From contig NW_026516778.1 of assembly GCF_025766255.1 (NCBI RefSeq), forward strand, positions 88,307 to 152,306: a stretch of DNA of 64,000 bases, written 5' to 3'. Below the pieces are notes generated by a model. That model was not told the origin of the DNA. It did no database searches and saw only the letters and a program-made list of their open reading frames with translations. Position 1 is the stretch's first letter, and the number at the start of each line of letters is the position of its first letter. The position numbers were made by a program, and so were the translations under genes. Below are positions 1 through 64,000 of this stretch, in pieces. This stretch comes from Zychaea mexicana. Taxonomy: Eukaryota; Mucoromycota; Mucoromycetes; Mucorales; Lichtheimiaceae.

Positions 1-1268
1 AAATAATCAATCAATACAATGTTCAATTCGGAATAAAATTAGGAGGTCCTTTCGTGAAAAATCTACTTACTATCGGCCGGTGCAGAGTCAGCCATTTTCT
101 ACAAATCGCAATTGCAAGAAAAAGAAAAAATTGAATATAAATAAGAAATCGAAGTCGTCGTTGTTGTTGTTGTTCATTTGCTTTTCTCCCCGTGCATAGC
201 ATTTTGTTAATGGTGGCGGGTTACTCAGCTGATAACGCCTCCTCCTCATGGAATCGTTCCTAGGCCCATCATCCATTTTTCGTTTCTTTCGCAATCCATC
301 TATCTATCGATCCATGCCATCCATCCGTCTGGATGCATCCACCCCCTTTAGCCAATGCCTAACACCACCCAAAGTTGAATGGTACTTACTACTATAAATT
401 AAGGAGGAAAGGGCTCTGGTATCCATATCCATCACGTAGTCAATCATCGCGCGCAAGCTCTGGGTTTCGAAAAAAAAAGTCCGGCCGTTCCAGTTCCGGC
501 GCGGCCCCGAGGGGGGGCTATAGCATCTTTGAGATGCCCGGACACTCACTCCACTTTACTTTTCGTTGGTCACCGCGTCGATCCATTATGAATTACTTAT
601 ATTTGATCTACGTATAAATGGAAAATCTATATATCAAGCTGGATTGTACGTATGTGTGTGTATGTGTGTGTAAATGACAAAATAGTCAATGCGCTTCTTG
701 AATCTTTATGCTATATACCAAGAAGCATTTTGAGTTTGGAGGAACAACATAGAATATGTGGGGCCTGCATAACAACGGTGTAGCAACAACATCGTGGCAA
801 TGTAAATGTAGCATAATAGCATAGCAAATCCATTATAACGACGTAGCAATACTCATTGCAAAAGCAAAAATAATCTCACTGACGTAGCAAATCAATACGA
901 AAACCTATATGTACACACCTAATGTAACTACTTGAGAAAAAAGATGACAGTTGAACATTGTTGCCCAACCGACAATGCCCTTGCCGTTGATATCTTCAAC
1001 CACTCATTAAACATATATTAATAAGTAGAGTACAAAGATCGTCGACTCTCTCTGTGTGTGTGTGTGTAAAACACCGTGAGAAGCTTTTAAATTTTATTTG
1101 TTATGCCAGTGATTATACTATTTGATAAGCTCAAAAACGTCGCGGGAAATTCCTACTAACAAAGACACCTTCATATATAATGATCTCTCTTGGAAACCAT
1201 CAGCGACAATACGCTTTTATACACACACATACATTCCTCTGTCCATCTTCTTTCCTCATTTTCAACTC
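1..1268. other. Intergenic, no gene seen
   Basis: No frame here reads like protein on either strand. It holds short TG/TA microsatellites near 650-672 and 1054-1068 and a C/G-rich patch near 480-520. The stretch just before 1269 is presumably the promoter and 5' leader of the oxidoreductase gene. I saw no tRNA or rRNA. Confidence 0.6.
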
Positions 1269-2862
1269 ATGAGGTATATAACGATACTAAAGCGTTCTTG
1301 CCCCTGTAACTTACACCACATAATCATAAACCCCCCATTAAGAACGAATAATACAATACCAACCCGCCTCTCTCTCTCTCTCTCCCTAAAACTATAGTGC
1401 ACCACCGTCAACTTTCCGCAAAATTCAAGCCGTTGAGATTGGCAACAACTACCGTAAAGTAACCCAAGTCGTCACTGTGCCGTACAATAGCTTAACGGAC
1501 GACCTAAAACCAAACCAAGTTATTGTCAAGAACTTGTATCTGGGTATTAACGCTTCTGACGTGAATTATACTAATGCTAAATATGTGCCTGGTATCAAGC
1601 CGTAAGTAGTCCCCTTTTAGTTTTGTCAACATTCTTTAAAGATTAATAGCGGATAAAATGTACATAGTCCATTTGACGTTGGGTTTGAGTCCATGGGACA
1701 AATTATACAAGCTGGCTCTTTGGTGCCCAAAGAAGCTGTCGGTAGTCATGTGCTTGTTTCGTGAGTACTCAATCAAGTTCGAAAAGCTACGCTTGTTTCT
1801 GTCGTCTCACCAATAATGCTCTCTTCGTGTGATTTATTAATAGTCAATATGGTGCTTATGCAGAATATATGTCTGTCCCCTACACAAGTGTGATCCCAGT
1901 CCCGGGTAACAAAATCGAATATATGGCTTTGCGCTCATCCGGTCTCACGTCTTCCATTGCACTTGAAGAAATGGGTCGTATGACGACTGGCGAAACTGTA
2001 TTGGTCACGGCTGCTGCTGGCGGTGCTGGTCAAATTGCCGTTCAACTTGCCAAATTGGCTGGTAACCATGTCATTGGCACTTGCTCGAGTGATGATAAGG
2101 TTGTTATGCTCAAGGTAATTAATGGGAATAGCAATCGCTTTTTAAAGATGAAGCTCCAATTGGAGTGACAGACAAGTAGAGGAAAGAGCTTAAAGGGGGG
2201 CCTCCGCTAGTTCGCTCTCATTTATCTCACAGAATCGATGCTTTTATGTTTGTTACTATAGTCTTTAGGTTGTGATCGAGTGATCAATTACAAAAAGGAA
2301 GATTTCAAGACGGTCCTGAAGAAAGAATACCCCAAGGGCGTGGATATCGTCTTTGAAAGTGTCGGTGGATCGTTCTTTACTACTTGCTTGAACAGGTATA
2401 GAAAGAAGAAGATATGGGTGATGATGATGATGATGATGATGACGTTGTATGATAAGAGCGGTAGTAAAGGATTGATATTATGGAAAGAATTAACAAATAT
2501 ATACATATGTATGTATCGTCTTTTTAAGTTTGGCTGTCAAGGGCCGATTAATTGTGATCGGCATGGTTTCCACCTACTCGGGCGCATCCGGTATGCAGGG
2601 TGACAAGGTAGATACGCTCAAGCTGTTGGGCAAGTCGCGTACAGTAGCCGGCTTTTTCGTTCCCGACTATCTCCATCTATATCCCTCGCATATGCAGAAA
2701 CTAGTCAAATTGTTCCAGGAAGGCAAATTGAAGGTTGAAATTGATTCTGCTGGTTTGGATGGTATTGAGCATGTTGTGGATGGCGTCGAGTATCTGCATT
2801 CGGGTAATAACAAGGGCAAGGTGGTGATACCCTTGCTTCCTGTCAATCACTCCAAGATTTAA
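1269..2862 (+). CDS. Zinc-type medium-chain reductase (PTGR3/ZADH2-like quinone oxidoreductase)
   Basis: Six exons: 1269-1273, 1398-1601, 1668-1760, 1844-2114, 2262-2395, 2529-2862, giving 346 residues. All introns are GT-AG. The first coding exon is only ATGAG; splicing gives MSAPPSTFRKIQAVEIG, the normal start of the family. The protein has the GroES-like N-terminal half and a Rossmann half with TAAAGGAGQIAVQLAK (nucleotide-binding glycine loop), then a GVDIVFESVGG segment, as in the PTGR3/ZADH2 branch. I see no catalytic zinc cysteines, which fits that branch. It probably reduces alpha,beta-unsaturated ketones or quinones with NADPH. That is known for relatives; the substrate here is unknown. 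Exon 4 is read through in one long open frame, so the gene looks intact. Confidence 0.88.
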
Positions 2863-2875
2863 CCAATGTAGTAAT

Positions 2876-2881
2876 AATAAA
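2876..2881 (+). promoter_or_regulatory. Putative polyadenylation signal of the oxidoreductase gene
   Basis: AATAAA lies 14 nt after the stop codon, in a locally AT-rich tail. The hexamer alone is weak evidence. Confidence 0.4.
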
Positions 2882-3732
2882 GTTATATAACTTTTGGCCA
2901 GTGATTTTGGTCAGATGATTTCATTTGTATATACAATGTTGAGATTCATTTGTTTGATTTCATTAGAGGAAAAGAGGTGGAACAAAAGATTATTGCTTTC
3001 GGTAATCCAAATATTGTACCCCTTTTATTTGCATGATGCAACAACTTGACATTCATACATACAGAACCACAGCACGCCTTCATCTACATCAATGTATAAG
3101 TATTATGACCTCAAGAAAGAATTTACATGACTTATCGACTGGTATACTTACTAATAGCTATAATTCATAATGCAAACGGGATTGTTGTTGCAAACGCAGC
3201 ACATACATTTATCATAGAGGGCGAAGAAAATATGTAGGACCGCTTTCACAGTCGAGAAAATATTATAGAATATTGCTACATACTATACTTGCTTCAATTA
3301 TCATCCAAGTACATAGCAAAGCATATACAATAAAGAAACTTTAATACATTAGACAATCAGCGAATGACGATTTAATGCATAGCAAAGGATTGTTAATCAA
3401 GAAATCCCGTTAAAAATGCTTCGCGTGTATTACTCTTATTATATCACTTGCTACAACATCGATGACAAAATATTGAAATCACTCATGCAAAATGTGCAAC
3501 TCTTAACACCTATGTAATGGTCACTAGTATGTATACGGGCCACTAGCAAAAAGAATAGATCAGCCCTCTGTCCCAATACACCATGCAAACGAAGATCTGT
3601 TCTTCGCGGGTGGTGGTGATACCGACCATCCCGAATGGGGATCAAGCGGAGTTAATTCAAGCGCGCTCGTTTTAGGTGGAGCAATAAGGCCAAAACCCAC
3701 CACGTTGCACCTTTCAACTTCATCGCGCTTCA
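2882..3732. other. Intergenic between oxidoreductase and coatomer delta
   Basis: AT-rich spacer with no convincing frame. It holds the 3' end of the first gene and the promoter and 5' leader of the next gene on the same strand. Short minus-strand frames near 3451-3757 have no recognisable content. Confidence 0.5.
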
Positions 3733-6162
3733 ATGGTAAAGAGGAAGGGGCTGACAACGTTTGAAAGAAACGTTCCCTAATTTACAAACCTAATGGCAAT
3801 AACTCCTTATAATTTATAGGTTGTGTTAGCAGCATCAATTGTAACCAAGAGCGGCAAAGGTAATAAAAAGAAGAATAAACTGAGCTATAGACAAACGATC
3901 TTTATATAATATATACTGACATGAACCGTTATATATAATTAAAAAATAGCCGTCATCTCTCGCCAATTTCGCGAAATGCAACGTTCGCGCATCGAAGGCC
4001 TTTTAGCATCATTTCCAAAGTTGACGAGTACGGGACAACAACACACTACAGTAGAAACTGAGCACGTCCGTTACGTGTATCAACCCCTGGAGGAACTGTT
4101 CATGGTTCTCATTACCAACCGTCAGGTACCATTCCCATTTGCACCTCCCAAAAATCAAACAGTAGAGAGCGAGAAGCACGTTTTTTTATATATATATAAA
4201 AAAAAAGAGACTGGAAGACGGTTAATATTCGATAGAAAGGAATTATACTCACCCCAAGGAATATCTAAAAACAGTCAAACATTTTGCAAGATATCGAATC
4301 ATTGCATCTTTTTGCCCGAGTGGTTACTGATATCTGTCGCTCGTGTGATGAACAAGACATCCTTCGAAACGCATTTGAGTTGTTGTGCGCTTTTGATGAA
4401 ATTATTTCCGAGGGTTATAGAGAAAACGTCAACTTGTCGCAAGTCAAGAGCATCATCGAGATGGAAAGTCACGAGGAAAGAATACAGGAAATCATTGCCA
4501 AGGTAACAACTGATGCGAACGTTTGAATTCTGGAGTGAACGACCGATACACATCCAGAGAGAGAGAAAGAGAGTAATGATGGAACGAAAATAACCCCAAT
4601 GTAATATTGTAGAACAAAGAGCAAGAAGCCAAAGAGGAACTCAAGAGACGGGCAAAGCAGTTTGATATGCAGAAAAAGGAAGCACAAAAGCGTGGACAAG
4701 GATTCATGCAGGGCAACTTTAGCTCCCAGAGCAACTACATGGGCGGTCGCTTCTCGCCAGCGTTGGAGCCTACGGTACAAACTTCGGTGGACTCGCCCTT
4801 TGTCAGTCGTTCGTCTACTCCACCTGCTCCTTCGGCCAAGGCTCGTGGTATGCAGTTGGGCCGTAAACCCAAATCGACCGATCTGTTTGAAGCCATCAAG
4901 ACCGAAGTGGAGGAGCCTTTGCTCAAGTCGTCTCGGTCTTCTGCGAGTGGTGGCATGACCAAGAACCCCGAAGGGTAATGCGTTTGAACCAAAAAGAAAA
5001 CGTTTGGCTGTCGAACTGAGGAGAGGGGGGAAATGGGCTGTTCTAGAGAACAACGTATTTCTTAACAAAGTATTCATGGGCTGTTTGTTCATATAGTATC
5101 CATGTGTCGATCGAAGAGCGTGTGTCACTTGCTGCCAATCGAGACGGTGGTTTGGAACAAATGGAAGTTCGCGGTATCCTCACATTAAGAGTTGGCGATG
5201 CTTCCACTGCCAAAGTCCGTCTCACTCTGCAAGCAGCAGATGATCCAGCCATCAACTTTAAGGTAAATTCTACTACATGCTTTCTGCCCTTTTCTAAAGA
5301 ATCATTCGCTAACACCCCCCTTCCCCTTCCTCAATTCTTATCTCCACCGGTTGGATCCTCTACACTAGACCCATCCAAACGTAGACAAGGCTGTATTCAA
5401 AAATGAAAAGGCTGTACAGATGCGAGATGTCGCTCGAGCTTTCCCAGTGAACCAAAACTTGGAGGTTGTTAGATGGAAGTTTGCTACACGGGATGAAACA
5501 GCCGTTCCACTTACAAGTAGGTATATCTCGTTATTTGTAAATTTTTCGAGATCGGTAAGAGACCTAACCTGAATCGCTCTTAAATTTAGTAAACTGCTGG
5601 CCATCACCCGCTGGCGATGGTACTTGCGACGTCAATATCGAGTATGAGCTGGAAGCGGATCAATTAGAACTACGTGATGTCGTTGTCTCTATCCCATTAC
5701 CGTAAGCTTTTCTTTTCTTCTCTTTTTCTGGTTGCAAGTTGGCAAAATAGTACACTGACTATGATTCTGCAATTTTTAGTGCTGAGCCATCAGTCACTGT
5801 ACACAGCGCCGACGGCTCATACTTTGTCGACCGCCAACGTCGATCGTTGGACTGGCAATTGCCAGTGATTAATAGCTCAAATAAGGCCGGTTCTCTTGAA
5901 TGCAATATTCCAGGCGAAGACGCCAATGGTTTCTTCCCTGTCATGGTATCTTTTGTCAGCGACAAATTGATCTGCGATGTGGATGTAAGTTTTTGAAACT
6001 TCAAACAGAGAGAAAAATGATATGATGCATGGTGACTAAGGTGTCTTTTTCTTTTTACTCCAACAATGATAGGTATTGGATGTACAAAATATGGAAACCA
6101 ACAGCCCAGCACAATTCACCAAAGACGTTCTTCTTGCTGCAGATGATTACACCATTGGTTAG
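3733..6162 (+). CDS. RET2: Coatomer subunit delta (delta-COP)
   Basis: Ten exons: 3733-3735, 3820-3859, 3950-4125, 4275-4502, 4613-4974, 5097-5262, 5369-5516, 5590-5701, 5780-5984, 6073-6162. They encode 509 residues, the normal length of delta-COP. The first coding exon is the ATG alone; the splice gives [20 protein letters not shown], the exact N-terminal style of the family. The longin-like N-terminal half holds [18 protein letters not shown], and [19 protein letters not shown] and a charged linker follow. The C-terminal mu-homology domain includes TINCWPSP and [12 protein letters not shown]. Delta-COP is part of the COPI coat for Golgi-to-ER retrograde transport. The gene is intact and ends 185 nt from the convergent chitin synthase gene. 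Confidence 0.95.
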
Positions 6163-6169
6163 AGAAACA

Positions 6170-6175
6170 AATAAA
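6170..6175 (+). promoter_or_regulatory. Putative polyadenylation signal of the delta-COP gene
   Basis: AATAAA 7 nt after the stop codon, between two convergent genes. Low specificity. Confidence 0.35.
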
Positions 6176-6347
6176 AAGGAAAGGGAAAAGGGACATAATA
6201 AACGAAAAAAAAAGAACAAGACATATCGTATTCTTAATAGGATTATACAAAATATATATTATGTTATATTATATAACGTGATATATGGGAAAAAAAGAGA
6301 ACCAAAAAAGAGATAGAAAAAAAAAGACAGTAGTGTGTAGTAAACTT

Positions 6348-9300
6348 TTAATGGCCATAATAAATGGCTGGATAATTGCGAACATGTTGACTCGCCTCCT
6401 CCGACGTTGCATGCCTATCCTGTCTTGCCCATTCTTCAAACTTGCGCATCACAATATCCTTGCCATCGAACTTGCCTTGTCGTCTACTGTGATCTTCGTG
6501 CTGACCTGTGATGCCTTGTACTTGTCTTGTTTCGCCCCAAGAGAAATCGTCAAAATTCCAATAAGCATAGGCCGGCAACAGAAAGTTCCAGATGGGCAAA
6601 GAGCACAAATAAACCATCATCCATCCAACATAGACCATTTTGCGCGTCGTCAAAGCAATCAGTACAGCAGGAAGACCGAGGATGGCGGCTAAAAGTAAGA
6701 GCGGGATGATCGGTACAGGACGGACAAAGAAGGAAATGACGACCAGATAGAGCGTGAAAGAAATGGCTGCTGGCAAGACAACGGTGCCGACGAGTTCCAT
6801 AAATACAACGAATTGCATGGAGAAACAAAAGGTGCCACACAGGTCGCGGATTAGAACGAGCTCAAGGAGGTTGTGAACAGTTGAGTTGATCCATCGACGT
6901 CGTTGAGACAACAACACGGGGAACGTATCTGGCACAACCGTTTTGCAGACCTAGAGTGATTTCGCAAATATTTTTGAGCCAACGTTATTAACGATGGAGC
7001 TTTTTCAAAGATAACTCTTGTCATTTTCTATTTAATGCTTACTGCCTGGGGAACAAAGACCATTTTGCGTTTAGGGAACGTGCGCAACATCAATGTGGTA
7101 AGATACCGATCTTCACCAAGCAACAATAGATTCTTTTTATGCAAGGTATCTACGACATTTTCGCAATAGCTTTCGACGATATCGGTGGAGCAAAAGATTG
7201 GCACGTATTGTTCGCCTTTCGGTGCAATGATACGGTACATACAGAAACATCCAGGAAGACACGTAACGCCACCAAAGATTGATTCGAAAGCCTTGCTCAT
7301 GTGATGCGAAATGTAGTATTCAAACACTTGGATCGCCGTGACCCAACTATCGCTCTTGTTGGCAATTTTTGTCTCACCACACAAGCCCATGATTCTTGAA
7401 TCGCGGGACATGGTAGCTACCATACGTGCCAAAGAGTCCGGATAAACCTTTGTATCTGCATCCACCTATCATCCGATTTATGTAAGTCAATGACAATGAT
7501 AAGAGGTATTTCAAACTTACCATGAGACAGCATTGAAACCGAGCAGGATGTCTGTCCACCAGCTTGGCGATGGCTTTACAAAACTGAAACTCGAGTTCAC
7601 ACATGCGGTCGTGATAAAATATCTTTTGCATCGTGTTCATCAAGATGACTTGACTGTCACGTTTACCACGATTGCCTGGCTTTTTAGACTTGCGTTCAGC
7701 TGGCGTGCCACATTTGGCAATAATGATCATGGGCACACGTTGCTGCTGATCCAATGGCTTGGGTTCTGGGGCCTTGGAAGGATCGTCGTTATACTTGTAA
7801 TAACCAGCATACACTTTTGCCATGTTGTGTCGTCTCATGCCGTCAGCGATAGCGACATAGGAAACTGGCTTGACCTGATCGCGCGGTAACAGATCGTCTT
7901 TCATCATGTCGAGTGCGATATCTGGCGTTGATTTTGTGTTGCCAGAACCTGTAATGATACCATCGCAGATCACCAGTAACACTTTGTGGGATGCCGGGTA
8001 CTCGGTGTTGGCCAGAGAATCCAGTGTCGTACGTAAGCCTTCTTCGCCTTCAGAGTAGCAGGTCACCACCATGAATGTATACAGCAAATCGAAATTGAAT
8101 CGGTGTTCCTTTTGCGCATAGGCATCGGCTGCTGCGTCGCGCTGCAGTCGGCCCAATGAATGCAGTTCCCTGAAAAATTGAGAGTCTAGCACGTATGCGT
8201 TATTATTGTTGTTGTTGCTATTCTGATGACTACTCGTTGAATCATTCATGTTGTTATAGTTAGCTGGTGATGAAGGTGCAGTCGTGCATCGTCTTTGTCT
8301 CGGTGTCATTGTCAACATGGTATCGGCACTATTGCTCGCACCAAACAGGCCACCTCGACTCCCATAAGGACTGTGGCGAGACCCATAACTGGGTGAATTG
8401 GGTTGAGTGAATCTTGACGTGGTCGGGAAGAATCTGCGCATTGCCCGTCCACTGTTATTCATGTGTTGTTGTTGGTTATAATTGCCACCGCCACCACCGC
8501 CGCTTCTTGGATGTGGAGCGCTTGATACGCTACCAACACTACTGTTGTTATTGTAGATATCGCTGAAACTGGCATTATGAATCGACGTGGCTGCACTCGG
8601 TGTTGTTGTACTATGTAAGGATTCTTCAATCGAAGATATACTGCGTCGTCTTGGATAATGCATTTGTTCGACATTGTTCATTTCCCACTGTAACACAGCG
8701 TCTTGTCGTATCCGTCGTTCTTCGGCTGTTTCTTCACGAATGCTGCCCAATTTCCATGATATGCACCAGCCGAAGATCAGCGCCAGGACAAACCGTACCA
8801 GGACCACACCGAGAATGACAGCCAGCGAGACCCAGAGCACGATATCGGAAATAATGCAGCCTGTGGATCGGGTGTCGAGGACACCTACTTTGAGCACATC
8901 CGTCAAGCATTTGCCAATCATTAACCGGTCCGCTGTAGTGCTTAGCCAGTACGTTGCGTCGCGGCCGATAAAAGCGCTGCCTGGTCCAACGAATTGTGCG
9001 ATTTGATATGGCATGGGAACATTGGGTGTAAGATACCGAAGTCGAGATAAATCCAGAACATTCCTACATGGCATTTATATGTTTTAGCGATCCCCCTTTT
9101 TCTTAGTGTCGAAAACAATATAACGGTACCCATTGAATGCAACAAGACTAGTTCCTGGCTGCTGAATATCTGTCCAATTATAATAAACGTCTCCTACAAC
9201 ATCCAGCTTGCGCAAAGCCTTTCTTGATTTAGGGCTCACGTGACAGCCATCCCTTTTCAGGTTATCGGTGGCATTGACCTTTAAAGGATCGTTTCTGTCA

Positions 9301-10298
9301 ATGGGCACGCACGGGAAATAGTTGATTACATTGCCCCGCGGATCGTCCGCTACAATGGGTCTGAAAATGCCTTTGCAATTATAATTGACAGTCTGAAACA
9401 TAAATGACAAATCACGACCGCCATAGCCCATTTCCAAGAGATCGCCACTGGCAGGAATGCCGGGATAAGGCGTTGCATGTTTGAACGATTTCAGGTCAAA
9501 TACGCGACCAGAAATAATGATTTGATCTTCATTGATACCGGTGGGTCGGATGCGTGTTGGCTGTCGGCCACAGACGGTTGCATTGAACCCGAACGTCAGA
9601 AAACCAACGGATACACACAAAATCATAATGATGATCACCAAAGATACTTTTTCGCGCCACGCTTGCTGTATTTGCTTATCCTTGATGCCGATCAATCGCA
9701 TGAAAGGTGTAGGGATCCACCAGGTTAGGATCCAGCTCGTCAGCACCCAGCAGTCGGGTTTTTGTGATGGGAGTAGTCGTCGTCGTAGCTTTTGGTGCGC
9801 TTTTTCTTTGATGATACTGTAGTCGTCATCGAATCCATCGTCGTTCGTGGCTGTTGCAAGATTGGTTGGCATCGTGAGGTATCTTGGTGGTCGTGGCAGT
9901 GGTGATCCAGTCGTTGATGTCGGCTCAGGGTGATTATTATTGTTGTTGTTGTTGCTGCTACTGCTGCTCTGGTTCATGGTGCTGCTGTTGTTGTTGTTAC
10001 GATGGGTCTGCCGAGTGGACGACATGCGTTGTTGTGCTGCTGCAGCGGTGCCAGCTACAGAAGGCTGTCGAGGTTGTTGTTGTTGTTGGTGTGAATGCGC
10101 GTCATTGTCCGGTCTAGAGGTATCCACGCGTAGGTTGGACGTTTTTCGCGTGGCTTTTGGATTGCTGCTGGAAGTAATGCCAGACTGCTGCTGTTGCTGT
10201 CGTTGTTGTGGGCGATGTGATGATGGTGATGATAATGGTGAAGAAGAAGGCGGTGGAGGATGTGTTGGGGAGTCGCGTGCCTTATTTTCCGAAGACAT
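6348..10298 (-). CDS. CHS3: Chitin synthase, class IV (Chs3 type)
   Basis: Four exons on the minus strand: 10298-9130, 9063-7521, 7465-7043, 6950-6348; 1,245 residues. The first 120 or so residues are a low-complexity S/P/Q/N-rich cytosolic head. Then comes the class IV signature around [11 protein letters not shown] and [10 protein letters not shown], with a membrane segment after it. The large extracytosolic/loop domain continues across intron 1 at [15 protein letters not shown], followed by another membrane segment. The GT2 catalytic core has the DxD at VDADTKVYP (exon 3 start), [15 protein letters not shown], the catalytic GEDRYL and the product-binding QRRRW in exon 4. C-terminal membrane helices complete the chitin channel. 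It makes cell-wall chitin from UDP-GlcNAc at the plasma membrane. The poly-Asn/Gln tracts in exons 1 and 2 are typical of Mucorales. The class call comes from motif order, not from a tree. Confidence 0.93.
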
Positions 10299-10969
10299 TA
10301 TGAAAATGAAAAGAGAGGAGGGAGAGGGTAGGGTTATGTGTTGGTGGGAGATGTAATGAATTAAAAATTGTATATGTTCAAGGGACTTTTTCTTTCAGAT
10401 CGTTTGAGATGTATAGGCGCCACTCTTTTTTCTTTACTAGCTGTATGAGCCTGTTCTTGTTTAGTAAAAAGTCTTTGTGCAGTTGCTGCTGCTATGGTGT
10501 TAACACGTTCTTTGATTTTCAAATAGTGATAGAGAGCATATGTAGTTAAGGTGGCGGCGGTTTCATCGAACCGCAGAAAACAAAAAAAAAAAGAGGCATC
10601 CGCTAGCCGTTGCATTTTGCTCAAATCGCAGATCCATGTTTGCTTATCATGCAAAAGGACGTTAAAATAGCAAGAACCAAGACATTCTTTTACTTTGCTT
10701 TGCATTCGACACCGCGGTTGCAATTGCAATGCAAGAAGAATAAAATTTCTCCGGGTATTATACGACGTTTTCGGGAACATTTTCCTTTGTTTTGAGTTGG
10801 TGTCTGTCGTTGTTCATCTATCCACATCCATCCGCATCACAATAGTAGAAAACAGTAAAAATAGAGTATAAATTTAAGCAAGAAATATACAAAATGTTGG
10901 GGAAATCTACAGTGTGCAAGTACTTTAATACTATTTAGTTTCTAATAAGAAGAAGAACAACCAATGCTT
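10299..10969. other. Intergenic between chitin synthase and Tps2
   Basis: Promoter side of the chitin synthase gene and 3' side of TPS2. A 139-codon minus frame at 10361-10780 has no recognisable domain and an odd composition, so I do not call it. Confidence 0.5.
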
Positions 10970-13900
10970 TCATCCTTGAGCATCGGTATTCGTACTAGCG
11001 GTAGCATGGGTTGTAGAAGCAGCCATACATGCCATGGTATTGATGATCTCTTGTACATTTTGCACTCGCCAAAGGGCCCGTGTCTTTTTGTCTTCGGCTG
11101 CGCTCACCATCACTGAAAAGATCTGCTCATCCGACAAAAGGGTCGTCTTTCTGAGCTGTTTGAACATGTCTTCGTCCGTTTTATCATCGCCACAGCACAT
11201 GACAAAGTCGTACGACTGGTCACCATCATGATTTGCAGAGGTCACAGTATCAGTAGCGCTACCACCACCACCACCACCACTACTACTACTGCTACTCAGT
11301 AACCGATTCACGATTTCTCCCTTGTTGATCAATGTCGGTCGGACTTCGAGGTTCTTTTTGCCCACCAACACTTCCACTGGCAATTTCGAAAGAATCGCAT
11401 TTTCAAGATGGTTTTGACATTCTTTAGCCTGGAACGCGCCATAATCGGGATCGGCCAATCGATAGTGCCAAGTGATGGAGCATCGTTTGTGTTCAATGAA
11501 AGAACCAGACGTTCGTTCTGTGTAGTAGGTAAAGATATCTATCACATCGTGCTTCCATCCCATGTCGAGGTGTTCTGTCAGATTGATCCATTTTTTACTG
11601 TGTGGATATTTCATGAAACAACCGTGCTCTGCGCTCAGACCAATGCCCGCAATGTGGCCCAGCCATCTGTCTAATGCTGCTTCGTCTCGTCCTGATATCA
11701 CCCACACGTCGTTTTGGGGATCGGCGCAGAGTTTTTCTAAAGCTTCCAGCATGTCTGGTGGTGGTACTGCTTGTGATGGTATTTTACAGATGGGTGCCAG
11801 TGTGCCCTATATTTTTTTCGAGACAGCGAATGAGTCCGTTAAATCACGGCACCTCTCTCTGTTTCTTTCCTTTGTCGTGTTGTAAAACAAAACATACATC
11901 ATAGTCAAAGCATAATAATCGTCGCTTGGATTGTCGATATTTAGTTGCTGCATAGTCTGGCCGCAAGAGTGGGGTATAGCTCGATTGTTCCGTAATTGCG
12001 ATCGATTGGACAAGAACTTTGATGAATGAATGTGCCCAAAAGGACGCAGTGTGCGATTTTACATGGTCAAGCAGTTGCTGTAGTAGTTGAACATTAGAAT
12101 CTGCTTTTTTTGGTCCTGCTTTCCATTCATGATACTTACCAAGTGACGAGAAACTTTCTCTTCAGCGGACATTAATAGAGCATCATTGATCGCCTTTGCC
12201 AAACCCGCATAATCCCATGGGTTCACCATCAGGGCGGAGCTCATGGACCCTGCTGTGCCTGTAAATTCGGACAAAATCAATGGTCCGTGCTTTCCCTGCT
12301 GACACATGATATACTCTAAGCTGGTCGTATTCATGCCATCGCGCACAGCAGTGATCAGCGCAGCATCAGCGATGGATAGTAAGGCGTACAATTCATCTGT
12401 TTGAACATGGTGATGATAGTGGTGGACCGGAGTGAATTCTAGCGAGCCGTAGGTGCCGTTGATGTGAGCCACGATATCCGATACTTTGTTTTCCAGTTTG
12501 GCTGTTTCGGATGTGTTGCCGTCTGTCACTTGGATAAGCACGACCTAAACCATATGATTTAATAACATTCAAATGGTTACGGATTAGAAGGGGATGAGCA
12601 CCCCAAGCAAACGTCTATTTTATTTTCATACCTTATCGCGCCATTCGGGATAATCCATCAGGAACTTTTCAAACGCTGCTAGTTTTTGAATAACACCTTT
12701 GACAAGGTCCAGCTTGTCACGTCCGACGATGATCTTTTTCCCAGTGTACATGCTAGCGATAGCCTTGACCTTGGCTAGGACAGACGGGTCGCTTCGCATT
12801 TGATCGACTCGATCGACGTCAATACCAATGGGAAACGTGCCGACGTGACAGAAATGACCACCTCCGTCAATGCCTTCGGGTGTCGATTCAAAACCAAACA
12901 CACGAGTGCAAGTCGAAATAAAGTGACGCGAATACGAGTATGTCTATTATCAATCCAAATTGATAAGCTTCCTTCTTCTTTATCCTTATCTTTCATTTTG
13001 AGTGGGAACTTGCCTGAAATCCAACCAGGTTGGCACCCAGCATACCTTTTAGGATTTCTTGTCTTTCTATCAACAACAAAATTCATGCATTTAGCCCTTT
13101 TCTTTCTTGTGTATGCATATATATAAGCACATGTAACGCTCTTACTTGGCAAGCACCGAAAGATTTCAGAGCTAGGGAATGGTGCATGGACAAAAAGACC
13201 TATCCGTGCTTTTGGCAGCTTTTCGCGAACGAGGGCTGGAACTAGCAGCAAATGGTAGTCATGGACCCAGACTAGATTTCAAAATAATGTGCCAACCAAC
13301 TGGATTGTTAGAAATATTAAAAAAAGAGCTGATCCTTCTTTTGGTTCCTCTTCTTCTTCTTACTGATATCGCCGTCCCGATAATGTTGTACAACAAGATC
13401 GGCGTACTTTTGGTTGACAGCTGCATAGCCCTCCCACTGCGTGCGTTCGAGACGACCATCCGTAGCATCGTTCCATAAGAGATAATGGAACAATGGCCAC
13501 AACACTAAATAGACAAAGAGAAGATACGTTGAGTCATTATTACTCTCTCCCGAAAAGAAAGAAAAAAAAAACCAGGTGAAACAGAGTTATTACTTGTTTT
13601 ACAGTAACCGTCATAATGCCCTGCGACACTTCCACTGTCTAAAAACAAAGGGATACAAGCGTGTTGTTGTCTCAGTTGTTCCGTTAAAACCGTTTTATCG
13701 TCGTCGGGTAAAGTTCGAACAAGGTTCGTCTTGGTCGTTGTCGTCGACGTCGTAGTAGTTGTTGTTGTTGTTGTTGTCGTCGTCATATCTTCCTCTGCTG
13801 TCACTTGTTTGTAAATCTGTCCTGTCCAGCCAATGTGTACAGTTTCCCATTCGTTTCGTAAGGATTCAATCCCGGCATACATTGCACCGTGTCCCCTCCG

Positions 13901-14038
13901 TGGCGCCAATGACCATGTCGTCCCGGTTTGGGTGATTTCGAAAGGGATTTGATGGGTGACATTGATAATTCGGGCACCATCGATCGGTATTTGTCCCGTT
14001 GTTGAAAGCAGTGGAATGAATCGCTCAGGTTCCTGCAT
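10970..14038 (-). CDS. TPS2: Trehalose-6-phosphate phosphatase Tps2 (GT20-like domain plus HAD phosphatase)
   Basis: Eight exons: 14038-13594, 13504-13364, 13271-13146, 13066-13014, 12943-12632, 12544-12140, 12077-11898, 11806-10970; 832 residues. The N-terminal two thirds is a GT20 (trehalose-phosphate-synthase-like) domain with LWPLFHYLLW, IIWVHDYHLLLVPALVRE, GLFVHAPFPSSEIFRCLP and VGRDKLDLVKGV. The C-terminal HAD phosphatase has FDYDGTL (Asp552 and Asp554), ISGRDE and CCGDDKTDEDMF, so all its catalytic motifs are present. It converts trehalose-6-phosphate to trehalose in the cytosol, normally in the Tps1-Tps2 complex. The start fits yeast Tps2, where RIINVTHQIP lies near the N-terminus. 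One intron (13013 down to 12944) has a GC donor, CAG|GCAAGT. A poly-Ser/Gly tract sits in the phosphatase domain. The gene lies 135 nt downstream of the end of the ankyrin gene on the same strand. Confidence 0.95.
12944..13013 (-). other. Non-canonical GC-AG intron of TPS2
   Basis: The exon ends in the conserved GANLVGFQ and the intron starts GCAAGT; the next exon starts TYSYSRHF. This splice is the only one I found that keeps the frame and the conserved GT20 sequence. The nearest GT, two codons on, would shift the frame. CAG|GCAAGT is the classical strong GC donor. Confidence 0.75.
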
Positions 14039-14173
14039 TGAGAAAGAACGTGTTTATTATATATGTATATAAAAGCAAGTGGTGTTGAACGTATGTAAGC
14101 TATGCGTTGTCGTGTAAAGGGAGGGAAAAAGAAAAAGAAGAGGTGATGCGCGGGGAGATATAAAAATAGAATT

Positions 14174-15228
14174 TTATTTTGGCACGACAACCAAAACATC
14201 TTGATCGCCACGGAATATATCGAGTAACCGCTTATCCATCTGCTTTGTGTTAATGGGAATCGTCACCTTGCCATTGTTGCGTGCCAAGCTGAAGTTTTCA
14301 GGTAACCCATCCAATTCCTGTTTTTTTTTAAAAGAGAAAACATATTAGTTGATCAGCTTTTGTTGACCCGATTCTTTTTTGTTACCTCTTGAATAGCCTT
14401 GACAGAAGATTCGATGGATTCGTTCTTCAGGAACACTGAGCCTACTATGTTTTCATCCATCTTTGATCCGAGGTATACCAGAATTTCCTTTTCTTCGTCT
14501 TTGCTGTCATTAGGCACTTGCGGGGTAGACGCAGTAGTAGTAGCAGCAGCAGTAGTAGTAGTAGTAGTAGTAGTAGTAGAGGGTTCATCTTGCTGTTGTG
14601 ATGCCATATGTCTTCGAACGACATTTTCGATTTTAGCTTCCGAGAACTCGTCTGGATGTAACCATGACTTTTCCAGATCGGGTTCCTTCATGTACGTGGG
14701 GACAATAGGCAATGCAGGTTCCGGTCCAACAGCAGCAGCAGCTGCTGCTGCAGACCCTTCTTGTTCTTGTTTTGCACTCGTATCACCATCCAATAGATTT
14801 TGGATAGCTGGATCCTTTGTCAAATGAAACGCAGTTTGGCCCTTGTTCGTCTTGACATTGGGATCGGCTCCGTTAGCAAGCAATAGACGTACTACCTTTT
14901 CATGGCCTCTATGAGCAGCCCAGTGCAATGCGGTCCTTTTCTTCCCCACAAGATTAAAGTTAAAATCGTGTTTGTTTGTTGTTGCTTTTTTTGGAAATAA
15001 CGGACACAGCCTTTTCTTTCTTTCTTTTTTTTTTTTTTGGTTTAATGACGATCGTTCTCTTCCTACAACCCACGGTGTTAATCGAGAGAAAAAGAAAACA
15101 AATTACCAGCCGTTCATTTTGTTTCGGGAGTTAAGATTGACGCCGGCTTTGGTGAAATGGTGTACAGCATGTGCGTTGCCCAGGGCAGACACTTCACGTA
15201 ATGTTTCTTCGCGTTCGTCTCCGTACAT
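14174..15228 (-). CDS. ANKRD40-like ankyrin repeat protein
   Basis: Exons 15228-15107, 14935-14386 and 14317-14174 give 271 residues from MYGDEREETLREV. Two ankyrin repeats follow: LREVSALGNAHAVHHFTKAG, then NGWTALHWAAHRGHEKVV and LLLANGADPNVK across intron 1. Next comes LPIVPTYM, a low-complexity Q/T/A-rich linker, and a small C-terminal domain beginning EILVYLGSKMDENIVGS and ending DQDVLVVVPK. The N-terminal order, including NGWT-LHWA and L-P-x-V-P-x-Y, matches animal ANKRD40; that match is from memory of the family. Its function is unknown. The acceptor before the first exon (TTTAAAG) hints at one more upstream exon, so the true start may lie further up. Confidence 0.78.
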
Positions 15229-17991
15229 TTGGATTGACTTTAAAGTAAAAAAGAAAAAAAAAATGTGGTGGGTTTGGCGGCGCACGGTACCTTTCTTTGT
15301 GGTCGGAGTCTCTTGTAGTATCAGGTACCAGCACTTTCTGGAAAAATGCACATTCTAAATTGTCGTACTGAGAAGTTGTATCGGCTAGGTATATAAACAA
15401 CGATAGAAAACGTTACTATTTAGCTTTCTTTATATATTCGAGCACGTTGAATTTGAAAATGAAGCATATACCCTCTATATTATACAGCTGTCAACACATT
15501 AATCACAATCAACCCCAGTCATAATAAATTTAAGCTATGTGATACGGTTAATGCTAGCTTAGAACGTCTTTAAAGTTGATCCACAGAGCGCGCATGGAAA
15601 GCATATGTTGCTCACAAGGTGCTTAATTGATTTTTGGCAAAAAAAGCTACCGAGAAAGAAAAGGTCTTCTGTATCCTTGTCTGTGTGCAGGTCACACCAA
15701 TGATCTGCCCTCATGTATTGAAACATTGGGCTTTCCCTGTCCTTATTGAAGACCCAAATTCTAATAAAGAGAGGGGGAAATTCCCTTGCCATCATATACA
15801 ACAGTGCTCGCTTAACAATGTTTGAAGCTTAAATTACTAATAATGTTCCGAGCTTTCGAGCTTTGTGCCAAAGCTGCCACACTTGCGTTTGGAGGTAGTG
15901 TAACATCTGCTTAGCTGTGTCTCGCAGGACAACTATTATACTGCTTCAAAGAAATTCAGATGAGTCCTCCAGCACCTTCTAGCCCTGCCTACGACTTGGA
16001 ATTAAAGAAGCTCAGCATATTAAGTATGTATGCTCGCTATGTTTTGACGCATGGCTACAAAAGTCCCTTGAGTTCGACTTCACAGGGCGCCCATGTAGGT
16101 CTTTTTGTCGCTGACAGACTCTTGAACAATGCTGTCGCCAGTCGTGGTTTTGTTCTCTCATCACCAGATTGAACCGCTTTAGAAATTCATACATACGAGC
16201 GGCAAGATTTGTTATGGATAGTTCTCATGATAGATGACTTTAGTATAAGCGCACGGCAAAAAAAGTTACTGTATTATGACGACAGTCTTCAAAATCGATG
16301 TTGACCCCAACAATTTATACTTCAGTAATATACCATATCTAAGTGCAATCAATAACCACATCCGAGTTTATTTGGAAAGATCATAGAAAAAAATACTGGT
16401 TACTGCCTTTGAATGAACTTGCTTGCATACATACTGCGAGGAGGATCTGGTATCATACAGCGGTCGATGACTGACCCGTTAGCCAAAACGAAAAGAGCTC
16501 AGTCTACAGAGCATAAAGGAGGCAGGCCGCCCTCGTTTGTATTGAGGATCTCACTGTCCATACAGAAAATCATTGCTGGCTTTTCACGAACGAACCAGCC
16601 AGGTCTTTGATCGTATGCGTATCAAGCCTCGCCAAAATCCAAACAGACAACACCAATAGATATAGAATGGTAATAAAGCTATTATTGTATGCAAGCTTCA
16701 AAACAATTACCGAATGCATGCGGCTGCTCTTGCTCATTGTGAAAGTATCTCTAGAACCATTGACCGTAGCACCTACTGTAGTTCTTCCTCGCCTCACTTT
16801 TTCGAGGATCATCGCCTTTTTCGTCAACTCGACCTATAACGTCGTGATTTATTCCTTCTTCCCTTTGGATCTTATCATAGCTTTTGGATTGAGGGTGATT
16901 GTACAAGTTTGTTGATTCTTGAACTATACCTCGAAATTTTATGCTACATACAATCAACAGACTAAGTCTGGACTTAGTGCAAATCTCCATGCGCTTAAAG
17001 ATACTTGTGCAGCTCTTTAGTTTTCTGATGTACTGAACTTTTTTTTCAGAGGTGGCATCTTTGACCATCAAAAACACGCCAGTTTTCTGGGCTGCTGAGG
17101 CTCCAACTTTAAATTGAGTCCCTCCTCTTCAACAAAGATCAGTAGCTTAGTTATCATACTGTATTCGAAGATGCCTATTGTTCTCATTCGAATAATTACA
17201 GCAGCCTTCCATTATTGTCTATAATCCGTAAATAATGGTGTGGTGCCAGCATAAGGTGGCTTCTTGCTCATACGATGTTATTTTTTTACGTTGATGTCGT
17301 TGATATCATTAAAAAAGGACCCATCTTGTTCACATTTTTAAAATTGCAACCGATGTGACGACGAAGCATGTATCCAGTGGAAAGTAAGGCAAGCATACAG
17401 AATGCTGTATAAAATGTATTACATAAACACGGATAAGTCCATGCTAAATGATCCTTGGCCCAAATCGTGCTGCGATTTTCCGTCAAGTAGTATAAAGCAG
17501 CATCGTATCATATCCATATAGTATATATCGCAAGAATGTTCGCTGATGTCTTTGGTATAGCCGTCGTATTTGCCGTCTCATATCGATTGGTTGCTAAATA
17601 CTGCCGCTATATTATATGGTGTGATATGACTTCTTTTATTCTGTGCTGTTTGTATGGAACAATGAGCTATGCAAAACAAAGGTCTTCTTTAAAAGTTGCA
17701 ATGGACTAGCATCACGTGCTAACTTGAATAGCATGGTTACGACTGTCTTTTCCCCAATAAGAGACAGGCTATCGATGAGGTTGGGGGTGGGGTGGGGTGC
17801 AAGAAGAGCCACATGATAACGACAAAGGTTCTTTTACTGCTCGGTCGGAAATTGCCCTTTTGAAGAGTCAGAACACGCAGGATGAATATGCACCTGACCT
17901 GACCTCTGGTTTTTTAGTTTTTTACTCCGGGCTCGTCGATTGTAATCGTTCACCACATCCTCTCCCGCTATCTGTCTTTGCTCTTTTAATT
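15229..17991. other. 2.7-kb gene-poor stretch
   Basis: I could not support a gene here. Several frames of 60-145 codons occur on both strands (for example 15960-16172 plus, 16607-16915 plus, 17286-17486 minus), but none shows a domain, a codon pattern or a consistent splice partner. The first few hundred bases may hold an upstream exon of the ankyrin gene. The last 200 bases are the promoter side of the FYVE gene and include a G-rich run near 17782-17800. Confidence 0.4.
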
Positions 17992-20721
17992 ATGCAACAA
18001 CTTGATGACCGTCCACCATTCTTATTACCTCGTCCTGTATGGGTAAACGATATTGATGTCATCCATTGCACCTCTTGCAATGCTGCGTTTGGTCCATTAC
18101 GACGAAGGGTAAGTTTCTGTCTTACAAGCCCTTTTGCCCCCCCCATTCAAGGAACCATGACTTTTAAAACACTTTCTGAAAACATGGACCGTCTTTGTTA
18201 CTTGAGTAAGGAACAACATATAAAAAACTGATTTTTGTGTCTCTCTTTTCTTTTTGTTTTATCATTCCGCAGCATCATTGTCGACATTGGTATGTCTTTA
18301 AGAGAGGAGGAGGGGGGCGTTGCTGAAGGGAAAAGGAAGAAAGAACTCAAGTATTATTCTTTTTTGTGTGTTATAAAAGCGGCAATATATTCTGTCATGA
18401 ATGCTCGTCGAAAAGTGTACCTTTACCACAGCTTGGATATGGATCAAAACCTGTACGGGTGTGCAAAGGATGTTTCGAGGTGGCGTACTTGGTAACTTAT
18501 GCAATTGATGACGATCATGGCTTATCAACACAGGTGAGTCCGCTGTTATTATTACTACCACTTTACATGCTGCGCTATGGGAAAAAAGAGAATCTTACTG
18601 ATAAGGATACATCTGGAGAAAATAGATCCACGGTACGCGAGGTCTTTTGGAGCTGATTGAAAAAGATAATGGTAAACTATAAAAGAAAACAGAGCGATAT
18701 GTTTTGGAAGGAAAGGAAAAAAAAACTGATACGATCTAGAGCATGATTTACAAAACGTGGTCATGTATGGCGGCATTGATGCATTGATCTGGTTATGTTG
18801 GTCTTCCACAAGTGTACAAATCCATCATCTAGCGACGACGACTCTTGCGATATTGGCCGAAAAAGAATCGATACGACCTGTCATTATCACCAAATGGGCA
18901 CTACCGCCATTATTACATCTGATTGAATTCTACGTCTACTACGAAATCAACACTAGTAAAAAAAAGAAGCTCAAGAAGAAAGGAAAAGCGGCAGCAACGG
19001 TTAGGGATAATGACGAAAACGTAAAAGAAGAGGACGACGACGATAATGATACCCCACAAGAAGTCATTCTTGAGATTGTGATCAATTGTACCCACGTCTT
19101 TTATCAGTTGTCGCGTGCCGGTATATTCAGTCAATCCAATATTATTGATGATGGGGTGCTTTATACATTGTTGACATTGGCAGCGTATGATCCTGTACCA
19201 CAGGACCATGAAAAGAAAAAGCAACAGAACGGACAACAACCCAATGGCGGTGATATGAATGGAAACGGACAAGAAGAAGAAGAAGCAAGGGCTGCAATAG
19301 CGGAGCAGTTCAAGGAACGGGTTCGCATCATTCAAAGTCTGGCTGCCAAGGCAGTATCAGCGATCAGTGCACCTGTCACCAACCAGCCCAGTGTGATTGA
19401 GCTGATAAGAGGGACGGATAAATTTGCTTATCTGCTACGGTCCACGAATGGCGAAGTGCGGAAATACATGGCAAAAACAATTGCTTATCTATCGTTGCGT
19501 AATGGTAACAGTTTTCCTGTGTGTGTACATGTGGTTCTTGCGATATACGTAATCCAGAAGACTAAAAAAAACACTTTTCAAGACAAATACAAACCTGCTT
19601 TATTAGGAGGTGATGTGGCCCGTGCTTTAGTATCGATTATCGCACTCTTGCCACACACACAGCAGCAACAACAAGTAGAAGAGGGCGGCGACGACGACGA
19701 CATTGATGCTATGGAACAACGGAAACAAGATCACAGTTATTATCTTTCACGAAACGACGTGGATGAAGATCAGTATGGACCGGCCAATTCTTCAGCTGTT
19801 TCTCATGCATGCTGTGCACTTGCCAACTTTGCTACCAATAGTAAGTATTCCTCTTGTGATTAAACGTATTGCCTGACTCACGAACCATTCCTGTCTTGGC
19901 TGTAAAAATGCTTTGCGTGATAATAGATGAATCACAAAGCAATCTGATATCCCAACCCCGTGTGCTCAAGTATATATGCAATGTTCCTGCCGCATTATCG
20001 GGCCATACAGAAGTCCATCGCCACGTAGCGCGTTGCCTAGCCAATTTTGCTCTTTACAGTAAGCGTCTTGTTTTAGTATTCAATGTCTCAATTCCATTAG
20101 GGGGTTTTTATCTAATCGCGCCTTCTGGTCACAGGCGAAAATAACGCTATTATGCTTGGCTATGCTGCTGTGGAGCAAGAGGAACAGAATAACAACACTA
20201 GCAAAAAGAAGGAGAAAGGTACAACCACACGACGTCGTGGTGATCCGTACAACGTTCTTTCAACATTACTTGCCATGGGACAAAGTGCAAATGCCACACC
20301 GGATATACAACGACACATTGTACGAGCCATTGACAACCTCAGTTCTCAAGGTAAAACATGAAAGAGGGTGCTGACTTGTTAATATCACGTACTAAATTTT
20401 TCTCTCTCTCTGTGTGTAATAGTGTCCGGTGGCGAGCGATGGCGAGAGTTGTTCAAGGACGCACATGAATTCATATTGCGCATCATGGACGAAAGCGAGG
20501 ATTCGGATACATTGAAACGGGCACAGAGCATTCATGAAAAGTCAGGGCAAGGATACGATTCATCCAATACTACGACCACAACGACGGACACAACCCTGAC
20601 AAAGACTGCCGCGTCAACGACTCACAAAAAGAAAACGAAAAAGAAAAACAAAAAGAAGAATAACAATGATGAAGCGTTGTCTCAAGATCATCAGCTACCG
20701 GGAGACAATCACACAACATAA
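17992..20721 (+). CDS. FYVE zinc-finger protein with armadillo-like repeats
   Basis: Nine exons: 17992-18108, 18273-18289, 18380-18533, 18626-18671, 18740-19504, 19583-19840, 19927-20058, 20135-20350, 20423-20721; 667 residues. The N-terminal FYVE domain is complete: WVND (17-20), C26-C29, RRRHHCRHC (37-45), C50-C53 and RVCKGC. It should bind PtdIns3P on endosomes or vacuoles. The rest is helical armadillo-like repeat sequence, for example HGTRGLLELIEKDN, GGIDALIWLCWSS and the repeated CxLANFA, with acidic/Lys-rich inserts and a Lys-rich C-terminus. Exon 2 is a 17-nt microexon. The intron 19505-19582 is open in frame (78 nt), so retention would add 26 residues. The frame extends upstream to 17797, but that part does not look coding, so I start at 17992. 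Confidence 0.82.
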
Positions 20722-21064
20722 CCATACCGAGCACCAACAACCACCCTCTATATAAGAAATTGGCGATATTCAATCTAGAAATAAAGTGGAGGCATTCTGT
20801 AAAACGATCAAAGAAAAAACAATCCCCCGGTGTTTTCCACGCCATAAACCAACAACACAGAAATTGTACAAAAAAATAAAGATCAAATATATAAACAAGA
20901 AAGAAAAAGCTATACAAATTTGTGGGCAATTGGAGGTTTACTAATGCTTACTATAAAGTAGTAAATGGCTTTGTGGATGAAGAAACAGTGTGTGCAAAAC
21001 AAAGACAGTTAGAATGGTGGGGTATTTGTTTGTTCAAGTGATGATGAACGGAATAATTTCTTTC
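20722..21064. other. Short spacer between convergent genes
   Basis: The 3' flanks of the FYVE and Cyc8 genes meet here. An AATAAA occurs near 20780 and another near 20875. Nothing else seen. Confidence 0.5.
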
Positions 21065-21343
21065 TCAAGCAGAAGGAGCCATGGCAACTGCATTTGATTT
21101 GGAAGGAGTCGATGGTGTTGTCGTTGTTGCTGCTGCTGCTGGAGACGATGTTCTGGCGACAACGGGAGAAACAGAATTATTCGTGGTAGGAGTAGTGGTA
21201 CTACTGTTGTTGTTGGCGGCTGTTGTGGTTGTGGGGACATTAGCATTGCTAGTACTGGTGCTACTGGAATTTGACGTTGTGGAAGGAGGTACAACAGCAG
21301 CAGCGGATGCATGCTGTTGTTGTTCACTTTTCTTTTTCTGCAG

Positions 21344-21384
<41 letters not shown>

Positions 21385-23778
21385 GACGATGTAATATTGC
21401 GGGTGATTTCTTTGGACTTGGTTTGTGGATAGTGTCATCATCGTCATTACCATCTTCTTCTTCTCTTGATGCCATTCGTTTCCGTTTTGGTGATTCTGAA
21501 ACAACAGTGCTACCAGTAGTACTAGTCGTAGGATGACCTTCACGTTTGACAGTGTACTCGGTTGCTGTAGTAGTAGTAGAAGTCAATGTCGGCGCAGGGA
21601 GTGTGTGTTTTGATGATTCAAGTGGTGGAGGTGGTGGTGATTTCTTCGTCACTGTTGTTGTTGAAGTAAACGGTACAGAGATAGGTGTTTTTGTTGGGGA
21701 TGATGATGGTCTCCTACCGATGTGTTGTGGAGCAGGTAATGTACTATTATCTATACCATTCATAGGTGGGTATGGATGGTGCGTTGACAAAGGACGCGAT
21801 GTTGTTGTCGTTGTTGTCGTTGCCGGATACCGCTCCTGCTTTCTCACCGACTCAAATTCAGGCACGGCTCTAGGTCGCCGTCCTGCTTGTACACGCTGTT
21901 TTTCTTCAGCAAGTGTTGGGTCAGGACTTGCTATATAGTGTACTGAAGAAAATGGAAGTTGTTGTTGTTTTTGTTGCTGTTGTTGAGGCGGAGGAGGTGG
22001 TGGTGGTGGTGGTGGCTGTGAGAGAGAAGATTCACCACTGTCATTACCATGTGTGGCAAATGAAGAAGGCTGTTGTAGTGACGGTGGCGGTTGTTGTTGT
22101 TGTTGCGGATGTTGGTCAACCGGGGGCGGAGGTGAAGTAGATGCTCCCCGACTGCTCTGGTACTGGTAAGGATTAGTGACATCTTGAGGCACAGGTGTAT
22201 CAGGTGGATGACTGTACAGAAACAGAATAATGACGATGACGACGACGTTAGTACATGTCGAGAAAACAACAATTCCATTCCTTTCTCAATAGCCCCAATA
22301 GTATGACTGATTATATTACCTGTTTCCTGATCTAGTATGTTGTCCTGTCCGCAAACACTCGATGCGTTGCCGTATGCGCTTATTATTGGGCTCAAGATCT
22401 GCCGCTCGTTTATATGCATCCAGTGCATCCTGCACCTGGTTTGTGCTTGATTCATACAGTGTGCCCAGATTGTACCAGACCTCACTCATTGTAGGACTTA
22501 GGCGAATAGCGCGGTTGTAAGCGTCTAATGCATCGTGGTGCTATATGTTTACGTAAAATAAGTATTATTTTTTTCATATCCCGGAAAACCACACCTCGGT
22601 AAAGATTACGGCAATCATCGTCATCATATAAACGGTAGTCGGTACCTGATTGATTTGGTAGTACAACACCCCAATGGAGCACCAAAACGCCGGATTCCGA
22701 GCATCCCGATAAACCGACTGCTGATACGCCTCATAAGCCTTGTGATAATTTTGCTCGTAAATGTAACAGCGACCCAAGAGGTACCAGGACTGAGCATCGT
22801 TACTGTCAGCCTTGAGCGAGCGGGTCAAGTACTCGATGGCATTAGCCTGACTTGAAAATGAGGTATTGGTGTGGTGGAAGAGCCAGCCGTATTGTTGCAG
22901 CACCTTGGCGTCATCCGGTTTTTCCGCCAGCACGCGTTCATAGGCTTCCTTGGCGCGTTCGTACTCGTGCTGCTGCTCATACACGTGGCCTGTCTGGTAC
23001 CAAATGTCGACTTGGGTCAATGGTTTCGGCGGATTATGCAGAATGTAGCGGAAACACTGCAGACTCAGGTCGTAGTTTTGTTGTTGCTTGTAAATGATCC
23101 CCAATCGAAAATAGATTTCGTTGGCTTTTTCAAAAGAGGCGTCCATCCGGATGACAGCAGAAAACGCTTCTTCTGCATGCTCGAGTGAGCCGTATCGGTC
23201 GTACAAGATGCCAATTCCGTACCAGAGCTTAGGGTCCTGTATAAATTACGTGAGTTTAAAATACAGGGGAGGGGGAAGAATAAGTGTGTTGTGTCACCTT
23301 TGGGTTGTCCAAATACTTGAGTGCCTGCTGGTAGGCATGGTAGGCATCCTGCAGATCCTCCATCATCAAGTGACAGTGGCCCAGCGCACTCCAGACTTCG
23401 CCGTTGGAGTCCTGGATGGTCAAGACCCGCTTAAAGTACTTGACGGCCCGTTCGAGCTGGTCCTGGTTACGGTAGAGTGACGCAATCCGGAACAATGCGC
23501 CCACGGAACTGGTGTTGTGTTTGAGTGCTGACTTGTAAAAGGTCATGGCGCGAGTCCAGTCGGTCATCATTTCCGCCAGATTTCCTTAATGTGAGAATGT
23601 GTGTGAGTGAGTGAGTGAGTGAGTGAGTGATTTTTGAAACTTTTGACTTTTCCCCCCTTCTTTTCCCTTTTTGCCCGCACCATAGACACACACACTTTTT
23701 CAAAGTACCTAGTGTTAACCATGCCTGTTCGTTGACGGTAGTAAGTCGATCAGCTACAGATGATACCTGCGACGACAT
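21065..23778 (-). CDS. CYC8: General transcriptional corepressor Cyc8/Ssn6 (TPR protein)
   Basis: Exons 23778-23709, 23584-23298, 23236-22646, 22540-22320 and 22211-21065 give 771 residues. Residues about 18-390 are a run of tetratricopeptide repeats (for example AWLTLGNLAEMMTDWTRAMT, LWYGIGILYDRYGSLEHAEE, VWYNLGTLYESSTNQVQDAL), the ten-repeat platform of Ssn6 that binds Tup1 and DNA-binding repressors. The last exon is almost wholly Pro/Gln/Ser/Thr-rich with a poly-Gln run near 21340-21385, as in other fungal Cyc8. It acts in the nucleus in the Tup1-Cyc8 complex. The gene is intact; the poly-Gln CAA/CAG runs are likely length-variable. Confidence 0.93.
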
Positions 23779-24394
23779 CTTGCTTTCCTAATAACGTCAC
23801 ATGTGTGAGACATGATGTCGCATACAAAGATAAAGAGAGGAGAGGGAAAGAAAAAGAGAGAGAGAGAGAGAAAAAGAAAGCCAAATACCTTTTTATTATG
23901 CAGATGTGCAGACCAGACAGAAACGAGTAAAAGGAAAAAGAAGAGGAAGGGTGTGAAGGAAGGGGAAAGGAAAAAAAAAAGGTCCTCAACGGAGAAGGAA
24001 AAAAGTAAGTTTGATGTCGTGTGTTTACTAGTACTGCACTTCATCCCATCAAGGCACACACAAACAATGCAAAGGTGCCCTCCTTCCTCTCGGCTTGTTG
24101 ATTTCTGGCCTGCCGACGTCTGATGAATCGCCCTTTACTGTTTTCGGCAAAGAGTGACATACTCCTACTACTATACTACTACTACTACTACTATTTCCTC
24201 CCATGATCGTTGTAAAGTGTTGCCACTCAGCTGAAACACACACACACTTCTCTTTCTAGTATCTGGCTGGCTTCCAAGTACAACTAGTAGTAGTATATTA
24301 CAAAAGTTAAAAAAATAAGGGGGTGGGGGGCATTATGTACAAAAATAAAAAAAAAATAAGAAAGTAATTATGTACAATTGTGAATGAGGGTGAT
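23779..24394. other. Spacer with purine-rich and triplet microsatellites
   Basis: Promoter side of CYC8 and 3' side of the ADAM gene. It contains an AG/GA-rich tract (about 23830-24000) and a CTA/ACT triplet run (about 24166-24195). No gene seen. Confidence 0.5.
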
Positions 24395-27300
24395 TTATGC
24401 GCCTGTCGATTTCGCTCGTCGATGACGTTGTCCCTCGGATGCTATGGCAATGTCAACAACGGCCATTGCTGCTGCACCTCCGGTCGCAATCACAGTACTG
24501 TCAGCACCAGCAGAAGTACCATAGTCTATGGGTGCCATTTCGTGATGATGATGCTGCTTTCCCTGGTGAAACCCGATACGCCGAGCAGTGCTAGTCGATC
24601 CGTGTAACGAGCTGTCCGTTGCCGTTGTTTCAGTCGGATGCAGCGAGGGCAAATAATTGCTGCCTTCCGATTGATTGTAACGGTGCTGGTGTGACGGAGA
24701 TCGTGTCGAGTGGGTATCTGATGCTGGGTAGTGGTGATGGTTCCTCCAAGTATTATCATTACTATTACCCATGTCGTCATTATTACTAGTGGCGTTGTTG
24801 TTGTTCCGTCGTATTATGCTTTCAGACGGCCATCCTGGTGCTCTTACTGCTGGTGCTGATGTGTCTATCAAGTGATGATGGTTACTGCTGCCTGTACTGT
24901 TACTATGTTTAATACTATTATTGTTGTTGTTGATGTTTGATAATATGACTTCTGCCGATGTTGCTGCTGCATCATGAAAGCCCGTGCTTTGTTGCTGCTG
25001 TGTTCTTCTTATTGTAATCGCCGTATCTGCATCACTCATACTTTGTTGTCGTTGTCGATTTCCTGGTCCTCCTCCGACTACTCCTTCACCGCCAGTACCA
25101 GGGCCGCCGCCACCACCGCCGTTATCATTATTACTACTACTCATTCCACCCATATCATCGAGTTGATAACTGCTAGTGTTTGCAATGGAGGAGGGTCTAG
25201 AATCCTTGTCCTTGGATGCCAGACGGTTCCGGCGATAACGAGATATAATGAACCAGGCTAGCCACCCCAATAAGCCGAGTATGATCAAACTGCCAAACAG
25301 AAAGACAGGAATGGCTATTTGTTTGTTCTGAGCCACCCATGCCTTGAGCGTATTCACTGAACAATCGGATGGAAAACAAGAACCAGCCCCCAAAACAAAA
25401 AAAAGTTATTGTTGTTGTTTTAGAAAAAAGAACCTGGGCCCTTGGAAGTTGTTGAAAAGTTGTAGCTTACATGCTCCAGTACTAACACAGGCACCTTTCT
25501 CGCATATACTGGCAAGGCCACAACCAGTGCCGTCCAGAAAGACGCCACTGAGCACGAGACAGTTGCCTGGGTCCAAGGGATCAGCGCAGCTAATGAGACA
25601 CGAATCTTTTTGAAACGAGCATTCTTCGGTGACGCCAAGACGCATGCCACGCGCGATGCACTGTTCGTCACGAGACGTACAGACGCCAGAGGCACAATTC
25701 ATTGTATTGTTTGCGCAGGCCGACCTGTTCTCTTGATAGACGTCTGCAGGACAGGATGTGGATTCCCCTGTACAGTATTCCGGGATATCGCACTCCGATA
25801 CTGCAGGGCGACACATGGCTGTGGATGGAGCCACGGTGCAGTTGAGACAGCACTGTTGACTATAGTCACTAAAAGAACAAACATTTGTTGTTATGCAATG
25901 TGTAACCATGGTTTCATCAACAAACAAGCAAACAAACAAACAAACATTGATGTCTTGAAGATGTGTCTACTATCCACACCAGACATCTCTCTCTCTCTTT
26001 CTCTCTCTCTTCATGATTCATAAAAGAACTTACTCGCACACTGCACCCGTTTTCAATTTACATGTCTTTGCATGACAACATGCACTATCGGTCAGTCCCG
26101 AATCACATTCTTCGCCCGGTTCCAAAATGCCATTACCACACATGGTAAACGATGTTGTATCACGTAGATCTGGCGCTGTGGTACGCACATTTTAGAACAA
26201 ATTGTTTCCAAAAAAAAAAAAAAAAGGTTATTTTACTTACATTGAAGACAGTAGCCGATATTTGGAAAAGACCCACAAATATCGGATATGGAGCACGGAC
26301 TAAAGTCTTCGCTCGTCACATTGCTCGTCGGATTCATCAGGTATGTGTCACCCGCGCTGCATTTGCTGTCACTTAGTGGACAACAACTACAACCAGAAAG
26401 CGAACAGGGACACGTCTGTGCGGTGCAATCATGGATCGCTCCTAAAATAAAGTAGTAGTTCCATTTGAGGGGTCTATAGAATACCCAATGCTGGGATGGG
26501 CTTTGTTTTTGCCCCCAATCAAAGAACAACATACCAAATCCATGTCCAATCTCATGAGCTACGACCTTCCATTCATCCCGTGTTATTGACGAAACGCCTG
26601 TACCGGATACCCATTCCGATGCTCCGTTTTCTAGATCATTTAAGCTGACGGATTAGTTTTAGCCCGCTTCCCCCTCTTTCTTATGTCTATACTTGCCTTC
26701 AATCTGTTGTGACACTTGGGATTCACACAGTTGGCTTAACCACGCTATTCCAACTTTGACACCCGTGCTAAAAAAAAATAGGGGGGGGGGGGTTAAGTTG
26801 ACGATCAAAACCAAAATTGCCCTCTTTTTGAGACACACATAGTGGGGAACTTACGAGCATTTCGTCATTAAATGCCACAACGCGGCCCCATCATCCCCTC
26901 GTTTTCCACGCCACAAGCTAAAATCTGAAAGCCGATCATTGATGCTATAGAAACTCGAGCATTCCTGGTTCCAATTCTGGCGAGAGCTTGGATGGCGTGG
27001 ACATTCAGGCTGAGACATTTGAATGTAGATCAAGCCGAGCGAGATGTTGAATGTGCGTTCGTAGACAGCCGAGGCAACGTTCCAGTCATTGATGATTTGG
27101 AGTCGTGCAAAGCGGATACTGCCGTAGGATTGGACGTAGGTGCAATCGGCGACTGCACCCATGTATGCAATTTTGCGTGTGCTCGGACATCCACTGAGTG
27201 GATTGAATCGTTTTGTAAAGTGGTGAGGGTTGTTGTTGTCGTTGTTGTTGTTCTTGAGAGAGAAAATGTTTGCATGGAGTGGAGATACCGACGAAGTATT

Positions 27301-28260
27301 TCGCATTCCTGTTAGTTTTTGGTTGAATTGCATTTCTTCCATGGAACACATGAAATCGGCGTCGTCGTCGTCAGAGGATCGCGCTATTAATTGACCATCT
27401 CTTATTGATGACGGTTGTTGCATATCCGAGTCGCGATATATCACCATGGGAGCATGTGATGAGGGTATTGGATCGTCGTCGCGTTTGCTAAGATGGAAAT
27501 TCGTTGTTGTTTTAATATGGTAAATGTCGGATGCGAGCATAAATGCACCTTCAAACAAAGGGTACGGATATGGATGTCTATAACGTATAGTTTGCCGTTA
27601 GATATAACCAAGATAATCGTGAGGGCGGGGATTTTTTCCTCTTCGAAAAATAAATATAAAAGGCACTTTGTTTAATCTTACTCGTCGTCGTCTCGAACAA
27701 TAGTAATTCTCGCCCATCCACTCGCTGTACTACCATCGTCAATCTCAGCGACGCCTTTAAATATTCGATGATCGTGTGGATGTAGAGCTTCTTCGACAAA
27801 ATCATCTATAGAATCGTCGTCGTCGTCGTCATCGTTGTCTGCGTCAGTTTTTCTTCGTCGTTCTCCGTGTCCGTATGTAAGCGTCGTTGCATCCGGATGG
27901 AATAAATCATGATTAGGTGTCAAATGCAAGCTGATACGTGTATCGAATGCAGTAAATCGTAATGTAAAACTATCGCTGTGTTTAATAGTAGTAGCAGGAG
28001 AGTGTTGTTTTGTTGTGTGGTGATGTAGTATTATTTCGGGGTTGTCTAATGGTTCTATTCGGGATATCCGTTCAGCAGGTACAGAATGGCCTAATCCATA
28101 TAAAAAAGACGGCTACGTTAGCGGTTTTTATCAAGTAAGGAAGGAGGTGGGGGGGGGGTGTGGGTGGACCGAGAGTAGCATTCAAAGTGTAAAACGTACT
28201 GCTGATTTGTCCAATGCCGCAAAGTAATACTAAAACGATCAAAAATCGTGAAAGGATCAT
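24395..28260 (-). CDS. ADAM-type membrane metalloprotease (adamalysin plus disintegrin)
   Basis: Nine exons: 28260-28200, 28090-27682, 27577-26855, 26767-26693, 26644-26535, 26441-26241, 26175-26034, 25868-25471, 25356-24395; 1,026 residues. A signal peptide (ILSRFLIVLVLLCGIGQ) opens a propeptide with SFTLRFTAFDTRISLHLTPN and an Asp run. The protease domain has the full zinc site HEIGHGFGAIHD, split by the intron after HGFG. The Cys-rich disintegrin domain begins MCGNGILEPGEECDSG. A membrane helix (IPVFLFGSLIILGLLGWLAW) leads to a long Ser/His/Asn-rich cytosolic tail. It is therefore a type I surface protease. Fungal ADAMs are known in several fungal groups; the substrates are not known. The last splice (25471 to 25356) keeps frame but is the least certain junction. 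Confidence 0.9.
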
Positions 28261-28957
28261 GAGGACCTATTTCTATTAATTCTTGCTTTCCCACAAAAGA
28301 AAGCGGTGGGGTTGGTGTGGGAATGACGAGGAGAAGCGTAACCCGAGAATTTAGGTTTTTTGGCGGATCGAGACTGAACTAAAAGTATAAGGAGGAGGCA
28401 ATGGACTCTTTGAAATAAGCAATTCGAGCCAAGGGTTATATTTCAATATATAAAAGAGAAGAGATCAGCTGTCCATTAAAGCAAGAAAGAAGGGCTGGAA
28501 AATTTAAAAGAATCGAGAGGGTTATAATACTTAGACACACACAAAAAAACAACCCAAATTTGGGACTTGTCTGCCAACGAGATTTTCAGGCACTGGAACT
28601 TCTTCTTGGCACTCCTTTTTATTCGAGAAACATTGTTTAAATCGTCGGATCAAAATTATTATTACTGCTTTTTCTTTCCTTTGAACAACTGCGCGATCGA
28701 TCAGCATTGAGAAAAGCTGATGACACCATGTTGTCGTTCTTGACTGCATATGTCTGTAATGATAAGAGGTTGGTATGCCATTGTTACCTTTCATGACGAC
28801 AGCAAATGTAACACACCACTGATGGATACACAACAACAACGCATTTTTGGTTCAGATTCAGGGAGGTGGAAAGATAACTCCGCAGGAGGTTTCAGTTCAA
28901 TTTCAAGGCTATGTCTTGTTTTCTCAAGCATGTTTTTACCGACTCTATTCATTTTGT
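28261..28957. other. Spacer, no supported gene
   Basis: Promoter side of the ADAM gene, then AT-rich DNA. Short frames on both strands (28531-28839 minus; 28750-29073 plus) lack any recognisable domain. The 3' exons of the candidate minus-strand gene that starts at 29741 may extend into this stretch. Confidence 0.35.
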
Positions 28958-29741
28958 TCATTGTGTATGATATGTACGTAATGTGGCATAAAAGGAGGGA
29001 GGAACTGTATGTAGATGCCTCGATTTCAAGGCGGCACAGGGGAGAAAATCGACATTTACTGTATGTTGCATGAGAGTTAAATCGTTGTTATTGCCATAGA
29101 CGACTACCATGACGTTGTCAATGGCATCAGAGAAACTATCATAGCTCCATGGAGAGAGCAAATGTTGAGTATAAATGTAATACGTTGGAGTTGCTATAAA
29201 TAATCTACTACTACGCTATTGTTACGAAATGTCTAATAAGTGATAACTTTTACGTACATTGAAGAAGCCATCAGCATGATGTCTTACTGCTACTTTGAAC
29301 ACGTCATCATCATCAGCAGTAATTAGCAATGAATAATAAAAGTCTTCTTGCGAGATGATAAAGTGTCGAACCATTTGCAAGTCGAGTTCCATCATCTGTA
29401 CCTGAAGAGAGAAATTAAATTGAGCTCAGGATTATGTCTTGTTGCGGTGCCTTAATTCAATCTGTGTGTCGACGCCGCAATTTTAACGTTGCACCATCGA
29501 GAACTCATGATAGTAATACTCAAGCGCCCTTATTCTTAAATAATGTCAAAGCTTTCTTCTTTTTCTTGAAAAGCCAGCAGATATTGCCGAAATCCATGGA
29601 CACTCCTAGTTGCTTCGAGCATGACAATTCTATCATTTGAAAAAGAACGCTTCTTGGTACTTTTTTGGGATTTAGGTTCTCCACCACTTGCTTATGTAAT
29701 TTGTTATCAATGGAAACTGCTGCATAAATTTTTTGCGGCAT
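28958..29741 (-). CDS. Candidate spliced gene, unrecognised
   Basis: I do not recognise this gene. The two best exons are 29741-29661 (starting MPQKIYAAVSIDNKLHKQ) and 29401-29258 (VQMMELDLQMVRHFIISQED onward); both keep phase 0 with GT-AG sites. A third coding-like stretch near 29180-28990 includes SPWSYDSFSDAIDNVMVVVY, but its frame does not join cleanly to the second exon with the obvious donor, so the 3' structure is unresolved. The soluble, mixed alpha/beta-like composition resembles real protein. A short duplicated-looking segment in the first intron begins QMIEL, similar to QMMEL of exon 2. The alternative is that it is a decayed gene. Confidence 0.4.
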
Positions 29742-29908
29742 GATTGTCGTTCTCCGTATCATACCCGCCTTTGGCGGTCAGACATCAGATCTCTCTCTCT
29801 CACTCTTTTATATTAAAAGAAACTACTAATCAAACACTGACGGTAACCACATTCGCGTAACGTCATTCCCCAATTTTGTAAAGTGGTTTATATTGCCAAT
29901 CATCTACT

Positions 29909-30085
29909 ATGACAAATAACACCAAGACCAGCAACATAGACCCAGCCAATGTCGAAAATAATGAACCTGGAATCGTCAAAGAAAAGCAGCGACAAGAGAA
30001 AGATTCGTTGCGACGCAAAACGTCAAGTTCGGGTGGTATAGCTACGAAGCGTGGCTTTACAAAGCTTGTACGAAACAACAAGTAA
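29909..30085 (+). CDS. Possible 58-residue hydrophilic small protein
   Basis: A short frame starts MTNNTKTSNIDPANVENNEP and ends LVRNNK. It is strongly charged (Lys, Arg, Glu) with no membrane segment or Cys. The composition is more protein-like than its surroundings. A competing frame of 72 codons lies on the opposite strand. I have no homology support. Confidence 0.3.
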   Translation: MTNNTKTSNIDPANVENNEPGIVKEKQRQEKDSLRRKTSSSGGIATKRGFTKLVRNNK

Positions 30086-30551
30086 ATACAAGTTTAAGTG
30101 AAAAAGAGATTGATTCGCGCTATCCATATAAGCGTAGACATTCAGGGCTCCGTCCCAATCCTCTTCTACAGATCCTTTCCTTGCATTTTGTTGCATGCAT
30201 GTACTTTTCGTTTTTTGTGGGAGAGTTCGGTGGTGTAAAAGCGTCTAGGAGAAATTTGTTGTGATAGTAAAGGAAGTAGCGGCGATGGCGCAATGGATCT
30301 TGGTCGCTGGGAGCGTTGTTGGTTTGCTAGCTGCGAATCAACGGAAGATAGAGATACGATGTTGGAATCGAGAAAGATTGTGAGATATCATCAAAGCGAC
30401 GGATTCTCAAAAGATGCACGTTGTTGGGCATGTCGACTTCTGATTTTGGGTCAAAAACCGGTGATCCCCGAGGCTCTCCCTCCATGTCGGAAACCCTCTG
30501 TCTTTACCTGGGCTTGGGACCAGCATCCTTATAGATGGCGACATTATTTCC

Positions 30552-30827
30552 TTACTTATAAATAAGTTTTGGAAGTAGTTTTGACTGTCGGGCTTCTTTA
30601 CTTCGGTCGGGTGGCTGGATTGCCGATCCCTCCCGTACAAGGAATAAGACAGATAGTCTCTCCGGGGCATCTAAAGATGCATTCAGAGTCATTAACTGAA
30701 TTCTGGCTATGGAGAAACGTAGCAACCCTTCCCCGTAGATTATAGAGACTCTAATTTGAGTAGGCAATAAGCCTTCTAACCCCTGAATAAATGTGGACTT
30801 ATCTACCGAAGTGGTCCTCCTCTCCAT
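30552..30827 (-). pseudogene. Retroelement ORF1-like fragment
   Basis: A 91-codon frame begins MERRTTSVDKSTFIQGLEGL and contains SLDAPERLSVLFLVREGSAI and then KEARQSKLL. It resembles the start of the first reading frame of mucoralean non-LTR retrotransposons as I remember it. The frame then stops and no reverse transcriptase follows, so at most this is a 5' fragment. It marks the edge between the gene-dense part and the transposon-rich part. Confidence 0.4.
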
Positions 30828-31540
30828 AGAAGGTTGCCTTGCCTTCGGGCGTATGTTGAATTAACCTCACTTGTTTTACGAAAATTTCGAGACATTTATC
30901 ATTTTATATGATAACTCGGTGTGGTTGGTTGGGCCCTCTCGCTCCTCCGACTGTAGCTTTCGGAAAGAATCCTTACTTGTCACGGGGTCCCGCTCCTCCG
31001 TGCGTATGCTGGTTCTTTCACTTAAATGTCAAACTGTCTGATTGTAGAATCTTTTGGCCTTGTAGAGACTGCTGCGTTGTCATTTATTAAAAAAGCTACG
31101 CAAGTGCTCGGGTGTCTTGTATGAGACAACCATTTTTAAGGCGTTGTGATCAGGTTGCCGACCTTCCTGGACGTGTTTTCGTTTTGTTTGAAAAGATGAT
31201 TTTTGGAATCAGTGTATACTGGAAGAACTGGATGTAGAGCATTTTGATTCTTGCTGCTAAAATCGAATCGTGCTCCATGCCTTGGCAACGTGGTACCCGT
31301 TAAGATAACCAATGTAGCTAAAAACCTTCTGGTGATGTTGTTGGCTCAGAATTGATATTGACGGCGTTTCGTACTTTGATGCCATTATATTCCAGAAGTG
31401 TTATCGGTGCGCTGGTTATGCCGAGCTCTTCTCCTGAGCTTTACAGACGTGTCGCATGCTGATGAATTCGTGGTGCAGCTTACTTAAAAAAAGAGCAAGT
31501 GATGCTCGAAGGTCGTTAATGCATTAATCAAGCCAAGGTT
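30828..31540. other. Unassigned repeat-like DNA
   Basis: No gene, RNA or clear repeat structure seen. Frames are short and interrupted on both strands. Confidence 0.35.
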
Positions 31541-31644
31541 CATATGCCCTTTATGAACCCTGTCATATCTGTTGACAGCATCCACCGGACAACTAAAAGA
31601 TATCTTAGCAACCGCACAAGCATGGATGATGGTTATTGCATTAT

Positions 31645-31905
31645 TTATGTACCTACATCAAATGTGTGGGAGAGGTGGCAATCTGCAAACAAAGCACCCG
31701 ACAATTTTGGGCTTATCTTAATAGAGCCGATTGTGCGAATCACATTGTGATGAATGCCTCCTTCCAAAGAATCCGTACCACGGCAGCATGGATACATGGT
31801 CAAAGCATCATTGTCCTTGCCCATAGTATACAAAAACGAAACGCCTGAGAGATCAAATACTTGACCATCAGAGTTGTCTTCAAGACGTTTTTTGACTGTT
31901 CCCAA
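31645..31905 (-). pseudogene. Relic of the exonuclease-transposon gene family
   Basis: The minus frame holds the segment ALTMYPCCRGTDSLEGGIHH and NVIRTIGSIKISPKLSGALF. It aligns with LTLYRCSRGTNSFEGGIHQN and LIRTIGAFGASVEYVDALLV in the larger copy at about 39,600-39,470 minus. The match is a C-terminal piece of the same gene, with stops on either side. It shows that the family has more than one copy in this segment. Confidence 0.65.
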
Positions 31906-33045
31906 GCCCCTTTGTCTAATAATGACCGATCACTTCTCGTGCGCTTCATGCGAAAACGCTTCCAGACCCATCTCTCGGGGTAGAATGTTATCTATAATAA
32001 ATCTATGTATACATAGTAGTTTAAGCCTAGGATCGTTATATATAAAGAGCAAAACTATACTGTACCTCGGCTTAATACGTCGAAAGATTCAGCTTAGGTC
32101 CCTCAAAAGAGTTTGGTCTCGTGCCGATTCTCGTCTGGCCAGAAAGCTTCAATCCGTACTTTGTCATGTTCAATAAAAACTAGTATGACATCGCACAGCT
32201 TCCTCAAGAACTTATTGGTAAGTTCATGGCGTCGCGGTACGTGGGACCATATGCATCAATTAATTTCCTTGATTGAATAGCGTTGTTGTTGCACTTGGCT
32301 TCATGCGGTATGCTTCCTAATATCTCTTCACCAAATGAATGGCCATCGTTATCTACGCAGGATATTTCGAATTCTTGTACATCTGTCGCTCACTAACCTC
32401 AACAAGCTGCTTTCAACGCCATACATTGATAAGGGTGCAGCACTTTGGCGATTACTTCTCCAATCAATACTTACTTTCGCTCATGCTATTCATACCTATG
32501 TCTTCTTCTTGACTATTCGATTCCTGTGATAAAGTACACAAACTGTGTTTTCGGCTTTCTTTATACTCTAATAAGTAAAAGTTTGAATCTCTTTTATCTA
32601 TTCACTAGGTAGTTAACACGTATACAGAATTACTCACTGTCAACGTCTATAATTGTAATGATACTTGCAACGTCAGAATTGTCAACAATCGTTTCAACTG
32701 CTTTACCTGTTTTGCAACTTACGTACAGTAATCTAATTGTAGTGTCGAGCGCAAAGAATCACCACGGGAAAGAATCCTCGCAATCTTCGCATGTGTAACG
32801 ACACACTTTCCAAATATGTGCAACGGAGTAGAATTTAATCCTACTGCGGATATGACGACGCGCGTTGCTTTCACTTATTTACACTTTACAACACTTTCAT
32901 CCCATCACTCTCACCACATTCTCACCTCCAATGAATTCCAGCGAACTCCAGCGAATCTATTCAAACCGGTCTTCTTCTCCACAATAATAGCCGCGGCAAC
33001 AACGTTTAAGTGAAGTGGAAGTCGCAGCATTCTTCTACTTACCGA
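31906..33045. other. Unassigned DNA between relics
   Basis: Probably degenerate repeat sequence. The part next to 31,905 may continue the relic. No frame is long or coherent enough to name. Confidence 0.3.
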
Positions 33046-33386
33046 AGGCGCACCATGCATTCCAGAGGGAGGTGTCATCACTGCCCCTCTCAGTGATGCA
33101 GGTAAGAAGAGGACAGTTTCCGCTCAGTACGTAAAAAAACTATTTCGTTGCACGCGTGTGTCTTTGTGGCGAGGGCTTTTACATGACGCTCTACAATGAG
33201 ACCGTGCAAGAGGCCGCTGGTATCATTGAGGATTGGAGGAAGACGAGGGGCGAGAAACTCTCATTAGACTTGAAGACGGCCTTTTTTTCTAAGGCCAAGG
33301 TACTGCACAAGATGGCGCAGTACAATGGCCGGATGGCCAGGATGTACCAAGTGCCTCTGGATACAGTGGTCCCCCGCTTTTTGCAG

Positions 33387-33960
33387 CAGCGGTTTTTGGT
33401 GGAAAAAACTGCAAAAAGTGAGGATGAGTATGAGATGTTACACAGACTGAGTTTATTATGTTGATAAACTCACCCCTCCGCTTCGCTTCCAGATGATGTG
33501 AGCCCCTTCGCTTCGCTGCATGTCACATCTGTCCTTCAGGAGCGAGTTTACTGGGGCTCTGCCCTAGACCCTAGGTGGGGGCAATGCCCCCCCACCGCCC
33601 CCCAATTGTTCTTCAAATAATGCTGAAAATATGTTCTCAAAGTATTCTGCTTAAAAGTGATGTCGAAAACAGTTGTGGAAATTTTATTTCAGATCTTGAT
33701 TTTGCAGCTGAATTACTGAAACCACTGGGGATGCTTTAAGGAAAAATAGCATAGGTGTTGCAAATTGAAGTATCCAAAAAAGGATAGTGCTGGGAATGAA
33801 TCGTAACGACCTCTCTCTCTTTCAGAGTAGATAAGTGTCAATGATAGTAAACCAGTTAAAAGATATCGGTGCTGTGCTGAGGCTACTTATTATAACTCAA
33901 CTCTTATATAAAAGGCTGTCATTTCACTCTTAATGTTTATATACTGCACTATCGACATCT
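33387..33960. other. Tigger 5' flank with C/G-rich hairpin-prone patch
   Basis: Non-coding. A patch at about 33470-33600 carries repeated CTTCGCTTCG words and a run of C residues. It is compositionally unlike the AT-rich element that follows, so a further short insertion here is possible. Confidence 0.4.
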
Positions 33961-34131
33961 CCATACCACTATGGTAAAGGAGGATGTTTACTAGTTGAAG
34001 TTTTTCATCTAAACTAAGGTCAACAAAATATTTAAGGTTCATAAAAATTCCTCATATTTACAAAATTATTATATTTTTAAAATTGAATATAAAAAAAATT
34101 GAATTTTCATTAAATATAAAAATATATTATA

Positions 34132-35684
34132 ATGGATAACCAAGAAATAGATGAAAAGATTAATAATGAAGTTAACAAAATTATTGTTAATAAGTGGGAA
34201 TTTTTGGAATATAACTGGCCAATTGTTAATTATAATTACAAGCATCGTACAGAATTAAAACATATTAAAGGTATTGATGATATTAAAAAGATTTTAGTAG
34301 ATAAACTTGGTCATATAGCTGTTTTTTTCTTTTTGGTTGTTTTATATACTAGCTGTGAATATCCTGGCCCTTATTTTGAAGTTGAAAAAGGTTTATTTTT
34401 ATTATATCATTTAGTTTCTGGTGTTTCTGGTGTTGAAATTAATAAGTTTATCCCGCAAACATTATTTCACAAATACTATAAAAAGTTTTGGATAGATGAA
34501 GATAACTATAAAAGGTGAAATAAAATTGTTAATGATTCTATAGAGAATATGTTTTCTTCTTTAACTTTAAGAATTTTATCTTCTTATAATTATAATCCAC
34601 CACTTTTTAAACACATAACTTTTATAATAGATGGTCATGATTTAAGAATTAACTATGTTAAATACTGATATAAAACATGAAAGATTATGGTCATATAAAT
34701 TTAAAAAAAATGGAGTTCGTACACAAATTGTTAGCGATATTAACGATATGATTTTATATGCTTCCAAAAGCGATTATTGTTCTGATAGTTCTGACGGAAG
34801 TATGTTTTTGATCATGAAATTATATAAAAAAATATCTAAAGATGTATTGGCAACAGATAGTGGTTATACTTTATTTGTTAATCAGCTTATAGAACTTGGT
34901 GCGGAAAAAGGATATGATTTATCTTTTAACAATTTTGTTTATCCTATACGCAAAGAAAAGAATATAGATTTAATAGCAGAAGAAAGGCATTATAATGATG
35001 TTTTTGGTAGCTTTCGTTTAAAAATAGAAGACCAATTTGCTGCAATAGGTAATAAATTTTATAGATTTAATAATAATAAATCTATTGTTAAGATGGACAA
35101 CATAAAAGTTTTATAATCTTCAATTTCGTGTTGCTTATTTATTAAAAAATATAAAAATATTTAGTGAAAAGTTTAATATTAATACACAAGCACATCACAA
35201 ATTGTGGGAATCAGATAATTTTGAATTTTCACACGAAGCTAAATTAATAGATATAGTTATTAGCAATTCATCTGAGGCAAAAAACAAATTAGATGAAATG
35301 GTTAAATTACAGGAACAGTTTTTAAATAATTTAAGTATAGATAATACTAATATGATTATTGATAATGAATACAGTGATGAAAATGATAATGATAAAGATG
35401 TTTCCAGCGAAGAAGATGTACCTCAATTCAATGAGAAAAAAAGAAAAAGAAAAGGTAAAGGCAAAGGAACATTAATGGATATAAATAAAATTAGAAATAA
35501 TTCAACTTCTAATATTTCTTATGAAATAGAATCCATAATAAATCATAAATTTGAAAATGATTCCTATATATTCCTAATTAAATGGAAAGGTTATAATGAA
35601 CCCCAAAATAGCTGGATATGAATGAAAAATTTTAATGAAACCAATATGTTAAATAACTATATGAAAGTTAATAAATTAACTTAG
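34132..35684 (+). pseudogene. DDE transposase with C-terminal chromodomain, copy A
   Basis: The start MDNQEIDEKINNEVNKIIVN aligns with the intact protein of copy B. It continues with YKHRTELKHIKGIDDI and DKLGHIAVFFFLVVLY. After a TGA at 34516-34518 the frame goes on through SIENMFSSLTLRILSS and FIIDGHDLRINY (first catalytic Asp). A frameshift near 34657 leads to YKFKKNGVRTQIVSDIND and FGSFRLKIEDQFAAIGNKF (catalytic Glu). Another frameshift near 35110 leads to an acidic/Lys linker and a chromodomain, YEIESIINHKFENDSYIFLI to QNSWI. There a TGA (35619-35621) stands where copy B has Trp. So it is a dead copy with two stops and two frameshifts. Confidence 0.7.
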
Positions 35685-35887
35685 ATAACTCAATACTCTA
35701 CCCTTCCTAATAAAATATCATAACTATGTATAGTTATTTTATTTTATGTAAGATATATTATTTGAGTGTGTATAGTGGATAACGTCGGTTCCTATTATTG
35801 TAATAATCCTTCAAGTACATTTGCTAAGTTAAAACTTCTACTGTTGTATATATATATTTTTCTAGATTTTCTTTTTTTATTCTTTTG

Positions 35888-36322
35888 TTATTTAGTTTTA
35901 TGTATAAAATCACCATCATTCACAATTATGCATGGTATATTAGGATTTTCTATTTTTTTTGTAGATTTTTTATTTTTTTTCTTTGGAACATGAAGTTTAC
36001 TATGTATAGTACAAAGGTAATCAGGTTTATCTCCATTAAGATTAGTATTAATTTTTCTGTGACACATATGGCCATTTTTCTTACCTCTTACATGTATGTA
36101 AGTACACACATTATCGCTTGTATTAACATACCAAAAATAATTAACTTTAACTTTATTAATTTCTTCATTAATTTTTTTTTTCATAATCATCTTCTTACTT
36201 TCAATATCTTTAACTAACATTTCATCTTCAAAATAATTATGCATAACTTGCTCCATTAAATCTTTAATAGAACAAATCATACTATTCTTATTAATAAGAA
36301 GTTCAGTATTTAATATAACCAT
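35888..36322 (-). CDS. Small Cys-rich accessory protein of element A
   Basis: 144 residues, open, convergent with the transposase gene and about 200 nt from its end. The N-terminal half is helical and charged. The C-terminal half has a Cys/His pattern, C-T-Y...RGKKNGHMC..KI.TNLN...PDYLC..HS, followed by a Lys-rich tail (HVPKKKNKKSTKKIE). The spacing suggests a small zinc-binding module. Copy C keeps the same block, RGKNNGKFCGEKIRTNLN then PDYLCCSHS, in a broken frame. So the pair of genes is a shared trait of the element, not a chance neighbour. Its role in transposition is unknown. Confidence 0.6.
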   Translation of the reverse strand: MVILNTELLINKNSMICSIKDLMEQVMHNYFEDEMLVKDIESKKMIMKKKINEEINKVKVNYFWYVNTSDNVCTYIHVRGKKNGHMCHRKINTNLNGDKPDYLCTIHSKLHVPKKKNKKSTKKIENPNIPCIIVNDGDFIHKTK

Positions 36323-36486
36323 TAGAATTGTTTATGCCAAGTAATATTGGAGGTATTTATTTTTATATTAAAAAAAATTCAGTTTTTTTTTAAATAAAAT
36401 TTAACTGTATGCACGATTTCAAACTCCGAGAATAAAAAAAATTGTCAGTTAAGAAAAAATTTAGAGAAAATTTATTCACATCGTGT

Positions 36487-37463
36487 TAGGGAACCGAACT
36501 GAACCGTCCAAAGCAAGAACCGAACCGACTAGAACCGATGAGAACCGTAGAACCGAAGAATCGAACCGAAGAACTGAACCTGTCATGTATATAAAAAAGG
36601 CAAAATCCAGTATCTTTGAATGAAAGCTGATGTATATGTGTTCAAATATCACGGTATACTTGAATACTGCAGTAAAAAAGATAGTTTATTATTATACATT
36701 GAACAGCGATTTCAAAATGAATAAGAGAAACATTTTATATACAATGTGGGTCATTGCATGGTTAAAAGATTAAAGCATAGTTTTCACAAAAAAAAGTGGA
36801 GTTTATAGTACTAGAGCGACGTAGTATTACTAGTACAATACGTTATTGTAACATTGGAGGAATCAAACCACAACTGGCAGTACACACAGCTACTATGTCT
36901 CTACGTGTGTATAATTCTTCATAAAAGGCAAAGTGTCAATGGGTAAGATAATTCTGTTATGGGCCCCAGGATGCACAATCTCAGACAGAATGCACAAACT
37001 TGATAAAAATGATCGAGAAGCCATGCTGAATCTAGTAAAGTAGTACGTCATGGAGAAAATGCATTGTGGGTAGCAAAGTAGAGGAACAAGTAATGATGCG
37101 CGTTATGGGCAGAGAAAGCAAGCTGCCGTCAAAAGAAGTGTTTTTTTTTGTTCTTCTCTTCTTTACTATTTTTCCCTCCCTTCTGCTTTTGCAGGTTTTG
37201 TTAAGTTTTTGAATAAAGTATGGCTTGCAAATACACTACTTCTTGGTCTTTAATAAGGAGTAACATTGTTCGTAACTTCCATTATAGCCTACTTTATACT
37301 AATTACCAAAATTGCTAAATGCAATCTTCTGCCTCTCGGTTCTTCGGTTCTACGTATACAAAACCGGTTCGGTTCCGGTTTGGTTCTTGGTAGGAACCGA
37401 ACCATATTTTCTCGGTTTCGGTTCGGTTCGGTTCCGGTTCTACGGTTCTGATACGGATCCCTA
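36487..37463. mobile_element. hAT-like non-autonomous element, copy 1
   Basis: 977 bp with ends TAGGGAACCGAAC and (complement) TAGGGATCCGTATC, flanked by a perfect 8-bp duplication CATCGTGT at 36479-36486 and 37464-37471. Both the TAGGG-type end and the 8-bp duplication are typical of hAT elements. Subterminal runs of GAACCG/GGTTC repeats are abundant at both ends. No transposase frame. It shares its interior, in reverse orientation, with 49801-51182. Confidence 0.75.
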
Positions 37464-40416
37464 CATCGTGTTAATGTTTATTCCTCAAAAGCGAAATACC
37501 AAAAGCTTACTGACGAGCAAAACGACGCTTTATATCAACATTACATTGCTCAAGAGCAAAAAAATCACAAGTTTACTTATGGCCAATTGCTTGACTGGGC
37601 TAAAGGAAAATACAAGCTTGAAAATGGTCCCAACGAAACAACTATCTCGAGAATGATCATGAAAAGAAAGCGAGATGAAGAGAAGGGCGTTGACAGTAGT
37701 AAAAGACAAAAGTCGCGTGCAAAGTTTCCTGTAGGTCTAAATAATTAAATTCTTCTTCGCTATTCATATAATTAATAAAGAAACAAATAGGAATTGGAAT
37801 ATGCCCTCTATACATGGATAGAGCAAAGATTTTTTGAGAAGATCCCAGTCAATTGGGATATTATCAGAAAAGCTGGTGAAAATTTTGCAGCCAAACTGAG
37901 TATTCCGTCCAAGGAACTGACGTTCTCAAATGGTTGGCAAAATGGCACGGATAGCATGTATGAGGCAAAGAGAAATAATTTTTTTGTTTTTGGAAAGTTT
38001 TCAAAATGATACTGTAATAATATGAAAGTAGAGTTTATTGCTGTGTAAGAATACTATAAATGTTCATAGCGATATAGGATAACTGATGGTTTATATTGGT
38101 AGGCGATTAAATGCTGTTGTCTGGATTGCATTTTATTTTGTTATTTTTGTTGGTACAATCGATTTTACCACAGAAGCTACATTTCGCTGTGCATTTTGTC
38201 CTATTGTTTTTGCCTTTACATTTAATGTTGCCACAAACACTACATTTTTTTTGGTTCTTTTTACGAAGGCCATCAAGTATGCTGTTGCTGGTACCGTTGT
38301 TAATGCCACCACTACTGTTGCTACTTGTAGATGTTTGTGGCATCGTGGTAAAATTTGGGTTTGTTGAACTGGATGCAGGTGCTAAATATATTTACAATGT
38401 CAAAATATGCGGATACTTTGATCGACAAATTATTTTTCTTACTTAAAAATTGTAATGGCTGAAGTCTGACAGGAGGAAATTCATGTTGTGAATGATTTGA
38501 CGGTGTTGGAGGCATGGAAGGTAATTGCTGTAGAATATTTGCTAGTAATTGATGGAACATAAAGGTGGCTAGATTTTGCGTATCGATAAGTGCTGGAGCT
38601 GGACAAATTGTAACAGGAGAATCAAGGCGATTTGTAGATGACGAGGCACGTGAGGTATTATCGTTTTGGATTATGCTTTCAGTACGTGGTGTTTTTGATG
38701 GAGATGGGTGTTGTGCAGGTGGTGCTGTTCGTTTACGGGTCGTCGAGTTCAAATCGTTGCTCATGTTATCTATGGATTCTTTGTTGTTGTTTTTGGTGCA
38801 TATGATATTATCGATTTCTTTCCATTTTGTGTAAAGAACAGAAAGCTGCTCTGGTGTTTTATAGAATATATCTGTGCCGTTAACCTTTTGCGACCAAAGT
38901 TTGGTGAATCGAAGAAAGTCTGTGATTTTGAATCTATGGTTTGGGAACTGGTGACGAAGAATTGAATCGAATGTGCTTTTCTCCTTGTCTGTGTGAACTG
39001 GTATAATCGCGTGTACTGCTCTTTGACATTCGGCAATATACTTGTATTGAGCTCCAGTAACTTCTGCAGTTGAACGATTGATCATGATTAACGTGGCAAT
39101 ATCTAATGACGATGAATTGGTGTGTGAAGTGCTTTGGACTGGTGTTGCTTTGTCAATGTCGTACATTTCCGATAATGTTGGATCCAAGGGAGATATACCA
39201 AATAATTCGCCTGAAGACTTGAGGTTAAGAGAGTGTGTATGTATACCAGGCCCTCTGTAGCTGCATGGAAGGATAAGTTTTGTTTCCAAGTTATTGATAT
39301 GTTGTGATATCCACGGATCGTAATGACGGTCGTGAATACGTCCAAACCTATTTAATGTCCCAATCTACAACCAAACATACATGTCAATCCAAACTTTAAA
39401 TTTTCCGAATGTAAAATGAAATAATAAATTAAAAGCTATTACTCACATTGATGTTGTGCCTAAGTCTATAATCTACAAGTAGAGCATCAACATATTCAAC
39501 ACTGGCACCAAAAGCTCCAATCGTACGAATCAGGTTCTGGTGTATTCCACCTTCGAACGAATTTGTACCACGGCTACAGCGATATAGTGTAAGACCATCT
39601 TTATCTTGGCCACGGTCAAAATAAAGGGGATACCAGGTGGGTCAGATACGTGGCCCAGATGAATGGCAGTGAGCACATTTTTTGCTTGCTTCCAATTTTC
39701 AAAATCAAATAATAGTCGTCTGGTTCGAGCACAGCGCAATGGTCCATAAGTTTCAAACAGTTTTTTCACCACAGGGTAGAGATCTTTAGGAGGCGGCACA
39801 ACACCTAATATAATAATGAAACATTAGCGTTATGTTAGTGTACATATCTTGTTAATCCAGTGATTATACATTCAATTTGAAGGTTTAACTTACGCTTTAC
39901 TCTTTTGAATATCCAATCAGGATCTTCAGCAAGTTTTTTCTCCCATGTTGTTTCTTTCTTCTCCTCTAGGACCGCTGTTACCAGTCTTTTATCAATTTCA
40001 TCATATACAAACAATGCATCACGGAATGCCCTTGAGAAAACCTTGGATAATCTATGTTTGCGTGAGACCTTTATCATATCCATTAGATGAAAAACTTCTT
40101 TTAACAAATACGAGAGTGTATTGGAGCTGTTTGATTGATAGTGGCCGAGGTACTGCTGCTGCTTTGATTATCGTTTTGTTGTTGTTGTCGAAATAGTTGC
40201 TGGCCGTAGTCTCGGCTTGACACGTCAATATCTCGGTTGATTTCAAGCAAATTTCCTTCTTCATCAATGATTGGTAAACTTTCATTTTCTTGGTCCAAAT
40301 CAACATCTTCGTCATCCGATTCCATGGGTGGATTACTTGTGCCTTTATACAAAAAGTATAATATGTATTAGTAATGTATTAAACATGTATTGTTACAATC
40401 CGTTCATTATCTAATA

Positions 40417-43400
40417 TGGTGCAACCGATTTTAAATAGACAAAATTTTTAGATTTTTTTGGAATCTATCTAGTCAATGGGAACAAAAAAAATCAAAAAAC
40501 CAATTCACAAGTCTAATAGAGTGACATATGTAGTTTAAAACTTGTGTTTTAGATTCTTTTTAAAAGTTGATCTCGAGGAGCAGATAGCATTTGAAGTTGG
40601 GGACTTTTGGGGACTTTAAGCAGGGAAGGCTGAAATTTTGTTATATTTTCAAAGACCGTTAAGCCGTTTGTGTCACCTAAAATATCAGCAATGTTACACA
40701 AGCTTCATGGTATTCTGATATACATAGCTAATTATATTCATGATTGTTCCTTGTTCTTCCTCTGCCTTCTTTTGTATCATTTATCATGCCTAAACGTAAA
40801 GGAAAAGCTACTGCTGCCATGAAAAAGGCGCGCTTAAATGGAAAATTTGCTCCTGAGGTTAGATTATATATGCTGTACTACACATCATCATTTGCTGATT
40901 AGATATATTCATTATATGTAGAGTGTCGTTACTATCGTAGCTACAGTACCTGATGTACCTGAACCCGAAAGTGTCCCAGCTATGGCTGCAGAAAATACCA
41001 TCGAAGAGGTTAATCAGCTGGATGACGTGCAGTCATCCATTTTGACCTATAAAGAAGATGTCGACGATTAGATGCTGTGTGGCTTTTCAGAAGATGAACT
41101 GAAGGCAATTTTGTGGCGTAGTCTTCTCTCTTGGAAGCCCAACAGTGACAGCTATCTTAGAAGCTCGCATAGGAGAGGTGCATTGAGAGAAATACAAACC
41201 ATGATAGTTTAAATGCTGATTTAAGCAAAATTTGTATGTAGGCACTTCGGTTATGTCAGTCTGGCGAAAGGAAAAAGATGATAAGGAAACCAAAAAAATC
41301 GCAAAAACGTGTCATCGGATGACGGACTTCTACTCTCTTACTGCTACTACAACACCTTCAGTTGCTGGCGATAGCTCCGAATCCACACCGGATCCAACAA
41401 TCATTGCGGCGCCAACATTGTCAAAAAGTCAGCAAGAACTCGAGCTAATTGTCGAACATATGCCAGCTCTATCAAAAAAAATTAAGCGCGTCTCTAATTC
41501 CAAGTCGGAAATAGGTGGTTTGAAAGCCTATGAATCCCTTCGCTTATTAAGTATTTCCAAGTACTTTGAGTGCCGCCAAAATGGCATGAAGAAAGGTGAA
41601 GCATGCATGCAAGTAGCAACGACGCTTTGGCAAGGTGGCTCTATTTACCGCAGCCGTGCAATTGGCCATTGGACAAAGACGTATCTCGCTTTGAACGGTC
41701 ACTTACCATCGCACCGTCAAGGAAAGCATGCCAAGCGCAAATCATTTTTGAGCGACGAGGATGTGAAAAAAGCATGTATTGCTTTCTGGAAGAAGACTAA
41801 GCCAGAGCTGCGCTCAGCTGCTTTGTTGAAAAGTGAGCTGCAAAATCGAATAATTCCAGAAACGCTTGGAGTACAAGGATCTGTAGCTGAAGATACGATT
41901 TTGAACCATTTGCATGCATGGGGCTACAGATATAAGCGCTACACGAAAAATGTGAGTAGAAGGAATAGGCAGCAATGATGATGTATAATTACGTCAAATA
42001 TTGACTAATCCTTATAACCCCATAATAAGATTTACTATGACGGACATGAAAGACCTGACGTTGTAGCATACCGCATTGAATGGGCAAAAAGAATGTTGGA
42101 TTACCGAAAGCTGATGATTCAGTATACAGGTGATGATATGGAACAAGAGATCATGCCAGATCTAACAAACGGACGTCTCCGCCATGTCCTCGTCACTCAC
42201 GATGAATCCACCTTCTATTCAAATGATGCCAAGGCTGATATTTGGGTTGAAGAAGGGGATACGGTGCTGCGAAAAAAGGGTTTAGGAGGCTCGATCATGG
42301 TCAGCGATTTTCTTTGCGAGTGCCATGGTCCAATGCGCCTTGATCCTGGATTTGCCGAACAGCACAATATTCCATTTGAAGCCCGAGAATATTTCAAGGC
42401 CGGTAAAAATAACGAAGGATATTGGAAGAATGAGCATATGCTCGAACAGTTAACAAAAAAGGCATTGCCGATTTTCGAGGCACTCCACCCTAGTTGCATT
42501 GGTACGTCATACAGAAGGAAGTTATCTTCAAAATGACTTAAATGTATGCAATTGTTAGGTGTCTTCTGTTTTGACCAAAGCTCAAACCACAATGCCTATG
42601 CTGCAAACGCCTTGCGCCCAAGCCGGATGATCCTCAAGGACCAAAAGGTAGAAGACTTGAAGTACCCATTCAAAGCTCAAGGTTACACTTTGAATGAGAA
42701 TGGATCAGCAAAGCTCTACGACTTTTACTACGAGGACAAGCAGTATACAAGACGCCGTAACGGAGCCCGCTATAAGCAAAGATACTTCAAAGGGATTCAA
42801 ACGGTAAGATTAAACCATCACAATTTTTCATAAAGTGGGTAAGTACTCAGAACATATACTCTACAAAACATGATATTATAGATTTTGAAAGAAAGGGGCA
42901 AATGGCCTGAAGGTGGAGTACGTGCAAGTTGTGGCGCTGAATCAGCAACTAATGTTCAATGTTGTGCACGCCATATTCTTGCAAACGAGCCTGATTTTAA
43001 AAATCAGAAATCCGCTCTAGAGGAAGCTGTGAAAAAAAGACATCACAAGTTTGAGCTCTATCCAAAATTTCATTGCGAGACAAACTTCATAGAACGCTAT
43101 TGGGCCAGAGCAAAGCGTGAAGCACGTTTGCAGTGCGACTATTCTTATAGATCGCTTGAGCGACGTCTTCCAGGAATTCTAAATTCTGTTTCTTTGCCAA
43201 TGATCCGGCGCTTCGCTGCCAAATCATGGCTTTATATAGAGATTTATGCTGGAGGGAATGTTGATGGCTGCGAAGTAGATGAGCTTTACAAAAAAGCAAA
43301 AACTGTCTTCACCTCCCATCGTCGCCCTAGTTGCATGTAATAATTTCCTTTTATAGTAGCGGGATTTCAAATCAAAATTTTGTTATAAATTTTCATTTTT

Positions 43401-43424
43401 GTCTATTTAAAATCGGTTGCACCA
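40417..43424 (+). mobile_element. Tc1/mariner-type DDE transposon nested in an intron
   Basis: 3,008 bp with identical 28-bp inverted repeats (first 20 bases TGGTGCAACCGATTTTAAAT at both ends, then AGACAAAA) and a TA duplication (40415-40416 and 43425-43426). It lies opposite to the host gene. The host intron starts G|GTAA at the 43.4-kb side and the duplicated TA is intron positions 5-6, so the GTAATA donor survives; the acceptor is at about 40343. It encodes one multi-exon transposase. Confidence 0.88.
40786..43340 (+). pseudogene. DDE transposase of the nested element (one in-frame stop)
   Basis: Exons about 40786-40857, 40921-41179, 41242-41951, 42030-42501, 42559-42803, 42882-43340. The N-terminus is basic (MPKRKGKATAAMKKARLNGK). 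FSEDELKAIL and RRGTSVMSVWRKEKDDK precede a DNA-binding region with GEACMQVATTLW and HLHAWGYRYKRYTKN. Catalytic triad candidates: Asp in LVTHDESTFYSND, Asp in GVFCFDQSSNHNAY, Glu in FHCETNFIERYWARAKREAR. This is the DDE type with the FHCE-NFIE-W signature common in fungal repeats. A TAG at 41069-41071 interrupts the N-terminal region; everything else is open, so this is a recently active copy or an almost intact one. An exon boundary that skips the TAG is possible. Confidence 0.75.
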
Positions 43425-46400
43425 TATTACCATCTTCTAAATATGTCTGTTGGTTAATCAATTGTTGAGTCGGTGTAGATATAGCTGAAGTAGCTGGTGA
43501 TATGGTTGTTGCAGATGGTGTTTCTTGTACTGAAACAGTCTTGTAAGTACGAAGCTCAGAACCTTGACAACTATTTCGAACGGAGGACTCGCAAAATCTC
43601 GAAGGCACTTGTCATGTGCATTCACCATGGCACCGGGCACCAAAGTTCTTTTGATAGTAATGATAACGCGGCCTTTTTTAACTAACTCCATCTAGTCTTT
43701 TTTGTTGCTTGGAAATTACACCATATGCGACAGGCTCGTTGAACGACCCAGGATGATACGGTACAGGATTACCTAAAAAATATATACAAGCTTTAGTTCC
43801 AGCGTTATAAAACTGCTGTTGAATTTCATCTATCCAGTACATTACCCTCATTGTCAGGACTAGGATTAGATATACGTATACCGATTACACCATGCCTCTT
43901 GACTTCTTCAAAAATTTTTAAAGATGCCCATGCATCGAGAGGGGCATAATCAATTTGGTCTTGTGTCAGTTGCGTTGCATCCCAATTACTCAGTCGAATA
44001 GAGTCGTCTTTGTTCAATGTATGTTCCAATACAGCTTCACAAATTCCAGTAAGTCCTATACGTCCATCGGTAATTGCACCTTGACCTTTGCAAAACGCAC
44101 CTAATTCGAACCCTCCTTCGCAAACAACCTTGAAATCACGTTCGATTTTTTTCAAATCACCATTGACATTTCGCCCAAGTTTCATAATCGATTCGCTCTC
44201 TAACAACTTGCATAACGAACTCGGTAATTCGTCTAGGTCAGACACACACATTATAAGTGCCCAGTCGTTGTCTGAAATCTGGATTGTTGCTACCTTTCCT
44301 TGTTGGCGGGTCGTAGTGTTGAATGTCCATTCGCAATCAAATCCAATAGCTTGTGAGCTGCCTTTGTTGATGATGCTATTGGCACTAGTTTCGATATCTT
44401 GAGCACCACGTATAGCCTTGATTTCAACGTTGCTTGGAATAGTAAGCAGTGGGTAGGAACGAGCATTTAACGGCCCCTCGTTTTCTTGTTCAACAACGGG
44501 TACCACGTCTTGCAAAAGTGATGGTATAGCTTCTTTAAGAAAACTTTGATCCCCAGTTACGTTGTCCGTAAAAAATACTTGTGGCTGTGTGTATCCGTAC
44601 AAATCATATGCATGTCGCATGGCGTCAAATGCATATTTGAGATTGGATAATGCTTTTGTTGGAACAAGAAACTGAAGTCGGACTTCTTCATATTCGTTCA
44701 GGACCGTATATAAAGCGGCAAATACTGGTCGACCGTTAATCTTGTTTATCAGCTTGATTATCTTAAAGGTATGGTCATCTTTAAGATACACTCTGTCAAG
44801 CACTTCCATTTCCTTGTCGATGAGATGTCGTATTTCTCGAATAAACGCAGTATAAAATGAACGAAAATATTGAGGGGATGGAACGTGACCGGCATACTTG
44901 GATCGATCGTCAAATGAAGAGAATGGTGTTATAGTCTCTTGCTTATCAAACATATCATGAATTGACTGTTGATCAAAGCGCCGATATACGATATACTGAA
45001 TATATTGTAAATGTAGCCATGCGTGTTTTAATCGATGTACTTCACGAATTATCTTGCGGAATCGCTTCGAGCCAACTGAATTTTGTACACATGGTCTATA
45101 GAGGTCACCAACAACTTTTGATAACCCACTTCGATGAGTCATGTATCCAGGGTACTCGCATTGCAAGATTTCTGGTAGTTGACGGATTATTTCTGGGTCG
45201 TTACAGATATAACTCTTTTTGCAACTTGGTATGTGGCACTGGTAACGATACCCCATAATATAAAAGCAGCTAAACATTTTAACTTAGGACAGAACTCTTT
45301 GATAACTAAGCATATCACATATATGGTGCCAAAATAATCGCTATTCAATCATTACCTATCAATGTCTATTACTCTGCGCGCAAAAGTAGTCTTTGTATAA
45401 CCATTGTTTCTGAGAGTTACTTTGCAACCTAGGCACTTTAGTTTTTCTTAAAAAACTTTTGGAGCAGAAGATGAGGGAACCATAGAAACACATGTGGAAG
45501 ATACACGCTGCTTGGATCGATTCCATCCATCAATGCAAAGAAAGGAGATTTTGGGTGAACCCAAAATGTGCCGTTGTGATATTCGTGAGGCATATTATCC
45601 TGTTTATCGTTTTTCATGTCATCTCGTATGCCGATCTTAAAGGCCAAAAAAATACTTTTCAAGTATACTGTCTTGATCTTCGCCTTCACGTTCGTCTTTC
45701 TCTGGAATCGGTGTATCTGCCTCTTCAGTCTCATCATCATCATCATCTCCAGTAGTGTCGATGTTGTTGCTTGTATTCGAGTCAACTTCTAGTAGCCCAC
45801 GAATACTTGCTAATTCTTCGACTTCAGCTGGTTCTTCCAAAGGCGTTCTAGGTAGCTCGGCAGACGTGCGTTCGTCGTTGCTGTTGCTGGTGTCGTCCCT
45901 GAAATCACTTGTTGCTGAATCAGTGAAATCTTGTGCGAAACAAAGCACAGATTGCCCTTGAGGTAAAGATTGCGAGTTTTTGGGTTTTCTTCCGGCATTA
46001 GGATTTTTTCCTCCTTTCTTTCTTCCAGGTTTTTTAAAATTGAACATTTTGACACTGTTGACACGGCCTTTGACAGTAGTAGTATTAGAAGAGATGAAGC
46101 ACTCTCGCCATGCACATGCAGATAGTTTATTTAAATCCCAGCAACAGTGTCATAGTCAAAATTTATTGGCCAGCCCAAAACGTCATGGTTGATTTTTATT
46201 GGACAGTGCTGCCTCATCCACACTACCCGTGCCGGCAAAATCGCTTCCTAAACCGCTACAAGTTGAAGGTGCAAACAATCAGTGGTAAAGCAAGCTCTGC
46301 TAATGTCACACTAGCAGAAGCTCAGCTGCCGGAAATCCAGGAAGTCTTGAGAAAATATCCCCCAAGAGACATCTACAATATGGATGAGACTGCAGTACTC

Positions 46401-47829
46401 TACGCAAGTGCCCCCGTGACTACCATTGCACCTAGGTCATTCAAAGGATTCAAACAGGATAAATCGCGGTTGACATTAGCCCTCACAGTGAATGCTGATG
46501 GTTCTGATAAGTGGTATCCTTGGTTCATTGGCAAGGCAAAGCGGCCAAATTGTTTTGATCAAGTATGTGATACTTCTTCAAGGTCAAATTGATGACTTAC
46601 TCACAATTGTCTTTTACGCAATGATAGGCCCAAAGAAAGAAAACCGATATCTCCAAGTACTGTGGAAATGCCAATGCTTAGATGACCCGTGAGATTTTTA
46701 AGAAATATCTCACAATGTTAGACGATTCTATGGTCTATCAAAAGCGAAAGATTGCTTTGCTGCTTGACAACTTTTCCGGTCACTACTGTGATTACGTCCC
46801 GAAGAACATCGAGCTGGTGTATTTGCCGCCAAATACAACTTCATTAATGCAACCTTTGGATGCCGGCATTATTCGCAGCTTTAAAGTACATTTCAAGTAT
46901 GTTTTGTGATGATTAGTGATCTACTTCCATGCATTGTAGATGGAAATACTAAGGCTATTATTTCTGTTATTGTAATAGGAATCTGCAATATGAGCATGCA
47001 TATAACAGCATTCAAGAGCGTCTGGAGAAAGACCTACCTGCTAATAATGGCAACACGTTCCATGTTAAAGTTTTGATCGGAATTGCATGGTGCCATCAAG
47101 CTTGGAAAAAAGTCTCCGAATCTACCATTAGGAACTGTTACCAAAAAAAACAGGGGTAGTAGAGAAAATGATTGATGACAATGTCAACAGTGCATCAGAT
47201 AATGCAGATGAGGTAGCTCTTGGTCAGATTGACAATCACTTGAACCTCATTTATGGCATTGAAAATCTGGAAAGCTTTACTTTTGATGCAGATCCACCTG
47301 AGTAAATTGCAGCTGTCCATCCACTACTTTCCGATGAAAAAATTGTTCAATCTGTGCTCCAAGAAGAGATAAAAGCAGGTGATATGTTGCTAATAATGAT
47401 CGTGATGATGGGGACCAAGGTGCTCACTCTGGATCGGTATACTTCCAGCATATACTATGCGGAAAAAAATCAGAACTCTAGAAAAAACTATCAGTATTCT
47501 AGATGCCCCAGAACACCAAAGAGTCCGAGACGAACTCAGAAAGATTCGAGATGATATAAGAAAGCAAAGCCAGACCATACAATCTTCAATTACCGCGTAT
47601 CTTTAGCTGTAAAAAGTTTGTGTAATAAAAATTATCTCTTTATGGAAATAAGATAGATGTCACTGGTTCGAGACTCTGTATCCCAGGCTCCCGAGTCAAT
47701 AGCGGAAAATTGCAGGACCCCATTTTTGGCCTGCAAAATCCAAAAAGTGAGGAAACTGCAATTTTATTAAGTGATGAGTGGGTTTGCTCCAAAAAATTTG
47801 TAAAAACTGAGGATCTGTAAAAAGCGGGG

Positions 47830-48533
47830 CTGCAAAAAGCAGGCAGCATATAGTGCTGCTCGCCACCGCCTAGTAAAATGGAGGATGCACTGCTTGCCCT
47901 CCTATCCTCTCAAGGATTGCCACTGTGGTGCACGCCAAGCCGACTGCCGCCACTTTCTTTCCTACCTGCTGGTTGGACCCACACTTCAACGGCTGCACGA
48001 GGCGTTTCCCTTGCTCATACCCAATGATCAACATACCATCGACGCCATCTTAAATGCATTACCACGCCGTGCACGAGGCCTCAAGCATAGTCACTGGCGG
48101 TCTACCTGGCCACTGCTCCTCCACACGCTTCGGGACATTGATATCTGCAGCCATCCTGATTCAGACTTTGAACCTGAACCAGATCCATAGCTTGTTCTTG
48201 CACAGATCTCACTCTTAACCTCGGGCTAGTGTCTCTGCTCACCATCACCAACAACATCTCCTCTCTCAATAGTACCATTTGTCTCTGACAAAATCTTTAT
48301 ATATATTACCCCCTTTATTTTATTTTCCTATATGTAGTATCTCAGCGTCAGTTACCATCGCTCCAACACCTTCCACATCCGGGTTTTTCTTCCCCTAAGG
48401 GTTTTCCCGCTTGTCTGATCCCCGTAAATTTCTCTATTTCTCACCTTCATTCGATTCACAATGGCTAGCAAATTGCCAAACGGATGTTGCCACTGCCATT
48501 TACATCCTTAATCAAAATAAATAAATACTGTTT
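47830..48533 (+). mobile_element. LINE 3' end, copy 1
   Basis: The frame 47885-48190 reads LPSYPLKDCHCGARQADCRH, then LIPNDQHTIDAILNALPRRA and HPDSDFEPEPDP before a stop. This is the Cys/His tail of a non-LTR retrotransposon reverse transcriptase as I know it from Mucorales. About 340 nt of 3' UTR follow, ending in AATAAATAAATA. The fragment sits between repeated copies of the Tigger end word CTGCAAAAAGCGGG, which looks like a target-site duplication. It is 5'-truncated, as usual for LINEs. Confidence 0.65.
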
Positions 48534-48540
48534 GAACTGC

Positions 48541-48936
48541 AAAAAGCGGGGGGGGGGCTAGTCCCCTTTGCTGAATGGCTTTGATGTCTGTCTTCAGTTC
48601 CCCTGGCGTAGGTTCAAAATCTCACCTCCCACTACGTAGTCAAGAGTTTTAATGCCATCAACTTTATTTTCATCTATTGCCTTCTGCTGTCCTTTCTTTC
48701 GCTGCGTCTTACACTGTCCCCCACAGTCGTCACACCTACCTTCAGGCCCTCAGGGCGTTAATTCGCTAAATAACTTACCAGCAAATCTAGCTTAGTAGTT
48801 GTCCTTATTTGTATTTGTATCTTTGTATGCTTTCTCTTGTACTTTCACCCCCATTTCCGAAGCAATCGCAGCCAGCAAATTGCCAAAATGGATGTTGCTA
48901 CTTAGTGCTGTAGACCATAATATAAAATAAGCTTTG
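48541..48936 (+). mobile_element. LINE 3' end, copy 2 (3' UTR only)
   Basis: It ends with AGCAAATTGCCAAAATGGAT and an AT-rich tail, matching AGCAAATTGCCAAACGGATG in copy 1 near 48468-48487. It too is followed by TTTGAACTGCAAAAAGCGGG (48933-48952; copy 1 has the same word at 48531-48550). No coding sequence is left. Confidence 0.6.
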
Positions 48937-49068
48937 AACTGCAAAAAGCGGGGGACCACTGTAAGTGCGAGAACAACTGGGTTACTCGCTACTTTTTCCA
49001 GATGCACTTGGGGAATGATGACCGCCGTGAGGAAACAATGGCCAAGAAGAGGTATCAGAAACCATCAT

Positions 49069-49800
49069 AACATATCTATAAAAGACTTATTTTGATAGCT
49101 TTTTATATCAAATAGTAGCATATCTCACTTCGTCTCTCCGTTGTTTACGAGAAACAAATACTAAACATTAGTAGTAACATTAAAGAAATTTTCCTAAGTG
49201 CTTTCATTTTCTAACTTCAAGGAAATCGTAGCTCAATGCAACTCTAATCGATGTCCACGAGATCGCAAATTTCTTTGTAAGCTCATGAATTTCTCTAATA
49301 TTGTCTATTTCTGTTCTAAAAAGCATTTTTCCTCTTTATGTAGCGATCTTGAGGCACCCATTAGCAACGATCAAGCGACTCAAGAGAGGTAATTATCTTC
49401 GTTTTGATGCTATGTTTTTTATATTAGTTTTTAATGTACTGTCTGCTTATTTCGTCATGTTGCTATCTCGTCCTCGTCTTACACCCCTTTCGCCATCCCC
49501 ACCACTACTACTGCCACTAATACAACTACCACTCCTACCATTGCCATTACTACTGCTGATATTTCCTCTACGTCGACCACCTCTCCTTTCTCCATTCCCG
49601 CCCCACCTCCTTCATCATCCTTGTCGACTCAGCAGCAGCAACAGCCATGTACTACTAGAAAGCGTAAAAGCTCAGGATATGCATCTAGTAGTCGTTAAAT
49701 GTGTCCTTTGCTAAGATACATAACTGTAGATGCATATCCCCAATAAGTACATTTCTTTTTTTACCTATAATTATAGTAATGGATATGATTTTATTGTGTC
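49069..49800 (+). other. Coding-like fragments, unassigned
   Basis: 49204-49391 reads FSNFKEIVAQCNSNRCPRDR onward to NDQATQER and is followed by a GTAATT donor. A Thr/Ser-rich stretch with CTTRKRKSSGYASSSR before a stop ends near 49698. They could be two exons of a gene cut by the hAT-like element at 49801, or remains of an older repeat. No domain recognised. Confidence 0.3.
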
Positions 49801-51182
49801 TAGGGATCCACATCAGAATCGAATCGAATCGGAGTCGTCAAAACCTGAGACGATTCCGACCAAGAATCGTCTCAGAATCGTCTTGGCTTTGGTTGCATAG
49901 AATCGAAGAAATGGTTCTTTTCTATATTCTATGATTTCAGTAATTTGTATAATGTAGAACATTTATTTATGTATCGCTAAAATACAGCTGAAACTAGTTC
50001 CTTTCTTTAAAGGCGACCTCCAAACTTAAGTCGTGTTTTCAATTATACCAAATAATATATGAATGGAAGGGGACGAGAAACAAAGAGAAAACGGTGTGAA
50101 AAGAAAAAGGATAACAGGGGAAGAGAGGAAAAGAAGAGACAAAATGCTATTCTAAACGCCGAAATCGAAAGTGAACCATGAATGCAGAAGCATTAGCCTT
50201 TGAATTGACTCTGGCTTCAATAGATTATTGGTATGGGGGAGCAAGAGGCGGTTCTGTGAGAAGCAGTGTTTGGATGGCATTGAAGTAACTGTGACGCGCA
50301 TCATTACTTCTTCCCCTACAATGATACTCACAATGCATTTTTCTCTATGACCTACTACTTTACTAGATTTAACGTGGTTTCTCGACCATTAGGATCAAGA
50401 TTGTGCATTCCAGCTGAGATTGCGCAATTAGGGGCCGTTAAGAGAATTATCTTACTCATTCACCCTTTGCCCTTCATGAGACACTATACACGCGTAGAGA
50501 CATAGTAGCTGTGTGTACTACTGGTTGTGGTTCAATTCCTCTAATATAATATGATATCATTGCTTCACAGTTCGTCACCGCTCACAGCGTTTTATTTCAT
50601 AGCGTACTATGCCTTGCCACTCGTTACACTGCTCATTCATGACGTACTACTATGAGATTTATGTCGCCATTTTCAATTGACCCATCGATTAAGTTTGCAC
50701 AATTCGAGCATGGTGCATTTCTGTGATTCGCTTCCTCCCTTGCCTTCTATCAGACATGAAATGCACGTGCATGTACAGCCATACATAAGATGCGTTGTAG
50801 TATTTTTTCCTACACTTAAAAAACGATATCTTACTCTAAATACTATCCTTCCCTTTAATTTTGAAATGCAGTATGATTCTTTGATAGTGGAATGTTACAG
50901 CTCTTTGGAACTAGTTTATATATTGCTTTTTGAGCTTACTATTTGTACTAAGCATTGAAATCTTCATTCATTCCAAATAGCGTTCATATTTATTATTATA
51001 TTTAGCTACATATTGACTATAATCGAAGATACATATTTTTCTTCTCTTTCATATGATATATCCGATTTGATTCTTCGATTCTACCCATTCTTACCGAGAC
51101 GATTCGGTTCGATTCCTAACTTGGACGATACCGCTTCGATTCCCTCAAAGAATCGGTAGGAATCGTCTCGTGCAGAACCCTA
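49801..51182. mobile_element. hAT-like non-autonomous element, copy 2
   Basis: The ends are TAGGGATCCACATC and (complement) TAGGGTTCTGCACG, with repeated GAATCG words at both ends. The interior is related, in inverse orientation, to copy 1: for example ATGCATTTTTCTC, TACTACTTTACTAGATT and the GTAGAGACATAGTAGCTGTG block near 50491. The flanking 8 bp (ATTGTGTC and CCCATGAT) do not match, so one side was rearranged or the copy is a chimera. No transposase. Confidence 0.6.
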
Positions 51183-51480
51183 CCCATGATGAATGCACTT
51201 TTTATGCCCATGACGGAAAAAGCACACTTTGGCTACAAGAAGGCAAAAATGTCCTACGTAAAAAAGGATATGGTCTTTCTATAATGGTCAGCGAATTTCA
51301 GTGGTCTTGTCACGGAACAATGAAAATCAGAGGATAGACATCACGACGTGTAATTCATGCTAGAGCTAATCGTGATGGCTACTGGACTAGTGAGCATCTA
51401 GTAGAGCAGCTCGTCGAAAATGTGATTCCTTTGTTCAATATACTTCATGAAGGATGCTATGTGGAACATCTCATAATCTG
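51183..51480 (+). pseudogene. Fragment of an FHCE-type DDE transposase
   Basis: Reads DECTFYAHDGKSTLWLQEGK then NVLRKKGYGLSIMVSEFQWS, a stop, and DGYWTSEHLVEQLVENVIPL. It aligns with DESTFYSNDAKADIWVEEGD, VLRKKGLGGSIMVSDF and EGYWKNEHMLEQLTKKALPI of the nested element at 42.2-42.5 kb. So it is an older, diverged relative cut on both sides by other insertions. Confidence 0.7.
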
Positions 51481-51484
51481 ATGT

Positions 51485-52652
51485 TTATAAATTTATTATA
51501 AAATTTTATCTATTTTTGAAATTGTTTTAAATTCGGAGTTTCAAATTGTGCATATTAAAATAATTTATTCTAAAAGCAAAATTGAATTTTCTTTATAACA
51601 TAAAAAGTCCTCTCAAAATGGTTTGCTTAAATGAATTTCTACCTATTAACTATATCCAATTATGCACCAATTTGTGTAATGAATTAGATATTTTTGTACA
51701 ATCTGAATTTGATCATTTTATTAAAAAAAACATAATTGAAAAAATATCAAAAAAATAAATAGAATAATAAAAGACTTATTCTTAAATGATCATTTTCTAT
51801 CCTTAAATGTAAATAATAATTTCTGTACTCATAAGTTTAAACGAGGAAAGAATAATGGGAAGTTTTGTGGAGAAAAAATTAGAACAAATCTTAATAAAAA
51901 AAAACCTGATTATCTGTGCTGTTCTCATAGTAGAAAACATATACCAATAAAAAGAAAAATAAAAGAAAAAAATTGAAAAAAAAGATATACAAGTAGAAAA
52001 TATAACAAGAAAAAAGAAAAAGAAAAAGCTTTTAAAGATAGTCATTAGTAATCCTTTTTTCCTTTGTTTTAATAATGTTTTACCTTAAATATATATATAA
52101 TTTATATATGAAGATGATGTTCTAAAAATATTCATTTAATAAATCTTTTTCATTGAATCTATTATGTAACCAGTTATTATCTGTATCTGGATAATATTTC
52201 CATTTTCTAAAAAAATATATATTCATCATGCTCAACTTTATGATCAATTATGCTTTCTATTTCATATGTTTCATTCTCTATATTTCTAACTTTATTTATA
52301 TTAATACGTTTTCCCTTTCCTTTACGTCTTCTTTTCTTTTCATTAAATTTAGGAATATTATCTTCACTACTATTATTATTACTATTATCATTATCTTCAT
52401 TAATCTCGTTATCAATATTCATATTATCATCTATATCCAAATTTAAAAACTGTTCTTGTAATTTAAGCATTTCATCTTTCTTTAATGCAGCTTCACTTGA
52501 ATTACTAATAACAATATCAATTAATTTAGCTTCAAATGGAAATTCAAAATTATCAGATTCCTTTAACTTATGATGTGCTTAAGTATTTATATTAAACTTA
52601 TTACAAAACTTTTTTATATTTTTTAATAAGCAAGCAACATGAAACTGGCAAG
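51485..52652 (-). mobile_element. AT-rich chromodomain-transposase element, copy C (truncated)
   Basis: Right part on the minus strand: LQEQFLNLDIDDNMNIDNEI, NEKKRRRKGKGKR and YEIESIIDHKVEHDEYIFF, the linker and start of the chromodomain as in copy A. Left part on the plus strand: the accessory gene start MVCLNEFLPINYIQLCTNLC and, in another frame, RGKNNGKFCGEKIRTNLN with PDYLCCSHS. The transposase core is missing: the element ends abruptly at about 52652, within the sequence that in copy A codes for RVAYLLKNIK. Frames are broken throughout. Confidence 0.65.
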
Positions 52653-53686
52653 ATATTGTTGATTTGAATCTCGTCGTATTCTACAGAGTCGTCGTTGTCG
52701 TCGAGTTGAATCGGTGATCTTGTCCCTTGATCTATGGCCAAATCTGAGGCACACTTCTCGAACTCGCTCATCATCCTATGATTCAGAACGATATGCCGCT
52801 AATTAAAAATAGTGTTAGAAGAATATGAAACTGCACGATAGATAAATATACTTGCTCACCTTTAACGATAGAACAAGTAATAGGAGCCGAGTGAATTCAT
52901 GGAAATTGCTTGCTGTGAGCGGAAATGATGCTTGTGCGGCTTCGTAATGGAAATAGTGCTTGTCAATCTTTCGAGTGCAGTGAATCGTCATCTTGTTCCC
53001 ATGCCACAGGGCCGTGAAAACTTCAAAGTGTTGAATCAGCTTTGGTTTTGGCAGCTTTCTTTCAATTACATCGAGCGTGACTACCCGTCTCTCCTGATTC
53101 TTCAAAAAGGTTTCAGCAACAGCTTTCTTAGATGCAAGTAGAGGCTTGTCTTCGCCCGTCAGGATATCCATGCGGTTGTCTATGGTGCGCACTGCTAGAT
53201 CAACCTTCTCCACCTTGTGCTTGACCATGCCGGGAATGATATCTTTATACAACATGCTGTACTCCTTGTATGCAGTGGACTCTGATTCAGATCTATTGTG
53301 CTACAGAGTTAGTATTTGATCATATTAAACGTTAAAATTGAAATACACGTCGAAATTTGCTAACCTTATAATGTTGTAGTCACCCAGAAACATAAAAGCG
53401 GTATCGAATAAGGGACCATAAACGAACGATCGCCACCAGCTTTCTAGGTTGCTCATATAGTTTCGTTCATTTGTCCAGAGCAATATCCTAAGCACAATGA
53501 TGAGTGATTGATTCAACAGTGTCTCTAGGATGCCACAAATGATATAATACAAATAGATTCTTACGCATGGTGAAGTGCTGTGCGTATATACTCCACGCCA
53601 TCAGAGACATTATCGAGCTCAAACATGCTAGATTTCAAGGTAGCAGCTTCCGCCAAACTTCGACAATTTCGTATCTTTGCTATGCA

Positions 53687-54217
53687 AAGGTGTTTGTCCA
53701 CATCAAATTTGTTTATTTCAAATTAATTATCTTTATTTTTTTATAATGTTTAATTTGATCATATGACCATTAAATAATATATTAGAATATATAATAATTA
53801 AAAGCAAAAATAAAAAAATGTAGATGAAAAAACATCTACAACTTTTTTATTTTTATTTCTATCACATGACCAGAAATAGATAACTCTTTTAAAATACTAA
53901 ATTAAAATTTAGAAATCAATAAATTATAAGTTATAAAATATCAGTAATAATACTAGAAACTAATATATCAATTTATTAATAAGAATTATGTAAAAGGATA
54001 TCTAGAAGTTAGATCAAGTAAATAATGGAAAGGTCATGTGATAGAAATAAAAAATAAAAAAGTTGTAGATGTTTTTTCATCTTCATTTTTTAATTTTTGC
54101 TTTTAATTATTATATATTCTAATATATTATTTAATGGTTATATGATCAAATTAAACATTATAAAAAAATAAAAATAATTAATTTCAAATAAACAAATTTG
54201 ATGTGGACAAACACCTT
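53687..54217. repeat. Foldback (long inverted repeat) element
   Basis: Two arms of about 185 bp, 53687-53872 and 54032-54217, are nearly perfect reverse complements, starting AAGGTGTTTGTCCACATC and ending GATGTGGACAAACACCTT. The spacer is about 160 bp. It is extremely AT-rich and non-coding. It lies between the cut host gene and element B. Confidence 0.8.
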
Positions 54218-54277
54218 CTTCTCTATAAGTATTATTTCTATAAAAATTTTAGTATAAATTATAATATTTTTTATTAA

Positions 54278-54571
54278 GGAGGTCTTTTATAAACATTAAC
54301 TATAATTAAAAACAGTAATATATGAAAATGTAAATAGTTTGATTAAAACTAACAATTTTTAATTTTCTAATATATATTTAAACATCTAATTGGTTAAACT
54401 TTTAAGGTAATTATCAATGATGGTTGTATCATTAAAGTTTTCCTGCCATATCCATTCATTATAAGAATCATCATAATCTCTCCATTTAACTAAAAATTTC
54501 ATTCTTTTTTTAAATTTTCTATGATTCAAAATTTTTTCAACTTCAAAACTATCCTCATCAATATCATTATC
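54278..54571. repeat. Left arm of 294-bp inverted repeat, copy B
   Basis: Reverse complement of 56178-56470 with one 1-base indel and about one mismatch. It starts GGAGGTCTTTTATAAAC. Read backwards it encodes the last 62 residues of the transposase, that is the chromodomain, so the element holds two inverted copies of its chromodomain end. Confidence 0.88.
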
Positions 54572-54603
54572 AAAAAAAAAATTGAATTCTGAATAATATT
54601 AAA

Positions 54604-56363
54604 ATGGATCATATAATTAGAAATGAATTATCAAAACTAAATAATAATTATTGGCAATTTCTAGACATAGATTATCCCATAAAGATTTCCAAGTATAAAC
54701 ATAGAACAGCAATAAAAAACATTAATAATATTGATAAAGTAAAAGAAATATTAATTAAAAAGTTAGGTTATATACCAGTATTTTTCTTTCTAGTTATGAT
54801 TTTTAATAAATATGATTATAAAGGTCCATATAATTTTTTAGAAAAAGGTTTAATTATTTTGTACCATTTAATTACTGGTAATTCTTATAGTGATATGGAT
54901 GATTACATTCCTAGTTCTTCATTTTCAGATATACATAATCAATTTTGGAAGGATAACAGAAATGATTTAAATAAATATATTACTGAACTATTAGAAAATA
55001 TGTTTTCAAACACAATATTAAGAATTTTAACATCTAAAAATATAAATCCAACAGGCTTTAAAAACTTAACTTTATTTATACAGTGCCCGCTCGATAATTC
55101 GATCACTTTGGTCACAGCCACAAGTGATCGAATTATCGAAATATCGAGTTATGAAATTGGGACTCCGTCAAGAAAAGGAATATTTATTGGGAATACATGT
55201 TAACTCTAGACTCTGATGTATGATCCGACACTGATCGCTGGTTCAATTCCGCGTCACTAAGCATTTCTATTGGTTTATACTTATCGATATGTCACAGCCA
55301 AGCGATCGATGATCGAATTATCGATTTGTCGATATTTTACTGCTTACCAGCCTGGTCATTTGAGAAAGTGATCGAATTATCGAAAATATCGAGTTATCGA
55401 GTATCGAATTATCGAGCGGCCACTGTAGATGGCCATGACAGTAGAATCGACTATTTAAAAAATGATATAAAATCTAGAAATTTTTACTCATATAAATTTA
55501 AAAAATCAGGTATTAGGACACAGGTAGTTTATGATATTAATGAATTTGCAATATTTGTATCAGATAGTAAGCCATGTAAGAATTATAATGACGGTCAAAT
55601 GTTTTTAGATATGAAATTGGAGAATAAATTAAGTGATTATGAATGTATTGCATTTGATGGTGGATATTATTATTATATAGAAAAATTTATAGAGAACTGT
55701 GAAAGAAAAGGTAATGATAAAATAAACAGAAATAATTTTATGTACCTAATTAGAAAAGAAATTAATATAGATTTAACTGATGATGAAATTCTGTATAATG
55801 AAACGTTTGGTAGTTTTAGAAGTAAAATTGAATCATGTTTTGGTCAATTAGGAAATAAATTTAAAAGATTTAATAATAATGAAAAAACTACTAGAATTAC
55901 AGACATAAAAGTATATAATTTACAGTTAAAATTAGCATTACTATTATTAAATATTCAAAAATTTTGCAATGTACATAATATTCCTGTTAAGCCTAATCAT
56001 ATGCTGTGGGCAAACAATAATTTTAATTATCCTAATCCAAATAATAGTACTGAAAATATTATTGAAAAATTTGATTTAATAAGAATAACGGAAATGACAA
56101 ATAAACAAGAATCTTTAATTAATAATTATTGCAATACTAATTTAGAAAATATAGATGATAATATGTATATAGAAGAAGATAATGATATTGATGAGGATAG
56201 TTTTGAAGTTGAAAAAATTTTGAATCATAGAAAATTTAAAAAAAGAATGAAATTTATAGTTAAATGGAGAGATTATGATGATTCTTATAATGAATGGATA
56301 TGGCAGGAAAACTTTAATGATACAACCATCATTGATAATTACCTTAAAAGTTTAACCAATTAG
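54604..56363 (+). CDS. DDE transposase with C-terminal chromodomain, copy B (interrupted by a MITE)
   Basis: 54604-55080 and 55428-56363 read as one 470-residue frame when the MITE and one TA are left out. The N-terminal helical region has KYKHRTAIKNINNID and LEKGLIILYHLITGNSYSD (helix-turn-helix-like). The catalytic core has the first Asp in FIDGHDSRI (residue 160), a second Asp in AFDGGYYYYIEK, and Glu in GSFRSKIESCFGQLGNKFKR. That order suits IS5/PIF-Harbinger (DDE_4) transposases. A linker with acidic runs leads to the chromodomain, SFEVEKILNHRKFKKRMKFI and YNEWIW. Chromodomains bind methylated histone tails in other proteins and guide some retrotransposons to heterochromatin. Apart from the MITE I see no stop or frameshift. 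No accessory Cys-rich gene is present in this copy. Confidence 0.8.
55081..55425. mobile_element. 345-bp pogo-type MITE inside the copy B transposase
   Basis: The ends are CAGTGCCCGCTCGATAATTC and (complement) CAGTGGCCGCTCGATAATTC, with repeated TATCGA/TCGAATTATCG words inside. TA is duplicated at 55079-55080 and 55426-55427. No coding capacity. The CAGTG start and TA target suggest mobilisation by a pogo/Tigger transposase. Confidence 0.85.
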
Positions 56364-56470
56364 ATGTTTAAATATATATTAGAAAATTAAAATTGTTAGT
56401 TTTAATCAAACTATTTACATTTTCATATATTACTGTTTTTAATTATAGTTAATGTTTATAAAAGACCTCC
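56178..56470. repeat. Right arm of the 294-bp inverted repeat, copy B
   Basis: Partner of 54278-54571. It spans the last 62 codons of the transposase (56178-56363) and about 107 bp of 3' flank ending GACCTCC. Confidence 0.88.
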
Positions 56471-57643
56471 AAAGAGCTTCTTCCTTGGTGACTACGTGAG
56501 AGTACTTTAAAAGTTTTGTGTGCTCGCAGATCAAAACAGCCTTTCTCTTCGATGGAGGCGGGTCCAAGCAAGTAATATCCAGATGTTTATGTTTCCCCCC
56601 ACTGTTATTGCAAATGTGTGTTCAGTTAGAATAAAGTAGATTAAGGATACTGCGTTGATGATTATACTGAAAACAACTTACTAGTTCTCATACAAATATT
56701 GCAGCTACTGCTTCAAAGTCATGGTTCCATATTGAACGAGCCACTCAGCATAGTTGTCAGTGTTTTCGTCGATTTCCGAATGATGCGAGGCTGATGATGG
56801 GGAAGTGGAGGTTTGTCTGTTGTTGTCACTTGCAGATTTACCGGTGGATGGCGAAGTGCTACTTTCTCCTTGAATCTGCGCTGATGAGTTGGCTTCGTTA
56901 TATTCGTCATCTGCAGTACTTGGGACTCCTCGATAGCGCTTCACCGGTTGTGCGGTTATCTGTGTTTTACAGTTATAGCTTTTCACTTAGAAGCTCCTTA
57001 TTTCTCTTTTTCATGCAAATGTTCTTACCGGAGTGTCAGCCGTTTTGTGGTGCATCTCACGTCCATCAATTCCATCAATCCTTCTCTTTTCTGGCTAGAA
57101 AAGAGTGAGACGAAACCAGTTGATATTTACGACATCCTATCATAACTTAGCAGGTAGCCACTTACGATTGTTGGTCCGAAAAAGTTGTTCTGTTTTACAC
57201 TTTGTTTTACACTTTTGGCGAAGTTGTTGACCGATGCACCAGCAGACGATTCTTGAGGTAAAGCTTTCTTCCTTACGGATTTTAAACACTTGAGCGATCG
57301 TAGCACCTGGAGGAACAGCAACAGACAACAATTTTAAGGCAAATGAAGACAAAAAACACAAAATCTCTGAGAAACATACATTGATCTTTGTCTTGATTGC
57401 ATGAACAGCTTCATCAGCCTTTCTGCTTCTTCTCTTTGCCTTGTGTTCGTCAAGATCGTGTTCAATGCGTGCGCATATGTCGCTTAAGCTTGCAGAATTA
57501 AGGCTGCCTTCATATGCATCCAACAATTCGACGACGCACCACTTGCTTGTTTCTACTTTTGCAAGGTAGTCAATGAGCAGCATGGTAGTATGTAGAGTAG
57601 CATTTAAATGAAAAGAAGGATAAACGAAAGGCACCGCATGCAC

Positions 57644-58444
57644 GCAGCGGTTTTGGGGAACCAGCGTGTAGTAGGGATCGGGTATTGAATATCAGAGAGG
57701 TTAGAAGGATAGGCGAGTAAGTGGATATGAGTTAATAGATTAATGATCTTTATTCAACAAAATTATCTTGACTATTTATATGTTTCTACTGATATATAAT
57801 ATGCTATGGTTTTACTACTATCAATGATAATGACGACGCTTGTGGATGACGGCGCCATGTTGATTCGAGGAGTGGATAACGGCGGGTTGATTGGTAGCTT
57901 GCTTACACAGCGTTAGTCACTAACTTTGCAAACGATCGATTTAGCTTACCGCACTTCTTTTCTTCTTTTCCCACTTCAAACGTTGTTCTTCTCTTGCTTC
58001 ACAATGTCTACAGATGAATCTACAAACCATACGAGTAATCTCAACCAGGGCTTCCGTTTTACGAGCGCATAAACTCTATTGCGAAAACTGGTCTTCATTT
58101 CTACATGTATGCGAGTATCCCAAACCAAAGCAAGCCATTCTTAGCGGGCATCGATAATCTCAATAGCGACCCAAAATTGAAGTCATACCTACTGTAGACG
58201 AGATTGATGCCGAGATAAAACTCCAGGATGATAGTATGTATCCAGTCATTATTTGCTACAAAAGAGTGAAATATTAAATTGATAGACAACATGAAATAAA
58301 ATTCAACGCTTTACATCAAAATAAAGATACACATACTTGATTTACACAAATGAATAATTTACTGTTGGCTACAAAGCTATCTACTGAAGGCAATTGTGAA
58401 TTTTATATATGAGCTGTTATTAATAAAGTTATATGTAGAAAACT
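57644..58444. other. Spacer, possible 5' part of the KDZ-like relic
   Basis: A short plus frame from 58003 (MSTDESTNHTSNLNQGFR) stops early. A later segment reads PTVDEIDAEIKLQDDS before a GT donor near 58230. These could be 5' exons of the transposase relic. No other feature seen. Confidence 0.3.
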
Positions 58445-61215
58445 CTTACCAGCTCCTTCCACTGCAAAATGTGTGGAAAGTACTGCAAGATCACCACTGC
58501 AACTACCGCAAGAGCTACCGCAAGACTATCGCAAATTTCTGTTTATGGTATTTGTAACACTTCAGTGCAGCTAAAATCCGGCATGTTGTCCGGTCTATAT
58601 CCAGTCAAGCCCGGCGACTACCGCAAGATTACCAAAGCCCCATTGTTCCGTACCAGTAGAGTAGTAACTTACATGTAATGATCAACTATTATAGAAAGAT
58701 GAAACGTTGCGAAAAATCTTGGACATGCTTTCTTCAAGTATCTGGAAATCACGGCGTTAGTAGAAGACGACTTAGTATCTGGCAACGAAGGGATTGAGGA
58801 ACAATACGGGTGTCCTGCGCGTCCTGCAGTAAGAAGAAATCTTTTTCAACAATCATTGTATATTGCTACAAATAATAACTGTTATATATACTTATGATTT
58901 AGTATCGAATGTTATAGCTATTGACGGCAATATCAGCTTAAGCGTTATAAAGCAAACGAACACGACAAAGAGAAATACATTGAACCGATACTTTCCTTCC
59001 GATGAAGGTCAATCAAAGTAAGAAAAGGGTTTGCTTGAACCAGTCGATGACTCATCGCGTACACGCGATAGCAGTTTTAAAGCAACGGCAAATGCTTCCC
59101 CTCTGCCACGGATGTGGGCTACTGTAGTAGGAGCTATTTGTGCTCGGCACGATGTTCCATTGGAATTCACTAATGTTTATGAATCTGGAGAGAAGTTAGT
59201 ACAAATCGTACAACATTTTCTGTTATTATTTCTGGTAAATACCGTAAATTGTACTTATTATACCGGTTACAAATGTCATAACATCAAATAAAGGTTTAAG
59301 TACGCTCTTGCAATTATCGACGTGTTATTGCAACATCCAAAGGTGAGAATCGAGGCAGTGATGTATGATACTGCTTGTCGCTTCAAACCAGCCTTACAAG
59401 TATGTCTTATAACACGTATTTATACCATTATGAAGGGTTAAGTAGATTCTAACAGTTAGTATAATAAATAACATATGTAGAGCAATTTTTCCGAGCTCGG
59501 TGATGCAACCACCAAAATTGCGGTTAGCGTCTTCCATGCATATGCGCACTTCATGAAATGTAAAGTGGATTATAATCCACGCTACGTCGAAGGCCTTGGA
59601 CTGACGCATGGAGAAGGCATAAAGCGACTTTGGTCGTATCTAAGTCAATTTGTTTCAATCACTCGGCCAATGAGCGCTCAAAACAGAATATTGGCACTTT
59701 GTCATGCTATATCACGCTTTAAAGACATCCGAATTTCAAATTTGCGCAAGTAGTTTATAAGAAAGCATACATCTCATTCCTTGGATTAACATGGCATTCA
59801 CTTCTTAACTGTTAGCCGTAAGCCTATCATGGCGCAAGAAGCATGCAAATGACGTACTTTTAAAAGCTATATCGTACCTTGATAACGAGCGCAAAGAGAA
59901 GAAAAGCTACGAAGAACTCCAAACCGGATGGGACATAGTTTCCCGAAGAATTCGTAGCGACCATGCAGTTGAGCGAACTCCAAGGAAGGAAACGAAACAA
60001 AATACGTCCGTCAATTAATTGTCTACTACAATATGTACTAATTCAATTATGCATAAGAATAAATTATTAACCTTTTAAACTTTATAAATACTCAATGTAC
60101 AATGACAATAAGGGAGAAATCCGACGAGGTTCTTGCAAGATTGAACCAGCTAAACTCGCGATCGCATGAAGAAATATTGGACATTTTGACTCAACTTCCT
60201 TCCTTCGAAACGTCATATCCAAAAGCTTTAAAGGACGTAAAATCATTTGAAAGGAAGCTTGGTATTGTAACGAGATGGACTACAGCTTGTCCTGAATTCA
60301 TCGCTGTCCAAAAGCGAGTGAAGGAAAGAAACCGTGATATCGCTCGAGAGAAACTCAAGACGATACTTATCGGTCAAACTCTGCTAAAAGATGTGTTACA
60401 TCGTTCAGTAAAGCTAGCTACTATACAGCTGTATTCAAAAAAAAAAAGAGAGACATTGAAGATTAACGGAAGCAAAACTAGGACATACGACATGCTCACA
60501 GATGATCAATTCTGTGCACAATGCAACAGCGAGGGCCAAAACAGCATTGAATAACTATAATAAAGCATGTAAATCGTTGGATCTTACTTTTCAAGATGTG
60601 AAATATGATGATATAAAGTCATTGGACGATAGCACATTCTGGGACCCAGGTACTGCGACAGATATTAACTTCCGCGCTCTTCGTCAGTATATGAACGTGC
60701 AACTTGCCACTGAAGTGCTTGTATTGTTGATGGTAAAACTAGTATTAGTAACTTAGAATGAAAATACCACCTATTGTAATCGCTGTAATAACTCGGGTAA
60801 TAACATTCTAGGATAAAGAAGAGCAGCTTAAGCTACGCGCTAAACAGATGCAAACGGATGCATCAAGCAGTAGAAGAAGAGAAACGCGGGGAAGGGTACA
60901 AAAATCTTATCGCCCGTAAGTTGCCAACGGTCGAAAGGTTGTACAAGAAAGTACATGGCCATTCCTGGCAATCATATCAACAGCAATTACAGCAGCAGCA
61001 TCACGAGCCTCCGGTAGTTGAAGAAAGTTCTGGAGCAAGATGTGGAAGAAGAGGACGAAGATATAGAGGAGGAATGTCCGGAGGACAGACTCATGATCTC
61101 TTTTGCGGACATCATTATGGGAATAGTGCGTGCGGAAAGCGGTGAAGAGAGCATCGAAGACTTGTTGCACGAGTTGAAAATCCAGAACAATGTCGACGCC
61201 AATGACGTGCCATAG
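58445..61215 (+). pseudogene. KDZ-like (Kyakuja-Dileera-Zisupton) transposase relic
   Basis: Spliced plus-strand pieces in order: a Cys motif HCKMCGKYC; NLGHAFFKYLEITALVEDDL ending in YGCPACPA-like sequence (CPARPA); VIAIDGNISLSVIKQTN; RMWATVVGAICARHDVPLEF with the SGE motif; VRIEAVMYDTACRFKPALQ; VFHAYAHFMKCKVDYNPRYV; GLGLTHGEGIKRLWSYLSQF with ITRPMSAQNR. The order (Cys pair, CPxC, DGN, CRH-like, SGE, YD-C, FH-YAH, G-G-xHGE-xxR-WS) is that of KDZ transposases. A coiled-coil, Lys-rich tail follows (60102-61215). Several frames are shifted or end at stops, so I treat it as a relic with introns. No terminal repeats were found. Confidence 0.6.
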
Positions 61216-62062
61216 CAGTAGCTTTTACATTTCTTTATCATCCAAAGCATCAGACATCATAATTCTTATGCGTTTATACTTTATTTTTCATGCTGTCACC
61301 AATCATTTCTTTCACTTTACCCTACAATCACGCTGAGAATTCTGAAATAAGCCCTTGGATCCTTTTTATAAAATAAATATAAGATCTAAAAGATATCAGA
61401 ATTATTTCATGATCAAACAATGAACCTATGTGTCTTCTTCACTTTTGACCATATGACCAGCAGTTTAGATATTAAGAACAGACGTACTATCTGTTGATTC
61501 TTTTTACCGTAATTAGTGAATGATTACCTTAACGGAGGCTAATTGTATGTTTGCTTATGTAATGATGTGTCTTTAACTATAATATAACACGTTTTTATCT
61601 CGCTATATAGATTGCTGCTGCAAAAATGATATACACGTATATGTAGTAGTGAACCATATATTTATCTATGTCAAATCGTTGCCCGGTAGCCATAAATAGA
61701 TATCATATAAAGCTCATGGTTTCCGCTAGCTTTAAACAAGAGCTTAACATAACTATGGGCCAACGTTGTCTGTGGGCAAAAGGGCGTTGATGTTCCTAAT
61801 CGATCGTTAGCAAAGTTAGCGACCAACGCCTTGTTCTGAAAACTGCTAACTTTTGCAAATAAAAGGATTTGGCGGGCAATTATCAGCAGGAAATTTTGTG
61901 CGCCAGTGGTGACGAAAGGTGTGTGAGAGCCAAGATTCCTAAGTCCGCTGCTGTTTTCTTTTCTGTTTCCTTTGAAGCTTTTAATAATATTAATATTGTA
62001 CATGCTTACCATCTACCAATGTCGTGACACGTCTGCGAAGTTTTCAATATCCTTATCAAGCA
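61216..62062. other. AT-rich spacer
   Basis: No supported gene. A 113-codon minus frame at 61671-62012 has no recognisable domain. It runs up to the first repeat unit and might be unique flank of the array. Confidence 0.4.
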
Positions 62063-64000
62063 CCCGCACAAGTACGGCACATGTATCGCAAGTACTACTT
62101 GGCTTAATCCAATTGCTGAATTCCCCTTGATTGGTCTTCCCGTGGTAACGTTGCATTGCATGCACACTTCCTCGCGTTTAAAAAAACGTGAACGTTGGGT
62201 GACCTCCATGCCTTGTCTTCCTACCATGACGTCCCAACTTGGCCCTCTCCTAACACGTTATGGGTTCGGGAACCTTTTGGATTTGGTCTTGTTGTTCCTC
62301 TGCCATCTGTGTCGACACTTTTGTGGGTTACGAGCTGAAGCAGGTAAATTATCCTTCAAGTTTTTAAATGGAGATGGATGGAAGGAATATGTTTGTACAG
62401 GATACAGGAAAGATACCTGATTGTACGCGATGTTTCTCTTTAAAAGTAGCTGAAGATACACGAATTGTTGGTAGTGGCCCGCACAAGTACGGCACATGTA
62501 TCGCAAGTACTACTTGGCTTAATCCAATTGCTGAATTACCCTTGATTGGTCTTCCCGTGGTAACGTTGCATTGCATGCACACTTCCTCGCGTTTAAAAAA
62601 ACGTGAACGTTGGGTGACCTCCATGCCTTGTCTTCCTACCATGACGTCCCAACTTGGCCCTCTCCTAACACGTTATGGGTTCGGGAACCTTTTGGATTTG
62701 GTCTTGTTGTTCCTCTGCCATCTGTGTCGACACTTTTGTGGGTTACGAGCTGAAGCAGGTAAATTATCCTTCAAGTTTTTAAATGGAGATGGATGGAAGG
62801 AATATGTTTGTACAGGATACAGGAAAGATACCTGATTGTACGCGATGTTTCTCTTTAAAAGTAGCTGAAGATACACGAATTGTTGGTAGTGGCCCGCACA
62901 AGTACGGCACATGTATCGCAAGTACTACTTGGCTTAATCCAATTGCTGAATTACCCTTGATTGGTCTTCCCGTGGTAACGTTGCATTGCATGCACACTTC
63001 CTCGCGTTTAAAAAAACGTGAACGTTGGGTGACCTCCATGCCTTGTCTTCCTACCATGACGTCCCAACTTGGCCCTCTCCTAACACGTTATGGGTTCGGG
63101 AACCTTTTGGATTTGGTCTTGTTGTTCCTCTGCCATCTGTGTCGACACTTTTGTGGGTTACGAGCTGAAGCAGGTAAATTATCCTTCAAGTTTTTAAATG
63201 GAGATGGATGGAAGGAATATGTTTGTACAGGATACAGGAAAGATACCTGATTGTACGCGATGTTTCTCTTTAAAAGTAGCTGAAGATACACGAATTGTTG
63301 GTAGTGGCCCGCACAAGTACGGCACATGTATCGCAAGTACTACTTGGCTTAATCCAATTGCTGAATTCCCCTTGATTGGTCTTCCCGTGGTAACGTTGCA
63401 TTGCATGCACACTTCCTCGCGTTTAAAAAAACGTGAACGTTGGGTGACCTCCATGCCTTGTCTTCCTACCATGACGTCCCAACTTGGCCCTCTCCTAACA
63501 CGTTATGGGTTCGGGAACCTTTTGGATTTGGTCTTGTTGTTCCTCTGCCATCTGTGTCGACACTTTTGTGGGTTACGAGCTGAAGCAGGTAAATTATCCT
63601 TCAAGTTTTTAAATGGAGATGGATGGAAGGAATATGTTTGTACTGGATACAGGAAAGATACCTGATTGTACGCGATGTTTCTCTTTAATAGTAGCTGAAG
63701 ATACACGAATTGTTGGTAGTGGCCCGCACAAGTACGGCGCATTTATCGCAGTACTACTTGGCTTAATTCAATTGCTTGAATTCCCCTTGATTGGTCTTCC
63801 CGTGGTAACGTTGCATTGCATGCACACTTCCTCGCGTTTAAAAAAACGTGAACGTTGGGTGACCTCCATGCCTTGTCTTCCTACCATGACGTCCCAACTT
63901 GGCCCTCTCCTAACACGTTATGGGTTCGGGAACCTTTTGGATTTGGTCTTGTTGTTCCTCTGCCATCTGTGTCGACACTTTTGTGGGTTACGAGCTCAAG
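62063..64000. repeat. 415-bp tandem repeat array, open at the window edge
   Basis: Units start at 62063, 62478, 62893 and 63308, exactly 415 bp apart, then at about 63723; the array runs off the window. That is about 4.7 copies. The full units are almost identical, with single-base differences such as GAATTCCCC versus GAATTACCC. The fifth differs more (GGCGCATTTATCGCAGTAC has substitutions and a lost base). The first unit starts within unique sequence. The period is not a multiple of three, so the long frames that cross it (155 codons plus; 92 and 82 codons minus) do not form one repeating protein. Confidence 0.95.

Follow-up and report, generated by a model that had tools for sequence, protein, structure and literature searches.

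An inverted-repeat DNA transposon of Zychaea mexicana with a DEDDy 3′-5′ exonuclease domain inserted in its predicted DDE transposase

Positions 37944-46233 of the window, by which we mean the whole 64,000-nucleotide stretch of Zychaea mexicana (Mucorales, Lichtheimiaceae) DNA analysed here, were confirmed to be a DNA transposon that has 24-bp inverted ends and lies in a pogo-like transposase gene. From what was shown here (both ends, the duplications, an empty site, the gene's content, its conserved residues and its order of domains) and from a predicted fold, we consider it likely that this element encodes an IS256/MULE-like DDE transposase whose presumed second catalytic Asp (D2) and DxxH motif are separated by an inserted WRN-type DEDDy exonuclease domain, and that the transposase cuts and joins the transposon ends, while the exonuclease would trim exposed 3′ ends. 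Since this domain order and the idea of end processing were described in 2013 for Dada elements (available text of PMC3706591), much less of the finding is new than a preliminary description of this DNA had assumed. What is new is a set of defined termini for an exonuclease-bearing lineage, with terminal inverted repeats (TIRs), 8-bp target site duplications (TSDs) and no small-RNA gene at the tested sites.

The left TIR, GGCACGGATAGCATGTATGAGGCA (37944-37967), and the right TIR, GGCACGGGTAGTGTGGATGAGGCA (reverse complement of 46210-46233), agree at 20 of 24 positions. The element is bordered by an exact 8-bp TSD, GGCAAAAT, at 37936-37943 and 46234-46241. As a background scan, every pair of equal 8-mers lying 1-12 kb apart in the window was scored for TIR match over 24 bp. 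This pair scored 20/24, and 20 first-order random sequences peaked at 17/24. Four other pairs in the window reached at least 16/24: one scored exactly that, and the other three, which are perfect, belong to a separate inverted-repeat element (54.3-56.5 kb). When the flanks were joined with a single copy of the TSD, the resulting 337-bp query matched six other loci (C263, C72, C11, C143, C256 and C237) over its full length at 96-98%, and the window locus itself matched as two pieces. All six loci are uninterrupted copies of the pogo-like transposase gene that hosts the element (PF03184, E=0.0016; its 18.5 bits fall short of the cut-off, 22), which makes the insertion precise. Thus, the TIR-bounded element and its position inside another transposon's gene, both proposed in the preliminary description, are borne out.

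The element's gene lies on the minus strand. It begins with an N-terminal exon (MFNFKKPGRKK..., 45637-46047), followed by a DUF6729-type Cys region that is split among frames (45221-45578; weak DUF6729 match, 22.6 bits against a cut-off of 27) and consists of an FW motif (45522-45578), a CxxC (45424-45441) and a Cx4C (45221-45238). The main 483-aa exon (43826-45277) holds the second half of this zinc finger, the RNase H-fold strands with the first two presumed catalytic residues, and the exonuclease. DDHTFK (44762-44779) contains the presumed first catalytic Asp (D1), the one preceding His, and TDNVTGD (44549-44569) the presumed second. The DEDDy 3′-5′ exonuclease domain (43901-44392; motifs at 44327-44347, 44156-44176 and 43925-43948) matched PF01612 with E=1.7e-18 at residues 296-459 of the 43826-45277 open reading frame. 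The DxxH motif, placed at 40075-40098 by comparison with aligned relatives, reads EVFH in this copy, and the Glu presumed to be the third catalytic residue belongs to the RGTNSFEGGIHQ motif at 39537-39572. The C-terminal open frame covers 38321-39289, where tblastn of residues 1010-1140 of the Zychaea mexicana protein P0064 matched 38699-39112, and two C-x2-C-x4-C-x8-C knuckles (38128-38244) lie at the C-terminal end.

This gene is interrupted by a 3.0-kb Tc1/mariner-like element on the plus strand (40414-43427), which ends in perfect TIRs of 31 bp and is flanked on each side by a duplicated TA (40412-40413 and 43428-43429). It is younger than the exonuclease element around it and is not part of it. 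The glutamate motif is in a different frame from the rest of its matched stretch, and a frameshift near it is the likely second lesion. With the nested insertion and the likely frameshift, the window copy itself is dead. The preliminary description had the ends and the identity of the gene right; it overlooked both the nested element and the broken state of the gene.

In all, 157 proteins were found; the 147 with at least 450 aa were aligned together with one sequence from this genome, and conservation was assessed in this alignment of 148. The order of motifs is GDH[ST]FK (D1), 70 residues, TDNV (D2), the exonuclease, DxxH, 151-155 residues, and RGTNSxEGG (E). Counting only sequences with a residue in the given column, the presumed catalytic residues were kept in 134/138 (D1), 135/137 (D2) and 96/100 (E) sequences; in DxxH, the Asp was present in 106/111 and the His in 109/111, the window copy having ExxH. 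The exonuclease residues were kept in 129/139 (D), 128/138 (E), 125/132 (D), 128/133 (Y) and 124/133 (D) sequences. The complete exonuclease set was intact in 106 of the 124 sequences with all five columns filled, compared to 84/89 for all three DDE residues. By these counts, conservation of the exonuclease site is slightly less strict than that of the DDE site, and the exonuclease appears to decay somewhat more often. Among the 103 sequences with both D2 and DxxH aligned, the exonuclease span was at least 100 residues in 97, 94-99 residues in three, and almost nothing in three. The last three are all from Apophysomyces, and their unequal D2-DxxH spacings (50, 11 and 37 residues) suggest that the absence is an artefact of the gene models. 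For the N-terminal CCCC zinc finger, the third Cys was kept in 116/117 and the fourth in 93/106 sequences, and the first pair (45424-45441 in the window) was assigned by eye in the alignment.

For the part of the protein outside the exonuclease, a DDE transposase fold is predicted, with the IS256-family ISCth4 as the closest solved structure, although whole-structure superposition by Foldseek was poor (TM 0.40, 16 Å). In the predicted structure, the exonuclease separates strand 4 of the RNase H core from strand 5 and has a beta-rich neighbour at residues 490-565 and a disordered linker at 575-651; an all-helical insertion follows DxxH. Transposase and exonuclease are indeed in one gene, as the preliminary description had it, and its fusion is better described as an insertion within the core than as an end-to-end joining. 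In a comparison with the MULE profile, which it had also suggested, Pfam PF10551 matched 2 of 9 members with a best E of 0.0013, and P0041 scored 16.5 bits against a cut-off of 27.6.

Other copies were searched for in the Zychaea genome (50.3 Mb, 305 contigs), where the 483-aa exon matched 112 stretches, which are pieces rather than copies. Both ends were located for 13 copies, and the same gene is carried by three subfamilies, A, A2 and B, with differing TIR sequences that all start with GGC. An exact 8-bp TSD was present in 9 of the 13 copies, a 6/8 match in one and none in three; all exact duplications measured precisely 8 bp, and no copy among the 13 had one of 6 or 7 bp. Subfamily A, made up of the window copy and C241, had GGCAAAAT and GAAATTTT. 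Subfamily A2 is 5.2 kb long with TIRs GGCGGGAGTAAAGTAGCCGGACCT and GGCATGGGTAACATGTCCGGACCT, includes four copies 97.6-98.8% identical to one another, and had exact TSDs GTTTTTTT, CCATTTGG and AAGAAGTG, with imperfect sites at C240 (6/8) and C291 (no TSD, 3/8). Subfamily B, 5.04 kb long with TIRs GGCTCGGTGGCCATATCCGTAGTGA and GGCAGTCGGGCGGTACCCGTAGTGA, had exact TSDs CATACTGG, CCTATATT, AGAAGCCT and AAAATTTT. Its copy C101 had no TSD (2/8) and was 91% identical over the first 200 bp, and C277, a 2.09-kb derivative that shares these ends and has an internal deletion, had none either (3/8). The three copies without TSD, one of them about 98% identical to its subfamily, count against the reading that we prefer, as does an automated scan of six older copies with flanks of about 2.3 kb, which found no pair of TIR and TSD. 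Within this genome, such ends and 8-bp duplications, for which the preliminary description had suggested looking in homologues, recur, with GGC tips in all three subfamilies and exact TSDs in 9 of 13 copies.

Two copies, C190 and C242, are identical across 5040 bp, the final base being a shared TSD letter, and have unrelated flanks, which indicates recent movement of family members. Pairwise dN/dS among recent A2 copies was 0.19, 0.54 and 0.36 overall, and 0.62, 2.77 and 0.36 for the exonuclease part of the same pairs; the latter values come from very few changes and are thus uninformative on recent selection. Targets of the exonuclease elements were varied and A/T-leaning. None of 10 joined sites contained a tRNA, and no Rfam match reached gathering score in any of 16 flanking loci, where five weak matches fell below it, or at the window insertion site.

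The closest published counterpart is Dada. In its forms from Laccaria bicolor and Ectocarpus, a DEDDy exonuclease separates the second D from DxxH, and a role for this exonuclease in 3′ end processing was already proposed there (Kojima & Jurka 2013, PMC3706591). Dada is described as having catalytic D, D and E, with a DxxH that follows D2 and precedes E, as here, and its exonuclease-bearing forms share the whole order D-D-[DEDDy exonuclease]-DxxH-E. The D-D spacing is 68 residues in Dada-U6_DR (D567, D635, E811) and 70 in the Zychaea family. Both have an N-terminal CCCC finger, Cx2C...Cx4C in the window copy and Cx4C...Cx2C in Dada-U6_DR. At the C-terminus, Dada has a CCHC knuckle, and the window copy has Cys knuckles of the form C-x2-C-x4-C-x8-C, without the His. 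The termini differ. According to the available text of PMC3706591, Dada families with clearly definable termini have no TIRs, have TSDs of 6-7 bp, and lie within small-RNA (snRNA/tRNA) genes, mostly targeting such genes, in contrast to the 24-bp TIRs starting with GGC, the 8-bp TSDs (9/13) and the tested sites without a small-RNA gene in Zychaea. Because of these three features, we call the family Dada-like rather than canonical Dada.

Other systems share fewer features. ISCth4 (PMC7780238) resembles the Zychaea elements, as far as it is described there, in predicted fold, D-D-E with C/DxxH, helical insertion domain and 8-bp A/T-rich TSDs, but it is bacterial, moves by copy-out/paste-in, and its solved protein has no exonuclease. 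KolobokD (described in available parts of PMC9587614) is likewise a DNA transposon of the C/DxxH superfamily encoding a DEDD-family 3′-5′ exonuclease; however, that enzyme is DEDDh/TREX-like and the Kolobok TSD is the 4-bp TTAA. KDZ/Zisupton elements have in common the 8-bp TSD (Zisupton) and their occurrence in fungi, and the main text of PMC12730594 on this group nowhere uses the word exonuclease. With hAT, the likeness is the 8-bp TSD (9/13 copies in the Zychaea genome).

Under the reading that we prefer, the transposase would bind the GGC-tipped ends and free their 3′ ends, which would be joined to the target at positions staggered by 8 bp, as the TSDs and the likeness to ISCth4 suggest, so creating the duplication. 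The exonuclease, embedded in the core, might then act within the transposition complex, stripping leftover flanking bases from the exposed 3′ ends or tidying the donor break, as has been suggested for Dada. We infer that the protein mobilises its own ends. It is far less probable, and we give it very little weight, that the gene is a host exonuclease captured as passive cargo and moved by another transposase. The 2.09-kb deleted derivative implies that such ends may move in trans, which could equally be the work of the exonuclease-transposase protein, and both the predicted DDE core in the same polypeptide and the presence of the same gene in three subfamilies with different TIRs speak against cargo. 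The preliminary description had taken the gene as the cargo and probably the engine of the element; its occurrence with the ends in all three subfamilies agrees with this, and the predicted DDE fold makes it likely an engine rather than a passenger. Since WRN-type exonucleases work in repair, the exonuclease could instead act elsewhere, on the broken donor site, competing DNA or in host repair rather than on transposon 3′ ends. We regard this with some doubt as a serious alternative: its own beta-rich neighbour and disordered linker may allow the exonuclease to swing away from the core, whereas its placement inside the catalytic core, together with its presence in almost every relative, would suit a function within the complex. 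Eukaryotic MULE and hAT relatives excise, and likeness of fold does not fix a pathway, which makes it unlikely that the element moves by copy-out/paste-in via a circle rather than by cut-and-paste, even though the closest solved fold, ISCth4, belongs to a copy-out/paste-in enzyme (available text of PMC7780238).

How far the family stands apart from Dada is a related question. It could be an ordinary Dada-superfamily transposon for whose branch TIRs and 8-bp TSDs are normal, a reading that we rate as quite plausible, if short of even. The shared motif order, the similar D-D spacing and the N-terminal finger favour it, and the fungal Dada termini are shown neither in the available text of PMC3706591, where the definable termini were all in small-RNA genes, nor in that of a 2022 paper. 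The published TSD length, the lack of TIRs and the small-RNA targets, all compared by description, argue against it. We put forward more tentatively that the family is a lineage separate from canonical Dada, with an obligate two-nuclease transposase in which the exonuclease, between strands 4 and 5, would sit beside the DDE site in the complex, and in which TIRs, 8-bp TSDs and free target choice would stand in place of small-RNA targeting. The Zychaea termini suggest that exonuclease-bearing Dada-like elements need not lack TIRs or target small-RNA genes. As the family is multicopy and recently mobile in Mucorales and its ends are defined, the reason why a transposase keeps a proofreading-type exonuclease becomes testable.

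Many fungal proteins, now unnamed or named as 3′-5′ exonuclease, Werner helicase-like or replication-foci proteins, would be recast as transposases by these results. Relatives were found in Mucoromycota (Phascolomyces, Circinella, Fennellomyces, Mucor, Parasitella, Apophysomyces and Blakeslea), in many Agaricomycetes (Mycena, Lyophyllum, Ephemerocybe, Agaricus and Psilocybe), and in Phenoliferia, Mrakia and metagenomes. No entry among the protein database matches to the family is named Dada. Most are hypothetical or uncharacterized in NCBI, and the others are mostly called 3′-5′ exonuclease, so that the annotation expected in the preliminary description holds where a name was given; rarer names were Werner syndrome ATP-dependent helicase-like (once) and essential for the formation of DNA replication focal centers (twice).

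The exonuclease element splits a pogo-like transposase gene into two parts, located at window positions 37480-37943 and 46242-47200. Elsewhere in the genome, 6 uninterrupted copies of this gene (96-98%) were found, together with 12 further matches (76-78%). The exonuclease element itself harbors an insertion, a Tc1/mariner-like element (40414-43427) with perfect 31-bp TIRs and a TA duplication, and the transposase-like gene on its plus strand gave no Pfam match above the cut-off.

Among the other copies of the exonuclease element in the genome, the locus L073 (C277:14600-16860) is an internally deleted, 2.09-kb derivative of subfamily B, which retains 0.7 kb and 1.0 kb of the subfamily ends and has no target-site duplication. 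Likewise, no 8-bp target duplication was observed at the 5.19-kb A2 copy at L078/L079 (C291:12.2-17.4 kb; identity of about 98% in a comparison covering 2.2 kb), although both of its ends are present.

On the minus strand of the window, 30909-31967 holds what is left of another, decayed relative of the exonuclease-bearing transposase; it matches residues 917-989 of P0064, a Zychaea mexicana protein, at 48%.

The window also contains an element at 54278-56470 whose inverted repeats, about 290 bp long, are near-perfect. It has two ORFs, and a chromodomain-like stretch forms the end of the second one. Similar ORFs occur at 34132-35621, and a 168-nt inverted repeat, 97% complementary with arms 195 nt apart, is found at 53687-54217.
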